A stretch of DNA of 64,000 nt from Meiothermus sp. Pnk-1. GTDB lineage: Bacteria; Deinococcota; Deinococci; Deinococcales; Thermaceae. The notes beneath the pieces were generated by a model. It saw only the letters and a list, made by a program, of their open reading frames with translations, did not search any database and was not told where the DNA came from. Made by a program: the position numbers and the translations under genes. The DNA lies in the NCBI RefSeq assembly GCF_003226535.1, contig NZ_QKOB01000001.1, positions 248,001 to 312,000 of the forward strand, in the 5' to 3' direction. Within the stretch, counting starts at the first letter, position 1, and each line of letters starts with the position of its first letter. Below are positions 1 through 64,000 of this stretch, in pieces.

Positions 1-1236
1 CTCGCGCAGGGTGTTGCCCTGGTTGGTGGCCAGGTTGAACTCGAGCACCTGCCCCTGGGCATTCACCAGGAAGCCGTCCTTGTTCTTGGTGCGGAAGCCG
101 AGCTCGGCCAGGAGTTGGGTGGCCTTTTGCGGGCTGAACTCGTACTTGGCCACGTCGTCGGTGAAGAACTGCTTGACGGGGATCGAGATGGGGCCCCACT
201 GCGGCTTACCCAGCCCGCCCTGGGCCACTTCGATCATGGACTTCTTGTCCATCAGGTAAGCCATGGCCCTTCTGAACTTCACCTGGCGGAAGAGGTTGGC
301 CTTGAAGGAGTCCTTGTTGTTCCAGTTGAAGACGATGAAGTTGGTGCCAGTGGTCACGTCGGCGTTGGGGAAGATCTGGCCATTGAGGCGGCCTGAGCGG
401 ATGCGCTCGAGCACCTGGGCCACCTTGTCGCCGTCGGGGGCGGCGTAGAGGTCGGTGTCCCCACCCAGGAAGCGGGCCAATTGGGCTTCGGTGTTGGAGA
501 CGATCTGGAAGGTCCAGCGCTCGAGGTAGGCTACCGGGTTAGCCTTCTCGTCGGTGCCCCAGTAGTTGGGGTTACGCTTCAGCACCACCCGCTCGCCCTT
601 GGCGTACTGGTCGAGGGTAAAGGGGCCACCCACCACGATCTGGGCAGGCGGGGTATCCAGGTTGTAGAGCGCTTGCAGCTTCTCCGGCCCCTGGCGGTAA
701 GCCGGGCCGAAGATGTGCTCGGGGGCGATGAGCCAGCCCTGGATCAAAGCCGGGGCGTAGGGCTTGGGGAAGTCCGCGCGCACCGTGTACTGGTCCACCT
801 TGCTCCACTTGATCGGCTGGCCGTCGAGGACGAAGCTCGAGCGGCTGTTGGAGTTCACCTTGGGGTCGGCGTGGACGGTGGCGCTAAAAATTACATCGTC
901 GGCATCGATGGGCTGTCCATCCGACCACTTGGCCCCCTGGCGCAGCTTGAAGATCACCGTGAGCCCGTTGTTGCGTACCTCCCAGGAGGTGGCCAGGTAC
1001 CCCTCTGGCTGTAGGGTATAGGGATTGTAGCCGGTGAGGTAAGGGAAGAAGTTGTTGATGATGTCAGTGGACGAAGTCTCCCGCGCCACGAAGGGGTTGA
1101 AGGTGCGGGGGTCGGAGATCGAAGAGATGCGGAGCGATCCACCCTGCTTTCCCACCTCGGTGCCCTTGAACACCTTAGGCTGCGCCAGGGCTAACCCCGC
1201 CAGCGCCAGCATGCCCAGAACAAAAAGTTTTTTCAT
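1..1236 (-). CDS. ABC transporter solute-binding protein, family 5 (peptide/oligopeptide type), 3' end outside window
   Basis: Periplasmic binding protein of a DppA/OppA-type importer that captures peptides or related solutes for an ABC permease. About 412 residues are visible and the C-terminus runs off the left edge. The N-terminus is a signal peptide (MKKLFVLGMLALAGLALA) without a lipobox Cys. Family features include the early DPRTFNPF segment, the WSDGQPIDADDVIFS segment and the KRNPNYWG motif. The ATG at 1236 is chosen because GGAGGAG lies just upstream (around 1241-1247). Substrate cannot be told from sequence. The permease genes would be expected beyond the window. Confidence 0.9.
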   Translation of the reverse strand, partial: MKKLFVLGMLALAGLALAQPKVFKGTEVGKQGGSLRISSISDPRTFNPFVARETSSTDIINNFFPYLTGYNPYTLQPEGYLATSWEVRNNGLTVIFKLRQGAKWSDGQPIDADDVIFSATVHADPKVNSNSRSSFVLDGQPIKWSKVDQYTVRADFPKPYAPALIQGWLIAPEHIFGPAYRQGPEKLQALYNLDTPPAQIVVGGPFTLDQYAKGERVVLKRNPNYWGTDEKANPVAYLERWTFQIVSNTEAQLARFLGGDTDLYAAPDGDKVAQVLERIRSGRLNGQIFPNADVTTGTNFIVFNWNNKDSFKANLFRQVKFRRAMAYLMDKKSMIEVAQGGLGKPQWGPISIPVKQFFTDDVAKYEFSPQKATQLLAELGFRTKNKDGFLVNAQGQVLEFNLATNQGNTLRE

Positions 1237-1414
1237 GCACTCCTCCTGCATTTTTATCCAACAAGTCTAGCGGCTTGGGAATGGGACATTCGCGCAGCTA
1301 GCTTTGGACTCCGGTTCAAGGTATCGAGCTATCCATGCTGTTGTCAAGGGTTGGCCAGCCGCCATTCGTTGGGCTTGCATCCACCTAATGGTGGACTATG
1401 GGCCGAAGCCTGGG

Positions 1415-1447
1415 AAAAAAAGCCGGTGCCCTTCAAGGCACCGGCTG
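1415..1447 (-). terminator. Rho-independent terminator downstream of secG
   Basis: On the minus strand a 10-bp GC-rich stem (AGCCGGTGCC pairing with GGCACCGGCT, 6-nt loop) is followed by a run of T (1415-1420). It sits about 20 bp after the secG stop codon. Confidence 0.85.
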
Positions 1448-1465
1448 AACCTCAGCACCCCGACT

Positions 1466-1693
1466 TTAGCGCGGCAGACGGCCCAACAGCCAGGCCAGCA
1501 CCACGAAGGCGATTCCCAGCCCCGCGGTGATGCGGTATAGGCCGCCGGTAACCCCGCGCGCCTGGAACAGGTCGCTCGCGCCCCCCAGAAGGTCGCCCCC
1601 GGTCTGTTTGGGCTCCTGGGCGAGCACGAAATACACCAAACCCGCCGCTATCAGCAGGTAAAGAACCAGGAGAAGGTTGTAGACAATTTCCAT
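1466..1693 (-). CDS. secG: SecG, protein translocase subunit
   Basis: Small subunit of the SecYEG channel that assists SecA-driven protein export. The protein is 75 residues with two hydrophobic segments (about 4-25 and 53-71) separated by a Gln/Gly-rich loop containing QEPKQTGGDLLGG, the usual SecG layout. The ATG at 1693 has GGAGGATCG before it; a longer in-frame reading would run into the tRNA remnant and is rejected. It lies directly downstream of the truncated tRNA-Leu copy, so before the element inserted it would have followed tRNA-Leu on the same strand. Confidence 0.9.
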   Translation of the reverse strand: MEIVYNLLLVLYLLIAAGLVYFVLAQEPKQTGGDLLGGASDLFQARGVTGGLYRITAGLGIAFVVLAWLLGRLPR

Positions 1694-1727
1694 CGATCCT
1701 CCGAACCCGGGCCACCGGCCCGGCTTA

Positions 1728-1788
1728 TGCGCCTTGGTGCCGGGAGGGGGACTCGAACCCCCATGGCTGCTAACCGCTCGATTTTGAG
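1728..1788. repeat. Left attachment site: 61-bp direct repeat with a truncated tRNA-Leu 3' half
   Basis: Identical over 61 bp to 8817-8877. Positions 1735-1788 correspond to the 3' part of tRNA-Leu (anticodon loop to CCA) read on the minus strand. Sequence upstream of the anticodon loop is unrelated to a tRNA, so this is a non-functional remnant left by integration. Identity ends at 1788/8877, which places the crossover in or just 3' of the anticodon loop. Confidence 0.92.
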
Positions 1789-1887
1789 ACCATCTCCAGA
1801 GCCGAAGACCATAAAAAACCCGTCCAGGACACAACCGGTTCACTCCACGGCACCGGGTGGTGCGACCATCATACCCTGAAGGTCTGT

Positions 1888-1947
1888 CTTAGCACAATAG
1901 CAAGCGTTTGCTAAGTTGTCAGAAACACCGTCCAGGACGATGTTTCT
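1888..1947. promoter_or_regulatory. Clustered inverted repeats upstream of the first left-end gene of the element
   Basis: CTTAGCA (1888-1894) pairs with TGCTAAG (1909-1915), and inside it TAGCAA (1898-1903) pairs with TTGCTA (1908-1913). Ten bases on, AGAAACA (1921-1927) pairs with TGTTTCT (1941-1947) around a GTCCAGGAC box (1930-1938). A -10-like TAAAAT (1963-1968) follows 6 nt before the ATG at 1975. The layout suggests operators for an element regulator or arm sites for the integrase. Confidence 0.55.
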
Positions 1948-1974
1948 AAGCGCTCGGTGTGATAAAATTGGGCC

Positions 1975-2418
1975 ATGACGGTCCGGGGCGACCAAAGGGG
2001 TCATCAAGGCCCGCCTGAGCGGGCACGGCGGCTATTCCGCCGCCAGCAAAGGGTGGGGAAAACCCGGGAGAGGATTCCCTTCCTGCCACCCTTACCCCCA
2101 CACCTTCGCGGACCGATTTGGGGCGAGTATAAGAAGGCCCTTGATCAGCACAAGGCCGTGCAAGCCCACCTAGCCCGGCGAGGGCTGGCCACGGTGGCCG
2201 AGCGGGCTTTGCACTCCATTCACCGGTGGTTTTGGCGCACCGTGGCAGAGGCGGTTCGGGGGGTAGCCCTGGAGCTGTTTTTACTTTTTCTGGCAGCCCT
2301 TTTTCAGATAAAGCCCACCCCCTCCACACCCGTCGATGAGAGACCCCTCAGCCGTGCCCCTCCGGGGTTTCTGAGCGTAGTTTTTCCGTCAGCTCCGAAT
2401 GCCGTTCGGGGTCGGTAG
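1975..2418 (+). CDS. Hypothetical protein, element left end
   Basis: A 147-residue reading frame not recognised from any family. The first 45 residues are Arg/Pro-rich and may not be translated. Residues about 50-105 look like genuine amphipathic helix followed by a hydrophobic stretch (LELFLLFLAALF), so a membrane-associated small protein is possible. A -10-like TAAAAT ends 6 nt before the ATG, consistent with a leaderless message. Codon use in the middle part is like the rest of the element. The opposite strand has a long open frame that reads as a shadow. Reality of the gene is moderately likely and its exact start uncertain. Confidence 0.4.
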   Translation: MTVRGDQRGHQGPPERARRLFRRQQRVGKTRERIPFLPPLPPHLRGPIWGEYKKALDQHKAVQAHLARRGLATVAERALHSIHRWFWRTVAEAVRGVALELFLLFLAALFQIKPTPSTPVDERPLSRAPPGFLSVVFPSAPNAVRGR

Positions 2419-2481
2419 GCTTTTCGGCTTTCGGGCTTACTGGACCCCGGCTATGGCCGGGGGTGTTCGGAGAGCAAAAAC

Positions 2482-2697
2482 ATGAACAAGGATCAGGATC
2501 ATAAAAAACTGATAAAGGTCACAGAGGCGGCCAAGCAGTTGGGGGTTTCCCGGCAAACTCTTGCTCGCTGGATTCGGCAGGGGTGGATTCCTGCCGTGCA
2601 GATCGGCGATAGGTTCAGGGTTTCTGCTGAGGTGATCGAGGAGCTTCTCGACAAGGCCAAAAAGGTGCCCACCCCCCAGGCCGAGGAGGTGGGCTAA
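2482..2697 (+). CDS. Excisionase-family helix-turn-helix protein
   Basis: The 71-residue protein has the MerR-like/excisionase HTH layout: KVTEAAKQLGVSRQTLARWIRQGWIPAVQIGDRFRV, i.e. recognition helix plus wing, residues about 11-50. Such proteins bind DNA as recombination directionality factors or plasmid/phage regulators. The start codon follows GGAGAG with good spacing, and a GC-rich hairpin (about 2441-2464) lies just upstream. Its stop codon is 1 nt before the GTG of the primase-helicase gene, so the two are surely co-transcribed. It probably regulates element replication or excision; which of the two is unclear. Confidence 0.8.
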   Translation: MNKDQDHKKLIKVTEAAKQLGVSRQTLARWIRQGWIPAVQIGDRFRVSAEVIEELLDKAKKVPTPQAEEVG

Positions 2698-2698
2698 C

Positions 2699-5377
2699 GT
2701 GGGGCAGACTCTACCAGAGGTGATGGAGGTGAGCAACTGCCCCTCCAGTCTAGCGCAAAAGCGCCGCTGGGTGGTATGGCGCTACGTGGAGCGGGACGGC
2801 AAGCAGACCAAGGTCCCTTTCCAGCCCGACGAAAAGCCCGCCAGGAGCAACGACCCCACCACCTGGCACACCCTGGAGGAGTGCCGGAAGGCCCTCCAGG
2901 GTGGCCGGTTCGACGGCTTGGGCTTTGTGCTGGGGGACGGTATCACCGGAATCGACCTCGATTGGAAGGAATATCCCGGTGAGGGTGTCCCGACCGAAGC
3001 CCGGACCATCGTGGACCGGCTCGACTCTTACGTGGAGTGGTCACCCTCCGGCAAGGGCTGCCACATCCTGTTGCACGGCAAGCTGCCCGAAGGGTGCCGC
3101 AACCGAAAAAAGCTAGCCCCCGGTGTGGAGTTGGAAGTTTATGACAAGGGCAGGTTTTTTACCTTCACAGCCGAGCACTGGGAAGGCTACCCCGACGATC
3201 TCCAGGAGTGCCAGGCCGAGCTAGAGGCTTTGCTAGCCGACTTGGGGGTGTTGTCCACAACACCAGCACCCCACCCTGTGGCGCTGGACGACCAGGCCCT
3301 GCTAGAAAAGATGTTCCAAGCCGAGAACGGGGCCAACATACGCCGCTTGTGGCAGGGTGACACCAGCGGCTACTCGTCCCAGTCCGAGGCCGATTTGGCC
3401 CTGTGCTCGCACCTACTGTGGTGGACGAACAACGATGACGGGCGTGCAGATCGGCTGTTCCGGCAGTCGGGCCTGTACAGACCGAAGTGGGATGAGCAAC
3501 ACGCTGGGAGCGGCAAGACCTACGGCGAGATGACCCTGGAGAAGGCCCGGAGTAGTAGCCCTTACCGGGGACTGGAGGCGCAACCGGAGCGGAAAAAGGA
3601 AAAGGAATCCACCCGCCTGGTATCCCTGGCGGCAGACGCGCAATTCTGGCACAGCCCCGACGGGACGGCTTGGGCGAGTATTCCCGTCGAGGGTCACATC
3701 GAGCACTGGCCGGTGGACAGCCGCCCCTTCCGGCTTTGGTTATCCGGGCGCTTTTATCGCACAGAGGGCAAAACCCCTCACCACCAGGGGCTGAAGGATG
3801 CCCTTGCTGTCCTGGAGGCTAAGGCGCTTCACGATGGTGTTTCATGCCCGGTGTTTACCCGGCTGGCCGAGCACGATGGGCGAATCTACCTCGACCTGAG
3901 CCGCCCCGATTGGAGTGTGGTGGAGATAGACGCCCACGATTGGCGGATTGTACCCGCCGCCGGTGCACCGGTGCGATTCCGGCGTACCCCGCACCAGAAG
4001 CCTTTGCCGATACCTGAGCGGCCCGGTGACCTGGAACCGCTGAAGAGGCTTGCCCCCACAAAGGACTGGCCTCTGCTCCTGGGGTGGATCATCGGAACGC
4101 TGAACCCTGGGCCAGGAGCATACCCGCTGCTGCTCCTGGCCGGGGAAAAGGGTGCGGGGAAGTCTACGCTGGCCCGTATGCTGAAGGCCCTGGTGGACCC
4201 CAGCGAGGGGATGCTGCGCACCGAGCCGCGCAGCGACGAGCCGGTGATCATTGCCGCGCTAAACGATCTGATCGTGGCCTTCGACAACCTGTCGGGTGTC
4301 CCGCCCTGGTTATCCGACATTCTGTGTGTGGTCGCCACCGGTGGGGCTTTATCGAGGCGGCAGCTATACACCGACAGCGGGGAGGTCGTGTTATCGGTGT
4401 GCCGCCCGGTGATCCTGACCGGGATCGGCTTTGGCCTGCTGCGCGATGACCTGGCCGACCGGACGCTGCGAATAGAGGTAGCTCGTATTCGGGACGAACA
4501 ACGGTTGACCGAAGGGGAGCTGTGGCAGCGCTTCGAGGCAGCGCACCCCCGCATCCTGGCCGCCCTGCTGGACGCCGTGAGCACCGCCCTGGCCCGAAAA
4601 GCGGAGGTAACCCTCAAACCGCTACCCCGGATGGCCGACTGGGCGATCTGGGCCGAGGCCGCCAGCCCCGCCCTGGGCTGTGCTCCGGGTGAGATCGTGC
4701 GGGCCTTCAACAGCGCGCAACAGGCTTTGAGCGCCGATTTGCTGGAGGGGAACCCCCTGGCCCAGGCTGTGCTCGATCTGGTGAGCGATTGGCCGGAGGG
4801 TAACCGTCAAGTCTACACTTCCAGGGAATTGCTCGACGAGCTGGGGCGGATAGTGGGCAGCCCCCCTCCGGGCTGGCCGCGATCCCCTGTGGCCCTGGGC
4901 AAAGCTCTGCCGCGCTTGCAGGAGGCCCTACGCCGGGCCGGGGTTATCCTGACAGGCCAGCGCGACTCTTACACCAACTCTTTTATATGGAGCCTAGAGG
5001 TTCGGGCACAGGCCGAACGTGCCCCGGAGGTGGAAAGCCCCCCGGCTGCCCTACCCTCTCAGGAGGCCCTATCCGATAATCCCGCCCAAACCCCGGAGGA
5101 GGGGGAAGACGGGTGGGAGCGGCTGGAAAGGAATATCCCCCGGATACTGGAGGCCCTACGGGCAGAGAAGCCGAGATTGCTACGCCTCAAAAGCGAGCAG
5201 GGGGAGAGTTACCCCATGATCCTCAAACCGGAAGAGGAGCTGGCGAAGAGGGGAATAGGCCCTCGAAGCTGGGAGGAACTGCTGCGGGATCAGATCGTAA
5301 TGGGGAGGAAGGAGTGGCCACAGGCCAAGAGGGTTGAGGTTTGGGCGGAAACCCCTGAGGGGTGGAAGCCCCTTTGA
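2699..5377 (+). CDS. Fused primase-polymerase (AEP superfamily) and AAA+ helicase, element replication protein
   Basis: The 892-residue protein is likely the replication initiator of the element. Residues about 15-180 resemble the NrS-1-type archaeo-eukaryotic primase-polymerase: WVVWRY near the start, the metal-binding GIDLDW (D86, D88), and SPSGKGCH (H122). A middle region without clear motif precedes an ATPase with Walker A GEKGAGKST (482-490), Walker B-like LIVAFDN, and a following CRPVILTG segment. This combination primes, extends and unwinds DNA in phages and plasmids. The GTG start is preceded by AGGAGGT at 8 nt; an internal ATG at 2723 is an alternative. It overlaps no other gene and ends at a strong terminator. 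Confidence 0.85.
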   Translation: MGQTLPEVMEVSNCPSSLAQKRRWVVWRYVERDGKQTKVPFQPDEKPARSNDPTTWHTLEECRKALQGGRFDGLGFVLGDGITGIDLDWKEYPGEGVPTEARTIVDRLDSYVEWSPSGKGCHILLHGKLPEGCRNRKKLAPGVELEVYDKGRFFTFTAEHWEGYPDDLQECQAELEALLADLGVLSTTPAPHPVALDDQALLEKMFQAENGANIRRLWQGDTSGYSSQSEADLALCSHLLWWTNNDDGRADRLFRQSGLYRPKWDEQHAGSGKTYGEMTLEKARSSSPYRGLEAQPERKKEKESTRLVSLAADAQFWHSPDGTAWASIPVEGHIEHWPVDSRPFRLWLSGRFYRTEGKTPHHQGLKDALAVLEAKALHDGVSCPVFTRLAEHDGRIYLDLSRPDWSVVEIDAHDWRIVPAAGAPVRFRRTPHQKPLPIPERPGDLEPLKRLAPTKDWPLLLGWIIGTLNPGPGAYPLLLLAGEKGAGKSTLARMLKALVDPSEGMLRTEPRSDEPVIIAALNDLIVAFDNLSGVPPWLSDILCVVATGGALSRRQLYTDSGEVVLSVCRPVILTGIGFGLLRDDLADRTLRIEVARIRDEQRLTEGELWQRFEAAHPRILAALLDAVSTALARKAEVTLKPLPRMADWAIWAEAASPALGCAPGEIVRAFNSAQQALSADLLEGNPLAQAVLDLVSDWPEGNRQVYTSRELLDELGRIVGSPPPGWPRSPVALGKALPRLQEALRRAGVILTGQRDSYTNSFIWSLEVRAQAERAPEVESPPAALPSQEALSDNPAQTPEEGEDGWERLERNIPRILEALRAEKPRLLRLKSEQGESYPMILKPEEELAKRGIGPRSWEELLRDQIVMGRKEWPQAKRVEVWAETPEGWKPL

Positions 5378-5393
5378 TCTGAACGGTACAGAG

Positions 5394-5420
5394 ACCCCGC
5401 CAAAAGAGGCGGGGTGTGTT
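5394..5420 (+). terminator. Terminator after the primase-helicase gene
   Basis: ACCCCGCC (5394-5401) pairs with GGCGGGGT (5408-5415) across a 6-nt A-rich loop, followed by GTGTTTTA. It starts 17 bp after the stop codon and runs into the palindrome at 5421. Confidence 0.8.
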
Positions 5421-5441
5421 TTACCTACACTGTATAGGTAA
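5421..5441. promoter_or_regulatory. Near-perfect palindrome, twin of the site at 6400 (candidate operator)
   Basis: Arms TTACCTACAC and GTATAGGTAA around a central T, with one mismatch. Apart from that mismatched base and the central base it matches the perfect copy at 6400-6420. It lies between the primase-helicase terminator and the TCCGGA cluster. A half-site (TACCTACAC) recurs near 5466. It may be an operator or a promoter (TATAGG on the plus strand) for a transcript through the origin-like region. Confidence 0.6.
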
Positions 5442-5506
5442 CCGTTCACGGGATTACAGTTGGGGTACCTACACCCTCCGCAATCCCCACAGCTAGGCTG
5501 TTGGGC

Positions 5507-5869
5507 TCCGGAGGTTCCGGAGATGAACTGGAGATGAGAATCGGAATCTCCGGAAAGTTTTTGCCGTCTGGAACGCTGTTTCCGGAGTTTCGGAGGTTCT
5601 GGAGGTTTTTCCGGTACTTTTCGCGCAACATATACACGGGGGGGTGTTACCCCCCCCGTACCCCCTTTCTCTTCTTCTGCGCACTAAGGGGGGAGAATCT
5701 CCAGAATCTCCGGACCTCCGGAGAACCCGTCCTGGACGTGTTTTTTTCTCCGGAGATTCTTTTTCTCATCTCCGGAATCTCCGGAAATCTCCGACCCCCG
5801 TCCTGGACGGGTTTTCTCAAAGAACCCCTCCTCTAATCTCGTTTTTCATGTTTTTCATCTCTCTCCGGA
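5507..5869. repeat. Cluster of ten TCCGGA palindromes, candidate replication origin of the element
   Basis: TCCGGA occurs at 5507, 5516, 5549, 5581, 5709, 5717, 5749, 5771, 5780 and 5864, often within CTCCGGAAT/AATCTCCGGA contexts, plus degenerate copies. The left part reads as an imperfect inverted copy of the right part around a central G-run/C-run hairpin near 5636-5655. The whole 5378-6062 stretch has no convincing gene and is richer in A/T runs than its surroundings. A 8-bp stem-loop (CCCACAGC/GCTGTGGG, 5883-5903) follows. Position next to a primase-helicase gene suggests iterons of an origin; this is inference. Confidence 0.65.
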
Positions 5870-6062
5870 ATCTCTAACCCCCCCCACAGCCCGAAGCTGT
5901 GGGACTTGTGGCGGGTGTGTGGAAGATTGGTCACCCCAGGACACAAGTCGTGCACTCTGCCCCGGCTGTGGTGGGGTTTGTTATGTCGAGGACAGATTAT
6001 CAGGGGCTTTGTACGGTTAGAAAATAGCCGCTAACTTTACTTAGGGGAAATTACCAGCCGGG

Positions 6063-6398
6063 TCACTTCCCCTTCTTCGAAGCGCCGTCCACAATCTCCG
6101 TATACAGGCTCTGCGCTTCCCTCTTCCCCACCGGCTTGACCCTAGGCCCCATGCCCTTCAGGCGCTTGCCTATGCGGGCTAGAGCCGCCTGTGCGGCAGC
6201 TTCCGCCTCTTCGAGGGTGTGGAAGTACGTCCCCCCGTTCTCCAGGGGAGTAGGCTCACGAAGGTACTTCTCCCGGGGAGGCTCCCACTCCTCCGTGATC
6301 TTTTTCAGGGCCAGCTCCGGGGAGGCATTGGCATACACTCGCCAGGAGTAGTATTCGTACAGCTTCCAGCGCTCCTCGTCGGTCAGGTTCGGGTTCAT
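6063..6398 (-). CDS. Hypothetical protein of the element, behind a palindromic operator
   Basis: A 111-residue soluble, charged protein not recognised from any family. It is mostly predicted helix, with a Trp/Tyr-rich start (EERWKLYEYYSWRVY) and an Ala/Glu-rich helix near residues 62-78. The ATG is 2 nt from a perfect palindrome (6400-6420) that contains a -10-like TATAGG on this strand, so transcription is probably controlled at that site. It is the last gene of a leftward run from the integrase side. Its function is unknown; a small element regulator or replication accessory are guesses only. Confidence 0.65.
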   Translation of the reverse strand: MNPNLTDEERWKLYEYYSWRVYANASPELALKKITEEWEPPREKYLREPTPLENGGTYFHTLEEAEAAAQAALARIGKRLKGMGPRVKPVGKREAQSLYTEIVDGASKKGK

Positions 6399-6399
6399 G

Positions 6400-6420
6400 T
6401 TACCTATACAGTATAGGTAA
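6400..6420. promoter_or_regulatory. Perfect 10-bp-arm palindrome at the start of the 111-residue gene
   Basis: Arms TTACCTATAC and GTATAGGTAA around one central base. It ends 2 nt before the ATG at 6398, so a protein bound here would block transcription or translation initiation. The only close relative in the window is 5421-5441. Confidence 0.75.
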
Positions 6421-6425
6421 AGCTC

Positions 6426-6932
6426 TCAGTTTGGTCGAACGGCCTCATAGGCCTTGGCCAAGTACCCCTCGGCCAGATACCCCCACAGCCTGTGTACCGA
6501 CACACACACCCTGGCCCGTCTCTCCAAATCTCTCAGGGGCCACCGTACCGGGGGGCTATACTCTCCGGCCAGGAGAAGATAGGCTTTCTCGGCGCTGATG
6601 ACCAACACATCCGTACCGTGGGCCAACAAGTTGGCAATCTCTCGGCTCGTCTGTGGAGAAAGGCCCCCAAACTCCTCCGCCTGGTAGCAAAGCTTCAGGT
6701 CGCAATAGCGCTTCTCGTTTGGCAAAGTGATGCTGTAATCGTAAGGCGTAGCCTGGTCCGACCTGGACAGCTCGACCCTGATCAGGTCCACAGGCTGGTG
6801 AAAGGCCCTGGAATAGACCCTGTAGATTCCGGGCAGCAAGTCTAGCTCGACGTGCTTCGAGGCCCCGTATTCTTTGGGGCGGCTTGGCAAATTGGCGACA
6901 CGGAAATAGAATGGCGAATGCAAATACCTCAC
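6426..6932 (-). CDS. Hypothetical protein of the element
   Basis: A 168-residue protein not recognised from any family. It has no signal peptide or membrane segment and mixes beta-rich N-terminal sequence with a helical C-terminus (EGYLAKAYEAV). A GTG start at 6932 is preceded by GGGGGAAA at suitable spacing. It ends 5 bp before the palindrome that fronts the next leftward gene, so that gene may have its own promoter. The sequence has ordinary codon use and no frame break, supporting a real gene. Function unknown. Confidence 0.65.
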   Translation of the reverse strand: MRYLHSPFYFRVANLPSRPKEYGASKHVELDLLPGIYRVYSRAFHQPVDLIRVELSRSDQATPYDYSITLPNEKRYCDLKLCYQAEEFGGLSPQTSREIANLLAHGTDVLVISAEKAYLLLAGEYSPPVRWPLRDLERRARVCVSVHRLWGYLAEGYLAKAYEAVRPN

Positions 6933-6994
6933 AAATACTTTCCCCCTAGTTGTGCCCCTCCACAGAGCCCGCCAGCCCTGTGGAGGGGAATGTT

Positions 6995-7519
6995 TTACCC
7001 TAGGTTCTCATCAAACAGAACCTGATCGTTGCGGGTTATTTTGAGCCCCCAGCACAGGCTGTTAGACATGGAGCCCAGAAAGTCTCTCAGGTCCCAAGCG
7101 TGCCCAAAGACGCCCACCTCCGGGAGTCCCCAGGCGTCGTGCTTCACGACGTAATGGGCGAACTCCGGCGGGAAGTCCAGGCTCTCTCTGGCCCTCTTGA
7201 ACAGACTTTCGTCCACCAGAGGGATTCTCTGCCCCCCAAGGATCAGGGTGGGGCCACGGAGGCTGAAGACCTCCTCGAAACTGTGGTCTTTTCCCCGCAT
7301 CAGCCGCAAGGAGTACGTGCCGTTCCGGCGCAGTGTCGGAAGGGCTTCCCGGAGAATGCCCTCGATCTCGGCGGGGTCTTGTTTTCCTAGGGGCAGCACG
7401 TCGAAAAAGCCCCCGTCTTTCACGAAGTGCGCGACCTCGGCCCCCGCCAGGAGGGGGGCAACGTCACCCAAATAGTGTTCCAGAATCCGCCAGGGGCGGA
7501 ATTGGGGCTGTGTCTTCAT
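6995..7519 (-). CDS. Hypothetical protein of the element, translationally coupled to the small HTH gene
   Basis: A 174-residue soluble protein without recognised domain. The ATG at 7519 overlaps the stop codon of the upstream HTH gene by one base (TAATG), which points to coupled translation; a longer reading into that gene is rejected. A GGGGTGGGGA tract serves both as coding sequence of the neighbour and as ribosome site. A region with DFPPEFAHYVVKHDAWGLPEVGVFG is its most distinctive part. The tight link to an Xis-like protein hints at a role in element regulation, but nothing in the sequence shows it. Confidence 0.7.
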   Translation of the reverse strand: MKTQPQFRPWRILEHYLGDVAPLLAGAEVAHFVKDGGFFDVLPLGKQDPAEIEGILREALPTLRRNGTYSLRLMRGKDHSFEEVFSLRGPTLILGGQRIPLVDESLFKRARESLDFPPEFAHYVVKHDAWGLPEVGVFGHAWDLRDFLGSMSNSLCWGLKITRNDQVLFDENLG

Positions 7520-7695
7520 TATTCCCCACCCCGCTGCAGCCGCTCCAGGAAGGCCTTTGGCACATAAACCCGCTTCCCTAGACGAAAAGATGGAATATCC
7601 CCCCGCTTGATCGCTTTCCACACTGATCGATAGCTCAGGCCGAGCATCTTTGAAGCCTCCTTTATCCGATAAGCTGCGCGTTGTGGAGTTTCCAT
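7519..7695 (-). CDS. Small excisionase/AlpA-like HTH protein (58 residues)
   Basis: The protein begins METPQRAAYRIKEASKMLGL and continues with SYRSVWKAIKRGDIPSFRLG then KRVYVPKAFLERL: helix-turn-helix plus wing of the excisionase family. Size and position beside the integrase fit a recombination directionality factor that binds near the attachment site and turns integration into excision. GGAGG stands 7-8 nt before the ATG, and a TATAAT promoter lies 18 bp upstream. Its stop codon overlaps the ATG of the next gene. It is transcribed in the same direction as the integrase gene but after it. Confidence 0.8.
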   Translation of the reverse strand: METPQRAAYRIKEASKMLGLSYRSVWKAIKRGDIPSFRLGKRVYVPKAFLERLQRGGE

Positions 7696-7713
7696 AGACC
7701 CCCTCCAGTTACC

Positions 7714-7719
7714 ATTATA
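7714..7719 (-). promoter_or_regulatory. -10 element (TATAAT) for the small HTH gene
   Basis: A consensus TATAAT on the minus strand, 18 bp upstream of the ATG at 7695, leaving a leader of about 11 nt that contains the ribosome site. No good -35 is visible. Confidence 0.6.
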
Positions 7720-7787
7720 TACCCCCGATAGTCTCCTATTTTCCGGGGTATTGGGGTGGCAGTTTTTCGAGGAAGTTTGCCTATCGG

Positions 7788-8705
7788 CTACTTTCGGCGT
7801 AGCAGGCGGCTGACAGGCGAGTGCTCAGCGTGGAGGACGCTAAGGTCGGCCTGGGCCAGTCGAACGTACCGCTGCGTCATTGCCGGTGTTCGGTGCCCCA
7901 TCAGCGTTTGCAGGGCGAAGGGGTTCAGCCCGTCCCTGACCATCGTCGTTGCAGCCCCCCTCCGAAAGCTGTGTGGCGGCTTGTAGGCCTGCCCTGCCGC
8001 CCTGGAGAGCCGCCACAGCATGGAGCGTAGGGCCTCGTAGCTCATGGGGTCACCCCGCCGGGTCAGAAACAGCCGGTCGCTATCCGACATCGGTCGCTCG
8101 GCCTGGACGTAGACACGAATCGCCCGGCGGGTTACGCTGCTCACCGGCAACACCTGCCACATCCCCCCCTTGCGTCTGACCCGTAACCCTTCGGGCTGAA
8201 CATCGTCCAGCCTCAGCCCCAAGACCTCGCTGGCCCGGCTGGCGGTGTCCCATAGGGCTAAGATCAGGGCACGATCCCGCAGGGGGGTACTGGAAGTCTC
8301 GGCGGCCTCCAGCAAGCGCCGTACTTCGGCCTCGCCGATCACCGGCACTTCGCCCACGACGAGCCGTGGACCTTTGACACTCTTGGGGTCCAGGGCCTCC
8401 ACCCCCTCGGCGCGCAACCAGTTCAGGAAGGCCCGCACCGCCCGCCACACGGCGTGAACACCGCCGTGGGACATCCCCCGCTCAAACTGATGACGCAGGA
8501 AGTTCTTCAGGTCATCCGCCGTCAGTTCTTCCGGGGGCCAATCCCCAAAATTGCGCAGGAATACGATAAGGGTATCCCGGTAAAACGCGATAGTTTTCGG
8601 GCTCAAGCCCCGCGATTGGCCGTCCAACAGAAAAGCCTCGAAGTACCGCCGGATTGTTGGGGAAGTTCTGACCTTCTGACGTTTTAGCCCGCTCGACTTG
8701 CGCAT
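7788..8705 (-). CDS. Tyrosine recombinase, integrase of the tRNA-Leu element
   Basis: Catalyses integration and excision between the 61-bp attachment repeats. The protein has 305 residues: an N-terminal SAM-like core-binding domain (about 15-105, with SPKTIAFYRDTL) and a C-terminal catalytic domain. Catalytic residues are seen in ASRASEVL (R157), PHSFRRG (His and Arg), GHR (His) and TQRYVRL (nucleophile Y280). The ATG at 8705 is preferred because GGAGGGGGT precedes it; an upstream in-frame start at 8771 would overlap the GTCCTGGAC box. Its start lies about 110 bp from the right attachment site, the usual place for such integrases. Confidence 0.92.
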   Translation of the reverse strand: MRKSSGLKRQKVRTSPTIRRYFEAFLLDGQSRGLSPKTIAFYRDTLIVFLRNFGDWPPEELTADDLKNFLRHQFERGMSHGGVHAVWRAVRAFLNWLRAEGVEALDPKSVKGPRLVVGEVPVIGEAEVRRLLEAAETSSTPLRDRALILALWDTASRASEVLGLRLDDVQPEGLRVRRKGGMWQVLPVSSVTRRAIRVYVQAERPMSDSDRLFLTRRGDPMSYEALRSMLWRLSRAAGQAYKPPHSFRRGAATTMVRDGLNPFALQTLMGHRTPAMTQRYVRLAQADLSVLHAEHSPVSRLLRRK

Positions 8706-8784
8706 TTTCGACCCCCTCCACCCCCCGCTGTTGCAACGCCATAGGCGTGTCCTGGACGGTCGAAAGCTCAAGTCGCATGAACGA

Positions 8785-8816
8785 CAAAAGCACCAGAGCG
8801 ATTTTTTGCGCTCTGG

Positions 8817-8819
<3 letters not shown>
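8785..8819 (-). terminator. Hairpin terminator between tRNA-Leu and the integrase gene, carried by the element
   Basis: On the minus strand GCACCAGAGCG pairs with CGCTCTGGTGC across an A-rich loop, followed by CTTTTGT. It abuts the 3' end of the rebuilt tRNA; the last 3 bp of the stem fall inside the attachment repeat. It would end the tRNA transcript before the integrase gene. Confidence 0.7.
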
Positions 8820-8909
<90 letters not shown>

Positions 8910-8995
8910 TTGCTGCGCAACCCCTCTAGCGACCTCAGGCCGAGGTCGCCTGATAGCTTACGCAGCTTCTAAGGCCTTGTCAATGACCGTTGGCC

Positions 8996-10435
8996 CTAGC
9001 GCGGCCCTGGGATATCTCCCCAGTTGCGCTCGCGCCAGGTCAAGTGGCCCAGTCGGGAAGCGCGTGCCAACACCAGCAACCCCAGCCCGATGAGCACCGC
9101 CCAGTCTCCCAGCCGGGTGTAGAGAGTCTGTCCGGGAGCGGGGGCGTAGGGGGCGGCCAGGTAACCCGCCACATGCTGCGGTATGCGTGCCACTACCCGC
9201 CCATAGGGGTCAATCGAGGCCGTCACCCCGTCGTTGCCCGCCCGCAACACCCAGCGACCATTCTCCACCGCCCGCAAGCGGCCCATCTCGAAGTGCTGAA
9301 GGGCCCCAAAACTGGGGCCAAACCATGCGTCGTTGGAGCCGAGTACCAAGACCTCCGCCCCCCGCAGGGTGAGGGCTCGAGCCACCTGCGGGAATACCGA
9401 CTCGTAGCAGATATAGGCCCCGTAAGGCCCCAACGTGCGGTAGCCGCTGCCGAAGGGGCGGCTGGCAAGGTCGTAGCCGAAGCCAAAAGCCCGGAAAAAA
9501 AAGCTATAGACCGGGCCGATGTAACGCTTCCAGGGGAAGAATTCCCCGAAAGGAGCCAGGCGGTTTTTGTCGTAGACCTCGAGAATCCGCCCGTTGGCAT
9601 AGCGCACCGCCCGGTTATATCCGCCCTCGGCGTTGAACCCGCTCACCAGCTCCCGCTCTCCCAAGACCGCAGGGAGTGCGGGAGGAAACGCCGACACCGC
9701 GGTCTCGGGCCAGACCACCAACCGCGCCTCAGGGTGCTCGGCCAGGCCCTGCCGGGTCAGGTTTATGTATACCTGCTCGTCAGGGACGTCTCCCGCTGCT
9801 TTGCGCAGCGGGTTCACGTTGCCTTGCACCAGCAGCGCAGTCTGTGTGGGTTGGGCGGGGGGAAGCGGCAACACCCATAGCAGTGCCCAAGGAATCGCCA
9901 CCCAGTACCGCCGCTGGCCCAACCCGTAGGCCACCAGCAGCACCACCAGCGAGAGCAAGTACACCCCCCCCAGGGCGGCCAGCCAGCGGCCCGGCGCCTC
10001 CACTAAGCTGTAGCCCACAAATCCCCAGGGGAAGGCCAGTTCCCCCAGCGAGGTGAGGTACTCCAGTACTACCCACCCCCCTGCCCGCGCCAAGGGCCGC
10101 CTCAGGGTGAGGCCAAAGAGTATGCCCCACGTCGCTGCCTTGGCCAAGATCAGCGGAACAAAGGGAACCACCCCCCAAGGCCCAAACAAGTCGGCGAAGC
10201 TCCAGGGGAGCCAAACCAGGTGCATACCCCAAAAACCCAAGCCGGCCCACATCCCCGCCCGAAACCCCCCCTCCCGCAAGAGCAGGGCCAGCGGGAGGGG
10301 GGCCAGGATCCCTAAGGGAGAAGGCGGCAGCGTGGCCGCCAAGGCCAAGCCCAACAACAAAGAGACGAAGGGAGCGCGCGCACGACCCCGCACGCCCCTA
10401 GCATAGCGGGGGGCGGTGAGATTGCCATGGCTCAC
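8996..10435 (-). CDS. lnt: Apolipoprotein N-acyltransferase
   Basis: Membrane enzyme that adds the third acyl chain to lipoproteins. The protein has 479 residues: about six N-terminal membrane helices and a nitrilase-like periplasmic domain from about residue 200. The catalytic triad is visible: E244 in WPETA, K290 in YDKNRL and C343 in ICYES. A final membrane helix lies near the C-terminus (VLIGLGLLVLA). The start is GTG at 10435; no ATG lies nearby. It is divergent from the phosphoesterase gene with only 29 bp between start codons, so both promoters must overlap. Confidence 0.93.
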   Translation of the reverse strand: MSHGNLTAPRYARGVRGRARAPFVSLLLGLALAATLPPSPLGILAPLPLALLLREGGFRAGMWAGLGFWGMHLVWLPWSFADLFGPWGVVPFVPLILAKAATWGILFGLTLRRPLARAGGWVVLEYLTSLGELAFPWGFVGYSLVEAPGRWLAALGGVYLLSLVVLLVAYGLGQRRYWVAIPWALLWVLPLPPAQPTQTALLVQGNVNPLRKAAGDVPDEQVYINLTRQGLAEHPEARLVVWPETAVSAFPPALPAVLGERELVSGFNAEGGYNRAVRYANGRILEVYDKNRLAPFGEFFPWKRYIGPVYSFFFRAFGFGYDLASRPFGSGYRTLGPYGAYICYESVFPQVARALTLRGAEVLVLGSNDAWFGPSFGALQHFEMGRLRAVENGRWVLRAGNDGVTASIDPYGRVVARIPQHVAGYLAAPYAPAPGQTLYTRLGDWAVLIGLGLLVLARASRLGHLTWRERNWGDIPGPR

Positions 10436-10464
10436 CAGATTTTCATGTCAGAATAGAAGCGTAC

Positions 10465-11187
10465 ATGCGGATTGGAATTATCGCCGACATTCACGCTAAC
10501 CTTCCTGCCTTAGAAGCCGCCCTCACCGCGCTCCGGGAAGAAGGGGTGGATCAGGTTCTGGCTATCGGGGACACGGTAGGGTATGGTCCCCATCCTCGTC
10601 AGGTGCTGAGGTTGCTCGAGCGCGAGGGGATCGCCTGCGTGCTAGGCTCCGCCGACATTCGGGTGGCCTTCAACCTCCCTGGCGAGACCCGTTCAGGGGT
10701 CGCGGAGACCGTTTTGCAGTGGACCCTTACCCAGCTAGGTAAACGCGAGTTGAATTTTTTGCGCCATCTCCGTCTGCGCCACCGCATGGACATCGGAGAA
10801 GGGCGGCTGTTAGCTTTTCACGGCACCCCTGATGACCCCGAGGTCAAGATCGACTTCGACCTCCCGGTCACCGAGTTGGTACGGATATTCGAGCGTTCAC
10901 GGGCCCGCTACATGGTAGCGGCAGGCCGACACATCCCCTATGAGCGCCGGGTGGGGCAGGGAATTCTGGTGGATCCTGGCTCGGTTGGGCTCACCCTTGG
11001 GGGGGAGCCGGGCGCGGACGTGCTTCTTTTGGAAGAAGACCCCGAACCCCAAGAGGGTTACCCTGCCCTCAAGGTGCGATTTCTCAAGGTGCCTTACGAT
11101 TTCGGCCAGGTACTCTTCGATTTGGCTGCCTGGGAGCTGCCTCCAGTCCTCAGCGATGTGATCCGGCAGGGGCGGTTTCCGGGGTAA
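10465..11187 (+). CDS. Calcineurin-like metallophosphoesterase, YfcE/MJ0936 type, altered metal site
   Basis: The 240-residue protein belongs to the small bacterial phosphodiesterase group. The first metal motif DIHAN (8-12) and the GDTVGYGPHP motif are intact. The usual GNHD motif is replaced by LGSADIR and the usual GHTH-like motif by AGRHIPYER, while HGTPDD is present. Metal binding may thus be incomplete, or the activity changed. TAGAAG lies 5 nt before the ATG, suggesting a leaderless message. It converges with queG (14 bp between stops). Its substrate is unknown. Confidence 0.85.
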   Translation: MRIGIIADIHANLPALEAALTALREEGVDQVLAIGDTVGYGPHPRQVLRLLEREGIACVLGSADIRVAFNLPGETRSGVAETVLQWTLTQLGKRELNFLRHLRLRHRMDIGEGRLLAFHGTPDDPEVKIDFDLPVTELVRIFERSRARYMVAAGRHIPYERRVGQGILVDPGSVGLTLGGEPGADVLLLEEDPEPQEGYPALKVRFLKVPYDFGQVLFDLAAWELPPVLSDVIRQGRFPG

Positions 11188-11200
11188 CGGGTACCAGAGC

Positions 11201-12304
11201 TCAATCTAGCGCGGAACGCGCCTGCCGCACCACCTCCGCGTCGGGGTCGAAGAGGAGCTTCCGGGCACTGGCCAGATCCCCCAACCGGACCAGAGCGTGG
11301 GCCGCGGTGGCTCGCACGAGCGGGCTGACATCTTCTGCGGCCCGGCGCACCAGGGGCAGGTACCGCTCATCTTGGGCGTTGGCGAGCGCGATCAAGGCGT
11401 TGCGGGCCAGGCGGGTGCGCCCCGGACGTAAAAAAACCGTCCCGGCATACTTGCGAGCAAACGCGTGGCCGGAGAGAAAGAAAAAATCCTGGATATCCGG
11501 ATGGGCCAATTCCGCTTCGGGGGTGAAACCCCGCCAGAACTCCCGGGCTTTGCGGTTCCAAGGGCAGACGTGCTGGCAGATATCGCAGCCCAGAATCCAA
11601 TCCCCCAGACCAGGCCACAGCTCGGTGGGGATCCACCCGCGGTGCTCGATGGTCCAGTAGCTGATGCAGCGCCTCGCATCGAGGGTGCCATCGCCGGGTA
11701 GCGCCTGGGTAGGGCAACCGGTAAAACAACGCGTGCAGCGTCCACAGCGATTCTCATAAAGCTTCTTGGGCCTTTCCTCGAGCGCGAGCGAGGTCAGCAA
11801 CACCGCCAAGGTGAGGTAACTGCCCTCTTCCATCCGCATCAGCATGGCGTTTTTGCCGATCCAGCCCAGGCCACCCCACACCGCGTAGCTGCGCTCGGAA
11901 AGCGGGCCATGGTCTACATACCCCTTGGCCTCGAGGCCAAGCCGCCGGGCTAGGTTCTCCAAGCTTTCGATATGGGGCTGCAGCAGCGCGTGGTAGTCGC
12001 GCACCCAGGCGTAGCGGGCCACCCGCCCGATGCGGACTCCCCCTTCCGGCAAGCCGGGGTCGGGGTAGGCATGGGAAGCCGCCAGCACCAGGGCGCTTTT
12101 AGCCCAAGCAAAGCGGCGGGTGGGCTCGAGGCGATCCTCTATGCGGGCCTCGAGGTAGGCCATACCGGCCTGATACCCTGCCACCAGCCACTCCCGGTAG
12201 CGCGAGCGCACCCCTTCCGGCAAATCCACCGCTGCCCAGGCGGTGAGAAACCCCCGCTCCCGAGCTTCAGCTTCGATTCGCTCTCGCGCCTCCATCCTCC
12301 GCAT
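11201..12304 (-). CDS. queG: Epoxyqueuosine reductase
   Basis: Cobalamin- and iron-sulphur-dependent enzyme for the last step of queuosine synthesis in tRNA. The 367-residue protein has the QueG pattern: WVRDYH near residue 100, ERSYAVWGGLGWIGKNAML, then two 4Fe-4S clusters (CGRCTRCFTGCP and CDICQHVCPWN) and a C-terminal HEAT-like repeat region. The start is set at the ATG at 12304 because a longer reading would overlap hom; ATG 12295 is an alternative. A TATAAG box on this strand faces the hom promoter. Confidence 0.92.
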   Translation of the reverse strand: MRRMEARERIEAEARERGFLTAWAAVDLPEGVRSRYREWLVAGYQAGMAYLEARIEDRLEPTRRFAWAKSALVLAASHAYPDPGLPEGGVRIGRVARYAWVRDYHALLQPHIESLENLARRLGLEAKGYVDHGPLSERSYAVWGGLGWIGKNAMLMRMEEGSYLTLAVLLTSLALEERPKKLYENRCGRCTRCFTGCPTQALPGDGTLDARRCISYWTIEHRGWIPTELWPGLGDWILGCDICQHVCPWNRKAREFWRGFTPEAELAHPDIQDFFFLSGHAFARKYAGTVFLRPGRTRLARNALIALANAQDERYLPLVRRAAEDVSPLVRATAAHALVRLGDLASARKLLFDPDAEVVRQARSALD

Positions 12305-12324
12305 GCTACCCAAGCGCAGGGCCT

Positions 12325-12330
12325 TATACT
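12325..12330 (+). promoter_or_regulatory. -10 element (TATACT) of hom, leaderless arrangement
   Basis: TATACT ends 7 nt before the hom ATG, so transcription would begin at or next to the start codon. No ribosome site is present upstream of hom. Confidence 0.6.
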
Positions 12331-12337
12331 CTAAAGA

Positions 12338-13357
12338 ATGGAACGGGTAAACATCGTCTTGCTCGGCGCGGGCACCGTGGGCAGCGCCTTCGCGCAGCTT
12401 TTGGCCCGGCACCACGAGCGGTTTAAGGGCTTGGGGGTCGAGCCAAGGCTCAGCCGGGTGTTGGTGCGCGATGCTTCCAGGAGGCGAGAGGGGATCCCTT
12501 CGGAACGCCTCACCGACCGACCGGAGGGCCTCCTCGAGGAAGCCGATGTGCTGGTGGAGGTGATGGGCGGTACCGGCCTCGCCCGGCGCTTGGTGTTACA
12601 AGCCCTGGAGCAGGGCATCCCGGTGATCACCGCCAACAAAGCCTTGCTCGCCGAGGCCTGGGGGGAACTCCGCCCCTACGCCGACGAGGGGCTGCTGTAC
12701 TACGAAGCTAGCGTGATGGCCGCCACCCCGGTGGTCTCGGCCCTCTCAGGGGTCTTGTGGGGAAGCCATTTGCTCGAGCTGCACGCCATATTGAACGGCA
12801 CCACCAACTACATCCTGGGCCGGCTCGAGGGGGGCGCCACCTATGCTGAGGCCCTGGCCGAGGCCCAGGCCAAGGGCTACGCCGAAGCCGATCCCACCCT
12901 AGACGTGGAGGGCCTCGACGCGGCGCACAAGCTTACTGTGCTGGCCCGGCTCTGCGCCGACCCCGACTACCCCTGGGAAGAGGTGCGAGCCCATACGCGG
13001 GGCATCACCCACCTCACCCCCACCGACCTGGAAAACGCCCGTCAGCAGGGGCAGACCATACGCTTGGTCGGAAGCCTCTACCCCGAAAACGGAAGGTGGA
13101 AAGCGGTGGTGCGCCCGGTGCGGCTGCCGCTCGAGCACCCCCTGGCCCGCGCCGGGAGTGCCCGCAACGGCCTGGTCTTCCGGGGGGACGCTTGCGGTGA
13201 GCTGGTCTTTAGCGGGGCCGGAGCCGGAGGAGCCGCCACCGCCAGCGCCGTGTTGGGGGATCTATACCAACTTTTGATGGGCGTTCCCGGCCACGCCCCC
13301 ATCTCGGCTAAAGCCCCGGTTCCCGATTACCCGGCAGAACGGCTCGAGGAAGTCTGA
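12338..13357 (+). CDS. hom: Homoserine dehydrogenase
   Basis: NAD(P)-dependent reduction of aspartate semialdehyde to homoserine, for threonine and methionine. The 339-residue protein has GAGTVG (10-15) in the nucleotide fold, ITANKALLAE, the substrate-region ILNGTTNYIL and GYAEADPTLDVEGLDAAHKL signatures. It is the short form without a C-terminal ACT domain, so feedback control by threonine via ACT is not expected. It lies 31 bp before thrC in the same direction, forming a threonine pair; thrB is not seen here. Confidence 0.94.
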   Translation: MERVNIVLLGAGTVGSAFAQLLARHHERFKGLGVEPRLSRVLVRDASRRREGIPSERLTDRPEGLLEEADVLVEVMGGTGLARRLVLQALEQGIPVITANKALLAEAWGELRPYADEGLLYYEASVMAATPVVSALSGVLWGSHLLELHAILNGTTNYILGRLEGGATYAEALAEAQAKGYAEADPTLDVEGLDAAHKLTVLARLCADPDYPWEEVRAHTRGITHLTPTDLENARQQGQTIRLVGSLYPENGRWKAVVRPVRLPLEHPLARAGSARNGLVFRGDACGELVFSGAGAGGAATASAVLGDLYQLLMGVPGHAPISAKAPVPDYPAERLEEV

Positions 13358-13388
13358 GCCTGATACACTGTGGGCGGCCACTTTCTTT

Positions 13389-14675
13389 ATGGTTCGCTAC
13401 TTCAGCACCCGTGACCCCCACAAAACCCCCCTCTCCTTCGCCGAGGCCCTGCTCAAAGGGCTCGCGCCGGACGGGGGGCTGTACCTCCCGGACCGGATTC
13501 CCACCCTCAGCCCGAGCACCTGGCTCGAGGCGAGCTCCCTCGCAGAAGTCGGGGTGAAGGTGCTGGGAGCGTGGCTGGAAGAAGAGATCCCTGCGGCGGA
13601 CCTCGAGCCCATCGTCCGTGACGCGCTAAACTTCCCTTGCCCGCTCGTCCCGCTCTCGGATGGGGTGTACGTGCTCGAGCTGTTCCACGGCCCCACCCTC
13701 TCCTTCAAAGACTTCGGGGCGCGCACCATGGCCCGGCTGATGCAGTACTTCCTGGCCCGCCGGGGCGAGCGGCGGATCATCCTGGTCGCCACCTCGGGCG
13801 ACACCGGCAGCGCCGTGGCGGATGGCTTTGCCGGCCAGGACAACATCGAGGTGGTCCTGCTCTACCCCAAGGGCAAAGTGAGCGAGGTGCAGGAGCGCCA
13901 GCTCATCGTGCGGCGAAGGGGAGTGCGGAGCTTCGCGGTGGAGGGCAGCTTTGACGACTGCCAGCGCATGGTGAAAGAAGCCTTCGTAGACCCCCAGCTC
14001 TCGCACCTGCCGCTCTCGAGCGCCAACTCTATCAACATCGGGCGGCTCCTACCGCAAACGCTCTACTACCTGTGGGCGGCCCGACAACTGGGGGGCGGCG
14101 CGGTCAACTTTTGCGTTCCTAGCGGCAACCTCGGCAACCTCACGGGGGGCGTTCTGGCCGCTTTGATGGGGCAGCCGGTCCCCCGCTTCCTCGCCGCGCA
14201 TAACGCCAACCACTTCTTTCCCGACTTCCTGGCGGGCCGGGCAGAGGCCTACCAATTCCATCCCACCCTCGCCACCCTCTCCAACGCCATGGACGTGGGC
14301 GCGCCCAGCAACTTCGAGCGCCTTTACACCCTGTTGGGAGCGGACAGGCTGCGCGCGTGGGTCTGGGGGACGGTGGTCTTGGATGACGCGACGCTAGGCC
14401 GGATGCGGCAAACCCATGCGCAGCATGGCTATGTAGCCTGCCCCCACACCGCGGTAGGGCTCGAGGCCGTGGCCCGCTACCGCGCCGCCGGCGCCGACCC
14501 CACCCCTATCATCACCCTCTCCACCGCGCACCCCGCCAAGTTCCCGCACGCCGTCGCCCAGGCTCTCGGCCTCGCGGCCCCCAAGGAAGCCGCGCTCGAG
14601 GAGCTGTGGGGGCGCGAGGTCGCGGTGGAAACGATCCCCCCAACGGTGGAGGCGCTCAAACAGCACCTGCTATAA
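13389..14675 (+). CDS. thrC: Threonine synthase
   Basis: PLP enzyme converting O-phosphohomoserine to threonine. The 428-residue protein starts with YFSTRDP...LSFAEALLKGLAPDGGLY, typical of the longer ThrC class, and binds PLP at K107 in LSFKDFGAR. ATSGDTGSAV forms the phosphate loop and the PSGNLGNLTGG loop is also present. It follows hom closely and probably shares its transcript. Confidence 0.94.
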   Translation: MVRYFSTRDPHKTPLSFAEALLKGLAPDGGLYLPDRIPTLSPSTWLEASSLAEVGVKVLGAWLEEEIPAADLEPIVRDALNFPCPLVPLSDGVYVLELFHGPTLSFKDFGARTMARLMQYFLARRGERRIILVATSGDTGSAVADGFAGQDNIEVVLLYPKGKVSEVQERQLIVRRRGVRSFAVEGSFDDCQRMVKEAFVDPQLSHLPLSSANSINIGRLLPQTLYYLWAARQLGGGAVNFCVPSGNLGNLTGGVLAALMGQPVPRFLAAHNANHFFPDFLAGRAEAYQFHPTLATLSNAMDVGAPSNFERLYTLLGADRLRAWVWGTVVLDDATLGRMRQTHAQHGYVACPHTAVGLEAVARYRAAGADPTPIITLSTAHPAKFPHAVAQALGLAAPKEAALEELWGREVAVETIPPTVEALKQHLL

Positions 14676-15112
14676 CCCCCGCCCTGGCCTCAGGCCCCTG
14701 TCATCTTGGGCGCTATCCTGAGGCTTGGGTGTTGGTCTGGTGTTCTCTGACCCGGTGGTTGCCTTTGGTGGTGTTGTTGGCCGCCTCGAGCAGCGAGGCC
14801 CGCCGCTTCCCGGGCGACACCCTCTACGCGCTCACGGCACAAAGCACGTGCATCCAGCGTTGCTCCCAAGCCTCGAGCCCTGCACCAACCGCTTTTGCGC
14901 CCCCCCTGGTGCTGCCTTATTCGATTGCGGCGGTACCGCCCGCTGCACCAGCGCTGTTACGACCCAAGGCGGCGGGCAAAGGGATCAGGCGCGAGGGGGG
15001 TTCGCGGATTCCCCAACCAGCAGATTGGCCGGCTCTCCCCTCGAGCCCCCCCTGTCCCGACTTGAATCCATCGGCTTGCGGCTTTAGTGAAACTCGTTCG
15101 GGGAGTATCTCC
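14676..15112 (+). other. 437-bp gene-poor gap before lepB, open in the lepB frame
   Basis: No recognisable gene. The lepB frame stays open through the whole gap. A GTG at 14729 (GAGG about 6 nt upstream) would give a signal-peptide-like start (TRWLPLVVLLAASSSEARR) followed by FPGDTLYALT, which recalls the PGDxLYxLK signature of DUF5667 secreted proteins; the rest is low-complexity Pro/Ala/Ser. It may be a decayed secreted-protein gene or chance. The ribosome site GGGGAG for lepB lies at its end. Confidence 0.4.
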
Positions 15113-15865
15113 ATGCAGCAGCCCATAGCAAACAACCCACCTGCAGGCAAACCCAGCTTTGCGCGCTACCTTTGGCAAGCGTGGCTTCGCCCCACCGCTG
15201 AAGCGCTGCTGCTGGCCCTGCTCATCACCACCTTCGCGTTTACCGCAGTAGGCATAGTAGGCACCAGCGATCTGCCCAACCTCCATCCAGGCGAGCGGGT
15301 GGTAGTTCTCAAATACCAGACCTGGCTGCACCGCTTCGGCATCGGCAGCTTCAAACGGGGCGACTTGGTGGTGGTCAAGCCGCCCCTTACCGATCCCTAC
15401 GCCATCCAACCCCTGCCGCTTTTGGGGCAGCTGGGCTTCAACTTCCGACCCTTTTTCATCAAGCGGATCGTCGCCCTGCCCGGAGATCGCATCCGCATGG
15501 AGCAGGGGGAGCTTTTCATCAACGGGGTAGCGGTGAATGAAAGCCACACCCTCCCGTATTGGCGATCCTTGGGACAACTGGATACTATCTCAGATCGGGC
15601 CAACTCCGACGCCTGGCCCTTCCGCCAGGGCCAAACGGGGGAGTACGTGGTCCCCCAGGGGATGTACTTCGTGATGGGGGATAATCGCTCCTACGGCGGC
15701 TCGGAGGACTCGAGGGCCTTCGGGCCGGTTGCACTCGACCAGATCGGTGGAAAGGCCAATTTCGTACTCTGGCCCCCCATCCGGCGCGACGAAAGTGGTC
15801 AGTGGCGGGTCAACTGGCGGGTAATGGGTACCCCGGAAGGATTCCGGGCGCTCGAGCCGCGGTGA
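15113..15865 (+). CDS. lepB: Signal peptidase I
   Basis: Membrane serine protease that removes signal peptides after export. The 250-residue protein has one N-terminal membrane segment (about 30-50). The catalytic Ser is S52 in GTSDLPNLHPGERV; the Met usually following it is Asp here. Catalytic Lys is K117 in FIKRIVALPGD. Box E MGDNRSYGGSEDSRAFGPV is intact. The ATG at 15113 has GGGGAG upstream at good spacing. A GC-rich hairpin follows the stop codon. Confidence 0.92.
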   Translation: MQQPIANNPPAGKPSFARYLWQAWLRPTAEALLLALLITTFAFTAVGIVGTSDLPNLHPGERVVVLKYQTWLHRFGIGSFKRGDLVVVKPPLTDPYAIQPLPLLGQLGFNFRPFFIKRIVALPGDRIRMEQGELFINGVAVNESHTLPYWRSLGQLDTISDRANSDAWPFRQGQTGEYVVPQGMYFVMGDNRSYGGSEDSRAFGPVALDQIGGKANFVLWPPIRRDESGQWRVNWRVMGTPEGFRALEPR

Positions 15866-15887
15866 TCCGGGCGGCCTGCCGCCCGGA
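15866..15887 (+). terminator. GC-rich hairpin after lepB
   Basis: TCCGGGCGG pairs with CCGCCCGGA across a 4-nt loop, starting right after the stop codon. There is no T-run, so termination efficiency is uncertain. Confidence 0.5.
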
Positions 15888-16006
15888 AGACCTTGCTAAA
15901 TAATCCGCCGCGTTTTGCGTTTAGGGTACGGCGTGTTAGGGCCACACCCTGCCCCAACAATCAAGTTACCGGGGCACTTGGCGTATGTTAGGCTATAAGG
16001 AAGTGT

Positions 16007-16315
16007 ATGCGCAGCAAGGAAATCAAACCCAACAAGGAACCCTTCGCCGGGGCCTATTTCGTGGGCTTGGCGATTACCCTAGCCCTCCTCATCGGCGTGG
16101 TAGCGGTAGGCGCGGGGATGCCCCCGGCGGTGTCTGGCTTTGTGGTGGCCTTTGGCCTGGGGCTCACGGTGAGCCCCAAATACGCCCGCTGGTTCCTTAT
16201 CGCGGGGGTATTTTCGGCCCTTATGGGCTTTCTTGGCCGCGAAGAGCAGGTGACCTGGGGCGGGATCGGACTGGTCTTGTCCCAGCTCATCGTCTGGCGA
16301 TTCGTCAGGTCGTGA
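16007..16315 (+). CDS. Small membrane protein, first gene of the nitrilase operon
   Basis: A 102-residue protein with three hydrophobic segments (about 14-36, 40-56 and 62-78) and a short polar C-terminus. No family recognised. A TATAAG box ends 7 nt before the ATG, a leaderless layout. Its stop codon overlaps the GTG of the next gene (GTGA), so the two membrane proteins are translationally coupled and may form a complex. Confidence 0.75.
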   Translation: MRSKEIKPNKEPFAGAYFVGLAITLALLIGVVAVGAGMPPAVSGFVVAFGLGLTVSPKYARWFLIAGVFSALMGFLGREEQVTWGGIGLVLSQLIVWRFVRS

Positions 16316-16611
16316 AAGCCCAGCAGCTAGCCCAGGGGCTCGCCCTCGCAGGGGTAGCCGGGTTGGTATACTTTTGGCTTTTGAGGCCCAGCAACCCCGG
16401 GGCGGTGTTCTCGGTCGCCCTGATGGTCGCCAGCGGCATCGTGCAGTATGGCGGCGATAGGCCCTTCATCCTGCCCTTTTACGCCTGGCTGGCGGGGATC
16501 TTGCTGGCGTTGCAGGCCTTTTGGGGGGAGTTTCTGGCCGCGCTGCTAGGCATCTTGTTGGGCCTGGGACTACCCTATCTGTACTACCGAACCCTTCGGG
16601 AGAGCGCATGA
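16312..16611 (+). CDS. Small membrane protein, coupled to its neighbours on both sides
   Basis: A 99-residue protein starting at a GTG that overlaps the upstream stop codon. It has three to four membrane segments (about 6-22, 29-45, 55-72 and 74-91) with little else. No family recognised. Its stop codon overlaps the ATG of the nitrilase gene (ATGA), so three genes form a tight operon. A longer in-frame reading from 15985 is rejected because its first half is a shadow of the previous gene. Confidence 0.7.
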   Translation: MKAQQLAQGLALAGVAGLVYFWLLRPSNPGAVFSVALMVASGIVQYGGDRPFILPFYAWLAGILLALQAFWGEFLAALLGILLGLGLPYLYYRTLRESA

Positions 16612-17351
16612 AAGCTGCCCTCATTCACCTCGCTACCCGAGAGACGCCTGTAGCTACCCTCAAAGCCGCCTTGCCCCTGATCGAGCAGGCCGCCCAGGAA
16701 GGGGCTCAACTGGTCCTTTTGCCCGAACTCTTCCCCAGCGGGTACCGCTACCCCGACGCCGCAGCGACGCCCCAGGTGCTCGAGGCCCTGCAAACCTCGG
16801 CCCGCCAGCACCAAATGGTAATCCTGGCCGGGGTGCTGGAGCAGGCCGGGGAGCGCTACGCCAACCGGGTGCGCATCCTCGGTCCGCAGGGCGAACTGGG
16901 CTGCTACACCAAAACCCACCTCATCCCGGCCTTTGGCGAGCCCGAGACCATGATCCCCGGCCAAGCGCTGGTGCGGCTAGGGCTCGAGGGTTTCCAAGCC
17001 GGGGTGGCGATCTGCTTCGACCTGCGCTTTCCCGAGCTGTTTCGCACCTACGCGGTGGGCGGGGTGACCCTCTTCCTCGTCCCCTCCGCCTGGCCCATGA
17101 GCCGCAGCTACGCCTGGGAACTTTTCTGCAAAGCCAGGGCTGCCGAGAACCAGGCCTACCTGCTCGCGGTCAACCACGCCGAGGAGCCCTTCGGGGCGGC
17201 CAGCCTGGCCGTTGACCCACTAGGGATGGAGCTGGCGCGGCTTGAGGTAGAAGGGGTTAGGGTGGTCGAACTGGACCCTACTTACCCTCACCGCCTGCGC
17301 CAGGAGTTCCCGCTCTTCTCCCAGCGCCGCCCGGATTTGTACAAGCTCTAG
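16608..17351 (+). CDS. Carbon-nitrogen hydrolase (nitrilase superfamily, omega-amidase-like)
   Basis: Hydrolyses C-N bonds of amides or nitriles in the cytoplasm. The 247-residue protein has the full Glu-Lys-Cys triad: E40 in LLPEL, K102 in CYTKTHL and C136 in ICFDLRFPELF. Length and motif spacing fit the omega-amidase/Nit2-like branch rather than true nitrilases. Exact substrate is not determinable. It overlaps the preceding small membrane protein gene by 4 bp. Confidence 0.88.
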   Translation: MKAALIHLATRETPVATLKAALPLIEQAAQEGAQLVLLPELFPSGYRYPDAAATPQVLEALQTSARQHQMVILAGVLEQAGERYANRVRILGPQGELGCYTKTHLIPAFGEPETMIPGQALVRLGLEGFQAGVAICFDLRFPELFRTYAVGGVTLFLVPSAWPMSRSYAWELFCKARAAENQAYLLAVNHAEEPFGAASLAVDPLGMELARLEVEGVRVVELDPTYPHRLRQEFPLFSQRRPDLYKL

Positions 17352-17447
17352 GGCTGATTTCACGCACTTAATTGGCCATACGGGAAACGCAAGAGGCTTG
17401 GTGGCGAGGAAGAAATGTCCCTAGCGCGCGATAGCTTGACCGATGGC

Positions 17448-17801
17448 TCACTGGCGGCGCACCCAGCCTGCCAGCAAGTAGACTAGCGCTCCTGCCATCA
17501 GCCCGTCGCCCAAGGGGGGCAAGTACGGCCCAAAAGCGCTCAGGTTGAAGCCTAGCCCAATGAGCAGCGGCCATGGGGTGAGCACCCAGGACAGGCCGTA
17601 CTGCCGACCGGTGGCGGCCAACATAAAAGCCAGCCCCAGCCCCCGCATGTATCCGATCCAGCCCGATCCGATCTCGTTTTGGTATATAAACCACAGCAGG
17701 TTGAGCCAAGCTCCAGCCGCGGCCCACGGAAGCCGGGCGCGGCGAACGGCCAAGGCTCCCGTCCCGGCAAGTAACAGCCACAGCAGAAGATCGATCATCA
17801 A
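17448..17801 (-). CDS. Small membrane protein downstream of recR
   Basis: A 117-residue hydrophobic protein with about four membrane segments. No family recognised. It starts 8 bp after the recR stop codon, with two adjacent ATG codons, and is likely translated as part of the ybaB-recR transcript. A role in recombination is not implied by the sequence. Confidence 0.7.
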   Translation of the reverse strand: MMIDLLLWLLLAGTGALAVRRARLPWAAAGAWLNLLWFIYQNEIGSGWIGYMRGLGLAFMLAATGRQYGLSWVLTPWPLLIGLGFNLSAFGPYLPPLGDGLMAGALVYLLAGWVRRQ

Positions 17802-17809
17802 AGGTTTGT

Positions 17810-18427
17810 TTACTCGCCAAGGCCCCGGCGGTTTTCCAGGGCTCGAGCCAGCGTCACCTCGTCGGCATACTCGAGGCTTCCCCCCGCTGGCAAGCCGTAG
17901 GCCAGCCGGGTGGCTTTGATTCCCCGTTCCTTGAGCGCATCAGCCAGGTAGGCGGCGGTGGCCTCGCCCTCCACGGTCATTGAAGTGGCGAGGATGACCT
18001 CTTCGACCTTAGCCCCCAGGGCTTCAGGGTTCTCCGGCTCGAGCCGCTTGTACAAACTTCCCAGGTTGAGCTGTTCGGGGCCAATACCCTCGAGGGGGTT
18101 CAGGGCCCCGCCCAGGACGTGGTAGAGCCCGCCGTACTCCCCGCTCCGCTCGAGGGCCATCAGGTCCCCTACGCTCTCTACCACACAGACCAGACTGCGC
18201 TCGCGGTGCTCGTCGGCGCAGATCGGGCAGAGCTCGTCTTCGGCCAGGTTGCCGCAGATCGGACAGGGGTGCAACGCTCGAGCCGCATCTAGGGCCGCCA
18301 GGAGTTCCTGGGCTGCGTCTGGCTGCATCACCAGGTGTAGCCCCAGCTTTTGCGCGGTCTTGGGACCTACGCCGGGCAATACCGCCAGGGCCCGCACCAA
18401 TTTGAGTAACCGTTCAGGGTAGCGCAT
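17810..18427 (-). CDS. recR: Recombination mediator RecR
   Basis: Works with RecO/RecF to load RecA on gapped DNA. The 205-residue protein has the N-terminal helix-hairpin-helix (LAVLPGVGPKTAQKL), a C4 zinc motif (CPICGNLAEDELCPIC), then the Toprim domain with VVESVGDLMALE and ATSMTVEGEATAAYL. It lies 55 bp after ybaB, the common bacterial order, though dnaX is not adjacent in this window. Confidence 0.95.
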   Translation of the reverse strand: MRYPERLLKLVRALAVLPGVGPKTAQKLGLHLVMQPDAAQELLAALDAARALHPCPICGNLAEDELCPICADEHRERSLVCVVESVGDLMALERSGEYGGLYHVLGGALNPLEGIGPEQLNLGSLYKRLEPENPEALGAKVEEVILATSMTVEGEATAAYLADALKERGIKATRLAYGLPAGGSLEYADEVTLARALENRRGLGE

Positions 18428-18482
18428 CGCCGCCTACTGCTCGACGCCCAACGCTGAAGCCCAAGGGCGATCAGGCCGGGCT

Positions 18483-18794
18483 TTAGAGCATTCCCCCTAA
18501 CATCGAGCCGATCCCTCCCAGCTCGCGGCCCATCTCTTTTTCGGAAAGTTCGTGAGCTTTTTGTTGGGCGTCTTGAATCGCTACCAGGAGGAGATCCTCG
18601 AGGGCCTCGAGATCCGATGGATCCACCGCTTCGGGTTTGAGCTTCACCGCTTGGATCTGGCCGTGGCCGTTGGCGGTGACTTCCACTAAGCCTGCGGCGC
18701 TTCCTACCACGGTCATCGTTGCGAGCCTTTCCTGCACCTCGGCGGCTTTTCGTTGGGCCTTCTGGGCCTCTTTCATCAACTTCTGTAGGTTCAT
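18483..18794 (-). CDS. YbaB/EbfC nucleoid-associated protein
   Basis: Small dimeric DNA-binding protein. The 103-residue protein has an N-terminal helix (MNLQKLMKEAQKAQRKAAEVQ), a beta-sheet core with VEVTANGHGQIQAVKLKPEAV, and a C-terminal helix, ending in a Gly/Met-rich tail. It is paired with recR, as in many bacteria. Confidence 0.93.
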   Translation of the reverse strand: MNLQKLMKEAQKAQRKAAEVQERLATMTVVGSAAGLVEVTANGHGQIQAVKLKPEAVDPSDLEALEDLLLVAIQDAQQKAHELSEKEMGRELGGIGSMLGGML

Positions 18795-18863
18795 GGGTCC
18801 GTGTCTCCCGCACCCATTATAGGCGGTGCACCCGCGAGGGAGCGGCGTGTCGTCGGAGGAGTT

Positions 18864-20069
18864 TCACGTTTTTGCTGCGGTCGGAGCGGTGCTGGCTTCG
18901 GGAATCCCCCCCAGCAGCGTGACCGTTAGCGCCAACGCGGTCACGGCCAGGCCGCAAAATACTATGGCCTCCGTGATGCCCAACATGGCGGCTAGGGTCG
19001 CGCCCAGGGTAGCCCCCCCGATCTGGGCTGCGTCTGTCAGGCTGATAAAGGTGCCCAAGATGCGCCCACGCTGATCTGGGGGGGCAGCAATCTGCAAGAT
19101 GCTTCGCATCGGGACGATAAACCCGGCGTTCGCCACCCCAAAGAGAAAGCTGGCCATCCCCACCCAGATGGGGTAGGGGAAAGCCCCCATGGAGGCATAG
19201 ACGAAACCAAAGACCATCAAGGCCAGTAGGAACAGCCGCTCTCGAGCCATCCGGCGGGTGATGTGCGGCACCCATAAGAAGCCCACCAAGGCCCCGGCGG
19301 CGGTCAGGGCTTCTATCACCCCAAACCCCTGCACCCCGATCCCCAGTACCCTGACCGCCAGCACGTAGCCCAGCACGGCTTCGGCGGAGCCAAAGAGGGC
19401 CGCTATGGTGATGCTGAGCACGCTATAGCGCAAGGTGCGGTTGTGCCAGAGGGGCCGGAAGCCCTCGAGCAGAGCGGTGAGGTAGCGGCGGCGGGGGCTT
19501 GGTTTGGGTTTGAGGGCCGGAAGCCGCAGCAAGTATAAAGCCGAGACCAGGTAGGAGAAGGCGTCGATATAAAAGGCCGGGGCGAAGCCCACCCCCGCCA
19601 CCAGCAGCCCCCCCAGGGCCACGAAGCCGATCTCCGCCACGCGGTTGGTCAGGAGCAGGAGACTATTGGCCTGATCCAGCGAAGCTTCGGGAACTAGGTC
19701 GGCCACTGCGCTGTTGAGGGCCGGGTAGCGCAGGGCATCGGTGGCCGCAACCAGCACGGTCAGCGCGATCAAAGCCCCCAGCGAGCGAATCCCTAGCAGC
19801 GGAATCAGTGCCACCAGAGCCATGCAGAGGAGGTCCGAGTACAGCATGATCAGGCGGCGGTCGTTGCGGTCGACGAAAGGACCCAACAGCGGTCCCAGGA
19901 TGACCCGGGAGAACAGCTGGGCAGAGATGAGGACCCCCGTCCAGACCAACCCGTACGTCTCGTTAACCAGGGCTAAAAGAGCAATACGGTGTACTTTATT
20001 GCCCACCTGGGAAACCAGGTTGGATAAAAACAGGCGCAAAAAGGCCGGTTGCTGGAAAATCCCCACCAT
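18864..20069 (-). CDS. MFS transporter
   Basis: A 401-residue twelve-helix membrane transporter of the MFS_3/EntS-like group. The loop between helices 2 and 3 carries the GPFVDRNDRR variant of the family motif. A cytoplasmic Pro/Arg-rich loop (KPKPSPRRRYL) separates the two halves. Substrate unknown; an exporter is more likely from family resemblance. It starts at ATG 20069, next to the hairpin-repeat array, and no regulator gene is adjacent. Confidence 0.85.
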   Translation of the reverse strand: MVGIFQQPAFLRLFLSNLVSQVGNKVHRIALLALVNETYGLVWTGVLISAQLFSRVILGPLLGPFVDRNDRRLIMLYSDLLCMALVALIPLLGIRSLGALIALTVLVAATDALRYPALNSAVADLVPEASLDQANSLLLLTNRVAEIGFVALGGLLVAGVGFAPAFYIDAFSYLVSALYLLRLPALKPKPSPRRRYLTALLEGFRPLWHNRTLRYSVLSITIAALFGSAEAVLGYVLAVRVLGIGVQGFGVIEALTAAGALVGFLWVPHITRRMARERLFLLALMVFGFVYASMGAFPYPIWVGMASFLFGVANAGFIVPMRSILQIAAPPDQRGRILGTFISLTDAAQIGGATLGATLAAMLGITEAIVFCGLAVTALALTVTLLGGIPEASTAPTAAKT

Positions 20070-20224
20070 GTTAGGCAGATTCTACATCCACCGATTGGTG
20101 GATGGATATCGTCGTTGGGGCTGAGGTGGGTTTGGGATGGCCGCTCGGCGGGGAAGCCGCCGAGGGGAGCTCAGCGGCAAGATCCCCCGCGTTTTGCGTA
20201 CCAGCCTTACCTCAACCCTCAGCA

Positions 20225-20440
20225 CGTCCCACGTCGTACGAAGGGGATTGGTCCCCTAGGTGTACCGGCTCCGCCGGTCCCAAAGGGAATCTACCTCCGG
20301 GTGTACGGAGCTTGCTCCGTCCCGATAGGGGATCGTCCCCTAGGTGTACCGGCTTTGCCGGTCCCGATAGGGGATCGTCCCTTGGGTGTACGGCGGTACG
20401 CCGTCCCGAAAATTGCCGGCTTACCGGCGCACTTAGGCAC
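20225..20440 (+). repeat. Tandem hairpin-repeat array A (about 42-bp units)
   Basis: Each unit reads GTGT, a hairpin, CCC, then a roughly 20-bp linker. Hairpins: ACCGGC/GCCGGT (20264-20278), ACGGAGC/GCTCCGT (20305-20320), ACCGGC/GCCGGT (20348-20362) and ACGGCG/CGCCGT (20390-20404). Unit spacing is 41, 43 and 42 bp. Linkers are the palindromic GATAGGGGATCGTCCCCTAG type (twice, the second copy with two base changes) or the AGGGAATCTACCTCCGG type. A degenerate leader unit (20225-20259) resembles the leader of array B. The 363-bp interval between the MFS gene and the next gene holds this array and no gene. Confidence 0.85.
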
Positions 20441-22250
20441 TTTCGAACTGGGAGTTGGGCAGCAGCAGGCAAGCCACCCGCAATCCTTCCCTGGCCAGCA
20501 CCCCCATCCCCTCCGGGACGCTCCACACCAGCAGGTCGTCGAGCCGGCGCGGCATCTGAGCGGCAGTGGCCACGTAAACGGTGTCTTCTTGGTAGCGCAG
20601 CGAGAGCACCACCGAGCCCAGCCGCACGCTGACCGGGGCCTCGCTCAAGGTGGAGGCCCCAACCCCTCCCAGGGTGTCGCGGGTGGGGGGGCGGTGGCCC
20701 GCCCATTCGGAGAGGGCAGTCGCCAAAGCCCGCCCTTGGCGCTCGAGCCCCAGCTGAGAGGCCACCTCTTCCATCAAAAGCGGCCAGTTGGAGCTGCTGC
20801 TGATCCGCCCGCGCACCACCTCGAGCCCTTTGCGGGCGAACTCCTGGAGGGCATCCGGCGAGGCCTCGCCATAGCGCTGGGCGGATTCCGGGGCGAAATT
20901 GGAGTAATCCACCGGCCCCTTGAGCCGAGCCGAGAAGGCCCGCAGGAGCCGCAGGTAGGCGAAGTGTTCATCAGGGCGCAGCAGGTGGGCCAATACCCGC
21001 CCCTCGGCCAACAAGGTGGAGATGTGGGCCCCTACGCGGGGCTCGAGGCGCAGGTGAAGGTAATGGCCATGGCGGATCGCCCACACCTCAAAGCCCCCTA
21101 CTTTGATGGTCAGGGGTTTCGCCGGATCCAGTGGGTAATCGGTGCCTTCGAGGCTTAGCGTGAACTCCCCAGCGGTCTCGCTGAGGAGGACCTCGAGCCC
21201 ACCCAGGCTAAGCCGGGCCGGCAACAGCCGCAGGGTGACGGCTGCGTCTTCGGGGCCGATCGCCTCCTGCCGAAGATCGGGGTCTTGTCCCCAGAGGATT
21301 TTAGCCGGGATCTGGGGCAGAGGGGCCTCGCCGCGGGGGGTTGGCAGGTAGCGGTAGAGCAGGGCGGCCAGCCGCTCCGAGGCCTGGTGGAAGCGCTGGC
21401 GGTCCTCTTCCAGCACCAGCGACAGGCGCCGCTCCTCCGCCGCCACCGCTTGCAAGCGCTCCTCCAGGGCGCGGATCTCGGGTAGCGGCAGCTGCATGCG
21501 CTGGGCTTCTTCCAGCGCCCGCCGCAGGCTCTCCACCGAGGTGCGCCGCCCCGCTCCCTGGGGCCTCAGGGCCCCTTCGCTCTCGATCACCCGGCGCATG
21601 AAGCGGCGCAGGTAGGCCACGGTCTCCTCGGGGGGCAGGCGCAGCCGGTCCGGCAGGCGGTAGGCTTCCTTGAAGAACTCCAGCAGTAAAGCTTTGGCGA
21701 CCCCAGGGTCGTCGAAGCTTACCAGCGGATCGGAAAGGGCAGGTATGGCCTGAGAGAGGGTAAAACGGGAGAGGTTGTAGTCCTGGGCGAACTGAGGGGT
21801 TTTGGAGTAGGCCTCGAGGTTTTGTAACAGCGCGTAAACGAGGCGCAATTCCTCCCGTTTACCCGAGAGCAGGTGTTTGACCTGTCGCTCCAGGTCGCGC
21901 TCGAGCCGCACCCAGTACACCGACTGGGTAAGGGCCTCGAGGGCCTGGCGCTCGGGGCTGGGCCCGTCCGGGACCAGCTGAGGCTCCTCCTCCACGAAAA
22001 CGCTGCTCAGTTCAGCGGGGGGTGGTTCAGCGAACACTTCGCTCAGGTTGTGCTGAATCTGGTTTAGGCTGCGGAAGCGGGCGTCCGCCTGGCGAAAACG
22101 CTTGGCGTAAGGGCCTTGATGGGCCAGCTTGATCAGCAACTGACGCAACCGGATCACGCTGGCCCGCCCCCCCTTGGGTTCGCGCCCGGCGGTCAGGTCA
22201 TCGACCTTGTACTCGTACAGTTCGACCAGTTCGGCCAATCCTTCGCTCAT
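20433..22250 (-). CDS. Large hypothetical protein divergent from the PP2C/kinase pair
   Basis: A 605-residue soluble protein not recognised from any family. It has an N-terminal helical half with coiled-coil-like stretches (around residues 240-320) and a C-terminal half with beta-rich segments (LRLLPARLSLGGLEVLL, VGGFEVWAIRHGHYLHLRLEP). The ATG at 22250 has GGAGGGG upstream; a longer reading into the intergenic region is rejected. It is divergently arranged with the phosphatase and kinase genes, so it might belong to the same signalling unit, but this is only context. Its 3' end overlaps the edge of array A. Confidence 0.75.
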   Translation of the reverse strand: MSEGLAELVELYEYKVDDLTAGREPKGGRASVIRLRQLLIKLAHQGPYAKRFRQADARFRSLNQIQHNLSEVFAEPPPAELSSVFVEEEPQLVPDGPSPERQALEALTQSVYWVRLERDLERQVKHLLSGKREELRLVYALLQNLEAYSKTPQFAQDYNLSRFTLSQAIPALSDPLVSFDDPGVAKALLLEFFKEAYRLPDRLRLPPEETVAYLRRFMRRVIESEGALRPQGAGRRTSVESLRRALEEAQRMQLPLPEIRALEERLQAVAAEERRLSLVLEEDRQRFHQASERLAALLYRYLPTPRGEAPLPQIPAKILWGQDPDLRQEAIGPEDAAVTLRLLPARLSLGGLEVLLSETAGEFTLSLEGTDYPLDPAKPLTIKVGGFEVWAIRHGHYLHLRLEPRVGAHISTLLAEGRVLAHLLRPDEHFAYLRLLRAFSARLKGPVDYSNFAPESAQRYGEASPDALQEFARKGLEVVRGRISSSSNWPLLMEEVASQLGLERQGRALATALSEWAGHRPPTRDTLGGVGASTLSEAPVSVRLGSVVLSLRYQEDTVYVATAAQMPRRLDDLLVWSVPEGMGVLAREGLRVACLLLPNSQFESA

Positions 22251-22393
22251 TGCCCCTCCAAAACACTCCTCGAGCCTACCAAACCTTTCCCGCCGAGCTT
22301 GTGATGGGCGATTCATCGAGGGCCCCTCCAGGCAGTATTCCCGGTTATTTTCCAATCCTGGGGTGGGGGGCGGGAGCTATGATAGGCGAAGTC

Positions 22394-23148
22394 ATGCGGT
22401 TATCACACCTGGAAATCGCCACCGTTTCCAACGTCGGACGGCGGCGGCGCAACAACGAGGACTTCCACCGGGTGGCGGTGTATCCGACACCTCGGGGCAA
22501 CTTGGTGTTGGCGGCTGTGGCGGATGGGATGGGCGGCTCGGAGGCTGGAGAGTGGGCCAGCAAGCTGGCCATCGAGGGGCTCACCGAGGCGGTGCGGGCC
22601 TATGCGGCCCAGCTCGACAGCGGCAGGCCGGCGGTCCCGCTCGAGCGTGTGATGGATAAGGCTTTTCGCTTGGCCCAGCATCGTATCCTGCAAGAAGGAG
22701 AACGCGTGCCCGAGCGCAAGGGCATGGGAACTACGCTCACCGCCATGTTGCTGACCGAGTGGAACAAAAGCGGGGTGATCGGCCATGTGGGCGATACCCG
22801 GGCCTACTGCCGCAGCAAAGGCCGCTGGCAACAACTCACCGCCGACCACTCCTGGGTGGCCCAACAGGTCCGGGAAGGCCTCCTAACCCCGCACCAGGCC
22901 GAGACCCACCCCTGGCGGCACATGCTGACCCAGGCGTTGGGGCTTGCTGAGGTGCACTACGACCTGCTGAGCATCAGCCTGGCCCCCGACGAGACCCTGG
23001 TGCTCGCCACCGATGGGCTTTATAACTTGGTTTTACCCGAAGAGTGGCAGACCACGTTGGATTTGCAGTCCTCCGTGGAACACTGGGTGCGCTTGGCCCT
23101 TGAGCGGGGCGGCACCGACAACATCACGGCGGTAGCGGCGAGGTGGCG

Positions 23149-23152
<4 letters not shown>
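22394..23152 (+). CDS. PP2C-type Ser/Thr protein phosphatase
   Basis: Metal-dependent phosphatase that opposes the adjacent kinase. The 252-residue protein has the family motifs RRRRNNEDF, VADGMGGSEAGEWAS, GMGTTLTA, VGHVGDTRAY-like GVIGHVGDTRAYC, LATDGLYNLV and GGTDNITAV. The start chosen is ATG 22394, with -10-like TATGAT at 22377-22382; ATG 22379 is an alternative. Its stop codon overlaps the kinase ATG (ATGA), so the pair is made together. Confidence 0.92.
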
Positions 23153-25176
<2,024 letters not shown>

Positions 25177-25468
25177 GCTTGCCGTCGAGGGGGTCGTAGC
25201 TACGGTATCTATAGAGACCGACGGGTACCTCCCCAGGAAGCAGCTCCTGGGCCCATAAACGAGGGAGTTGCTGTCCCGGAGGGGCGCTGCGCCTCAAAGG
25301 GGATGGTTGCTATGAGAAACCATCAGGGAGGATTGGGGGATTGAGGTCATTGATACCAAGCCCCTTCCCATCGCCCAGGGTAACCCGAGGCCAGCAAGGG
25401 TTGGGGCCTCAAGCCGCACGCGGCGGCGAGCCCGGGGGGGATCGTTCCGGCGCTGGGCCTTTGTCCCG

Positions 25469-25506
25469 GTGCACGGCGGCACGTCGTCCCAATAGGGGAT
25501 CGTCCC
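25469..25506 (+). repeat. Single copy of the hairpin repeat (array C)
   Basis: GTGC, then ACGGCG/CGTCGT (25473-25487, including one G-T pair), then CCCAATAGGGGATCGTCCCAG. Same unit as arrays A and B with one wobble pair in the stem. Confidence 0.75.
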
Positions 25507-25531
25507 AGCTGCAAGAACATGAAGCGCCAGG

Positions 25532-25675
25532 ATGCGTAAGCGCATCGAGACCAGTTTCAGTTCCCTGGTCCGCTCCCTCCACCTGCCCGTGGGACAGGCC
25601 AAGACCTTCTGCTCACTCAGGGCCAGGGTCAATCTCAAGATCGCGGCTCACAACCTCTCAGGTGTGCTGGCCTGA
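25532..25675 (+). pseudogene. Transposase C-terminal fragment (IS4/IS5/IS982-like)
   Basis: A 47-residue frame beginning MRKRIETSFSSL and continuing with a LRARVNLKIAAHNL-like end. This matches the end of DDE transposases, where the RKRIET Glu is part of the catalytic triad. Everything upstream is missing. It begins about 26 bp after a hairpin-repeat unit. The exact IS family is uncertain. Confidence 0.6.
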
Positions 25676-25904
25676 CTTCAGGTAGCAAACGAGGTTACTG
25701 GGTCCAGATGGATGAGGGGAGCAGCCCGTTTCCTAGAGATCGCCCCGGGAAGCTACCGACTTACCGTCGCCGCGGCTTCAGGGGAATTCCGGGAGGTCCC
25801 TATAGAGGTCACGTCCCTCTGCTACGCCCCCACGCGGATACTCCTGCCCTAGAAGAGCGTGCTGGCCTACACCCGAGGCACCGATTGGGTGGCACACTCG
25901 AGGT

Positions 25905-26408
25905 ATGAGAAGCCTGCTGTGGGTTTTGATCCTCTCCATCTTCGGCGCCAGGGCCATCGCGCCGGGCGATCCCGCGCCGCTGCCCAAGGTCAGCGACTCG
26001 TACGGCAAGCCGGTGGACCTAGCCCAGATCACCAAGTCGGGGAAGTATGTGGTGCTGTGGTTCTACCCCAAGGCCTCCTCGCCGGGATGCTCGGCGCAGG
26101 GCAAGCGCTACGCCGAGCTGTACGAGGAGTTCGCGCGGTACAACGTGGAGATCTTCGGGGTGAGCCACGACCCGGCGGCCGAGCAGTGCGAGTTCATCGA
26201 GAAGCTGGCCCTCAAAGGGGCCATGATCCCCGACCGAGACGGCGTTCTCGCCAAGGCCTACAAGGTGGGCAGCCTCCTCGGCTTCTACGCCCGCGATACC
26301 TTCCTGATCAACCCCCAGGGCCGCATCGAGAAGGTCTGGCGCAACGTCAACCCCTTCAAGGACCCCGACACCGTGCTGGCCTACCTCAAGGAGAAGCTCG
26401 GCAAGTAG
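25905..26408 (+). CDS. Exported peroxiredoxin (AhpC/TSA, BCP-like)
   Basis: Reduces peroxides using thiols. The 167-residue protein has an N-terminal hydrophobic signal sequence (about 1-19), then the thioredoxin fold. The peroxidatic Cys is C62 in YPKASSPGC. A second Cys, C95 in AEQCEF, may be the resolving residue; the usual BCP position five residues after the first Cys is not Cys. The signal suggests action outside the cytoplasm. It is followed 10 bp later by a carotenoid-enzyme-like gene in the same direction. Confidence 0.85.
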   Translation: MRSLLWVLILSIFGARAIAPGDPAPLPKVSDSYGKPVDLAQITKSGKYVVLWFYPKASSPGCSAQGKRYAELYEEFARYNVEIFGVSHDPAAEQCEFIEKLALKGAMIPDRDGVLAKAYKVGSLLGFYARDTFLINPQGRIEKVWRNVNPFKDPDTVLAYLKEKLGK

Positions 26409-26418
26409 GCGGGGCCGG

Positions 26419-27900
26419 ATGCGGGTCATGGTCATCGGGGCCGGGGTGGGCGGCCTGACCACGGCTGCGCTGCTGGCCCAAGCGGGCCTCGAGGTCACCG
26501 TGCTCGAGGCCCACACCTACCCCGGCGGCTCGGCGGGGACCTTTTTTCACCAAGGCTACCGCTTCGACGCCGGGGCCACGCTGCTGGCGGGCTTCGACCC
26601 CGGCGGGGTGTTCGAGCGGCTGGGCCATAGGCTGGGGGTGGAGTTCCCGGTGCGGCGGCTCGAGGCCGGTGAGCCCCTGATGCGGGTCTGGCTGCCGGAC
26701 GGCCGGAGCGTGGACCGCCCAGTGGGGCGGGCGTATGAACTGGAGGCACAGCTCGAGGCCTTCGGCCCCCGGGTGCGGCCCTTTTGGGAGTGGCAGGGCC
26801 GGCAGGCCGCGGCGCTTTGGCCGCTGGCGGAGGCCCTGCCGTTCCCGCCCGCCGACCTCCTCGAGCTCGCCCGGCTGGTGGGCCTGGGCCTGCCCTGGGC
26901 CCTGCGCCATCCCCTTGGCCTGCTGGACCTGCTGCGTCCGGTCGCGGCCCATACCCCCCAAGACCCGGCCTTCCGGCGCTTCCTCGACGCCCAGCTGCTC
27001 ATCGCCTCCCAGGCCGACGCCCAGCACACCTACGCCCTCTTCGGCGCGGCGGCCCTGGACCTGCCGCACCGGGGCCCGGCCATGCCGCGGGGCGGGATGG
27101 GGGCGGTGGCCCAGACGCTGGCCCAGGCCGTCGAGCGCCACGGTGGACGCGTGCTCTACCGCCACCGGGCCGAGCGGCTCCTGACCCAGGGCGGCCGGGT
27201 GCGGGCCGTGGAGGTGGGGCTGGGCGGGCGGCGCCGGGGGCAGCGGGAGCGGCTCGAGGCCGACCTCTTCGTGGCCAACCTGACCCCCGGTGACCTGGGC
27301 CGCCTGCTGGGCCGGCCGGGCCGCCCGCCCGCCGATGGTTGGGGCGCCTTCGTGCTCCACGCGGCCCTCCCCGCGGCCGCGGTCCCACCGGGGCCGCCCT
27401 ACCGGCAGTGGGCCGGGGAGGGCGAGTGGGTTTTCGTCAGCCTGTCCGAGCCGGAGGACCCCCTGCGCGGCCCCCCCGGAGTGCGGGTGCTCTCGGCCTC
27501 GGTGCACACCCCCCTCGAGGCCTGGCGCGGCCTCTCGGAGGAGGAGTACGCTGCCCGAAAGAGGGCCTGGCAAGATCGGGTGATGCGGCAGGTCGAGCGG
27601 TTGATCCCGGGCTTCCGGGAGGCGGCCATCCTGCTCCTGGCGGGTTCCCCGCGCACCTACGCCCGCTATACCTCGCGCCAGGAGGGCTGGGTGGGGGGCT
27701 ACCCCCAGGTCCACCCCTTGCGCACGCCCTCGCCGCGCACCCCGTTGGCCAACCTGTGGCGGGTGGGGGAGACGGTCTTTCCCGGCCAGTCGGTTCCGGC
27801 GGTGGCCATGGGAGGCGTTCGGGTAGCCGGGTTGGTGCTGCGCAGGCTGGGGGTCCGAGTCGGCGGGCCAGACGGGTGCCCCCAGGGAGTCGGGAGCTAG
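26419..27900 (+). CDS. FAD-dependent phytoene-desaturase-family oxidoreductase
   Basis: A 493-residue flavoprotein of the CrtI/CrtD/CrtO group acting on carotenoids or related isoprenoids. The N-terminal dinucleotide-binding motif is IGAGVGGLTTAALLAQAG (about 6-23), followed by YPGGSAGTFFHQGYRFDAGAT, and near the C-terminus RVGETVFPGQSVPAVAMGG. The exact reaction (desaturation, hydroxylation or ketolation) cannot be told. It is downstream of the peroxiredoxin with 10 bp spacing, and a photolyase lies nearby, which recalls the light-response clusters of Thermus. Confidence 0.8.
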   Translation: MRVMVIGAGVGGLTTAALLAQAGLEVTVLEAHTYPGGSAGTFFHQGYRFDAGATLLAGFDPGGVFERLGHRLGVEFPVRRLEAGEPLMRVWLPDGRSVDRPVGRAYELEAQLEAFGPRVRPFWEWQGRQAAALWPLAEALPFPPADLLELARLVGLGLPWALRHPLGLLDLLRPVAAHTPQDPAFRRFLDAQLLIASQADAQHTYALFGAAALDLPHRGPAMPRGGMGAVAQTLAQAVERHGGRVLYRHRAERLLTQGGRVRAVEVGLGGRRRGQRERLEADLFVANLTPGDLGRLLGRPGRPPADGWGAFVLHAALPAAAVPPGPPYRQWAGEGEWVFVSLSEPEDPLRGPPGVRVLSASVHTPLEAWRGLSEEEYAARKRAWQDRVMRQVERLIPGFREAAILLLAGSPRTYARYTSRQEGWVGGYPQVHPLRTPSPRTPLANLWRVGETVFPGQSVPAVAMGGVRVAGLVLRRLGVRVGGPDGCPQGVGS

Positions 27901-27910
27901 TGGTCTGGTA

Positions 27911-28140
27911 AGGGGACGATCCCCTTCAGGACGGGCTACGCCCGTACACCCGGAGGTAGATTCCCTGTCGGGACGAGCAAAGCTCGTACACCTGGGGTAG
28001 ATTCCCTTCGGGACAGCCTATGGCTGTACACCTAGGGGACGATCCCCTATCGGGACGGGCAGGGCCCGTACACCTAGGGACCGATCCCCTTCGTTCGGCG
28101 TACGCCGTGGGGGACGTGCGATCGGCCCAATGCCCCAACA
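27911..28140 (-). repeat. Tandem hairpin-repeat array B, opposite orientation to array A
   Basis: Four hairpins on the plus strand: ACGGGC/GCCCGT (27931-27945), ACGAGC/GCTCGT (27973-27987), ACAGCC/GGCTGT (28013-28027) and ACGGGC/GCCCGT with a different loop (28055-28069). Spacing is 42, 40 and 42 bp. Linkers alternate between the AGGGGATCGTCCCCT and AGGGAATCTACC types, as in array A. A leader unit near 28075-28120 matches that of array A in minus orientation. It fills the 319-bp gap between the desaturase-like and photolyase genes, which holds no gene. Confidence 0.85.
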
Positions 28141-28219
28141 ATCCGGTTACCGGTGTACCGACCCTGGCTTTGTAGGTCGGGCTAAGGGCGCCCTTCGGCT
28201 CTGCGGGTAAAAGAAGGGC

Positions 28220-29533
28220 ATGAACCTCGTCTGGCACCGAGCCGACCTGCGCCTCCACGACAACCCGGCCCTGGCTGCTGCCTTGCGCAGCGGCCCCGCG
28301 CTGGGCCTGGTGGTCCTCGACCCTAACATCCTAAGCAACACCTCCGCCCGGCGGCGGGCTTGGTTTTGCCGCAATGTCGCCGCGCTGCGCGAGGCCTATG
28401 CCCGGTGCGGGGGCACCTTGTTGGTGCGAAGCGGGTTGCCCTGGGAGGTGCTGCCCCGGGTGGTGGCCGAGCTGGGCCTTCGCCGGGTCTTCGCGGTGCG
28501 CAACTCGACTCCCTACGCCCGCTTCCGCGACCGGAAGGTGGAGGAGGCCCTGCCGGGCCGGGTGGCATGGTTCCACGGCCAGTACGTCCAGAAGCCGGGA
28601 GAGATCCTCAAACCGGATGGGGGCCCCTACACCGTGTTCACCCCCTATTTCCGCCGGTGGTGGGCCGCTTTGGAAGGGGAGCCGCTCGAGGTGCCCGCTC
28701 GCTTTCCCCCGGCGGCCCTCCCCCCCGAATACGATCCGGGTTCGCTCCCAGAGGAGTCCTCCGACGTGCCCTTGCCGCCCGCGGGGGAGGAGGCCGCGCT
28801 AGGGGCGCTCGAGGCCTTCCTCTCGGACAGGCTGCCGCTGTATCACCAGACCCGTGACCGGCTCGACGGCAGCGGGGGCTCGCGCCTGTCCTACTACTTC
28901 ACCCTGGGGGTGCTCTCGCCCCGGCTGGCAGTGCGGCGGGCCCTGCGGGTGGGGGGGGAGGGGGCCCGCAAGTGGGTGAGCGAGCTGGCCTGGCGCGACT
29001 TCAGCGGAGAGCTGCTCCACAACTTCCCCCACATGGCGCGCTCGGCCTTCGACCCGCGCTGGGACGGGCTACCCTGGCAGGACGACCCCGAGCTCTTCGG
29101 GGCCTGGCTCGAGGGCCGCACCGGTATTCCGGTGGTGGACGCCGCCATGCGCGAGCTGCGGGCCACCGGCTTCCTCTCGAACCGCGCGCGGATGGTGGTG
29201 GCGCAGTTCGCGGTGAAGCTGGCCCTGCTGCCCTGGCAGAAGTGCGAGCGGGCCTTCCGCGACCTGCTGCTCGACGGGGACAACGCCTCCAACCTACAGG
29301 GCTGGCAGTGGGCAGGGGGGCTGGGGGTGGACGCGGCCCCCTACTTCCGGGTGTTCAACCTCGCGGCCCAGGCCCAGACCCACGACCCCGGCGGCGATTG
29401 GCTACGCCGCTGGGTACCCGAGTCTGAGGGTAGGCTCGAGCCTTACGGGCGACCCGTGCTCGACCTCGAGGCCGCCCGCCGGCGCTACCTCGAGGCGGCC
29501 GCACGGATCGCCCGAGGGGGGCCTCGAGGCTGA
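28220..29533 (+). CDS. phr: Deoxyribodipyrimidine photolyase
   Basis: Repairs UV-induced pyrimidine dimers using light and FAD. The 437-residue protein starts with WHRADLRLHDNPAL, then ends with the FAD-binding helical domain. Signatures: GGSRLSYYFTLGVLSPR, WVSELAWRDF, WLEGRTGIPVVDAAMRELR, GFLSNRARMVVAQF and DNASNLQGWQWAGGLGVDAAPYFRVFNL. The extra N-terminal antenna domain fold is present. Length is typical of the class. Array B occupies the upstream region, so its promoter is not obvious. Confidence 0.95.
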   Translation: MNLVWHRADLRLHDNPALAAALRSGPALGLVVLDPNILSNTSARRRAWFCRNVAALREAYARCGGTLLVRSGLPWEVLPRVVAELGLRRVFAVRNSTPYARFRDRKVEEALPGRVAWFHGQYVQKPGEILKPDGGPYTVFTPYFRRWWAALEGEPLEVPARFPPAALPPEYDPGSLPEESSDVPLPPAGEEAALGALEAFLSDRLPLYHQTRDRLDGSGGSRLSYYFTLGVLSPRLAVRRALRVGGEGARKWVSELAWRDFSGELLHNFPHMARSAFDPRWDGLPWQDDPELFGAWLEGRTGIPVVDAAMRELRATGFLSNRARMVVAQFAVKLALLPWQKCERAFRDLLLDGDNASNLQGWQWAGGLGVDAAPYFRVFNLAAQAQTHDPGGDWLRRWVPESEGRLEPYGRPVLDLEAARRRYLEAAARIARGGPRG

Positions 29534-29651
29534 ACGTAATATAGACAAATATTGTACGTAAACTGAACAGATAGGCTCGTGGCAGGAGAGGCAAGGGGAC
29601 TGCAACCCCGAAGCCAGGGGCCCATCCCTTGCCGATCCGGGAGGGATAGAG

Positions 29652-30155
29652 ATGAAGATCAAGGCTTTGTTCGTCGCCGGAGGCTTGGCCCTGGCCGCCC
29701 TCGGCCTCACCGTGGCCCAGAACATGCAAAACACGCCCGACACCAGCAAGCAGACCATCGCCCAGATCGTGGCCTCCAACCCCAACTTCAGCACCCTGCT
29801 GGCGGCGGTGAAGGCGGCGGGGTTGGTAGAGACCCTCTCCGGCCCCGGCCCCTTCACGGTCTTCGCGCCCACCAACGAGGCCTTTGCCAAGATCCCCAAA
29901 GCCGACCTGGACAAGCTTCTGGCGGATAAGGCGGCCCTCACCAAGGTGCTCACCTACCACGTGGTGGCGGGACGGGTGCCCTCCAGCGAGGTGGTCAAGC
30001 TGAAGGAAGCCAAGACCGTCCAGGGCCAGGCCATAACCATCGCGGTATCGGGCGGCAGCGTCATCCTCAACGGATACTCCAAGGTGACGGCGGTGGATAT
30101 CCCCGCTAGTAACGGCGTGATCCACGTGATCGACACCGTGTTGCTGCCCAAATAA
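29652..30155 (+). CDS. Secreted fasciclin-domain protein
   Basis: A 167-residue protein with a signal peptide (about 1-22) and one FAS1 domain: TIAQIVASNPNFSTLLAAVKAAGLVETL, GPFTVFAPTNEAFAKIP, LTYHVVAGRV and VIHVIDTVLLP. Such proteins act in adhesion or surface contact. GGGAGGG precedes the ATG. A near-palindrome with ACGTAATAT/ATATTGTACGT arms lies about 100 bp upstream and could be part of its control. It ends at a strong terminator. Confidence 0.9.
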   Translation: MKIKALFVAGGLALAALGLTVAQNMQNTPDTSKQTIAQIVASNPNFSTLLAAVKAAGLVETLSGPGPFTVFAPTNEAFAKIPKADLDKLLADKAALTKVLTYHVVAGRVPSSEVVKLKEAKTVQGQAITIAVSGGSVILNGYSKVTAVDIPASNGVIHVIDTVLLPK

Positions 30156-30167
30156 TCGCCCCCTTCA

Positions 30168-30200
30168 AGACACCCCCGCCTGGGCGGGGGTGTCTCTTTT
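30168..30200 (+). terminator. Terminator after the fasciclin gene
   Basis: A 13-bp perfect stem (AGACACCCCCGCC/GGCGGGGGTGTCT) with a 2-nt loop is followed by CTTTT, 13 bp after the stop codon. Confidence 0.9.
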
Positions 30201-30313
30201 CCACCCCGCTGGCCGTGTATACTGACCGGCGGGTCAGGAGAAGGGGGGTGAAAGTGGTCTAAAAATTTGGACGGGCTCGAGACTATAGGGTGGAACGCGA
30301 AAGGAGAACGCTG

Positions 30314-31012
30314 ATGAGTAAACGCGTCGTGCTTCTAGCTTCAGCCTTGTTTGGATTCGTTATGGCCTTTGCCCAGGACGCATTTCCCCAGCCCGGTCCC
30401 AACGATGCCCTGGTGCGCTTCGTACACCTGGTGCCGGACGGGCCCAAAATCGACATATCGGCGGGGAGCAAGAAGATATTTGAAGAGCTTGCCTATAAGG
30501 ATACCGCCACCTACTTGCCGGTGGCGGCGGGAGAGCCGAGCTTCGTGGTGAGCGAGGTCGCCAAAACCGACGACAAAGGCAACCCCCAGCCCGGAGCAAA
30601 GCTCCTCGAGCTCAAGGCCAAGCTCGAGAAAGGGAGGCGTTACACCATCGCGCTCCTGGGTTCGGCCAAACAGCCCAAGGCCCAGGTTTTCGACGACGCC
30701 TTCAAGGCGGTACAGGGCCAGGCCCTGGTGCGGGTCGTCCAGGCCTCCGCTGACGTCCCGGCGGTGGACGTGGCGGTGAAGGGCGGGCCGCTGCTGTTCA
30801 AAGGGCTGGCTTACGGCCAGGGTTCAGCGTACACCCCGGTGCGGGCTATGATCTACGACCTCGAGGTGCGCCCGGCGGGCAAGGCTGAGGTGGTTCTCTC
30901 CTTGCCGGGGATCAGCCTGCAAGCGGGGCGGGTCTACACCGTTTTCGTGGTGGGTAACGCGGCGGATACTACCCTCGAGGCGGTGTTTGCCGAGGACAAC
31001 TACGGCGAGTAG
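30314..31012 (+). CDS. Secreted DUF4397 protein
   Basis: A 232-residue exported protein with a signal peptide (about 1-21) and two related beta-domains, each beginning with an ALVRFVHLVPDGPKIDI / ALVRVVQASADVPAVDV element and each containing a KKIFEELAYKDTATYLPV-type segment. This is the DUF4397 pattern, a family of unknown function often found on cell surfaces. The ATG at 30314 follows AAGGAGA; a GTG at 30290 is an alternative. A -10-like TATAGG lies upstream. Confidence 0.85.
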   Translation: MSKRVVLLASALFGFVMAFAQDAFPQPGPNDALVRFVHLVPDGPKIDISAGSKKIFEELAYKDTATYLPVAAGEPSFVVSEVAKTDDKGNPQPGAKLLELKAKLEKGRRYTIALLGSAKQPKAQVFDDAFKAVQGQALVRVVQASADVPAVDVAVKGGPLLFKGLAYGQGSAYTPVRAMIYDLEVRPAGKAEVVLSLPGISLQAGRVYTVFVVGNAADTTLEAVFAEDNYGE

Positions 31013-31115
31013 ATCCGCTCTTCGGCCAGGGCGGGCGTTCCTGCCCGCCCCGGCTGCTGTGTGGGTTGTAGGCGGGGCCTCGGTTCCCTTACGGGCGAAG
31101 CGCCAGAATCGTCTT

Positions 31116-32402
31116 GTGCGGGGGATTCTGTTGCTGCTGGCGGCGCTGGGCCTGGCCGGGGCGCAAAGCCCGAGGTGGGCGGGCGACCCCGAGTACCGCA
31201 CCTTTCCCGGCACGCCGACCGCTGCCGGGCCGACCTTGGACAAAAGCTACGCCCTCGTCTACCCGGCTCAGGGGGAGTTCAGGGGTACGGTCCTCTTCGT
31301 GCCAGGGTTTTTGGGCGGGGCCACCAACTTCGACGCCTTGGCCCGGCGGTTGGTTTTGGCCGCCCCGGGCTGGGAGGTGTGGGCCTGGGACCGCCGCGCC
31401 AACGGCCTCGAGGACCGCCGCGGTTTCGCCACTGCCGACCCCTGGGCCTATTACCAGCGCTACCAGCTCCCGGAGTTTCCCTTTCTCAAGGACTGGGGCC
31501 TCCAGGTGCACCTGGGCGACCTCGAGCGCCTGGTGGAGCAAGCTCGCTCCCGTGGCCCGGTGGTGCTGGCCGGGCATAGCCTGGGGGCCAGCCTGGCCGC
31601 GCTCTTTGCTCTGTACCACGAGGATCTCGCCGGGCTGATCCTGCTGGACGGCTTGCCCAACCTGATCCGAGTCGGCCAGGAGCAGTACCACAGCGGCGGC
31701 CTCAGCCAGTTTGGCCACACGCCGGGCTTGGACGAACTGCTCGCGGGGAAGGCCCCGCCCTACATCACCCTCTTCGGGCTCGACCCTATCGGCTTTGCCC
31801 AAGCCGAGGCGCAGGCCTTCATGGCTGCCCAGGCCCCGCAGGCCGACGCCCCTCCCGGTTGGGCGCCCTGGCGGGCCAGCCGTATCGCGGCCGCCTTGTA
31901 CCGGGTGGACGACCGCTATCAGCCCTTCCCGGCGTTCTCGGTCTCGCTGGGCCGTGCGGTGGGGCGCGAGGGCTTCAACCTCTTGGGCTTCCTTTTCGGC
32001 AATTTGACCTACACCGTGCGGGGGCCGCGGGGGAACCGGGTCGAGTGGCAGGATACCGGGGAAGCCACCGACCCGCTGGAGTTTTTACGGCTCTACGCCA
32101 ACCCCACTACCGGCTTCTCCGAGTGGTTCTTCCCCTACCGGCTCATCCTGGATATCGGAGCCTGGGAGGTCGCGGTGCCCCAACTCAAGCCGCGCACGCT
32201 CCCTTACCCGGTGTTGGCGCTCGGGGCCGGGCGCGGGTTGCTGCCCCACGCGGAGGATTTCGCCGGGCTCTCGAGCGTGTTCCCCGGCTCGAGCTTCGAC
32301 GTGCGGATCCTGCCGGGGCTCACCCACCTAGACCTCCTTACCGGGCGGGATGGGCCTGCGGTGGGGCCGATCGCCCGGTATCTACAGGCGCTTCGCCCAT
32401 AG
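31116..32402 (+). CDS. Exported alpha/beta hydrolase (lipase/esterase-like)
   Basis: A 428-residue protein with signal peptide (GTG start, VRGILLLLAALGLAGAQ) and an alpha/beta-hydrolase fold. The nucleophile elbow is GHSLGAS, preceded by VLFVPGFLGGATNFDALARRL, and an LPGLTHLDLL segment near the C-terminus may hold the catalytic His. Upstream in-frame sequence to 30987 is rejected as it overlaps the previous gene end and lacks a signal. Substrate unknown. Confidence 0.75.
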   Translation: MRGILLLLAALGLAGAQSPRWAGDPEYRTFPGTPTAAGPTLDKSYALVYPAQGEFRGTVLFVPGFLGGATNFDALARRLVLAAPGWEVWAWDRRANGLEDRRGFATADPWAYYQRYQLPEFPFLKDWGLQVHLGDLERLVEQARSRGPVVLAGHSLGASLAALFALYHEDLAGLILLDGLPNLIRVGQEQYHSGGLSQFGHTPGLDELLAGKAPPYITLFGLDPIGFAQAEAQAFMAAQAPQADAPPGWAPWRASRIAAALYRVDDRYQPFPAFSVSLGRAVGREGFNLLGFLFGNLTYTVRGPRGNRVEWQDTGEATDPLEFLRLYANPTTGFSEWFFPYRLILDIGAWEVAVPQLKPRTLPYPVLALGAGRGLLPHAEDFAGLSSVFPGSSFDVRILPGLTHLDLLTGRDGPAVGPIARYLQALRP

Positions 32403-32778
32403 ACCGAAGTAGGGCACCACGATCCCGTCCGGTTTGGCCGCCACCACCGCCTCGGCGGGGATGTTGGATGTTTACGCAGCCCGCTCCCGCGCGCTTCCTC
32501 TCAGCCCCTGCCAAGGCGATAAGCCCCCCCACTGATGAGGGGGTTGCGGGGGTAGAGGTAGAGCACCCGCTGCTTGGGCTGGCCCGTGCGCTGGGAGAGC
32601 TTGGAGCGCAAGGCTCGAGGCCCTGCACCAGTTCCTCCCCACGCTGCACCCGTCCGACCGCCGCGGCCACGGTGCGGATCTTTTTCCTGACCCCCTCCAG
32701 GGTGGGCTCGGCGTTCAGGCGGAAGAAGAGGCCGATGTCGGGTTTGGTTTTCCTGCGGGGTTTGTAAGGCTTGCCCAC
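32403..32778 (-). pseudogene. Decayed haem ABC transporter binding-protein (HmuT-like) fragment
   Basis: On the minus strand a piece with PTLEGVRKKIRTVAAAVG is followed, in a shifted frame (break near 32617), by RVLYLYPRNPLISGGAYRL, and further on by NIPAEAVVAAKPDGIVVPYF. These occur in this order in haem-binding proteins of ABC importers. Frame changes and missing ends show decay. No intact partner genes are in this window. Identity is from remembered family patterns, so it is tentative. Confidence 0.5.
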
Positions 32779-32920
32779 CCGCGGGGGTTATACGCCGGGA
32801 CTACAGTCATAGCCATCGGCTCGAGCTAAACTTTTGTGTAAGCTCCCCCTTCTCTCCGCCCTGCATCCGAAAGCGGACTCCGGGCCCATGAAAGGTGCCA
32901 TGCCCGTGTTCGAGGTGAAC

Positions 32921-33454
32921 ATGCCCCGACCTTGGTTGCTGGTCGCGCTGGTGGGACTGGCCTACGCCCAAGCCCCCCAGTTCGCGGTAGAGGGGCGGGT
33001 GACCTACGCCGCCAGCTACCCCCTGGGCCGGTGGGAGGGAACCAACACCACCGCCAGCGGACAGGTACGCTGGGAGATGGAAAGCGGGGCGTTGGAGGGG
33101 CGGATCTGCGTGGACCTGCGCGCTTTCAACTCCGGCAACCCCTTGCGCGACGCCGATTCCCGCGGGGTATTCGAGGTGAACAAGTACCCCCAAAGCTGTT
33201 TCCAGCCCATCCGCCTGCTCCGCCAAGGGGAAGCGGTGAGCGTGGTGGGGATCCTCGAGCTGCACGGGGTGAGCAGGGAGATCCGCATCGCGGGGAGCTT
33301 GAGCCAAGAAGGTGCGGCTTACCGTTTTCGTGGCGTCTTTGAGACCAGGTTTTCGGAGTGGAACCTCGAGCGCCCCAGCCTGATCTTCGTGAGGGTGGAC
33401 GATCCTGTGCAGGTGCGCCTGGAGGCCCGGGTGGAGCCGGTTTGGACGAGGTAG
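32921..33454 (+). CDS. YceI-family exported lipocalin-like protein
   Basis: A 177-residue periplasmic protein with a signal peptide (MPRPWLLVALVGLAYAQ) and the YceI beta-barrel pattern: GRVTYAASYPLG, RDADSRGVFEVNKYP and ILELHGVSREI. YceI proteins bind isoprenoid chains in the barrel. The ATG at 32921 is preceded by GAGGTGA; an upstream in-frame ATG (32900) is possible. A TetR-type regulator begins 6 bp after its stop codon, so they form an operon. Confidence 0.85.
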   Translation: MPRPWLLVALVGLAYAQAPQFAVEGRVTYAASYPLGRWEGTNTTASGQVRWEMESGALEGRICVDLRAFNSGNPLRDADSRGVFEVNKYPQSCFQPIRLLRQGEAVSVVGILELHGVSREIRIAGSLSQEGAAYRFRGVFETRFSEWNLERPSLIFVRVDDPVQVRLEARVEPVWTR

Positions 33455-33460
33455 CCATCC

Positions 33461-33988
33461 GTGAATACCCGTGAAGCCCTCCTCGAGCGCGCCAAGGCGG
33501 CATTTGCCGAACGGGGCTACGCCGCCACCAGCCTGGAGGTGCTGGCGCGCGGCCTAGGCCTGTCTAAAGCCGCCGTCTACCACCACTTCCCCTCCAAGCG
33601 GGCCTTGCTGAAAGCGCTGTTGGAAGAGGCCCTGGAGGAGACCCGCCAGGCCCTGGACCAGCCAGCAGGCCTCGAGCAGCGGCTACTCGGCTACGCCCTA
33701 GCCTACCGCGGGCAGGTCGAGCCCCTGACGGCCCTCATGACGGCCCACTCCGGGAGGCGGGGGGGAGACCAGGAGGCGGTCAAGATCTCGCTGGCGGCCA
33801 TGCAGCAGGGGATGGACCTCCTGGCCGGAGCGCTCGAGGCGGTAGTCCCGGGCAGGGGAAGGGTGATGGCGGCGATTTTTTCGTCCATCGTACACGGGGC
33901 CTACATGATAGGGCGGCACTTGCCGGGGTACGAGGTCGAAGCTCTGCTGCGCGAAGGGGTGCGGGTCTTCGTAGGGGGCCTGCCCTGA
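33461..33988 (+). CDS. TetR/AcrR-family transcriptional regulator
   Basis: A 175-residue DNA-binding protein. The N-terminal HTH reads RAKAAFAERGYAATSLEVLARGLGLSKAAVYHHFPSK (about 10-46), the rest is a helical ligand-binding domain. It starts at GTG 33461 directly after yceI. It may control yceI-type transcription in response to a small ligand; this is inference. Confidence 0.85.
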   Translation: MNTREALLERAKAAFAERGYAATSLEVLARGLGLSKAAVYHHFPSKRALLKALLEEALEETRQALDQPAGLEQRLLGYALAYRGQVEPLTALMTAHSGRRGGDQEAVKISLAAMQQGMDLLAGALEAVVPGRGRVMAAIFSSIVHGAYMIGRHLPGYEVEALLREGVRVFVGGLP

Positions 33989-34051
33989 TCGGGAGCCGCA
34001 GCCTCGCCCCTTGCGCATGGCTCAGCCCCAGTTAAGCGGGGGTATGCAACA

Positions 34052-34711
34052 ATGGAGGCCGTGAGCGTTCGGGTGCTGCTGGTCGAGGACGACCGGGGGG
34101 TGCGGGAGGCCCTCAAGCTAGGTCTCGAATTGGAAGGCTACACCGTGCTAGAGGCTTCGAATGGCCCAGAGTGCCTGCGCAAGCTGGAGGAGGGCCCCGA
34201 CGCGGTGATTCTAGACGTGCTGATGCCGGGGGGCGACGGGTTTGGGGTACTGCGGGAGATCCGGCGCAAAAGCAGCGTACCGGTGCTGATGCTCACCGCT
34301 TTGGACGAGGTGGAATGGCGGGTCAAGGGGCTCAAGGAGGGGGCTGACGACTATCTGGTCAAACCGTATGCCCTGCCCGAGTTGGTCGCTCGCCTCGAGG
34401 CCGTGCTGCGCCGCACGCGCAGGGAAGACGCGATCCTCTCCTACGCCGACCTCACCCTGTACCCGGCCAAGATGGAAGCCCGCCGGGCGGAGCGGGTGCT
34501 GGAGCTTTCCCCCAAGGCCTTTTTGCTGCTGAAATGCCTGGTCGAGCACGCCGAGCGCATCCTGCCCAAAGAGGCCTTGATGCAGCGGGTTTGGGGGGAG
34601 GAGATCGAGCCCAACACGCTCGAGGTCCACCTCTCCGCGTTGCGCCGGGCCCTGGGCGAGCCCCCCTTGCTCCACACCCTGCGCGGGCACGGATATGTCC
34701 TCAGGAAGTGA
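34052..34711 (+). CDS. OmpR/PhoB-family response regulator
   Basis: A 219-residue regulator with a receiver domain (acidic pair D13/D14, phospho-acceptor D55 in VILDVLMPG, K in LVKPYALPE) and a C-terminal winged-helix DNA-binding domain (VWGEEIEPNTLEVHLSALRRAL, HTLRGHGYVLR). It pairs with the kinase gene 53 bp downstream. A second possible start is GTG 34061. It lies upstream of the Sco/monooxygenase genes, which might be targets. Confidence 0.92.
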   Translation: MEAVSVRVLLVEDDRGVREALKLGLELEGYTVLEASNGPECLRKLEEGPDAVILDVLMPGGDGFGVLREIRRKSSVPVLMLTALDEVEWRVKGLKEGADDYLVKPYALPELVARLEAVLRRTRREDAILSYADLTLYPAKMEARRAERVLELSPKAFLLLKCLVEHAERILPKEALMQRVWGEEIEPNTLEVHLSALRRALGEPPLLHTLRGHGYVLRK

Positions 34712-34764
34712 GGTCGGATCGTCCCCGGTGCGCCTTGCCCTGGGAAAAGCCGGCGGTGTAAGCC

Positions 34765-36126
34765 ATGGCCCTCACCACGAAGCCCTATCTCAGCCTCCGC
34801 GCCCGCCTCTTTCTCTGGTTGTTGATCGCCCTGAGCCTGCTCCTGGTGCCGCTGGGGGTGCTCACCGTGCGCGAAGCCCAGCGCGCCGCCCAGGCCGGGC
34901 TCGAGCGGGCGGCCTTGTCGGGCCTGGGAGTCTTGGTGGCCGAGAATGCCGGGGTGCGTGAGCTGTTCTCGCTGGTACAGCGCTTTGGCGGAGGGGTGGG
35001 CTACGTGGTGTGGCTTCCCGGGAGGCGGGGTGCGCCCGGTCTGCTCGAGCCCCGCATAAGCTGGACGGACCGGGGGGAATACCGACTTCCCGAGGGCCTC
35101 ATCGAAGCCCTCGCCGAGGGGCAAAGCTACCGCCATTTGATCGGCGATACGTTGTGGCTGGCCCTGCCCACCGAGGCCGGAGGGATAGGCCTGGGGGTGC
35201 GCGTTTCCGAGGTGGCGGCTCTACCCTCGAGGCTCTTCCAGCTGTATACCGGCTTGGGGGTGGGGCTACTGGTCCTGGCTTGGTCGGTAGGAGCCTGGGG
35301 GCTTTCCCGCTCGCTGCGGCCAACCCTGGAGATGTCGGAGGAGCTCTCCCGGCGCAACCCGGATTTTCTCGAGCCGCTGAGCGAGCCCCGCTTGGCCGAG
35401 CTGCGCCCGGCGGTGGCGTCGCTCAACCGCTTGATGGACGAGCTTTCGCGGGCTTTTGCTCGGCTCAAGGCGCAAGAGAAATCTGCCAAGCGTTTCGCCT
35501 ACGGCGCTTCGCACGAGCTGCGCAACCCCCTGGCCGCCCTCAAGGGCTATCTGGAGGTGCTGGCCCGCCGCCCCGGCGAGCGGCGGGCTATCGAGGGGGC
35601 TTTACGTGAGGCGCAGCGGATGGAGGGCCTGCTCGAGGGCCTGCTCACCTTGGCCCGGCTCGAGGGACGGGGCCGGGTGGAAGGGACGCCCCAGGACTTG
35701 GCCGCCTTTCTAAGGGCCTATGTCCCCGAACGCTTGTCTGAAGTGATCGGTGAGGCCCAGGTGCAGGCTGAGCCTACCCTGCTCACCCTGGCGGTGGAGA
35801 ATCTGCTCAAGAATGCGCACCGGCACGGAGGGGGCCGGGTGCGAGCCCGGCTCGAGCCCGACGGCCCGGGCTTTTGGCTGTGGATCGAGGACCAGGGGCC
35901 GGGGTTCGCGCCGGAGATCCTGCCCCGCGCCTTCGAACCCTTCATCAAGTTTGGGGACGGCACCGGGTTGGGGTTGGCCATCGTAGCCGCGGTGGCCCGG
36001 GTTCACGGAGGGCGGGTTGAAGCCCAGAACCTCGCCGAGGGCGGGGCCAGGGTCGGGATTTGGCTGATCGGGGCCGGGCTGGGGGCTCACTCCCCTGCGG
36101 AAGGCCTTTCCAGCGCAAAGCGCTAA
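34765..36126 (+). CDS. Membrane sensor histidine kinase
   Basis: A 453-residue two-helix sensor: membrane segments at about 14-34 and 159-178 enclose a 120-residue periplasmic loop, followed by a HAMP-like region, dimerisation domain with H250 in YGASHELRNPLAALKGY, and an ATPase domain (NLLKNAHRHGGG, DQGPGFAPE, GDGTGLGLAIV). Partner of the preceding response regulator. What it senses is unknown. Confidence 0.92.
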   Translation: MALTTKPYLSLRARLFLWLLIALSLLLVPLGVLTVREAQRAAQAGLERAALSGLGVLVAENAGVRELFSLVQRFGGGVGYVVWLPGRRGAPGLLEPRISWTDRGEYRLPEGLIEALAEGQSYRHLIGDTLWLALPTEAGGIGLGVRVSEVAALPSRLFQLYTGLGVGLLVLAWSVGAWGLSRSLRPTLEMSEELSRRNPDFLEPLSEPRLAELRPAVASLNRLMDELSRAFARLKAQEKSAKRFAYGASHELRNPLAALKGYLEVLARRPGERRAIEGALREAQRMEGLLEGLLTLARLEGRGRVEGTPQDLAAFLRAYVPERLSEVIGEAQVQAEPTLLTLAVENLLKNAHRHGGGRVRARLEPDGPGFWLWIEDQGPGFAPEILPRAFEPFIKFGDGTGLGLAIVAAVARVHGGRVEAQNLAEGGARVGIWLIGAGLGAHSPAEGLSSAKR

Positions 36127-36246
36127 ACACGGTGGATCCTCCGAAAAGCAGGCCGTTTCTTCAGCCCCAGTTCAGCCAACGCCCCCGGACGCCTTAAGCC
36201 AACCCTCCTACCCTAGCTCTATATTCTCGAGCCGGAGCGGCTTAGG

Positions 36247-36846
36247 ATGGGATGCATGCACAGGATTGGTTGGGTTTTGCTGGCCGGTGGGCTTTGGGCT
36301 GCCGGGGGGGGATTGGCCCACGGCACCCACTACCTGCCCGCCTCGGGGCCGGGGGGGAAGGTTTTTCAACCGGCCAAGCCCCTACCCCCGGTAGAATTGC
36401 AGGATACCTGGACCAAGGCCGTGAGTTTCCCCCCGAAGGGCACCGCCTGGGCTATCTACCTGGGTTACACCGGTTGCCCCGACTTGTGCCCGATGACCCT
36501 CGAGCGGTTGCGCCAGGCCTACGCCAGCCTAGGTAGCCCCAAGACCCTGCGATTGGGCTTCGTGAGCCTGGACCCGGCCAACGACACCCCCCTCGTGATG
36601 GGCCGCTACCTGCGCGGCTTCCCGCCGGTGGAGGGCTTTACCGGGAAGCCGGAAGCCATCGCGCGGCTGGCCGAGGGGCTCGAGGTGCGCTACAATCCCG
36701 GCCCCGGCGGAACCCGGCTCTACCACACCGACGCCATCGCCTTGCTGGACGAGAAAGGCAGGTTGGTGCGGATGATCTTCGGGGCCAGCCGCCTTTCGGC
36801 CACCCGCCTTGCTGAGGAGCTCGAGCACCTGGGGAGCCTGCCATGA
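36247..36846 (+). CDS. SCO1/SenC-family copper chaperone
   Basis: Membrane-exported thioredoxin-fold protein that delivers copper. The 199-residue protein has the signal peptide/anchor, then the Cu site: C77 and C81 in GCPDLCPM, H160 in YHTDA. Its stop codon overlaps the start of the monooxygenase gene (ATGA), so it likely metallates that enzyme rather than cytochrome oxidase. The start could be ATG 36256 instead. Confidence 0.9.
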   Translation: MGCMHRIGWVLLAGGLWAAGGGLAHGTHYLPASGPGGKVFQPAKPLPPVELQDTWTKAVSFPPKGTAWAIYLGYTGCPDLCPMTLERLRQAYASLGSPKTLRLGFVSLDPANDTPLVMGRYLRGFPPVEGFTGKPEAIARLAEGLEVRYNPGPGGTRLYHTDAIALLDEKGRLVRMIFGASRLSATRLAEELEHLGSLP

Positions 36847-38246
36847 AGCGCTTTCTTCTGCTTTCGCTTTGTGCCCTGCCGTTGTGTGCGGCTTTGCGGG
36901 GATCGGTTTCGGCCCAAGCTGGGGATGCCATCCCTACCTACTACGGCACGGTAGGGCCGATTCTGCAGACCCACTGCACGGGCTGCCACCGCGAAGGGGG
37001 GATCGCCCCCTTTCCCCTCGACGACCCCCAGTGGGCGGTGCGGATGGCCCCTGCCATAGCGGCGGCAGTGCAGTCTGGGCAGATGCCGCCCTGGCCCCCG
37101 GGAGGCGATACCCCACCCCTGCAGGGGGACCGCCGCCTCTCCGATGAGACTATCCGAACCCTGGTCCGCTGGGCTGAGGCCGGAGCCCCGCTGGGAAAGC
37201 TGCGCTACTTGCCCCTGCCCTCCTCGGATGCGGGCGCTGCTGCGCTGCCCTATCGCTTGCAACCCGCCCAAGCCTACACCCCGGACCCAAGGCTGAGCGA
37301 CGACTACCGCTGCTTCCTGATCGACCCCGCTATGGGCAGCGACACCTTCGTGACCGGCTACCGCATCCGGCCCGGCCAGCCCCGGCTGGTACACCACGTG
37401 ATCCTCTTCGTCATCGGGCGGAAACAGCTGGCCTTAGCCCAGTCCCGCGATGGGCGCGACGGCAGGCCGGGCTGGCCTTGTTTCGGTGGTCCGGGGCTCT
37501 CCGGGAACCCTGCCGACATCGGAACCCCGCTGGGCTTTTGGGTTCCCGGTACCCAGGGCACCGATTTCCCCCCGGGCACCGGCTTCCTGTTGCGATCAGG
37601 CTCGAGGATCGTCATGCAGGTGCACTACAACCTGGCGGCCGGCCCAGCGGCCCCCGACCAGACCCGCTTGGAGCTGGCCACCGCCCCGGGTAGCGCCAAC
37701 CTAAAGCCGTTGCTGGGGAACGCCGTCGTAGCCCCGGTGGAGATCCGCTGCCCAACGGGGGTCACCGGCGAACGCTGCACCCGCGAATACGCCCTGGCCC
37801 ACACCGGGATGCGCTTTGTGGCCGAGGGCTCGCACCTTCTTTGCAACACCAGCCCGGCTCTTTACCAAGCCCGCGATGTCGGCGACGGCTCGAGCCAGAC
37901 CACTACCTGCGAGCGCCCGGTGCCAGGAGACCGGGTTCTCCTGGGGGTAACCGCCCATATGCACTTGCGGGGGGTCAGGGTCAAGCTCGAGCTGAACCCC
38001 GGCACCCCCCGTGCCCGGACCCTGCTCGAGATACCCCGCTGGGATTTCCGCTGGCAGGGCCAGTACTGGTTCCAAGAGCCCATCCGCACCAGCCAGGGGG
38101 ATACCGTGCGGATCACCTGTGTCTACGACAACTCCGGCCCCATCCCAGGCCCCGGCGGCGAGCCCCTCGAGCCCCGCTATATGGTCTGGGGCGAGGGCAC
38201 CACCGACGAGATGTGCCTGGGCTTTTTGAGCTGGGTGAGACCCTAG
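36843..38246 (+). CDS. PHM-like copper type II monooxygenase with N-terminal haem c motif
   Basis: A 467-residue exported enzyme related to ascorbate-dependent peptidylglycine-hydroxylating/dopamine beta monooxygenases. After a signal peptide comes a cytochrome c motif, C45-x-x-C48-H49. The catalytic core has both copper sites: H184, H185 and H261 (CuH), H372, H374 and M457 (CuM), all seen in order (LVHHVILF, MQVHYN, TAHMHLRG, EMCLGF). The haem could replace ascorbate as electron donor. It overlaps the Sco gene and precedes a secreted unknown. Substrate unknown. Confidence 0.82.
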   Translation: MKRFLLLSLCALPLCAALRGSVSAQAGDAIPTYYGTVGPILQTHCTGCHREGGIAPFPLDDPQWAVRMAPAIAAAVQSGQMPPWPPGGDTPPLQGDRRLSDETIRTLVRWAEAGAPLGKLRYLPLPSSDAGAAALPYRLQPAQAYTPDPRLSDDYRCFLIDPAMGSDTFVTGYRIRPGQPRLVHHVILFVIGRKQLALAQSRDGRDGRPGWPCFGGPGLSGNPADIGTPLGFWVPGTQGTDFPPGTGFLLRSGSRIVMQVHYNLAAGPAAPDQTRLELATAPGSANLKPLLGNAVVAPVEIRCPTGVTGERCTREYALAHTGMRFVAEGSHLLCNTSPALYQARDVGDGSSQTTTCERPVPGDRVLLGVTAHMHLRGVRVKLELNPGTPRARTLLEIPRWDFRWQGQYWFQEPIRTSQGDTVRITCVYDNSGPIPGPGGEPLEPRYMVWGEGTTDEMCLGFLSWVRP

Positions 38247-38255
38247 AGGGAGAGC

Positions 38256-38783
38256 GTGCGCCGAGTTTTTGCCGTGCTGCTGAGCCTGGTCTTGGGGTCG
38301 GGGTGGGCCCAGGATTGGGGCGCCGAGTACCTGAGCCGCTGTCAGGAGGTGGCCGACAACCTGCGCTTTCAGTTCATGTACCTCGAGCGGGTCTCGGCAA
38401 ATCGCTGGCTGGTGCGGGTGGTGCTGGGCCGGGCTGGCCTCGCCCTCACCCGCCTTACGCTGGATGCCCTGGCCGAGCCCGTACAGATAGGGCTGGAAGA
38501 CCTGGCCCAAGCCCTCACCCGGCAGGACGGCCCCCCCGACCCGCAGCTCCTGCGCCGGTTTACCAACCGGCTCCAGCGGCTCCAGCGCGAGCTGAACCTG
38601 GCCAATTACGTAGTGCTCGAGCCGAGGGGTTACCGCTGCCTCCTTACCTACCTGGGGCGGGTGGTGGGGATTTTGCGCTTTACACAAAACAACCTTCCTC
38701 GCCCCGAGCCCCGGTGGCGCGAGGCATACCTGCGCTCCGCTTTTCGTTTTCCTGAGCCCGGAGCAACCCCAGGGGTGCAGTAG
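38256..38783 (+). CDS. Secreted hypothetical protein, third gene after Sco and monooxygenase
   Basis: A 175-residue protein with signal peptide (GTG start, RRVFAVLLSLVLGSGWAQ) and a helical remainder with two Cys. No family recognised. It starts 9 bp after the monooxygenase gene, so it may form an operon and assist that enzyme. Confidence 0.7.
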   Translation: MRRVFAVLLSLVLGSGWAQDWGAEYLSRCQEVADNLRFQFMYLERVSANRWLVRVVLGRAGLALTRLTLDALAEPVQIGLEDLAQALTRQDGPPDPQLLRRFTNRLQRLQRELNLANYVVLEPRGYRCLLTYLGRVVGILRFTQNNLPRPEPRWREAYLRSAFRFPEPGATPGVQ

Positions 38784-38812
38784 TTTATGGATGGTCAGTA
38801 GAATTGCCCTTG

Positions 38813-41113
38813 ATGAAACTGCTGGTGGGGCCACCGGCCTCGGGGAAGACCACCCGGCTTCTCGAGCGGGCGCAGGAGACCCTGGCCCAGCGCAAGCGGG
38901 TCTGGTGGATTGGGCTACCTCACCAGCGGGCTTACGTGTACCGGCGGGCTACCGAGAGGGGTGGGGTGATAGGGCTCGAGGTGATGTCCTTTCAGCGGGC
39001 CTATTACCGCCTGCTCACCAGCAACTATGGCCTCAAGCCGATCCTCACCGGGTCGGGCCGGGTCGCGCTGGTAGGGGAAGCCCTCCGCGACAGCGAGGAT
39101 CGCGCGCTACCCGGCCCCGGTGAGGCCCGGCTGTTCGCCCGGGCGGTGGCCGAGGCTAAGCGTTTTGGCCTGCGCCCCGAGCAGATCCCCGCCTCCGACT
39201 TTGAGGCCCGCCGCTTTGTGCAGGTTTACCGGCGCTACGAGGAGCTCAAGACCACCTGGGGCCGCTGGGACTACGACGATTTCCGGCTCGAGGCACTGCG
39301 CCTGGTGGAGTCGGGGAAATACGCGCTCGAGGACGGCTTGGAACTCCTAGTGGTAGATGGCTTCCGCGAGCTGACCCCGGTCGAAGTTCGCTTTCTGGAG
39401 GCCTTGGCTCGGAGAATCCAGGTCTGGGTGGCCTTGCCCGAGGTTTGGGGGAACCTCGAGGCCAGCGAGACCCTGCCCGCGCGGGATCCCCAGGTGCAAA
39501 CGTATCGCGCCCCCAACCCGGTGAGCGAGGCCCGCTGGGTGCTGCGTTCGCTCAAGCGCGATCTGGCCGAAGGGATGAACCCCCTCGACCTCGCCGTGGT
39601 GGCTCCCGAGAACCGCCAGGCGGCGCTGCTCACCTTGGCCGATGAGTATGGCGTACCCTTGATCGAACAGACCCCCAAGACCGCCGCCGATACCCCCGAG
39701 GGCCGCCTGCTGCTCTCTCTCCTCGAGCTGCCCGACTACCCTACCCCGAGCAAGCTCCTTGCCGTTCCCGAACTCCTTCCGCTGGGGCGGGCGGCTTTGG
39801 AGCGGGGTCTGGCCGGGCGCGAGCCGATCGGGCGTCTGGCCGCCGAGCTGGGCCTGGTTGATTTCTGGCAGGGCTGGATGGACCGCTTGGAACCTGGATC
39901 GGACACCTTGCGCTGGGCCAGGGGCCTCCTCGACAGCCTGCCGCAGATCCGCGGAGCGCGGCGAGAACTATTGCTCGAGCGGGCCAAGGAAGCAGGGCGC
40001 ATCGCCAGCGGCCCCGCTTTCCGCCCCTGGTGGGCGGCCCTCATCGCCGAGACCTACGAGCCCGCCCGCCCGCCCGGCGGGGTGGCCCTGCTCACCCCCA
40101 CCCTGGCGAGCGGAACCCGGTATAAGCGGCTCTACCTGACCTACGCCGTGGAGGGGGCCTACCGGGTGGGAGAGCAGGAGGACTATTTCATCCCCGAGGA
40201 AGACCGCATCGCCCTCGAGGCCCTCTTTGGCCGGATCGGCCTGCCCCGGCGTTTCCAGGGGCGGGACCGCTTGCTCTTGGCTGAGCTGCGCACGCGGGCC
40301 GAGGAGGTGATCATCACCTACCCCGAGGCCGACCAGGAGCGGCAGAATGTCCCCGAACCCGCCCTGGTGCGCGGCCGGGCCTCGCGCCTGGGCGAGGTCC
40401 CTCCGGGGAGTGCGCTCGAGGTGGGGGAGGGTATCCCTTACCGGGCTAAGCTCTCCAGCCTCCCCCTGGGCAACGCCACGGTGGAAGAGCTTCGCTATTA
40501 CGAAGACTGCCCCTTTCGCTTTTGGATCGAGCGCCGTCTGGGAACCCACGACCCTCCCCCGTGGTGGCGGGGCCTGGTGCGCGAGCTGGGGCAAGTTCAG
40601 CGCTTGAACGAGGCCCGCCTCGAGGTCCTCAAGGCCCGCTTCGCGGAGGCGGCGGGCTGGCTCGAGCGCTTCCGAGAACGCCTCTTTGCCCTCACCTTTG
40701 GCCTCGTCTTGCCTGCCCAGGGCGAGCTTCAGGCCCGCATTGACGCCGGGCTCAACCGGGGCGGCGAGGTGAGCCTCTACACCTTCACCGCACCGGGGGC
40801 CGTGGAGCCCAAGGAGTTCTTGCGGGGCCGCTGGAGCGAGCTCTGGCTCGCCGGGTATCTGCTCGAGCGCAACCCCCGCCAGGTGAGGTCGGTGCGGATT
40901 TTTGTGTGGCCGGTGCTGGGCGAGCCGATGGAAGTCTACGAGACCCCCATCACCCCGGAGAACAAGCCGGTCAAACGGCAGATAGAGCACCGGGCGATAA
41001 AGGTGCAAGAAGTCTGGGAGCGCTTTGGCAAGGGGGACGTAAGCCCGAACCCGGGCTTTCGCTGTCGAGCGTGCGGGGTGCGCGACGTGTGCCGCGAGGG
41101 AAAGGTCGGTTGA
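38813..41113 (+). CDS. addB: AddB-like recombination helicase/nuclease subunit with a degenerate nuclease
   Basis: A 766-residue protein of the AddB family for double-strand break processing. Walker A is GPPASGKTT (6-14). The iron-sulphur Cys residues C566, C751, C754 and C760 are all present, but the nuclease motif between them (ID...DYK) is lost (ARIDAGLNRG then TFTAPG). So the 4Fe-4S fold is kept and nuclease activity probably is not. A TAGAAT box ends 8 nt before the ATG. The addA-like gene follows after 333 bp. Confidence 0.8.
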   Translation: MKLLVGPPASGKTTRLLERAQETLAQRKRVWWIGLPHQRAYVYRRATERGGVIGLEVMSFQRAYYRLLTSNYGLKPILTGSGRVALVGEALRDSEDRALPGPGEARLFARAVAEAKRFGLRPEQIPASDFEARRFVQVYRRYEELKTTWGRWDYDDFRLEALRLVESGKYALEDGLELLVVDGFRELTPVEVRFLEALARRIQVWVALPEVWGNLEASETLPARDPQVQTYRAPNPVSEARWVLRSLKRDLAEGMNPLDLAVVAPENRQAALLTLADEYGVPLIEQTPKTAADTPEGRLLLSLLELPDYPTPSKLLAVPELLPLGRAALERGLAGREPIGRLAAELGLVDFWQGWMDRLEPGSDTLRWARGLLDSLPQIRGARRELLLERAKEAGRIASGPAFRPWWAALIAETYEPARPPGGVALLTPTLASGTRYKRLYLTYAVEGAYRVGEQEDYFIPEEDRIALEALFGRIGLPRRFQGRDRLLLAELRTRAEEVIITYPEADQERQNVPEPALVRGRASRLGEVPPGSALEVGEGIPYRAKLSSLPLGNATVEELRYYEDCPFRFWIERRLGTHDPPPWWRGLVRELGQVQRLNEARLEVLKARFAEAAGWLERFRERLFALTFGLVLPAQGELQARIDAGLNRGGEVSLYTFTAPGAVEPKEFLRGRWSELWLAGYLLERNPRQVRSVRIFVWPVLGEPMEVYETPITPENKPVKRQIEHRAIKVQEVWERFGKGDVSPNPGFRCRACGVRDVCREGKVG

Positions 41114-41131
41114 GCTACAATGGCCGTAGCG

Positions 41132-41260
41132 ATGGAAACCACCGCGACCAAGATCAAGGTGCGTCGGGATGCAGAGCCTTCGCGGCCTCTACCGGAAGGG
41201 GTCGGGCAGTTGGGGGAAACGCCGAGGTATTGCGTGGCCTCGTCCAACGACTATAAGTAG
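41132..41260 (+). CDS. Candidate small protein (42 residues) between addB and addA
   Basis: A short frame beginning METTATKIKVRRDAEP and ending YCVASSNDYK. It has a TACAAT box ending 10 nt before its ATG, matching the leaderless layout seen for other genes. It sits in the 333-bp gap between the two recombination genes, most of which is otherwise empty. No family recognised. Confidence 0.4.
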   Translation: METTATKIKVRRDAEPSRPLPEGVGQLGETPRYCVASSNDYK

Positions 41261-41446
41261 AGGTACTCCACGAGCGCAGCAGAATGCCTTCAGGAAGCTT
41301 CGGTTTGTGCGACGCTGGCGAGCGAACCGCCGGGGTGAGCGCAGGAGCAGTCATTATCCGGGTCATCCCGCCGACGGGGGCGGTGGGGCACTTGGCCATC
41401 GCCGGCTGCCAGGTGTTTGCGACTAGAGCTAAATGGACGAACAGCT

Positions 41447-44149
41447 GTGAAGATTCGCGTAGCCTCTGCCGGAACCGGTAAAACCGCCAGCCTGGTGCTG
41501 CGCTACCTCGAGCTCGTCGCCTCGGGCACGCCCTTGCGCCGCATCGCCGGGGTGACCTTCACCCGCAAGGCCGCGGATGAGCTGCGGGTGCGGGTAGGGG
41601 AAGCGCTCGAGGACGTGCTGGCCAGGGGCCGCCACCTGGATTTTGTCTGTGCCCCGGCCTCCCGTCCGCGCCTTGAAGAGGCCTGGCGCGAGCTTCCCGG
41701 AGCCACCCTGGCCACCATCCACGGCTTCATGATCGAGTGCTTGCGGCGTACCGCGCCCCTCTTGTCGCTCGACCCGGATTTTTCCCTGATAGGGGACTGG
41801 GAGGCGCGGGCCCTCTTCGAGGAGGAGTGGCGCTCGCTGCTGTACCTCTCTGCCGATCCAGCCCACCCCCTGTTCGGCCTGCTCAAGCCCGAGATGGGCG
41901 ATGCCGTTTTGCACCTCTTCGCCAAGCGCTCGCTGGCGGCTGCCTATACCCCCTCGCCCGGAGAGGAGAACGCAACGCTGGTAAAGGCGTACGAGGCGGT
42001 TTTCGCTAACTATAGCCGCCGGCTGGGCTCAGGGGTCCTTTCCTCCTCTGAAGTCGAACGCAAGGCGCTCGAGCTTACCGCCAATCCTCGGGCGTTGAAG
42101 CGGATTTTGGCGCGCTACCGGATAGTGCTGGTGGACGAGTTTCAGGATGTGAACCCTTTGCAAGGCCAGTTCTTCCGGGCTTTGGAGGCGGCCGGGCTAC
42201 CTGTTGAAGCGGTGGGTGATCCCAAGCAGAGCATCTATGCTTTTCGCGACGCCGACGTGGAGGTCTTTCGCCGGGCCTTGGCCGAAGGGGAGGTGCTGCC
42301 CCCCCTCACCACCACCTACCGCCACAGCCAGGTCCTGGTGCGCTTCCTCAACCGGCTCACCGGGAAGCTCGCGGCTTTGGGGCTGGGATTCGGCCCGGAG
42401 GAGGCTCCGCCCGTCCAGGGAGCCCGCCCGGTGCGCGGGCGGCTGGAGGTGCACTGGGTGGAAGGGGAGGTCACCCTCGACGAACTCCGCACCCTCGAGG
42501 CCCAGATCCTGGCCCAGCGGCTCCAGGCGCTGTCCGAGCGGGTAGACCCTTCGGAGATGGCGGTGCTGGTGCGCTCAAGGAACAGCTTCGCCTTCCTGGA
42601 GGAGGCCCTTGGGCGCTTAGGGCTGCCCTATGTGCTGCTCCAAGGCCGGGGCTATTACGGGCGGCTTGAGGTGCGCGACCTCTACCATGCCATCACCGTG
42701 GCCCTCGACCCGCGCGGGCTCTCGCTGGCGGCCTGGCTGCGCAGCCCGTTTGGTGGGTTGGGGTTGGCGGAGGTCGAGCAGGTGCTGCGCTCGGCTGACC
42801 CCCTAACCCTCTTGCAAGCCGAGTTTCCCGAGGTCTACGCGCGGCTGCGGCTGATCCAACAGACGGTGTCGCAGTCGAAGCCGCTGGAGGCCCTCAAGTT
42901 TCTGGTGCGGGCGCCGATCCTCGAGGGTCGGGCTTACTTCGATCACCTGGAGGCCCGCTCCCGCGAAAACGTGGATGCGCTGTTGTTTCAGGTAGCCGCG
43001 CGACCGCCGAGCAGCCTCGAGGTGCTCTTGGAGCGCTTGCGGCTCCTCTCCCAGCAGGCCGAAGCCGGAGACGTACCGCAGTCGGGGGAGGGGGTGCAGT
43101 TGCTGACCGTCCACGCTGCGAAGGGGTTGGAGTGGCCGGTGGTGGCGGTCTTCGACCTGGGGCGGCGGAACTCCCACCTCCCCCAACCCGCCTATCTGGG
43201 GCCGGACGGGGCGGTGGCGTTGCCCGAGACCCCCGTTTGCGACGAACTGCGTGCGCGGGCTAAGGCTCGAGAAGAAGCGGAGAGCTACCGGCTGCTCTAC
43301 GTGGCCGCCTCCCGTGCTAAAGACGTCTTGATCCTCACCGGCTCGGTCAGGGCGGGCAAGCCCGAGGGCTGGGCCGAGGTGCTGGCGAAGGTCGGCTTCG
43401 GTCCTACAGCCCGTTTTTTCGACCGCCCCGACTACGTGCAGCGCAGCTGGAACTACCGCCCAGTGCCGCCCTCCGCGCCGCCGGCGCCCAAGTCCGCCCC
43501 GGTGGCTCCCCCTTGGCTCGAGCGGGTCTTCGAGCCCCTCCCCCTACCCCCGCTCTTCTCCCCCTCGGCCTTGAAGCGCCAGGCGGAACCGCTGCCCCTG
43601 CCTGACCTGGAGGAAGGCGAGGAGGTGCCGGGGCGCGCTCGAGCGCTGGGTACCTTGGTCCACACCGCGATCGCCCAGGGCTGGAATCCTGACCACCCGG
43701 ATCACCTGGCGACGCTCGAGGCCCAGGAGGTGATGTTTCCCTTCGATCCGGCGGAGCGCACGAGCATCTTGACCGAGGCGCGGGAACTGCTCCGGGGCTA
43801 CCAGGCTCTGCTGGGTAAGGAGCTTCCTTGGCCCCGCGATGAGGATTACCCGGAACTGCCCCTGGCCCTGCCCGATGGCCCTACGGTTTGGCAGGGGGTG
43901 ATTGACCGGCTTTACCGGGTGGGAGAGGAATGGTATCTGGAGGACTATAAGACCGACCATGAAGCCGTGCCAGAGCGCTACCACTTCCAATTGGCGCTTT
44001 ACTACAAAGCCGTGCGCGAGGTCTGGAGGGTGAATCCTCGAGTGCGGCTGGTCTTCTTGCGCTGGGCTCAGGTGGTGGAGTTGGAGCCGGGGGTGCTCGA
44101 GCGGGCCTTGTGGCAAGACATCCCGGGTTGTGGCTATGGGGATAGGTGA
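41447..44149 (+). CDS. addA: AddA-like UvrD-family helicase with C-terminal nuclease
   Basis: Motor and nuclease subunit for double-strand break resection. The 900-residue protein has Walker A ASAGTGKTAS (6-15), GVTFTRKAADELR, Walker B LVDEFQDVN, AVGDPKQSIYAFR, LLTVHAAKGLEWPVV, LLYVAASRAKD and the PD-(D/E)XK nuclease with D820, D833 and K835 (GVIDRLY, EDYKTD). Start at GTG 41447 gives a normal AddA N-terminus. It converges with the OsmC gene. Confidence 0.87.
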   Translation: MKIRVASAGTGKTASLVLRYLELVASGTPLRRIAGVTFTRKAADELRVRVGEALEDVLARGRHLDFVCAPASRPRLEEAWRELPGATLATIHGFMIECLRRTAPLLSLDPDFSLIGDWEARALFEEEWRSLLYLSADPAHPLFGLLKPEMGDAVLHLFAKRSLAAAYTPSPGEENATLVKAYEAVFANYSRRLGSGVLSSSEVERKALELTANPRALKRILARYRIVLVDEFQDVNPLQGQFFRALEAAGLPVEAVGDPKQSIYAFRDADVEVFRRALAEGEVLPPLTTTYRHSQVLVRFLNRLTGKLAALGLGFGPEEAPPVQGARPVRGRLEVHWVEGEVTLDELRTLEAQILAQRLQALSERVDPSEMAVLVRSRNSFAFLEEALGRLGLPYVLLQGRGYYGRLEVRDLYHAITVALDPRGLSLAAWLRSPFGGLGLAEVEQVLRSADPLTLLQAEFPEVYARLRLIQQTVSQSKPLEALKFLVRAPILEGRAYFDHLEARSRENVDALLFQVAARPPSSLEVLLERLRLLSQQAEAGDVPQSGEGVQLLTVHAAKGLEWPVVAVFDLGRRNSHLPQPAYLGPDGAVALPETPVCDELRARAKAREEAESYRLLYVAASRAKDVLILTGSVRAGKPEGWAEVLAKVGFGPTARFFDRPDYVQRSWNYRPVPPSAPPAPKSAPVAPPWLERVFEPLPLPPLFSPSALKRQAEPLPLPDLEEGEEVPGRARALGTLVHTAIAQGWNPDHPDHLATLEAQEVMFPFDPAERTSILTEARELLRGYQALLGKELPWPRDEDYPELPLALPDGPTVWQGVIDRLYRVGEEWYLEDYKTDHEAVPERYHFQLALYYKAVREVWRVNPRVRLVFLRWAQVVELEPGVLERALWQDIPGCGYGDR

Positions 44150-44184
44150 AGCCCCAAGCCTGTTTGGATTGCCCGTGCGTGGAT

Positions 44185-44631
44185 TCAGGCGGGGACTTCT
44201 CCTGTCGCGCGAGGACTCTCATCCACCCAGGGTTCGACCACCACTCGGGTCTCGATCTGGGCGTTGAGGGTGGCCGAAACCGAGCAGTACTTGGTGTGGG
44301 AGAGCTCTACCGCCCGCTCGAGGGCCTCCTGGGTCACGTTAGGCCCCGAGGCGATGTGGGTGACCACGATACGGGTGTAGCGCTTGGGGTGCTCCTCGGC
44401 CCGCTCGCCCACCGTCTCTACCCGGTAGCGCGAGAGGGGTTGGCGCTTTTTGGCCATGATGTCGACCACGTCGTAGGCGGTGCAGCCTGCCAGGGCTGCG
44501 AGCAGCAATTCCATCGGGCGCATCCCGCTAGCGGGTTGATCGCCGTCAATCAGCACCTTATCGCCCTGCTCGTTGATGCCCAAAAACCGGTGACCTACCA
44601 GCTGATGCACGACTACACGTTTCGTCGCCAT
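44185..44631 (-). CDS. OsmC/Ohr-family protein (YhfA-like)
   Basis: A 148-residue protein of the OsmC fold that reduces organic hydroperoxides or is of unknown role. Catalytic-type Cys residues sit in ALAGCTAYDVV and TKYCSVSATL, the two conserved positions of the family. Head sequence and spacing fit the YhfA-like branch. It lies next to the envelope operon but separated by 45 bp from degT. Confidence 0.87.
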   Translation of the reverse strand: MATKRVVVHQLVGHRFLGINEQGDKVLIDGDQPASGMRPMELLLAALAGCTAYDVVDIMAKKRQPLSRYRVETVGERAEEHPKRYTRIVVTHIASGPNVTQEALERAVELSHTKYCSVSATLNAQIETRVVVEPWVDESPRATGEVPA

Positions 44632-44676
44632 AGTAGGAGCTTACCTCTCTACCCAGGGCGGAATGTCACCTGGGAT

Positions 44677-45786
44677 TCAAGCGCCGAAAAAGCGGCGTAC
44701 GGCCCCGATCACCTGCTCGATGTGGGCGTCCTCCAGGAAGGGGTGCATGGGAAGCGAGAGAACCTCTCGAGCGGCCTTTTCGCTCTCGGGTAGGCTGCCT
44801 TGGGGGGCCAGGTCGCGGTAAGCGGGTTGCAGGTGGGCCGGCAGAGGGTAGTGAACACTGCTCCCCACCCCGTTTTCCTTGAGAAAGGCCAAAAGCCGGT
44901 CGCGCTCGGGGGTGCGCAGCGTGTATTGGTGGTAGATGTGGTGGGCGTAGGGGGCTTGGTAGGGGGTTTCTACTACGTTTTTCAGCCCCTCGTCGTACAG
45001 GCGGGCGATCTGGCGGCGGCGGGCGTTCCAGCTTTCCAGGTGGGGGAGTTTGACCCGCAGGATGGCCGCCTGCAAAGCATCGAGGCGGCTGGTGTAACCC
45101 GCAGGGCGTATATGGTGGTAGCGCGTCTTCGAGCCGTGCGCTGCGAGCAGCCGGGCTTCCTCGGCGATCTGGGGGCTCGAGGTGGTGATGAACCCGGCAT
45201 CCCCGTAAGCGCCCAGGTTCTTGGTAGGGTAGAGGCTAAACCCTGCCGCGTCGCCCAGGTTCCCGGCCATCCTGTCCGCTTCGCCATCGCAGTAGCGCGC
45301 CCCGATGGCCTGGGCGGCATCCTCCAGGATCAGCAGGCCGTGCTGCTGGGCGAAGGCCCGGATCTCCCGCATAGGGGCGGGCTGGCCGTAGAGGTGTACG
45401 GGGAGGATGGCCCTTGTGCGCTCGCTGAGGGCAGACGCCAGGTGGGCGGGCTCGAGGTTGAAGGTTTGGGGGTCAATATCCACCAGCACCGGCCTGGCCC
45501 CGGCGTGCTGAATGGCTTCCACGGTGGCGATAAAGGTGAAGGGGGTGGTGATGACCTCATCCCCCGGCCCCACCCCCATGGCCCGCAGGGCGATGCAGAG
45601 GGCATCGGTCCCCGAGGCCACGGTGATCACGTGGGGGGTGCCTAGGTAACTGGAGAGTTCGGCCTCGAGGGCGCTTACTTCCGGCCCGCCGATGTAACTG
45701 CCCGAGGCCAGCACCCGGCCCACCGCTTGGTCAATCTGGGTCTTGAGGGCTTGGTATTCGCGCTGAAGATCGATAATCGGAATCAT
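44677..45786 (-). CDS. DegT/DnrJ/EryC1/StrS sugar aminotransferase, last gene of the envelope operon
   Basis: PLP enzyme that adds an amino group to a nucleotide-bound keto-sugar. The 369-residue protein has SGTDALCIALRAMGVGPGDEVITTPFTF, the ILEDAAQAIGARY segment and PLP Lys in SLYPTKNLGAYGDAG. It starts 7 bp after the permease gene of the Lpt-like set, so its product sugar may be used in the same envelope pathway. Confidence 0.9.
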   Translation of the reverse strand: MIPIIDLQREYQALKTQIDQAVGRVLASGSYIGGPEVSALEAELSSYLGTPHVITVASGTDALCIALRAMGVGPGDEVITTPFTFIATVEAIQHAGARPVLVDIDPQTFNLEPAHLASALSERTRAILPVHLYGQPAPMREIRAFAQQHGLLILEDAAQAIGARYCDGEADRMAGNLGDAAGFSLYPTKNLGAYGDAGFITTSSPQIAEEARLLAAHGSKTRYHHIRPAGYTSRLDALQAAILRVKLPHLESWNARRRQIARLYDEGLKNVVETPYQAPYAHHIYHQYTLRTPERDRLLAFLKENGVGSSVHYPLPAHLQPAYRDLAPQGSLPESEKAAREVLSLPMHPFLEDAHIEQVIGAVRRFFGA

Positions 45787-45793
45787 AAAAGCT

Positions 45794-46930
45794 CTACCTG
45801 TATACTCCTTTCCCTAGCCAGAAGGCCACCGCCAGGGCCAGCAGGTTGGCCCCCCATACCCCTAGCTCTGCCGGGAGCAGCCCCGATAGCGCCATCAGCT
45901 TGCCCAGGCTGAGCACGGCGTAGTAGGCGATGGTGAGCCCCAGGGCCAGCCCCAGCGCCACCGCCGGGCTGCTGGCCCGCCGAGCGGCCACCGGCAAGGC
46001 CAAGAAGAGGATCACCAGGTTGGCCAGCGAGACCGCCAGGGCCGAATGCAGGTTGACCTGGGCCTCCCGGGCTTCGGCGGGGGTCAGGGTGGGGTTTTGC
46101 AGGCGGTGCCACCAGTACGAGGGGGGGTAGGGACTCTCGAAACCGCCCCCGGCGAAGTTGGCCACCAGCTGATCACGGTTTTGCGGCAGGGTGATCACCA
46201 GGCTGGCCTGGGGGTCTCGGCTCACGTTTTGCGCCCGGACGAGTTGGGGAAGGTATTTCTCCACTTCCTCCAGGCTTTGGAAATCGGGAAGGGGCAGCTT
46301 GGCCAGGTCGAGGGTGTAGAGCCGGAAGTCCTCCAGCTCGAGCCGGTAGCCCTCGAGCCGCCCCCGGTTGGCAAACACCACGCTCAAGCTCTGGCCCTTC
46401 CACTGCTGGAGGCGAACGTTTACGATTTCCTGGCGGGCGTTGTCGTAGCCGTCAAAGAAGAGCAGGTAATCTCCAACCTTTAGGTCTCGCCCGGTGAGCC
46501 AACCCAACCCGCGGGTGCCTCTGGCCACCTGGTCCCACCACACCACGGCGGTTTGCTGGTTGGCCCAAGGCACCACCCGTTCGCTCAGGTACAAGGAAAA
46601 CAGCGCCAAAGCCGCCGCCCCCAGCAAAAGCCAGCGAGCCGTGCGCAACACCGAGATGCCCCCGGCCTGCATCACCAGCAGCTCGTTCTCGCGGGAGAGG
46701 CGGCTATAGCCGATCAGTACCCCAAGCAAGGTGGCCAGGGGGAGGGTCTGGGTGAAAATAAAGGGGATTTGCAGCCCGATCCACTGGAGGAGGCTGGTCA
46801 CCGGAACCCCGCCCACCCATTGGGCGCGGGCCAGCAGGTTAGAAAACGCGACCAGGGCGATGTAGAGGAAGATCCCAAAGAGAAAGGGCGGGAGGACCTC
46901 GCGCAGCAAGTAGCGATCGATACGGGTCAT
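45794..46930 (-). CDS. LptF/LptG-family lipid export permease
   Basis: A 378-residue inner-membrane protein with three N-terminal and three C-terminal helices and a periplasmic beta domain between (YjgP/YjgQ pattern, starting RIDRYLLREVLPPFLFGIF). It belongs to the bridge that moves lipids to the outer membrane. Only one such gene is visible here. It is 15 bp behind the LptD-like gene. Confidence 0.85.
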   Translation of the reverse strand: MTRIDRYLLREVLPPFLFGIFLYIALVAFSNLLARAQWVGGVPVTSLLQWIGLQIPFIFTQTLPLATLLGVLIGYSRLSRENELLVMQAGGISVLRTARWLLLGAAALALFSLYLSERVVPWANQQTAVVWWDQVARGTRGLGWLTGRDLKVGDYLLFFDGYDNARQEIVNVRLQQWKGQSLSVVFANRGRLEGYRLELEDFRLYTLDLAKLPLPDFQSLEEVEKYLPQLVRAQNVSRDPQASLVITLPQNRDQLVANFAGGGFESPYPPSYWWHRLQNPTLTPAEAREAQVNLHSALAVSLANLVILFLALPVAARRASSPAVALGLALGLTIAYYAVLSLGKLMALSGLLPAELGVWGANLLALAVAFWLGKGVYR

Positions 46931-46945
46931 ACGCTTGTGCCTTGG

Positions 46946-48577
46946 CTAGCGCAGCTCGAGCCCGAAGGAGAGCCGCCCGCCCGCCGTTTCGTCGTCGTTT
47001 TGCGGGATGAACACGGCCTGATAACCCACTTTCCAGATGAAGCAGCAGTCTGCGTAGCGCACCTCGAGGCCCGCCCGGCTAAAGCCCTGGCGGAGGAAAT
47101 CATATCCCAGGGTAGGGGAGAGGCTAAAGGCATAGGCACAGTCGGGGGGGTTAGGGATGAACCCCACCAGCAACTCCCTCTGTTGCCAGCTGAGCCCCGA
47201 CTCGATGCGCGAGCGGCCCTCGAGCCAGAGTTCCCCGGCTTGGGTAGGGAAGCCGTAGCGGAGGCTGGCCTGGGCTTCGGTCGCGGCAAAGTCATAGCTG
47301 GCTCGGAGGTCAAGGCTCCCCAGCGGAGACTTGGGCGTCACCACGCCCACCGAGACCAATCGGGTGCTCCCGCGCCGCTCGTAGGCGAAACGGCTGGGGC
47401 GCGCTTCCCAGCTATGACGGTAGGCCAGCTGTAGCGAGAACTCCCCGTCGTAGCGCCCCTCTACCTCTGCCCCCAAGGCCAGGTAGGGGGGCGATTCCCG
47501 GTCGTAGACGGCCCCTGTGGCCCAGGGCTCGAGCCGCAGGCGAAAGGCCCCCTGCCGGTAGATCAGCGGGTAGCGGGCCTCGGCCCCCAGGGTCAACCCG
47601 GTGACCACCGGGTGGCTGGGATCGGGATTGTCCATATCCACGTCCTCTTGGGCGATGCGCGCAAAGGGGCTCAACGAGAGTCCACCCCAAGCCAGCCCAA
47701 AGCGCATCCCGGCCTCGGCCAGCTGCTTGTCGGTATCGCTGGTGAAAAAGAACGGGCCGTCCTGGACCCGGCTGCGGAAGTGAAAGCTGTCCCGGCCGGC
47801 CTCCATGCGAAAGCTGCCGCTTTGGCCGTCGCGGATTACCCCTACCCCAAAGGCGAGTTTCTCGGCGGAAAATCCTCCTCCCAAGCCGCTGGCGACCAGG
47901 GTCAGGTTGAAGGTGCCCCGGCGGAGGTCGCCCGGTGCCAGGGGAAGGGGAAGTTCCTCGACGCCTACGATCAGCCCTTGGTCGTAACCGATCCGGAGTG
48001 GAGAGAGCATGCCCTGTGCGGTAGTGCTCGGCCCGAAGATCGAGGCCAGTCCTCCTGATCCAGAGAGGGCTTGGCGGTCCAGCAGGAGCTCTTCGGAGCG
48101 CAGCACGGTGAGGTGAAAGAGTTCGACCTTGGCCTCGCCCAATAAGAGGTCTCCGGTCTCGAGGTCGAAGCGGGCGGTTTCCGATACCGTCAGCAAATCC
48201 TCGCCGCAGCGGCAGGGGGTGAGCCAGATCCCCCTCGCCTCAAAGGTCTTTCCCTTGACCACGCCCTCCCGTGCCCGGAAGCGATAGCGGGCGGTCTGGG
48301 CCTCGAGGTCCTTGAGCTCGAGCCTGCCCTCGGCCTGGAAGTAGCGGATCTCCGGGGCCCGCACCGATAGCCCGTTGGTCTCGAGGCAGGCCCCATCGCC
48401 GAACACGGCGGTATCTCCGTCGTAGTCGAGGCTACCTCCGCCGATCAGCCCTTGCGGGGTCTCGAGCACCACCGGTTGCTGGGCGCAGAGGGGGATACTG
48501 GGGGAGCTTTCCTGGGCGTGGGCCCACCCCGCTAGGATCAAGCCCAGAAGCAGGGCCTTCGTTACTGCTCCGCGCAC
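46946..48577 (-). CDS. LptD-like outer-membrane protein
   Basis: A 543-residue exported protein: signal peptide (GTG start, residues about 1-22), an OstA/LptA-type beta-jellyroll region (about 35-180), then a C-terminal region with beta-barrel strand repeats (RLRLEPWATGAVYDRE, FSLQLAYRHSWEA, WLEGRSRIESG) ending in an aromatic/charged strand. It resembles LptD, the LPS insertion protein, although Thermaceae lack classical LPS. Two bp separate it from the upstream gene. Confidence 0.78.
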   Translation of the reverse strand: MRGAVTKALLLGLILAGWAHAQESSPSIPLCAQQPVVLETPQGLIGGGSLDYDGDTAVFGDGACLETNGLSVRAPEIRYFQAEGRLELKDLEAQTARYRFRAREGVVKGKTFEARGIWLTPCRCGEDLLTVSETARFDLETGDLLLGEAKVELFHLTVLRSEELLLDRQALSGSGGLASIFGPSTTAQGMLSPLRIGYDQGLIVGVEELPLPLAPGDLRRGTFNLTLVASGLGGGFSAEKLAFGVGVIRDGQSGSFRMEAGRDSFHFRSRVQDGPFFFTSDTDKQLAEAGMRFGLAWGGLSLSPFARIAQEDVDMDNPDPSHPVVTGLTLGAEARYPLIYRQGAFRLRLEPWATGAVYDRESPPYLALGAEVEGRYDGEFSLQLAYRHSWEARPSRFAYERRGSTRLVSVGVVTPKSPLGSLDLRASYDFAATEAQASLRYGFPTQAGELWLEGRSRIESGLSWQQRELLVGFIPNPPDCAYAFSLSPTLGYDFLRQGFSRAGLEVRYADCCFIWKVGYQAVFIPQNDDETAGGRLSFGLELR

Positions 48578-48579
48578 CG

Positions 48580-49224
48580 CTACAGTTTATCCGCGTAGGG
48601 CCGCAACCGGGCCAAGACCTCGGGGGGGACTCGGGTGGTGACGTGGGTTTTGCCCCCCTGGAACGAGAGCAATAGCAGGCTGTCTGGCCGGTTGCCGCTC
48701 AGCCGGCTGGCCCCGTCCTGGAAGGTATAGGCCCCGATCACCAGGGCCTGGCGGGACTGGGTATCGACCACCATCTTGCCCGCTTTGAGCTGAGGGGTTT
48801 GTGAGCGGATGTTGCCCGAGAGCACCAGGCGGTTTTCTCCTAGCAGGGCCAGGCCGTCCTGCGCGCTGATGTTGCCAAAGTCCGGCGAGTTCACCGTCGC
48901 TTCTTTGAGCCGCAGGATTTCACCCTTGAACTGGTAGTCCAGCTCGAGCGCTATGAACCGGGCCTCGCCGGTACTGAGCTGGGCTTGCCGGGCCCGGATA
49001 AACTCCCCTTCCTTGTACTGGATGTAAGGGGCCACCAGGCGGAGCCCGTTCTGGTTGTCGGTGAGGGTGCCGCCTTGGGGCAAGGTGGTCACGCCGGTGG
49101 CGAGGTCTACTTGCTGGTCCCCGTTGGCCTCGACGCTGAACGCGGCGAAACGCGCCCCCAGCAGCAGCACGGCGATAAGGACCGAGAAGAGCCCCACGGT
49201 GCGGGACGGGAATACACCTTTCAT
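48580..49224 (-). CDS. LptC/LptA-like periplasmic protein
   Basis: A 214-residue protein with an N-terminal membrane anchor (VGLFSVLIAVLLLGARFAAF) and a beta-rich region (DNQNGLRLVAPYIQYKEGEFI, LLGENRLVLSGNIRSQTPQLKAGKMVV). This is the LptC/OstA pattern and puts it in the bridge. A TAGGAT box precedes the ATG closely. First gene of a four-gene operon. Confidence 0.75.
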   Translation of the reverse strand: MKGVFPSRTVGLFSVLIAVLLLGARFAAFSVEANGDQQVDLATGVTTLPQGGTLTDNQNGLRLVAPYIQYKEGEFIRARQAQLSTGEARFIALELDYQFKGEILRLKEATVNSPDFGNISAQDGLALLGENRLVLSGNIRSQTPQLKAGKMVVDTQSRQALVIGAYTFQDGASRLSGNRPDSLLLLSFQGGKTHVTTRVPPEVLARLRPYADKL

Positions 49225-49280
49225 GGGGTTTATCCTACCGGCCCGGCTGTGAAGGGGGTGAGCCTATCGGCTCGGGCTCT

Positions 49281-49733
49281 TTAGCGATTGCCCGGGATAG
49301 GGGTGCCGCTGGGCGTGGCCTCGAGCGAGGACCTGAGGGAAGCCCTGGAGCCCCTTCGGGAGCGTTTGCGCCGGTCAAACTGGCGCTCGAGCTGGCGCAA
49401 TACTCGCCACCACAGCACTCCCTGCCAGGCCCAAATTATTCCGTGGGTGAGCCCCAACCCCCCTAGCACGAGCAGCCCGTAGAGGAACTGCCTCGGCGGG
49501 CCCCCTAAAAACCCCCCGTCCCCGCCTAGGGCCAACCCCAAGCAGACCATCCCGGCTATCCTCGCTCCCAGCCTACAGTAACCTGATAGCCGCAGGGCTT
49601 GGTTGAACCGGGCCGCGATGCGGGAAGGGCGGTTGTCCGGGAGGATGACCTCGAGCCGGGTGATCCCCCGGCGGGCGGCGGGAACCCGCAGCCTGCGAAC
49701 CGTGACATAGTCTGTGACCGTTTGGGTCATCAT
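49281..49733 (-). CDS. Hypothetical membrane protein upstream of the Lpt-like operon
   Basis: A 150-residue protein with an N-terminal soluble part, two membrane helices (about 54-70 and 84-105) and a highly basic C-terminus (RRKRSRRGSR). No family recognised. GGAGGG precedes two adjacent ATG codons. The promoter region holds a long inverted repeat. The 56-bp gap to the LptC-like gene suggests possible co-transcription. Confidence 0.7.
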   Translation of the reverse strand: MMTQTVTDYVTVRRLRVPAARRGITRLEVILPDNRPSRIAARFNQALRLSGYCRLGARIAGMVCLGLALGGDGGFLGGPPRQFLYGLLVLGGLGLTHGIIWAWQGVLWWRVLRQLERQFDRRKRSRRGSRASLRSSLEATPSGTPIPGNR

Positions 49734-49774
49734 CCCTCCGACTGGCCTGCCCGGAGTGTAAATATCCTGGCGTT

Positions 49775-49813
49775 ACAACACCGTTACGGTTCCGCCGGTT
49801 TGCACGGTGTTGT
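49775..49813. promoter_or_regulatory. Inverted repeat between the membrane-protein gene and amiC
   Basis: ACAACACCGT (49775-49784) pairs with ACGGTGTTGT (49804-49813) around 19 nt. It is in the divergent interval between the 49733 gene and amiC, so it may be an operator or a bidirectional terminator. Confidence 0.6.
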
Positions 49814-49899
49814 CTCAGAAGCGATAAATGCCCCACCATCACCGCTGGCGCTTGGCCGGGATGAGCCGAGGATGAACGTTTAGAAGAGGTTTACCTGCT

Positions 49900-49905
49900 T
49901 ATAAT
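49900..49905 (+). promoter_or_regulatory. Consensus -10 (TATAAT) of amiC, leaderless
   Basis: A perfect TATAAT ends 8 nt before the amiC ATG, so the transcript would start at or near the codon. A possible -35 is TTTAGA about 15 bp further up. Confidence 0.7.
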
Positions 49906-49913
49906 GGCTCCAG

Positions 49914-51011
49914 ATGCGTTTTTGGGCGTTGGTCTGGTTTTTGCTGCTTCCGGCTATGGCGTTTCCTCGGGTGGGGTTGCACGATGGCTTTACCCGCTTG
50001 GTCTTTGATCTGCCCAAAGCCGCCACCTACACGCTCTCGAGCGACAAGGAGACCCTCACCCTGCGCTTTCAGGGGGTGCGGCAGGCCCCGGCCGACGAAG
50101 AGGTGGGCTCCGACCTGGTCGCCTCTTACCAGGTGGTGCCTAGCGCGGGCGGAACAGTGGTCTACGTGCGCCTCAAACCCGGCGCTACAGCCAAGACCCA
50201 GCTCCTCGACGACGGTGAGGCGAAGCGGCTGGTGGTGGATGTGGTTCGGGCCCCCGCCGCCCAAGCGCCGCCTCCTAAAGCCTCGGTACCCGCGCTCAAG
50301 CCGACGGTGAATAAAAAACCCCCGGTGGTGGTGATCGACCCCGGCCACGGCGGGATTGACCCCGGAGCGGTGGGGTATGTGATCGAGAAGGCCGTCACCC
50401 TGGACGTGGGGCTGCGGCTCAAGCGGCTCTTGGAAGCCCAGGGTATCCAGGTGGTGATGACCCGCTCGCGCGATATGCACCTCTCCCCCGATAAACGCAC
50501 CGACTTGGGGATGCGGGCCGCCATGACCGACAGCAGCAAGCGCAACCTCTTCGTCTCTATCCACGTCAACTCGGCGGTGCGCCCGGCGCAGGGGATCGAA
50601 GTGTACTATTTCGGGGAGACCATGAGCCCGAGTTTGCTGGCCCAGGTAATCCAGGAAAACGGCGGGGGAGACCTTGGCCTCCAGCTCACCCGCGAGGCCC
50701 GCAGCGTGGCCCAGCAGGCGGCCCGCGACGTGGTGGCGCAAGCTAACCTGCAGTTTTCCCGGCGGTTAGCCCAGATGGTGCACGACGCGATGATAGGGGT
50801 CACCGGGGCGGTGGATCGGGGGGTACAGTCGGCACCTTTCTACGTAATCCGCAACGCCCGTATCCCGGCTATCCTGACCGAGATCGGTTTCGCCAACCAC
50901 CCCCAAGAAGGCCCCCGGCTTGCCGATCCCAACTATCGGGAAAAACTCGCCCAAGCCATGGCCCAGGCCATCACCAAATTTTTGGCCAACGGGGCCTTTG
51001 CCCAGCGTTAA
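49914..51011 (+). CDS. N-acetylmuramoyl-L-alanine amidase (AmiC type)
   Basis: Zinc hydrolase that splits septal peptidoglycan cross-walls. The 365-residue protein has a signal peptide, an AMIN-like N-terminal part, then the amidase_3 domain with [13 protein letters not shown] (H145), SIHVNSA and [10 protein letters not shown] (E323). Amidases of this class are activated by EnvC-type proteins; an EnvC-like gene is at 62-63 kb. Its stop codon overlaps the convergent rlm gene. Confidence 0.92.
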
Positions 51012-52162
51012 AGCGGATTATCCTGCAACACCAGCGTCTTCAGGTACAGCGACTCGGGGACGTGCAGGCTCCAGGGGTGATCGGGAGGCTGGTAGGTAAT
51101 CGTGTCTACCCGTAGGCGGCGGCCCTCGTCGGCAGCCGCCCGGCGGGCGACCTCGAGCAGTTCCTCCACCCCCAGGTAGTAGGCGCAGCTCGACAGCCAC
51201 AGCCAGCCCCTCCGCTCGAGCATCCGCAGGGCTGGGCGGATCAGCTCCACCAGATGGCGCTTGACCCGGGGTAATTCATCTGGCCTTTTGACCAGGGTGG
51301 GCGGGTCGAGCAGGACGTGGTGAAAGCGCTGACCCTGGGTGGCGAGTTCGCCCAGCACGCTGAGGGCTTCCCCGGCGCGGATGTCTACCCGCAGCCCGGC
51401 CTTGGTGGCCGCTCGATCCAGCACGCCCAGGGCTTCTAAGTCCTTGTCTACCGCCAGCGCCGGCGCCCCCTTCCGAGCGGCCCGCAGGGCGAAGCCCCCC
51501 ACGTAGCTGTACACGTCCAGTACCCGCTCCCCGGGGTTGACCAGGCGCTCGAAGAGGCGGCGGTTCTCCCGCTGGTCGAGGTAGAAACCGGTTTTCTGGG
51601 CCAGGGCCAGCGGGATAGGAAAGACCAGGCCGTCCTCCTCCACCTCGAGCACCTCCGGCACCTCTCCGTAGATCACCCCGGTCTTGTCCGGAAGGCCTTC
51701 CTGTCGCCTCGAGTCCACATCGCTGCGCTCGTAGATGCCCTGGGGATGGGTGACCTCGAGCAAGGCCGCAAGCCACACCTCCCGCAAAGCCTCCATCGCC
51801 CGGTTGCGCACCTGGAGCACCATCACCTCCCCGAACCGGTCCACCACCAGCCCCGGCAATCCGTCGGCCTCGGCGTGGACCAAGCGGTAGAAGCTGCCCA
51901 GGCCGGCGCGCCGCTCGAGGGCCCGGCGGAACCGGTGGGCGAAGAGGGATTTGTCCAAAGGGCCTTTATCCCAGCGATACACTCTCAAGGCCACCCGGCT
52001 TTGGGGGTCGTAGTAGCCCACGGCCAGAAACTGACCTTCGGCGCTGTAGACCTCGGCCATTCCGGCCTGGGGGGGAACTTCCTGGAGTTCGTCGGCAAAA
52101 AGCCCCGGATAGAAATTGCGTACTTTTTTGTCTTTGCCTGCTTTGGCGACGGCCCGTTGCAC
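51008..52162 (-). CDS. Class I SAM-dependent 23S rRNA cytosine-C5 methyltransferase (RlmI/RlmO type)
   Basis: Methylates a cytosine in 23S rRNA; the Thermus protein of this group is RlmO. The 384-residue protein has an N-terminal PUA-like region, the SAM motif [20 protein letters not shown] and the catalytic Cys in [10 protein letters not shown] 52162 is chosen since TATGCT on this strand ends 6 nt before it; a longer reading would run into the tRNA. The stop codon overlaps that of amiC. Confidence 0.85.
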
Positions 52163-52176
52163 GGCTAAAGCATACG

Positions 52177-52204
52177 AAAAACCCCTTCCCTTGTAGGGAA
52201 GGGG
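52177..52204 (-). terminator. Terminator of tRNA-Ile(CAU)
   Basis: On the minus strand CCCCTTCCC pairs with GGGAAGGGG across 5 nt, followed by TTTTT. It lies 9 bp after the tRNA end and just upstream of the methyltransferase promoter. Confidence 0.8.
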
Positions 52205-52212
52205 CCTGGGTT

Positions 52213-52289
52213 TGGTGGGCCGTGCAGGACTTGAACCTGCGACCAAGAGATTATGAGTCCCCCGCTCTGACCAGCTGAGCTAACGGCCC
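52213..52289 (-). tRNA. tRNA-Ile (CAU anticodon, lysidine-type)
   Basis: A 77-nt tRNA with acceptor GGGCCGT, D-arm TAGCTCAGCTGGTCAGAGC, anticodon loop CTCATAA and T-arm TTCAAGT; CCA is encoded. The anticodon stem and the TTGGTC variable region match the tRNA-Ile2 class, whose CAU is changed to read AUA. An elongator Met tRNA is less likely. Confidence 0.85.
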
Positions 52290-52413
52290 ACGCGCAGACT
52301 ACTTTAGCAGGAGATGGCGCCGGGCTCAATCCGGTAATTTGCCATGTCCTGGGGTCGTACGCCAAACGCAACCAACCTAGCGGGGAAGCCTACGCCCCTT
52401 GTTGCCAGACCAC

Positions 52414-52911
52414 TCAGGGCTTGTGAGGAGGTTCGAAGGGAGGGTGGCGGTCTTGCCCGGTGATCTGGTCCTCGAGCTCCCCGATGTATGCGGCCAGGGT
52501 GTTCCCGGCTTTCTCAATGGCCTCGCGCAGGCTCGCCTCGAGCTGTTCGAGCCGCGCGAGCAACTGGCGGTTATCTACCTGCTTCATGGCCTCAAATTCG
52601 GCCTCGAGGTACTTCTTGAGTTCGCTAAAACGGCTGGCCTCGGCGTCGTCGGCCAGCTTGCGCTGGGCCAGGAGTTCGCGGGCGTATTTCTTGACCTCGA
52701 GCAGGGCCGACTGCTCCAGGCCGATGCTGTAGAGGAAGTATCCGATCACGAAGATCCCCATCAGGACGAGCAGGACCAGCCCAAAGGGGGCCTCTACCCG
52801 GGTCACCAGGAGCGAGAGGCTTTCGCGCTTGGTGAACAAGGGCCAGTTAAACCCGGCAAACAGGCCCATCAGCACGATGATCAGAAGCAAGATGGTATTG
52901 CGCGCACGCAT
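52414..52911 (-). CDS. LapA-domain membrane protein
   Basis: A 165-residue protein with two N-terminal membrane helices (about 4-24 and 40-62) in the LapA/DUF1049 pattern (NTILLLIIVLMGLFAGFNW...), then a coiled-coil tail (about 80-150) rich in Glu/Lys/Leu. It may act in envelope assembly. It is divergent from the amylase gene. Confidence 0.8.
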   Translation of the reverse strand: MRARNTILLLIIVLMGLFAGFNWPLFTKRESLSLLVTRVEAPFGLVLLVLMGIFVIGYFLYSIGLEQSALLEVKKYARELLAQRKLADDAEASRFSELKKYLEAEFEAMKQVDNRQLLARLEQLEASLREAIEKAGNTLAAYIGELEDQITGQDRHPPFEPPHKP

Positions 52912-52985
52912 AGAGGCACCTGAACTCCGGGATTATACCAAGACGGCTCGGCCTCCGCCGGGCGGGATGAAGTATTGTGGAGTGG

Positions 52986-54833
52986 ATGCGCTTGTTATGG
53001 GTAGGATGGCTCCTCGTCGGTTGGGGCGTGTGGCTCGCGGCTGCGCAAGGAGAGGTCGTTCGGGTCGCTGGCCTGAATATCGAGCACGATCCCAGGCTGC
53101 CCAGATTTGTTTCGGTGGCAGCGGATGGGCTATCGGTGCGCTTTCAAGCCGAAGAGAACTCGATCAAATGGGCCCTTGTCCAGGCTGAGGGTAAAAATTA
53201 CCCCATGCACCGACAGCTTGAGTACGAGGGCAACGAGGTCTGGCGGGTGGTCCTTCCCGCTGGCGTAAAGCGCTACCGCATCCGCCTCGAGACCGCCCGG
53301 AATAAGCCCGCCGTGATCGGTCCCTTTGACGTGAATCATCCGTTGGTGGGCCTGGACTGGGTAGGGAAGAGCATCGGCTACCAGGTCTTTCCCGAGCGCT
53401 TCTGGAACGGCGACCGGACTAACGACGCGCGGGCGCTCGAGACCGACGAGTACCGCTTCAACGAGACCTGGAACCAGAACCCCCAGGCGACTAAGCCCTA
53501 CCTATCGAACTGGAACGACCCACCCGGCGAGCTGCACTGCTGCCACCAGTATTTCGGCGGCGACCTGGCCGGGTTCCTGGAGAAGCTCCCCCACCTCGAG
53601 GCTTTGGGGGTTAAGCTCATCTACTTCAACCCGCTTTTCGACTCCGGCTCGGTCCACGGCTACGACACCCACGATTACTACCGGATCTCCCCCAAGTTTG
53701 GCGACGAGGCCCTTTTGCGACGAGTTTTGGACCAAGCCCACGCCAGAGGGATGCGGGTGGTGTTCGACTTCGTACCCAACCACACCGGCCTGGGCTTCTT
53801 TGCCTTCCAGGATGTGGGGAAAAACGGGCGGGCCTCCCAGTACTGGAACTGGTACACGATTGGGCGATGGCCGTTCCGTCCCGGCGATGCCTCGGCCTAC
53901 GAGACCTTTTCGGGGGTGGGAAGTCTACCCAAGCTCAACACCGCCAACCCCGAGGTGAAAAAGTATCTGCTCGAGGTGGCCGAGCACTGGATGCGCTTCG
54001 GCTTCGACGGTTTGCGCATCGACTACCCGCAGGGCATCGTCAACCGCGAGGACTTCTACCGCGACCTGCGCCGGGTGGTGAAAGGGGTCAAACCCGATGC
54101 CTACATCGTGGCCGAGATCTGGGCGCGGGACCCCAGCTGGCTGCAAGGCGACCAGGCCGATAGCCTGATGAATTACGCCCTCGGGCGGGAGATCGTGCTG
54201 CGCTTTGCCCGGGGTGGTGGGGTGGCCTTATACAGCGGGCGGCGGGCCTTGGCCGATCTGGGGCGCATCTACGCCGACTACCCCGAGGCGGTGGTGGGCC
54301 AGGGGTGGAACCTCATCGGCTCGCACGATACTCCCAGGGTGCTCACCGATTTGGGTGGGGGCGCCCTGGGCGATACCCCATCGCCCGAGTCCCTGGCCCG
54401 GCTGCGCTTGGCGATGGGCTTGCTCTACGCCCTCCCCGGGATGCCGATCTTTTTCCAGGGGGATGAGTGCGGGTTTACCGGAGAGGCCGGGCAGTACCCG
54501 GTCAACGAGCTGTACCGCTACCCGCTCCAGTGGGACCGATGCAACCCGGAGGTGCTGGCTTTTTACCAACGGCTCGGCAAGGTTCGGAACAGCCTAGCCG
54601 CCCTGCAGGGTCCGGCCTTTCGGGCTTATATGGGGGAAGGGGCAGTTCTGGCTTTTCTGCGCGGCGAGCCGGGGCAGGAGGTGGTGTTGGCAGCTTTCAA
54701 CAAGGGCGGCGAACCAGCCAACCTGGCCCTTCCCGGTGGCACCTGGCGCGATGTCCTGAGCGGCCAGACCTTCCAAAGCCAAGCAGAACTCCCAGCGATT
54801 GGTTTTCGCTATCTCGTAAGGGCCACGCCGTAG
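52986..54833 (+). CDS. Secreted GH13 alpha-amylase/neopullulanase-type glycosidase
   Basis: A 615-residue exported enzyme that hydrolyses alpha-glucans. After the signal peptide (about 1-21) comes an N-terminal beta domain, then the TIM barrel from about 115: VFDFVPNHTG, catalytic D346 in GLRIDYPQ, E377 in VAEIWAR and D448 in SHDT. A C-terminal beta domain ends the protein. ATG 52986 is used, with a TATTGT box ending 7 nt before it. Confidence 0.9.
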   Translation: MRLLWVGWLLVGWGVWLAAAQGEVVRVAGLNIEHDPRLPRFVSVAADGLSVRFQAEENSIKWALVQAEGKNYPMHRQLEYEGNEVWRVVLPAGVKRYRIRLETARNKPAVIGPFDVNHPLVGLDWVGKSIGYQVFPERFWNGDRTNDARALETDEYRFNETWNQNPQATKPYLSNWNDPPGELHCCHQYFGGDLAGFLEKLPHLEALGVKLIYFNPLFDSGSVHGYDTHDYYRISPKFGDEALLRRVLDQAHARGMRVVFDFVPNHTGLGFFAFQDVGKNGRASQYWNWYTIGRWPFRPGDASAYETFSGVGSLPKLNTANPEVKKYLLEVAEHWMRFGFDGLRIDYPQGIVNREDFYRDLRRVVKGVKPDAYIVAEIWARDPSWLQGDQADSLMNYALGREIVLRFARGGGVALYSGRRALADLGRIYADYPEAVVGQGWNLIGSHDTPRVLTDLGGGALGDTPSPESLARLRLAMGLLYALPGMPIFFQGDECGFTGEAGQYPVNELYRYPLQWDRCNPEVLAFYQRLGKVRNSLAALQGPAFRAYMGEGAVLAFLRGEPGQEVVLAAFNKGGEPANLALPGGTWRDVLSGQTFQSQAELPAIGFRYLVRATP

Positions 54834-54914
54834 CAGCGCTGCTCGCGCGAACATGGCCACGAATGGCCGTTTCTCCCTGGCCTAGGCCATCGGGGGCTTG
54901 GTACACTTCTGCTT

Positions 54915-55622
54915 ATGGAGCTCTCTCCCGATGAATCCCCAAAAGCCGCTTCCGAAGGGGTTAAGGACGTCTGGCCGAGCTTGTTAGGAGTGGTGCCATT
55001 TGGCCTTATCGCCGGGGCGGCGGGAACTGGGGCGGGGCTCAGCGTGTTGCAAACGGTGACTTCCTCGGTGTTGCTTTTTGCCGGAGCCTCGCAACTCGCG
55101 GCCTATCAGCTCATGGGGGCGGGGGCTCCTGGGCTGGTGATCGTTTTGACGGTGGCCGTGGTCAACCTGCGGTACGTGATGTACAGCGCTTCGTTGGCCC
55201 AGTACCTGGTGGGCTGGAAACCCTGGTGGAAGATCCTAGGGGCGTATATCCTGGTGGATCAGATGTATGCCTTGGCGCTTCACCGCTTTCGCGAAGGGCA
55301 CTTCTCGAGGCCCCTGCCCCGCTGGGTCTACTACATCACCGGCTCAGCGCTGACCTGGCTGGTCTGGCAGCTCGCGGTGTTGATGGGGGCTTGGCTGGGG
55401 GCTAAGGTGCCCCCCTCCTGGTCGCTAGACTTCGCCATCCCGCTTTCCTTCATGGCGATGGTCTTCGCGGCTATCCGGGATCGCCCTACCGCGCTGGCGG
55501 CCCTAGCGAGTGGGGTGGTGGCGATGGTTGCCGCGACCCTACCGTACAACCTGGGATTGATCGTGGCTGCGCTGGTGGGGATCGGGGTGGGGATGGGGCT
55601 CGAGCGGAGACAGCATGGATGA
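54915..55622 (+). CDS. azlC: AzlC-family branched-chain amino acid exporter subunit
   Basis: A 235-residue membrane protein with about six to seven helices and the AzlC pattern (LLGVVPFGLIAGAAG, LLFAGASQLAAYQLM, VVNLRYVMYSASLA). It forms an exporter with AzlD, encoded by the overlapping next gene. TACACT ends 7 nt before the ATG, another leaderless-type start. Confidence 0.9.
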   Translation: MELSPDESPKAASEGVKDVWPSLLGVVPFGLIAGAAGTGAGLSVLQTVTSSVLLFAGASQLAAYQLMGAGAPGLVIVLTVAVVNLRYVMYSASLAQYLVGWKPWWKILGAYILVDQMYALALHRFREGHFSRPLPRWVYYITGSALTWLVWQLAVLMGAWLGAKVPPSWSLDFAIPLSFMAMVFAAIRDRPTALAALASGVVAMVAATLPYNLGLIVAALVGIGVGMGLERRQHG

Positions 55623-55944
55623 ACTGATCCTCTGGGGTACGATTGTTGTCTCCGGCCTGGTGACTTTTGCCCTGCGCTACTCGTTCATTGGCTTTGCCCA
55701 CCGGCTGCAAACCCCTACCTGGTTTCGCCGGGCCCTGCGCTTCGTGCCGGCGGCAGTGCTGACGGCGTTGGTGTGCAAAGCGCTGGTATTTTACGGAGAC
55801 CGCTACCAGCTCAACCTCACCAACGAGCGTTTGTTGGCGGGGCTAGTCGCGGCGGGGGTCGCTTACCGCACCAAGAACGTCCTCTGGACGACGGTGGTGG
55901 GGATGCTGGTGTTGTGGGGACTGCAGGCAGTTTTGTCCAAGTAA
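55615..55944 (+). CDS. azlD: AzlD-family exporter subunit
   Basis: A 109-residue membrane protein with about four helices and the family sequence FALRYSFIGFA...FVPAAVLTALV. It overlaps azlC by 8 bp, the usual arrangement of this two-gene exporter. The 109 bp after it hold no gene. Confidence 0.9.
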   Translation: MDELILWGTIVVSGLVTFALRYSFIGFAHRLQTPTWFRRALRFVPAAVLTALVCKALVFYGDRYQLNLTNERLLAGLVAAGVAYRTKNVLWTTVVGMLVLWGLQAVLSK

Positions 55945-56053
55945 GCGGCGGGCCGTACGAGCTCCCCCGAAGTGTTCCGCTAGGGGCAGGCTATAGCATA
56001 AGCTTCCCCGGAGGGCGCGAACGTCAAGTTACCCGTGCAGTATGGGGGGATTA

Positions 56054-56578
56054 TCAGGTACGTTCGATATCCGGCAGGTAGGTACGCCAGACTTCGGGCA
56101 GGTGGGGCAGGTCGGCGACCAGCAAAATCGAATGCCGAGGGGGAACCGGGCGTTTCATGAGGCGCATCCCGGCCTCCTCAGGGGTGCGGTTTTTCTTCTT
56201 GAGGTTGCAGGGGCGGCAGGCCGTCACCAGGTTATCCCAACTGCTGCGCCCCCCCCGGCTCTTGGGCACCACGTGGTCCACCGTGAGTTCGCCGCCCCGC
56301 CGGCCGCAGTACTGGCAGGTATAGGCGTCCCGCCGCAGCACGTTGCGCCGGTTAAGCGCGAGCCGCCCAGGCGGGCGGCGGACTAAACGCTTGAGGCGGA
56401 TCACGCTGGGTATCGGGTAGGGCCTGCTGGGGGTGCGCAGGTAGTCGCCGGACTCTTCCACCACGTCGGCGGTGCCGTTCATCACCAGGATCACCGCACG
56501 CTTGACGCTGGCCAGGCCCAAGGCTTCATAGCCTGCATTGAGCACCAGCACCCGGGGTAGATCGAGGTTCATCCCCAT
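56054..56578 (-). CDS. HNH endonuclease
   Basis: A 174-residue protein with an HNH nuclease domain: CQYCGRRGGELTVDHVVPKSRGGRSSWDNLVTACRPCNLKK, having two zinc CxxC pairs and the D-H catalytic motif. The N-terminal extension (VLVLNAGYEALGL...) is typical of the stand-alone chromosomal HNH group. Function unknown. No phage genes adjacent. Confidence 0.88.
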   Translation of the reverse strand: MGMNLDLPRVLVLNAGYEALGLASVKRAVILVMNGTADVVEESGDYLRTPSRPYPIPSVIRLKRLVRRPPGRLALNRRNVLRRDAYTCQYCGRRGGELTVDHVVPKSRGGRSSWDNLVTACRPCNLKKKNRTPEEAGMRLMKRPVPPRHSILLVADLPHLPEVWRTYLPDIERT

Positions 56579-56637
56579 AAGGATACCCGATATAGATCAG
56601 GAAAGAGAAAGCCAAGGCGCAAATCCGACCTTGGAAG

Positions 56638-58311
56638 TCAGCTCGAGCGACCCATTCGGCTATAGCCGTAAAGCAACGCCAGCCCCGCGGGGAGGAGGGT
56701 AAAAGCCAGCAGGAGCAATAGCCACAGTCCGCCCTCGAGCGAACCCAGGTAATTGAGGCCCGGCTGGGTGAGGGACAAGTACACCGGTCTCGCAGCCAAG
56801 GCCACCAGGCCTGCTGAGTGCAAGAGCGAGAGGCCCATGTACAAGAACCCGCCCGTGCCGATCGGGACCTCTGCCGGGTTCGCTGCGTCGAAGCGGGGGA
56901 AGGCCGTGCCCAGCCCTACCCCTAGCCCCGCCGCCACCACCGCCGCGGCTACGCCGATCAGCACTGAGATCTCGGTCAGGCCCCCGCCCAGGCCGATCAC
57001 CCGGGGAGAGAAGTAGCCGAGCAGAACCCCTAGCGGCAGCAGGAAGAACAGGGCCAGGCCGAAGCGGGTGAGCAAGATGGCCGCCCGCGAGACCGGAGCG
57101 GTCTGCACCATCCAGTAGCCCTGGCCCTCGAGCGAGTAGAGGGGATAGGCCAGGCGAACCCCCACCCCCGAGATCACGAACCCCTGAAAGGCCAGGTGGA
57201 GAAAACCGATCACGCTCCTGATCCGCTCCTTGAGCAAGGGATTGTCGTCAGGCAGTGGGATGAACTGCAAGCTGCTGGTGTAGAGCAACACCAGCACCCC
57301 CACCAGGATGAGCTGGGCGGCCTGGTTGGCGTCGCGGAAGAATAGCCGCAGATCGCGCACCCACAAGGCCCAGGCCAGGCCTCTCCTCGCGAGCCGGTCG
57401 AAAAAGCCAGGCCTCACCATGCCCCGCTCGCGCACGGTGCCCTCGAGGGCGCGTACCCAGCCTTGCTGGTAGGCATACCCTGCAACCCATCCGGCCATTG
57501 CCAGCAACGTCAGGGAAAGCCCGGCCAACGCCCACAACTCGCCCTCCAGCCGCCCCTGGGCGAGCCCCATCAGGGCCTCTTGGGCCAGGGCCGAGGGTAA
57601 AAGGGGTGCGGCCACGTCACGGAAGCTTTGGAGAAAGCGGTCGAGTTCGGCGGGATCGGCGAAGTTGGTCTTTAGCAAGACCTCAGGCCGCAGCGCCCGC
57701 AACAGCAGGATCAACAGCCCGCCCAGCACCGCCCCGATGGCCGCCGCCCACTCCTTGGCCCGACCCGCCGGGGCATAGCGCACCAGCGGCAAGGCCAGCG
57801 CCACCCCCCCCACCACCGGAAAGGCGAAGAGCGCTACGGCCACCAGGGGTGCCCCTACCAGGTAGAGCGGGGGCGCGCCGAAGTGTTGGCCAAAGGCAAA
57901 GAGGATTGGCAGCACGAAGAGGGTCGGGATGAGGGCGGTGGTGGCGAAGACTTCCCCGACCTTGAAGAAAAAGACCCTCCGGGCAGGCTGCGGCAGGGCC
58001 AGTTGCAGGGGTAAGTCCTCCGAGGCGAAAAGCACCGCCACCGCGTTAGGCAACGCCGAGAGGACCACCGAAGAAGATAGGATCAGCAGCAGGCTGCCCA
58101 GCATCCGCTCGGCGATCACCTGGAACTGGAAGCGGGCCACCAGCGCGGTCACCGGGTTGGAGCGAAGGGTGCCCTCGAGGTAGCCCAAAAACCACCCGGT
58201 CCCGCTCCAGACCAAATAGCCCAGGCCCAGCGCCAGAAAAAATCCCATCAGAGCTGTTCCCGGGGATTGCCGGAGGGAGTTTAGGAGGATGCGGTAGCGC
58301 AGGATGAGCAT
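56638..58311 (-). CDS. ABC-2 type exporter permease
   Basis: A 557-residue membrane protein with about twelve helices, working with the ATPase encoded 3 bp upstream. The head LRYRILLNSLRQSPGTALMGF and tail pattern fit large ABC-2 permeases. Substrate unknown. It follows its ATPase so closely that translation is probably coupled. Confidence 0.82.
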   Translation of the reverse strand: MLILRYRILLNSLRQSPGTALMGFFLALGLGYLVWSGTGWFLGYLEGTLRSNPVTALVARFQFQVIAERMLGSLLLILSSSVVLSALPNAVAVLFASEDLPLQLALPQPARRVFFFKVGEVFATTALIPTLFVLPILFAFGQHFGAPPLYLVGAPLVAVALFAFPVVGGVALALPLVRYAPAGRAKEWAAAIGAVLGGLLILLLRALRPEVLLKTNFADPAELDRFLQSFRDVAAPLLPSALAQEALMGLAQGRLEGELWALAGLSLTLLAMAGWVAGYAYQQGWVRALEGTVRERGMVRPGFFDRLARRGLAWALWVRDLRLFFRDANQAAQLILVGVLVLLYTSSLQFIPLPDDNPLLKERIRSVIGFLHLAFQGFVISGVGVRLAYPLYSLEGQGYWMVQTAPVSRAAILLTRFGLALFFLLPLGVLLGYFSPRVIGLGGGLTEISVLIGVAAAVVAAGLGVGLGTAFPRFDAANPAEVPIGTGGFLYMGLSLLHSAGLVALAARPVYLSLTQPGLNYLGSLEGGLWLLLLLAFTLLPAGLALLYGYSRMGRSS

Positions 58312-58314
58312 GGG

Positions 58315-59058
58315 CTAAGGGTTGGCCGGAAGGTCGGCTTGGGCGTCTTCGGTCAGCCGCAAGAAGAACTCCTCGAGGTCGGTACTTCCGTGCTGCCGCA
58401 GCAGGTCCTGGGGAGCGCCTAAAGCCAAGAGCCGCCCCCGGTGCACGAGTGCGACCCTATCGGCCACCTGCTCGGCCAGGTGGAGCTGGTGGGTGGCGTA
58501 GAGCACTGCCCGGGAGGCTTTGGAGTAACTGCGCAGCAGATCCTTGACCAGGCGCGCTGCGTGGGGGTCCAGGCCCACCATCGGCTCGTCGAGGATCAGC
58601 GCCGGGGGTTCATGCAGCAAGGCCATGGCCAAGGAGAGCTTTTGCCGCATCCCGTGGGAATAGGTCTCGATCAGGCTGGAAGCAAAGCGCTCCAGCCGGA
58701 ATTCCGCCAGCAGTTGCTCGATGCGCCTTTCCGCTTTTTCCTTGGGTATTCGGTAGATCCCGGCGGCGAAGCGCAGAAGCTCGAGCCCGGAGAGCTTCCC
58801 GTACAGGTAAGGCCGATCGGGTACGTAGCCGAAGAGCCGCTTGGCCCGCACCGGCTCCTTCCACACGTCCACCCCGCCCAATAGCACCCGGCCCCGGCTG
58901 GGCTTCAAAAGCCCCACCAGCGCTTTGATGCTGGTGCTTTTCCCGGCTCCGTTGGGGCCCAAAAGGGCCAGGGTCTCGCCGGGGTTTACCTCCAGGCTCA
59001 GGTCCTCAAGGGCCCAGAATTTTCCGTACTGCTTGGCCAGGTGCTCGAGCCGGATCAT
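58315..59058 (-). CDS. ABC transporter ATP-binding protein, ABC-2 exporter
   Basis: A 247-residue ATPase with Walker A GPNGAGKS, signature YSHGMRQKLSLAMALLHEP, Walker B ALILDEPMVGLD and His-loop ATHQ. The signature is the variant SHGMRQK of drug/Na exporter types. ATG 59058 is chosen, with TATAGA on this strand 9 nt before it. Confidence 0.9.
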   Translation of the reverse strand: MIRLEHLAKQYGKFWALEDLSLEVNPGETLALLGPNGAGKSTSIKALVGLLKPSRGRVLLGGVDVWKEPVRAKRLFGYVPDRPYLYGKLSGLELLRFAAGIYRIPKEKAERRIEQLLAEFRLERFASSLIETYSHGMRQKLSLAMALLHEPPALILDEPMVGLDPHAARLVKDLLRSYSKASRAVLYATHQLHLAEQVADRVALVHRGRLLALGAPQDLLRQHGSTDLEEFFLRLTEDAQADLPANP

Positions 59059-59116
59059 CGCCACCAATCTATAGCCAACCGCGGCCGGGTATGGGTTCAG
59101 GTGACCTCGAGGCGCT

Positions 59117-59146
59117 GAAAATCCCCTCTCCGGCCGGAGAGGGGAT
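59117..59146 (-). terminator. Terminator after the S41 protease gene
   Basis: A 26-bp perfect palindrome (ATCCCCTCTCCGG arm) is followed on the minus strand by TTTT. It ends 14 bp from the protease stop codon and separates it from the ABC pair. Confidence 0.88.
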
Positions 59147-59159
59147 GGGCCTAGGGGGG

Positions 59160-60482
59160 TTACTTTAGCTCCTGCAGGGCTCGAGCCAGGATGGCGTCGT
59201 TTTGCGGATCTACCGTAGCGTTCCCGGAGTTATCGTTGGCCGGGCGGGCCGGCATGGGTTGGCTGAAGGTGTATTTGCCGGTTTCGTCGGCCTTGGTGGT
59301 ATAGGTTTTCCCGTCTACGCTGAGCGTTACCGTGGCCCCTGGCTTGGCGCCGGTGCCCTCGAACGCAAGCGGCACCGGGAAGCGGTTGTCGCGCACCACC
59401 ACGTCGGGCTGGATGCCCTGGTCGCGGGTGATGGCCCGCTTCTTGGGGGTGAGCCACTGGAAGGTCACCAGGGTCAGGTCGCCGCCGTTGGCCAGGTCAA
59501 TCACGTTCTGGCCTACCCCTTTACCGAAGGTCTTCTCCCCCACGAGCTTGGCCCGGCCGGTGTCCTGCAGAGCCCCCGCCACGATCTCCGAGGCCGAGGC
59601 CGAGTTGCCGTTGACCAGCACCACCATCGGCCCGCTCCACTGCACCTGCCCGTTGGCCTCGCAGTACAAGCGGGTCTCGTTGCGGGTCCTGGTGTAGACG
59701 ATGGGCCCCTCCTTGATGAAGGCCCGGGCCACGGCGCAGCCCTGGTCCAAAAGGCCCCCGCCGTTGTCGCGCAGGTCAAAGATGAGCTTTTGCATCCCCT
59801 GCTTGCGCAGGTCGCTGATGGCCGCGCTGAGCTGGGAGGCGACGTTGATATTGGCGAACGAGCGCAGCTCGATGTAGCCGATATTGCCCGGGAGCAGGGC
59901 TTTGTTCACCTCGACGATCTTCACCAGCTCGCGCACCAGCTCGTAGCGAAGGGTGGCGTTGCTGCCTTCGCGCTTGACCCCGATGGTGACCTTGGTTCCT
60001 TGCGGGCCACGGATCTTGGCGACGATCTCCTCGAGGTCCAGTTTGGTCACGTCCTCGCCGTTGACCTCGACGATCTCATCGCCTACCCGCAGGCCCGCGT
60101 TGAAAGCGGGCAGGCCGCGGATGAGGCCCTGGATTTGGGCCCCGGTGCCTCCCTGCTGGGCCGGGACCAGGGTGGCCCCGATGCCGAAGAACTCCCCGCG
60201 CAGGTCCTCCTGCCGCTGCGCGGCTCTGGCCGGGGGCGAGTAGCTGGTGAACTCATCGCCCAGGGCGTTCAGCATGCCCCGGATCCCCCCCTCGAGCACC
60301 TTGTTGAGCTGGGTTTGGTCGAGGGGCTTCAGGTACTGATCTTGGATGAGCGAGTAGGTCTCGATCAGGGCCTGACCGTTAGGGTTGCGGGAGAAGCTCT
60401 CGGCCCCTCCGCGGTTGAGCTGAGCATATACCAGGGCTGCCGCTACCGCTCCGCCGATGATGATCCAGGCTCTTTTTTTCAT
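59160..60482 (-). CDS. C-terminal processing peptidase, S41 family
   Basis: Serine protease of the CtpA/Prc type in the envelope. The 440-residue protein has an N-terminal membrane segment (about 5-22), a PDZ domain (about 90-165, IQGLIRGLPAFNAGLRVGDEI), and the S41 core with DLRDNGGGLL, NGNSASASEIVAGAL (Ser) and GEKTFGKG (Lys). The C-terminal beta domain is an extra. ATG 60482 is used; a GTG at 60494 is possible. Confidence 0.92.
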   Translation of the reverse strand: MKKRAWIIIGGAVAAALVYAQLNRGGAESFSRNPNGQALIETYSLIQDQYLKPLDQTQLNKVLEGGIRGMLNALGDEFTSYSPPARAAQRQEDLRGEFFGIGATLVPAQQGGTGAQIQGLIRGLPAFNAGLRVGDEIVEVNGEDVTKLDLEEIVAKIRGPQGTKVTIGVKREGSNATLRYELVRELVKIVEVNKALLPGNIGYIELRSFANINVASQLSAAISDLRKQGMQKLIFDLRDNGGGLLDQGCAVARAFIKEGPIVYTRTRNETRLYCEANGQVQWSGPMVVLVNGNSASASEIVAGALQDTGRAKLVGEKTFGKGVGQNVIDLANGGDLTLVTFQWLTPKKRAITRDQGIQPDVVVRDNRFPVPLAFEGTGAKPGATVTLSVDGKTYTTKADETGKYTFSQPMPARPANDNSGNATVDPQNDAILARALQELK

Positions 60483-60616
60483 CTCGTTCGTCACCTGCCT
60501 CTTAGGGTAGCGGTAGTGGATGAGAAGAGGGTGGTGGCAGATTACGCTCTTCAGAGAGCGGGGGATTGCTCCGGGCGAACCCCACGTCCGTGGGAATGTG
60601 CAAGACTAGGGGAGGC

Positions 60617-61303
60617 ATGATTCACTTTCACCGGGTCACCCTCGAGTACCCGCGCACCAAGACCAAGGCACTGTACGAGATCAACCTGGAGATCAAAAGG
60701 GGCGAGTTCGTCTTCCTGGTGGGGCACTCCGGGGCGGGGAAGTCGAGCTTGCTGGCGCTCATCCTCAAACGGCTCGAACCCACCAGCGGGGCGGTGTATT
60801 TCGGAGGAGAGAACCTCAAGGGGGTGCGCGGGGACAAAGTGGCCCTGCACCGCCGCCGCATCGGGGCGGTGTTCCAGGACCACCAACTGTTGCAGCACTA
60901 CACCGTGGAGGAGAACCTGACCTTCGTACTGCGCGTGCTGGGGACGCCTCAGAGCGAGTGGGAGAACCGGGTCACGCGCAGTTTGCGGCTGGTCGGGCTG
61001 GTGCACAAGAGGCGGGCTTATCCGGAGGAACTCTCGGTGGGGGAGTCGCAGCGGGTGGCCATTGCTCGCGCGTTGGTGGGCGATCCCCAGGTGATTTTGG
61101 CCGACGAGCCCACCGGCAACCTCGACCCGGCCAACGCCCTAGCGGTGCTCGAGATCTTCAAGGCCGTGCATGCCCGGGGCGCTACGGTGCTGATGGCCAC
61201 CCACTCCCGCGAGCTGGTGGAGGCCTACCCCCAGCGGGTGGTGGTGCTCAAGGCCGGGCAGCTCGTGCGGGACGAGAAGGCAGGGACGTACAGCCTGGCG
61301 TAG
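60617..61303 (+). CDS. ftsE: Cell division ATP-binding protein FtsE
   Basis: A 228-residue ATPase of the FtsEX complex that controls septal peptidoglycan hydrolysis. Walker A is GHSGAGKSS, the signature reads [15 protein letters not shown] (Val replaces the usual second Gly-region residue), Walker [12 protein letters not shown], and the Q-loop is VFQDHQLL. The start is ATG 60617 with GGGGAGG close before it; the upstream reading to 60566 is rejected. FtsX is encoded 2 kb away on the other strand. Confidence 0.88.
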
Positions 61304-61398
61304 CTCGCCAAGCGCTATAGAGGCATCGCTCGGGCGACCGCGGACATTCGACCCCTTGGCCTTCGTAGTATGCTAAAGCTCCCTAAGGAGGGCGAACA

Positions 61399-61953
61399 AT
61401 GAACATCTACCAGTTGGTGGGACGCAACATCGAGATCACCGAGGCCCTCAAGAACTATCTCGATAGGAAGCTGGCCCGCTTGGATCGCCTGGCCGAGGGG
61501 GTGGGGCTCATGGAGGCTCGAGTCGTCTTGTCAATGGCCCAGAGCCCCCGCATCGGTGAGCGGGCCAAGGCCGAGATCCAGGTCAACCTGCCCAAGGGGC
61601 TGGTCCGGGTGGAGGAGGCGGATGCCGACATGTACGCGGCCATCGACCGCATGGTAGACCGCCTCGAGCTGCAGCTCAAACGCTACAAGGAGCGCCACTT
61701 CCAAGGACACCGCAGCAACGTCCCGGTTGCGGCCGGGGTTTCTGCCCTACCCGAGCCGGAAGCTGAAGAAGGGCCCCAGATCGTACGCACCAAGCGTTTT
61801 GCCATGAAACCCATGACCCCCGAGGATGCCGCTTTCGAGATGGAGGCGTTGGGCCACGACTTCTTCGTTTTCCGCAACGCCGAGACAGAGGAGATCAACG
61901 TTATTTACCGTCGGCGCGACGGCAATTACGGCCTGATCGAACCCATCTCCTGA
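61399..61953 (+). CDS. hpf: Ribosome hibernation promoting factor, long form
   Basis: Binds idle 70S ribosomes and joins them into 100S dimers. The 184-residue protein has the N-terminal domain (NIYQLVGRNIEITEALKNYLDRKLARLDRL) and the C-terminal dimerisation domain (RTKRFAMKPMTPEDAAFEMEALGHDFFVFRN, YRRRDGNYGLIEP). AAGGAGGGCGAACA precedes the ATG, a clear ribosome site, so this one is not leaderless. Confidence 0.95.
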   Translation: MNIYQLVGRNIEITEALKNYLDRKLARLDRLAEGVGLMEARVVLSMAQSPRIGERAKAEIQVNLPKGLVRVEEADADMYAAIDRMVDRLELQLKRYKERHFQGHRSNVPVAAGVSALPEPEAEEGPQIVRTKRFAMKPMTPEDAAFEMEALGHDFFVFRNAETEEINVIYRRRDGNYGLIEPIS

Positions 61954-61982
61954 GCGAGCTGGCCGCTCCGGGCTGCCGTGGG

Positions 61983-63326
61983 TCAGTAGAACGCCGAGGG
62001 GTCTACGTAGCGGATACTTCCCCCGCTGATGATCCCCACCCTAAACCACACCTGCTCAGGGGCGATGAGCGCCCCTCCGCCGGTATAGCCCAACAACTGC
62101 CCGCGGCGCACCCGCTGGCCCTCCTCGACCTGGAGGCCTTGCAGGTTGGTATAGAGGGTGATCAGGTTTTGGCTGTGCTGGAGGGTGACGGTGTAGCCGA
62201 TATTGGCCACGTAGAGGATGGGAGGGATCACCACCCCGTCGGCGGCGGCTTGCACCGGGCTGCCAGGGGAGGGGCCGGAGATCTCCTGGAAGTCGTTGCC
62301 ATCTTGCCCATACGGGGCCGAGATCCGCCCGCTCGGCACGGGGAAGAGCAGGCTTCCTACCAGTTCGCGGGGGATGCTCGAGAGATCCACCACCGGCCCG
62401 GTGTTGGTAGCGGGGGTCTGCTCAGCCCGTGGTTGGGATTGTTGGCGGCGGGCTTCTTCCTGGCGGCGGCGGGCCTCCTCTTGCTGGCGGCGGATCTCGG
62501 CCTGGCGGCGCTCCTCGGCTAGGATGGCGGCACTGATGCGGTTCAATTCCTGCCGCAGCTGTTGTTGTGAGACCAGCGTTTCGCGCAGGAGAACCCGGCG
62601 GCCTGTCTGCTGCTGCCGTAAATCCGCCAGCACCCCCTGGAGGGCCTGGCGGCGGGCCGAGAGCGCCTGGATGCGCTTTTCTCGCTCGGCTTGCTTCTCG
62701 TTGAGGTCTTTGACCAACAGGGTGAGCCGGGTGCGCTCGTCTTGCAAAGAGGCCACGGTGGCTTGGATGCGGTCGATCAGGTCGGTCTGGCGGGTGCCTA
62801 GGGCGTTGGTCCAGCGCACCCGCACGGCCAAATCGGTGAAGGACTCGGCCCGCAACAGGGGCAAGTAACGGCTGGCCTGTTCACGGTGCAGGCTGTTGAT
62901 GAGGGCGGCCAGGCGCTCCTTGAGCCCGGCCAGCTCGGCCTCGAGGGCCTTGATCTTGGCTTCGGTTTGGCTCACCTGAGCTTGCAGGAGCTTGATCTGG
63001 CGGGAGAGCTCAGCCCGCTCCCGCTCGAGCCGGGTGATCTCCCCCTCGAGCGCGCGCAACTCGGCCGTGCGGGCCTGGGTGGCGGCGTCGAGCTGCGCTA
63101 GCTCGCGGTTGAGACTCTGGATGCGTTGCTGCTGCACATTCTGCAGCCGCTCGGCCTCGCGCAGCTGTTGCTGTAGCTGGGTGAGGTTTTGCGAGAAGGC
63201 GGGAAGCGCGCAAAGAAGCAATAAGCCCAGCGCCCAGCGCAGGGCGCCGAGCGCAGCGGCCTTGGGATGAGAGGTGAGGGCCTTCCGCGCTTGGCGGCGG
63301 TGGGGGGCTAGGGGGTTGCCTTTCAT
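61983..63326 (-). CDS. EnvC/NlpD-like murein hydrolase activator
   Basis: A 447-residue exported protein: signal sequence (about 28-46), a long coiled coil (about 47-265), then a LytM/M23 domain. The M23 metal residues are missing (GNDFQEISGP in place of the first His/Asp motif and WFRVGI in place of HLHFEV), so it is likely an inactive activator, as in EnvC. It starts within the ftsX stop codon (ATGA), which fits a role in linking FtsEX to amidases such as AmiC here. Confidence 0.85.
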   Translation of the reverse strand: MKGNPLAPHRRQARKALTSHPKAAALGALRWALGLLLLCALPAFSQNLTQLQQQLREAERLQNVQQQRIQSLNRELAQLDAATQARTAELRALEGEITRLERERAELSRQIKLLQAQVSQTEAKIKALEAELAGLKERLAALINSLHREQASRYLPLLRAESFTDLAVRVRWTNALGTRQTDLIDRIQATVASLQDERTRLTLLVKDLNEKQAEREKRIQALSARRQALQGVLADLRQQQTGRRVLLRETLVSQQQLRQELNRISAAILAEERRQAEIRRQQEEARRRQEEARRQQSQPRAEQTPATNTGPVVDLSSIPRELVGSLLFPVPSGRISAPYGQDGNDFQEISGPSPGSPVQAAADGVVIPPILYVANIGYTVTLQHSQNLITLYTNLQGLQVEEGQRVRRGQLLGYTGGGALIAPEQVWFRVGIISGGSIRYVDPSAFY

Positions 63327-64000
63327 AACGCCGTCTCTCGCAGATGGCTGCGGGTAGCTAAAAAGGCCCCGCCTGCGCCTAAAACCAGGGCCAACAGGGC
63401 CAGCGCCGCTCCCGCTTTGAGGAGGTCTTGTCCACCCAGCACCGGCACAAAGGGCAGGAGCTTTTGCAGGGCACCAGAGACGAAGCGGTAGGCCAACGTT
63501 CCCAATCCCAACGCGACCCCCGCCGCCAGCAAGGTCAGCAGCAGCCCTTCCCAGACGAAAGGAGCCCGGGCGAAGCGCCGGGTAGCCCCCACCAACAACA
63601 TCACCCGCAGCTCGTCGCGGCGGCTTTGGATCGAGAGGCGGATGGTGCCCATCACGCTGAAGAGGGTGTCGGCCATCAGCAGCGCGATCAGCACGTTGGC
63701 CGCGACGCGCAAGCCCCCCAGCACCCGCACCAGCTGTTCGGTGATGGTCCCGCCGTACTCCACCCAGGCGATCCCCTCGAGCTTTTCCAGCCGCTCTGCT
63801 ACCTGCTTTACCTTTTGGGGGGTTACGAGTTTGAGCCGCAGCGTGTCGGGCAGAGGATTTTGGATGAGCTCATTGGCCTGGGAAAGATAGGGGTAGGAAA
63901 GCTGAAGCGCGGCGAGGGCCTGCTCTTTGGTCTCCAGCCGGGCCTCGGCGACCTCATTCCAGGTCTGGATCTGGGTCAGGATGGCTTCGGCGTCGGCGGT
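63323..64000 (-). CDS. ftsX: Cell division protein FtsX, 5' end outside window
   Basis: The C-terminal 225 residues of the FtsEX membrane component. The extracellular loop part (ERLEKLEGIAWVEYGG) is followed by helices with the pattern MADTLFSVMGTIRLSIQSRRDELRVMLLVGAT and a final helix. It overlaps the EnvC-like gene by 4 bp. It continues beyond the right edge. Confidence 0.85.
   Translation of the reverse strand, partial: TADAEAILTQIQTWNEVAEARLETKEQALAALQLSYPYLSQANELIQNPLPDTLRLKLVTPQKVKQVAERLEKLEGIAWVEYGGTITEQLVRVLGGLRVAANVLIALLMADTLFSVMGTIRLSIQSRRDELRVMLLVGATRRFARAPFVWEGLLLTLLAAGVALGLGTLAYRFVSGALQKLLPFVPVLGGQDLLKAGAALALLALVLGAGGAFLATRSHLRETAL

Follow-up and report, generated by a model that had tools for sequence, protein, structure and literature searches.

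Organization of the Element

The window analysed here is a 64-kb stretch of the genome of Meiothermus sp. Pnk-1. It contains an element of approximately 7.1 kb, which is integrated in a tRNA-Leu gene and is flanked by 61-bp att direct repeats. An array of short repeats lies within the element, between the PrimPol-helicase gene at 2699-5377 and a set of oppositely oriented genes. As a first-pass annotation had stated, the repeat segment is free of genes, being noncoding DNA 3' of the PrimPol-helicase gene, and the adjoining gene does encode a primase-helicase (NrS-1 HBD, 3.9e-25, plus an AAA+ helicase). The features outside of the array are the following:

1728-1788, no strand: attL, 61-bp direct repeat matching part of tRNA-Leu, 100% identical to 8817-8877
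2482-2697, plus strand: 71-aa HTH_17 protein of excisionase/regulator type (Pfam HTH_17, 3.9e-12; PHROG 66, excisionase/regulator)
2699-5377, plus strand: 892-aa PrimPol + AAA+ helicase, predicted initiator (NrS-1 HBD, 3.9e-25; PHROG DNA primase)
5420-5442, no strand: TTTACCTACACTGTATAGGTAAC, probable operator, with an inverted partner at 6399-6421 (arms 96% complementary)
6399-6421, no strand: partner operator, upstream of the minus-strand gene 6063-6398 (arms 96% complementary)
7519-7695, minus strand: 58-aa HTH_17 protein, possible excisionase (Pfam, 1.8e-11)
7788-8771, minus strand: tyrosine recombinase (integrase; Phage_integrase, 1.6e-29)
8817-8877, no strand: attR, 61-bp direct repeat, overlapping the intact tRNA-Leu(CAA) gene at 8824-8909 on the minus strand (Rfam tRNA)

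The tRNA is the sole Rfam match, and several of the eight ORFs scanned have no family match in Pfam and PHROGs. The near-identical inverted operators (TTACCTAYACWGTATAGGTAA, 5420-5442 and 6399-6421) flank the array region and the 6063-6398 gene and are likely autoregulatory.

The same genome contains a second element (L036), which is located at tRNA-Trp and has a 55-bp att repeat. The palindrome GTCCWGGAC is present in both elements, at positions 1822, 1930, 5729, 5800 and 8749 of the window and at 6090, 10660, 10804 and 13730 of L036. In several Thermaceae elements it occurs close to the two termini and within or beside the array; in some of them it abuts tRNA 3' ends, and in L036 it lies within the 55-bp att repeat. 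A further element-like region is present on contig 5 of this genome (L154, 5931-6869 and 9276-9350); its integrase is 49% identical to that of the window, and a 75-bp noncoding stretch there is 77% identical to window positions 5978-6052.

Architecture of the Repeat Array

Ten exact copies of TCCGGA are present at 5507, 5516, 5549, 5581, 5709, 5717, 5749, 5771, 5780 and 5864, with only four more in the remaining 63.6 kb of the window and 445 in the 3.51-Mb genome (approximately one per 7.9 kb). This is the number that the first-pass annotation had reported at 5507-5869 as exceeding chance, and it does: in dinucleotide shuffles (n = 2000) of the noncoding segment 5378-6062, the mean count was 0.43 and the maximum was 4, while the commonest of the 64 possible six-bp palindromes in each shuffle averaged 1.7 copies, also with a maximum of 4. 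The chance expectation of about 0.1 copies given earlier should be nearer 0.2 for 363 bp, a correction that leaves the excess unaffected.

The hexamer is the core of a larger 9-bp unit, AATCTCCGG, present with 0-2 mismatches. Approximately 19 such units (two mismatches or fewer) are found in 5508-5868, compared to a mean of 2.8 and a maximum of 10 in shuffles, and the first of them lies 131 bp past the stop codon of the 2699-5377 gene. Since TCCGGA is only the core of the 9-bp unit and the units of most related arrays are non-palindromic, palindromy is not the operative feature.

The units form a near-perfect dyad centred at approximately 5651, with eight opposite-strand unit pairs mirrored about this point; the average under permutation is 3.2 pairs, and eight were reached in 0 of 5000 permutations. 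The loose inverted repeat described earlier is thus confirmed, and its symmetry exceeds what was claimed. The G-run/C-run hairpin placed in its middle was likewise borne out, as a G7/C8 stem at 5636-5659 caps the predicted fold of the region. When weaker overlapping matches are set aside, the left half reads three minus, one plus and three minus units, and the right half reads three plus, one minus and three plus:

5508-5536, minus strand: outer left triple, iteron units at 5508, 5517 and 5528 (unit scan)
5545-5553, plus strand: lone opposite-strand iteron unit of the left half (unit scan)
5582-5607, minus strand: inner left triple, iteron units at 5582, 5590 and 5599 (unit scan)
5636-5659, no strand: G7/C8 hairpin, centre of dyad symmetry (sequence and DNA fold)
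5696-5721, plus strand: inner right triple, iteron units at 5696, 5705 and 5713 (unit scan)
5729-5737, no strand: GTCCTGGAC palindrome within the array (sequence)
5750-5758, minus strand: lone opposite-strand iteron unit of the right half (unit scan)
5767-5794, plus strand: outer right triple, iteron units at 5767, 5776 and 5786 (unit scan)
5800-5808, no strand: second GTCCTGGAC palindrome, just beyond the outer right triple (sequence)
5860-5868, plus strand: outlying isolated unit that holds the tenth TCCGGA (unit scan)

As single-stranded DNA, the 5500-5880 region is predicted to fold into a single long imperfect hairpin (5509-5792, z -6.45) with the G7/C8 stem as its cap. The local G+C content across the array is 43-62%, and a scan of it revealed no clear AT-rich opening region. 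No other genome was matched when the array was searched at the DNA level against the genomes of the family. The window array is a variant among those described below: it is noncoding, palindromic-cored and more degenerate than most of its relatives.

The PrimPol-Helicase Protein

Of 50 genomes searched from the same family, 24 encode relatives of the replication protein. Named relatives, from a scan with the helicase alignment, include those of Thermus brockianus, T. arciformis, Meiothermus rufus, M. taiwanensis and M. hypogaeus. Three parts of the gene matter for what follows:

2726-3556, plus strand: PrimPol + helix-bundle (HBD) part, approximately 80% DNA identity to the second element of the same genome
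4142-4168, plus strand: Walker A motif GEKGAGKST of the helicase (alignments)
4754-5002, plus strand: C-terminal winged helix of the helicase, which may read the iterons (AlphaFold2 model residues 396-478, pLDDT ~91-97)

The PrimPol-HBD part is 34.9% identical to the NrS-1 phage polymerase. The helicase domain of the family has no specific Pfam match, and a PDB sequence search with the helicase profile returned generic ATPase P-loop matches only, whereas a fold search gave specific relatives, the best PDB matches being full-length AsfvPrimPol, the NrS-1 C-terminal region, SCCmec Cch, the SaPI5 primase-helicase and D5/E5 helicases. The two parts of the protein have different relatives, and the gene is therefore modular. 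Residues 291-892, modelled with AlphaFold2 (mean pLDDT 88.9), are predicted to form an AAA+ domain followed, at approximately 686-768, by a winged helix with the order helix-strand-helix-helix-strand-strand; the domain names are our reading of the secondary structure of the model.

In a blastn comparison, window positions 2777-3565 match 7945-8754 of L036 with 79.9% identity, which stops at the PrimPol/helicase junction. Judging from this alignment, modules are exchanged at the DNA level, with a PrimPol common to two elements of one genome. At the other end of the protein, the last ~90 residues (5087-5374) resemble, by eye, a small separate protein of other elements, the gene of which directly follows the helicase gene, e.g., downstream of the main ORF in L046 and L047; weak matches to these residues are also present in L025 and L026. 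Because of this resemblance, a gene fusion at the C-terminal end of the window protein is likely.

Arrays in Other Thermaceae Elements

In elements whose PrimPol or helicase is shared with the window, the top short-repeat cluster is usually located just 3' of the helicase gene or in its last ~300 bp. The arrays are mostly dense dyads, and their units differ: CCGGGAACA, GTGGGAACA, CGGTAACA, CCACCGCA, CCCCCGCA, CTACCGCA, ATAGCCGC, CACTGAC and AATGTCA. Those of the helicase group L037-L044 are mostly convergent too, with other units. In the more distant relatives L053-L058 there is no repeat cluster at the helicase 3' end. Another PrimPol element (L060) has a cluster of 14 TGCTAA copies upstream of it, at approximately 5835.

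The DUF927 group consists of L036, L045, L046 and L047, the DUF927 match itself having been found for L036 and L046. In three of these four elements, ten units are located at 104.5, 95.5, 51.5, 33.5 and 19.5 bp on either side of the dyad centre, and two palindromes, GTCCNGGAC, lie at +-72 bp in three elements; the fourth element is similar, with slightly wider spacing and palindromes at +-78. Between L036/L047 (ACCGGGAACA) and L045 (AGTGGGAACA) or L046 (ACCGGTAACA), the same change is found in essentially all ten units, and the unit positions remain base-exact across three of the four elements despite these concerted substitutions. A trans-acting protein that reads every unit would cause such a concerted change at fixed positions, and neither slippage nor coding constraint readily accounts for it.

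Two closer parallels between the window and the Thermus helicase arrays were considered and rejected. By eye, the half-arrays share a spacing (triple, ~37 bp, opposite single, ~18 bp, triple). Permutation, however, gave P values of 0.07-0.83, and the spacing of the window half-array is not significantly matched by that of any relative. The window unit, written as GAATCTCCG, agrees with the consensus of the Thermus helicase group, CANNNNCCG, at four of five fixed positions, for which we estimate a chance of about 1/4 given the 18 registers.

Arrays at Helicase Genes of Other Phyla

A scan based on the helicase alignment yielded 80 loci, of which the 75 with enough downstream sequence were kept without other selection. 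The 80 loci come from taxa that include Alphaproteobacteria, Bacillota, Planctomycetota, Chloroflexota, one cyanobacterium and one methanogen MAG. The strongest repeat cluster of the locus fell within -150 to +450 of the end of the helicase domain in 60 of the 75 cases, compared to 4.3 expected; the second-best clusters fell in this interval seven times. The effect is large, although the nominal P of 2e-60 overstates the evidence because related genomes are over-represented. Most of the 60 clusters are wholly coding (45), 11 are noncoding and four straddle the stop codon. The commonest spacing between same-strand neighbour units is 9 bp (123 of 236), and the two halves converge in 28 of the 46 arrays with at least five units. 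Judging from these loci, symmetric arrays of this type recur where the helicase gene ends in numerous bacteria and in some archaea, and the repeat sequence differs from one to the next.

Three plasmid relatives were examined. The archaeal plasmid pH6Ac (L141) has eight copies of CGCCTCC at the helicase 3' end, the second-best cluster in the record; no cluster was found at this position in two Methylobacterium plasmids. In pH6Ac, a stronger cluster (AACTTTGC, seven copies) is located at 812-1010, upstream of the replication gene.

Candidate Readers of the Units

The second element of the same genome again provides a comparison. L036 has a DUF927-type helicase and units, CCGGGAACA, that are unrelated to those of the window despite a PrimPol that is ~80% identical at the DNA level. 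A similar PrimPol thus coexists with different helicase modules and different units, and therefore the PrimPol does not set the unit. Further unit sequences accompany those PrimPol relatives that are joined to DUF3987 or to other ATPase modules. As unit type varies without regard to the PrimPol, the ATPase module is more likely to be the reader, and by comparison of these elements the window units are most likely bound by the helicase portion of the 2699 gene product. Within it, the units would most likely be read via the modelled C-terminal winged helix; unit similarity correlates with that of the winged helix (rho 0.50) and of the ATPase domain (rho 0.44) without discriminating between the two domains. 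Across the loci, elements with more similar helicases also tend to have more similar units (Mantel P 0.002), a trend to which shared descent contributes.

The first-pass annotation had suggested iterons bound by an initiator, the product of the gene at 2699, and this proposal gains strong comparative support from the recurrence of the arrays and the element-specific, concerted nature of their units. Its other candidate, the HTH protein at 2482, is not supported: it is an excisionase-type protein of 71 aa, and its clear homologues are found in only some of the array-bearing related elements.

A Candidate Iteron Origin

We propose, with a probability of roughly 0.8, that 5508-5868 is the iteron replication origin of the 7.1-kb element and that its units are bound by the element's own helicase. 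Once the element had excised at its att repeats in tRNA-Leu, the 9-bp units would be bound by the helicase portion of the 892-aa protein, most likely via the C-terminal winged helix, and, the array being a dyad, two ring helicases of opposite orientation would assemble, facing each other across it. The DNA would open at the central hairpin, after which either the PrimPol domain of the element or a host primase would prime synthesis. There are precedents for such recognition: SaPI Rep reads iterons directly downstream of its own gene via its C-terminal domain, and SCCmec Cch2 binds such downstream repeats in vitro (PMC7581432). What the sequences show directly is the array, its dyad symmetry, its place and its return with other units in relatives; binding, the binding domain, helicase loading and origin activity are inferred, the mechanism by analogy with SaPI Rep and SCCmec Cch2.

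For the related ICETh2, the circular form is reported to increase little over the free site and Ppol to be dispensable, and the authors raise a possible Hel-dependent replication (PMC7693054). Replication of the window element may, by the same token, be weak or conditional. These findings on Ppol and Hel fit helicase-led initiation, although they do not prove it.

An alternative that we consider unlikely is an origin of the pRN1 type, in which the long hairpin and not the 9-bp units would be recognised by the replication protein. In pRN1, a stem-loop of ~100 nt that closely follows the PrimPol-helicase gene is required (PMC4234260), and the window array and 13 other Thermaceae arrays all fold far beyond shuffles (14/14, z -4.4 to -12.1). 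However, the fold is not independent evidence because any dyad array of identical units folds in this way automatically; moreover, pRN1 and related plasmids are reported to lack iterons, while window-type units stand in tandem at 9-bp spacing and undergo concerted change.

It is still less probable that the array is a multi-operator region for a regulator of the element, such as the HTH_17 protein at 2482. The element does carry a regulator gene, and a noncoding location between the replication gene and the opposite gene set would suit such a region, but TTACCTACACTGTATAGGTAA at 5420-5442 and 6399-6421 is a better operator candidate, the arrays are coding in 45 of 60 relatives, and the patchy occurrence of 2482-protein homologues among array-bearing elements also speaks against it. 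A slightly smaller chance is left to the units being template sites for primer synthesis by PrimPol/HBD, as opposed to duplex initiator sites. The NrS-1 PrimPol starts at specific template motifs, TTTGGTTA and GTG (PMC8718748), and the window PrimPol has an NrS-1-type HBD; yet the window unit matches neither motif, and PrimPol parts 54-77% identical to that of the window come with unrelated units. Least credible is a neutral 9-bp satellite grown by slippage, for although the units are tandem and some copies are degenerate, they are placed on both strands as a dyad, occupy a fixed place in 60 of 75 relatives and have undergone concerted substitution at fixed positions.

Comparison with Known Systems

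The system that we propose, an iteron origin read by the element's own helicase, would work like the initiator/iteron origin of SaPIs. In both cases a small integrative element encodes an element-specific AAA+ initiator helicase with a C-terminal DNA-binding domain (both the role and the domain being predicted for the window), and iterons, 19 units in the window, are located directly downstream of the helicase gene. Unlike in SaPIs, the window helicase is fused to an NrS-1-type PrimPol, the 9-bp units form a dyad, and the arrays of its relatives are mostly coding. No genes for PICI/SaPI phage-satellite packaging or helper-phage interference were found among the eight ORFs (Pfam, PHROGs), and on the genes scanned the element does not count as a phage satellite.

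ICETh2 of Thermus thermophilus HB27 (Ppol-Hel-Int2) is similar in its PrimPol and helicase, tyrosine integrase, tRNA att site and Thermaceae host; it differs in that the window PrimPol is fused to the helicase and the PrimPol is of another family. The window helicase is 50-54% identical to those of Thermus elements of the same layout, which we infer to be ICETh2-like. By gene content and helicase similarity, the window element belongs with the Thermaceae PrimPol-Hel integrative elements around ICETh2.

SCCmec uses serine recombinases. In its Cch2/CCPol-MP system, an initiator helicase binds direct repeats downstream of the operon and a primase is present, which resembles the binding suggested for the window; the differences are that there are just three 5-nt iterons and that the primase is another one. 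The pRN1 ORF904 protein has the same PrimPol-HBD-helicase-winged helix layout, and the origin just 3' of its gene forms a long hairpin, but this is an archaeal plasmid without iterons, whereas the window has 9-bp units. The NrS-1 phage polymerase has a homologous PrimPol-HBD and a structurally similar C-terminal helicase; it is, however, a phage protein known for template-motif-specific priming and not for an iteron array. Plasmids of the RepA/Pi type combine a Rep that has two winged helices with 17-22-bp iterons, an AT-rich opening region and DnaA boxes. Assignment to this type was rejected, as there is no such Rep among the Pfam hits, the units are 9 bp long and there is no clear AT-rich region.

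Concluding Remarks

In the consulted passages, the two papers on ICETh2 (PMC7693054 among them) describe no origin for the PrimPol elements of Thermaceae, and a survey of AEP primases (PMC5862659) mentions no iteron origin. As judged by a keyword search of the open-access literature, a family-wide dyad array located mostly in the 3' coding end of the helicase gene appears to be unreported. We would give even odds to the more general view that, in a widespread AAA+ helicase family, the origin is a dyad array of 9-bp units at the 3' end of the helicase's own gene, usually within its coding part, and that gene and array together make up a self-recognising replicon cassette that swaps primases and diversifies its iterons, letting several elements share one genome.

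The array provides an exact and testable origin candidate for the PrimPol elements of Thermaceae, including ICETh2, the source of the commercial TthPrimPol. Arrays of this kind can be recognised from the sequence alone in approximately 60 loci of bacteria and an archaeal MAG and therefore offer a route to the origins of uncharacterised integrative elements. They also make up a large natural collection from which the co-evolution of initiator helicases with their iterons could be learned. If the array is functional, small vectors for thermophiles may become possible.

Follow-up and report, generated by a model that had tools for sequence, protein, structure and literature searches.

The closest described systems are peptidylglycine alpha-hydroxylating monooxygenase (PHM) and dopamine beta-hydroxylase (DBH). 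Both enzymes take their electrons from ascorbate, and DBH carries an extra N-terminal domain, a DOMON domain. The source and path of the electrons have long been debated, and the two coppers lie about 11 Å apart. Animals use this kind of copper enzyme for hormone making; the putative member described here comes from a heat-loving bacterium.

In the excerpted text of a 2020 review, PHM and DBM appear as cuproproteins of eukaryotes only (PMC7435645), and in that of a 2022 paper PHM is widespread in eukaryotes (PMC8812541). An excerpt from a further paper speaks, in general terms, of eukaryotic genes clustering within bacterial homologs, with PHM among 14 families (PMC3494510). Since Pfam models match bacterial proteins and this excerpt gives such a hint, the bacterial domain is already known to databases; since the other two excerpts treat PHM as eukaryotic, bacterial members that form a conserved class and have complete copper sites widen the known set. 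For a heme-fused PHM, no paper was found among the open-licence papers searched.

Our window, the whole 64,000-nucleotide stretch of DNA that was analysed, belongs to a 3.5-Mb genome of Thermaceae type. The gene order runs from a TetR regulator through a response regulator, a kinase, a Sco protein, the enzyme and an exported protein to an AddB-like helicase:

34052-34711, plus strand: OmpR-family response regulator (PF00072, PF00486), with orthologs also in enzyme-less genomes
34765-36126, plus strand: sensor histidine kinase (PF00512, PF02518)
36247-36846, plus strand: Sco/SenC copper-chaperone paralog (PF02630, 78.8 bits against a cut-off of 22.8), with CPDxCP and His
36843-38246, plus strand: predicted fused heme-c / copper type II (PHM/DBH-like) monooxygenase, 467 aa, apparent signal peptide
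38256-38783, plus strand: exported protein, companion of the sensor pair, 175 aa, apparent signal peptide

A first-pass annotation of this DNA had placed a two-component system before the enzyme and a secreted protein after it, and these positions hold (34052-36126 and 38256-38783). It was also right that the enzyme gene, with its start at 36843, overlaps the Sco gene (36247-36846), and that a cytochrome c motif, CxxCH at residues 45-49, lies in the N-terminal part of the protein. The observation of a heme/copper enzyme locus as such is confirmed, and the interpretation then given to it is, as a whole, partly supported. The overlap comprises four bases (ATGA) both in the source genome and in its nearest relative among the compared genomes (G023, 3.7 Mb), whose enzyme is 94% identical; in the seven Meiothermus-like (g3) loci Sco and enzyme lie two bases apart. 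Pfam gave no match for the exported protein; NCBIfam, searched up to an E value of 1, gave none for it, for the enzyme or for the Sco protein.

Copper sites and fold

The two copper sites are built from the following elements of the enzyme:

37392-37397, plus strand: H184-H185, CuH ligands, aligned with the HH of PHM; 102/102 rows
37623-37625, plus strand: H261, CuH ligand, in VMQVHY aligned with VLQVHY of PHM; 102/102 rows
37956-37964, plus strand: H372-M-H374, CuM ligands, aligned with the HTH of PHM; H372 and H374 in 102/102 rows
38211-38213, plus strand: M457, CuM ligand; 102/102 rows

In PHM, we take the ligands to be numbered H107-H108 and H172 for CuH and H242, H244 and M314 for CuM. 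M457 was equated with the PHM Met because both lie equally far from the last structurally aligned pair (model residue 442, PHM residue 324), a gap-free tail being assumed. The three-His CuH site and the HxH plus Met CuM site are both complete. The six PHM-type ligands that the annotation had reported are indeed present, and they are kept in all 102 distinct rows, query counted. These rows have two sources, the 80 best among 113 loci detected in a species-level genome set and a collection of 111 Deinococcota genomes, with identical frames collapsed. Ligand loss in orthologs, set beforehand as the finding that would speak against the reading, was looked for and seen in none of these 102 rows. 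One of the six peptide search patterns included H261, so the invariance of this residue is partly selected for; the remaining ligands lay in no pattern.

Further positions around the sites follow PHM. C213, C426 and C458 occur in 102/102 rows and C157 in 101/102 (one gap), and these four are presumably the counterparts of two PHM disulfides. Q259, the counterpart of PHM Q170, is present throughout (102/102), and Y155, the counterpart of PHM Y79, in all but one gapped row (101/102). In the PDB, a profile of 45 relatives finds rat PHM at E=2e-9 and human DBH at 3e-8; the single enzyme sequence without a profile reaches PHM at E 0.75 at best. Against Pfam, the enzyme scores 28.0 with PF03712, above the cut-off of 23, and 17.2 with PF01082, below the cut-off of 30, and at E 0.01 the two models match 43 and 39, respectively, of the 45 members of the A1 set. 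A PF03712 search returns a single gene in the source genome, which is the enzyme, and zero matches in 14 control genomes.

The enzyme model (pLDDT 88.2, pTM 0.85, with linker residues 102-107 below a pLDDT of 50) superposes on DBH with Z 23.5 (269 aligned residues, rmsd 2.4) and on PHM with Z 23.3 (258 aligned, rmsd 2.5), and Foldseek gives an E value of 3.7e-14. The first 26 structural rows are all PHM or DBH chains, with Z from 18.6 to 23.5, and the next is PNGase F at 8.6. We regard it as almost certain that the protein has the copper type II monooxygenase fold and both copper sites. A chance motif is ruled out by ligand invariance together with the fold match, and a PNGase F-type or other copper-less double jelly roll by a Z of 8.6 against 23.

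The column aligned to PHM R240 holds Arg in 0/102 rows, that aligned to N316 holds Asn in 0/102, and that aligned to Y318 holds Tyr in 10/102; we take R240, N316 and Y318 of PHM to be its peptidylglycine-carboxylate residues. Because the equivalents of R240 and N316 are missing, the enzyme would not be PHM sensu stricto, and a peptide-amidating enzyme is ruled out on the same ground across the 102 rows.

The heme domain and its history

Two features mark the N-terminal domain:

36975-36989, plus strand: CxxCH heme-attachment motif (CTGCH), residues 45-49; 45/45 fused rows and 7/7 kept split cytochromes
37083-37085, plus strand: Met81 in MPPW, candidate axial heme ligand; 45/45 fused and 6/7 split rows

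A heme covalently attached to the protein is very probable, and Met81 would serve as its axial ligand; the seventh split row has a gap at this column, in a frame that is cut short. The cytochrome model PF13442 scores 19.2 bits with the enzyme, below its cut-off of 27, and at E 0.01 it matches 22 of the 45 A1 members, 18 of the 45 having been trimmed without the domain. The source genome holds two CcsA/CcmF-type cytochrome c assembly matches over cut-off.

Heme and copper domains need not share one chain. In G003, G006, G007, G008, G027 and G033, a separate small cytochrome gene adjoins a heme-free copper gene, with broken frames at the G003 locus. Seven split cytochrome frames were kept, and four that have no CxxCH were set aside, three of which represent one G003 locus repeated. 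The pairing of heme with copper is found across Myxococcota, Chloroflexota, Deinococcota and Actinomycetota. A quick tree was built from 69 rows, with 33 of the 50 heme-free rows left out for thinning along with two truncated loci. A single branch (support 92) separates all its heme-free rows from the others, so that one change between heme and no heme suffices. The change between fused and split is needed about three times, and fused, split and heme-free states together take four changes. The heme-free rows come from Actinomycetota, largely Nocardioides, many with lipoprotein-like starts by eye. All 50 of these actinobacterial rows keep every copper ligand, and because they do so with no heme domain, the heme is dispensable for function of the fold. 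Judged from these distributions, the pairing of heme and copper looks old and functional.

Three order-level relatives (G005, G006 and G007) have 5, 9 and 6 match rows of the heme/copper protein, fused and split, some rows covering just a split cytochrome or a fragment of a single gene (L092-L094, L099-L101, L106-L108, L110, L121-L123, L128-L130, L187-L189); such multiple copies suggest substrate diversification. In Nocardioides and Micromonosporaceae (L020-L079), the heme-free copper monooxygenase has apparent lipoprotein signals, and at L029 a HIT-domain gene and a PhoH gene flank it, with similar gene sizes in other loci.

Sco, sensor pair and a direct repeat

The window's Sco, used as query, has matches in 98 of 111 Deinococcota genomes, of which nine stand out at 57-100% identity while the others reach 41% at most. 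The enzyme-linked paralog is present in nine of the 111 (G000, G023, G026, G028, G034, G035, G040, G041, G042), always directly upstream of the fused gene (9/9). The nine copies are 56-100% identical to one another and at most 41% identical to the remaining Sco proteins; the second Sco of the source genome is of the ordinary type, at 35% identity. In two Calidithermus-type genomes the fused gene is present and ordinary Sco matches lie elsewhere only, and a Sco search of G005 to G008, which have 2 to 9 enzyme matches each, gave nothing at E 0.001. At loci outside the Thermaceae type, the Sco profile found no neighbour among rough gene calls. Because two genomes have the fused gene without the paralog and four have no Sco match, Sco is not a fixed partner. 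The idea that the enzyme has its own Sco chaperone therefore stands in part: in two genera its position (9/9 adjacent) marks this Sco as a dedicated partner, and it is not a rule across the enzyme family, being missing beside the gene at 2 of 11 fused Thermaceae-type loci and unmatched in four enzyme-bearing genomes. It offers a case of a Sco protein tied to something besides a terminal oxidase.

Outside the source's own genus, a Pfam scan of 20 neighbour proteins at 12 loci found no recurring redox or substrate partner and no Sco. At one chloroflexotal locus only (L003:5405-5737), a Rieske ferredoxin-like gene lies directly upstream of the fused gene and is possibly an extra electron carrier. 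A methylmalonyl-CoA mutase-like gene overlaps or adjoins the fused gene at L004 (Actinomycetota), as do genes of similar length at L010 and L012 (Actinomycetota).

The sensor pair and the exported protein have a different distribution. The exported protein follows the enzyme in 11/11 fused Thermaceae-type loci. In 24 of 27 Thermus-like (g4) enzyme-less genomes it also has a match no more than 3 kb from the regulator ortholog, many of them short and weak; the pair and exported protein occur together in G004, G027 and G108 as well. In the enzyme-less G030 and G038 the exported protein is far from the regulator. The enzyme adjoins the two-component system in the window and in Calidithermus-like genomes; in Meiothermus-like genomes it lies away from the pair, and pair and exported protein are apart. 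Because regulator, kinase and exported protein occur together in enzyme-less genomes, the sensor pair is no dedicated partner by descent. The first-pass claim that the enzyme has its own sensor pair was accordingly not upheld, since enzyme-less Thermus-like genomes have the pair too; the secreted protein downstream likewise fails as the enzyme's own, as it sits with the sensor pair in such genomes. The simplest history would be that of an old regulator-kinase-exported-protein unit beside AddAB, into which a Sco-enzyme cassette was inserted and which was later split in the Meiothermus-like genus. In two Thermus-type genomes, minus-strand frames of about 190-204 aa with no Pfam match over cut-off (L174:4060-4632 and L175:3729-4340) lie between the kinase and exported-protein genes, the spot held by the cassette in the window.

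Kinase residues 31-150 contain 1 His, 0 Cys and 0 Met, and a copper-sensing kinase was set aside, a metal-rich sensor part not being seen. The exported-protein model, built from two sequences, has a pLDDT of 71.2 and a best Z of 3.3, and Foldseek returned no match under E 0.001; several of its weak structural rows are presumably PepSY-like proteins, too weak to use. Two distant enzyme relatives (L080, L129) likewise adjoin response regulator and kinase genes, which have low identity to the window's pair, and in Calidithermus roseus genes for a sigma factor and its anti-sigma factor are found immediately upstream of the regulator (L112:10691-11880, minus strand).

A direct repeat with an 11-bp period precedes two of the window's genes:

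36160-36176, plus strand: TTCAGC-N5-TTCAGC, upstream of Sco; candidate regulator site
34021-34037, plus strand: CTCAGC-N5-TTAAGC, upstream of the regulator gene; weaker form, candidate autoregulatory site

At 10 or more of 12 letters, the repeat is found upstream of Sco in 8/9 loci (the miss being L118). In the region upstream of the regulator, 8 of 17 Thermaceae-type genomes outside Thermus carry it, against 0 of 13 Thermus-type loci; upstream of the exported protein it occurs in 3/7 loci without the cassette in front and 0/11 with it. The background at this threshold is 31 of 429,664 positions, with the sites themselves counted and the sequences related, not independent. The exact repeat occurs once each in the source genome (G000) and in G023, both times upstream of Sco. 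Allowing one mismatch, the source genome has 29 copies against 6 for a reversed control, and exact copies occur elsewhere in G025 and G040; these counts rule out the repeat as a unique site. A total of 6 matches to the pattern, reached by 4 of 100 shuffles, is not striking, and the count is circular because the pattern was derived from the two sites. At G024:C7:467830-467868 lies an array of three overlapping near-copies. The positions of the repeat suggest a candidate OmpR-type box tying the cassette and the exported protein to the neighbouring regulator.

Proposed mechanism and comparison with known systems

Sequence and prediction supply the export signal, the heme motif, the fold, the ligands, the long pairing of heme and copper and the Sco linkage; for the electron path and the reaction we draw on established knowledge of PHM and DBH. 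We lean towards a periplasmic enzyme, a binuclear copper monooxygenase in the PHM/DBH superfamily, whose covalent c-type heme would be its built-in electron donor. The enzyme would be exported to the periplasm, where Sco would load copper and the cytochrome c assembly system would load heme. Electrons from a periplasmic or membrane cytochrome pool would enter the heme, pass to CuH (H184, H185, H261) and proceed to CuM (H372, H374, M457); this delivery from heme to copper is, by analogy, likely. O2 activated at CuM would then hydroxylate a small substrate other than peptidyl-glycine. The likeliest donor is the heme, not ascorbate, and we infer metal loading, electron flow, monooxygenation and control by the neighbouring regulator in the same way. 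A thermophile enzyme with a built-in, spectroscopically visible donor would allow electron delivery to be triggered and followed.

It is unlikely, in our judgement, that the heme does not feed catalysis and that a diffusible reductant serves the copper domain, with the cytochrome part acting in docking, stability or another redox job. The heme-free actinobacterial clade, with its six ligands, does indicate that a copper domain can evolve without a heme partner; however, CxxCH and Met81 are invariant in fused rows, a split-off cytochrome stays adjacent and the pairing spans four phyla. Quite unlikely as well is that the protein is no monooxygenase and instead serves copper-heme electron transfer or the sensing of redox state or copper; it could then be, for instance, a dehydrogenase or oxidase in which copper hands electrons to heme, and the kinase next to it might do the sensing. 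Such a role would fit the two-component system beside the enzyme in the window and in Calidithermus-like genomes, the heavy-metal models among the best (though far below cut-off) scores of kinase and regulator, and the 20 neighbour proteins at 12 loci, which include no conserved substrate gene. It fits poorly with two complete copper sites that include the CuM Met and the PHM Q170 counterpart, with an extracytoplasmic kinase part of 1 His, 0 Cys and 0 Met, and with a sensor pair that exists without the enzyme.

The regulatory part of the proposal has a more serious competitor, which we consider quite possible and yet do not favour: the Sco-enzyme pair may have landed by accident between the kinase and its old companion, outside the control of the sensor pair. 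The co-occurrence of pair and companion without the enzyme in 24/27 g4 genomes points this way, as do the Meiothermus-like genomes that keep the enzyme apart from the pair and the roughly 28 other near-matches to the repeat in the source genome. Against it, the repeat stands upstream of Sco at 10/12 letters or better in 8/9 loci, even where the sensor pair is elsewhere, and scores of that level turn up at 31 of 429,664 positions in the background, the sites themselves counted.

For the heme-fed monooxygenase that we propose, a wider history may be put forward tentatively, and we regard it as somewhat less likely than not: the bacterial PHM/DBH-type class would be ancestrally paired with heme c, ascorbate-free and fed by the cytochrome c pool, the eukaryotic ascorbate/cytochrome b561 supply a later substitute, and the actinobacterial clade without heme would have been rewired a second time, independently.

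Among known systems, PNGase F and other double jelly-roll cellular proteins share the overall fold (Z 8.6), and PNGase F and PHM are placed in one Pfam clan in the excerpted text of one paper (PMC8812541); PNGase F is without copper sites, however, and the match is far weaker than to PHM or DBH. The window's Sco resembles Sco1/SenC in its PF02630 score, well above cut-off, and in its CxxxC plus His motif, but it is a distinct paralog whose position ties it to the enzyme, not to an oxidase gene. Rat PHM (1SDW, 1OPM, 6ALA) shares with the predicted enzyme the double jelly-roll, the three-His CuH site, the HxH plus Met CuM site, matching cysteines and the Q and Y close to copper; it differs from the bacterial enzyme, with which it shares 18-19% identity across the structural alignment, in that the latter has an N-terminal heme-c domain and no lyase domain. 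Human DBH (4ZEL) is the best structural match and likewise carries an additional domain ahead of the copper core, whereas in the bacterial enzyme this additional N-terminal domain appears to be a heme-c domain.
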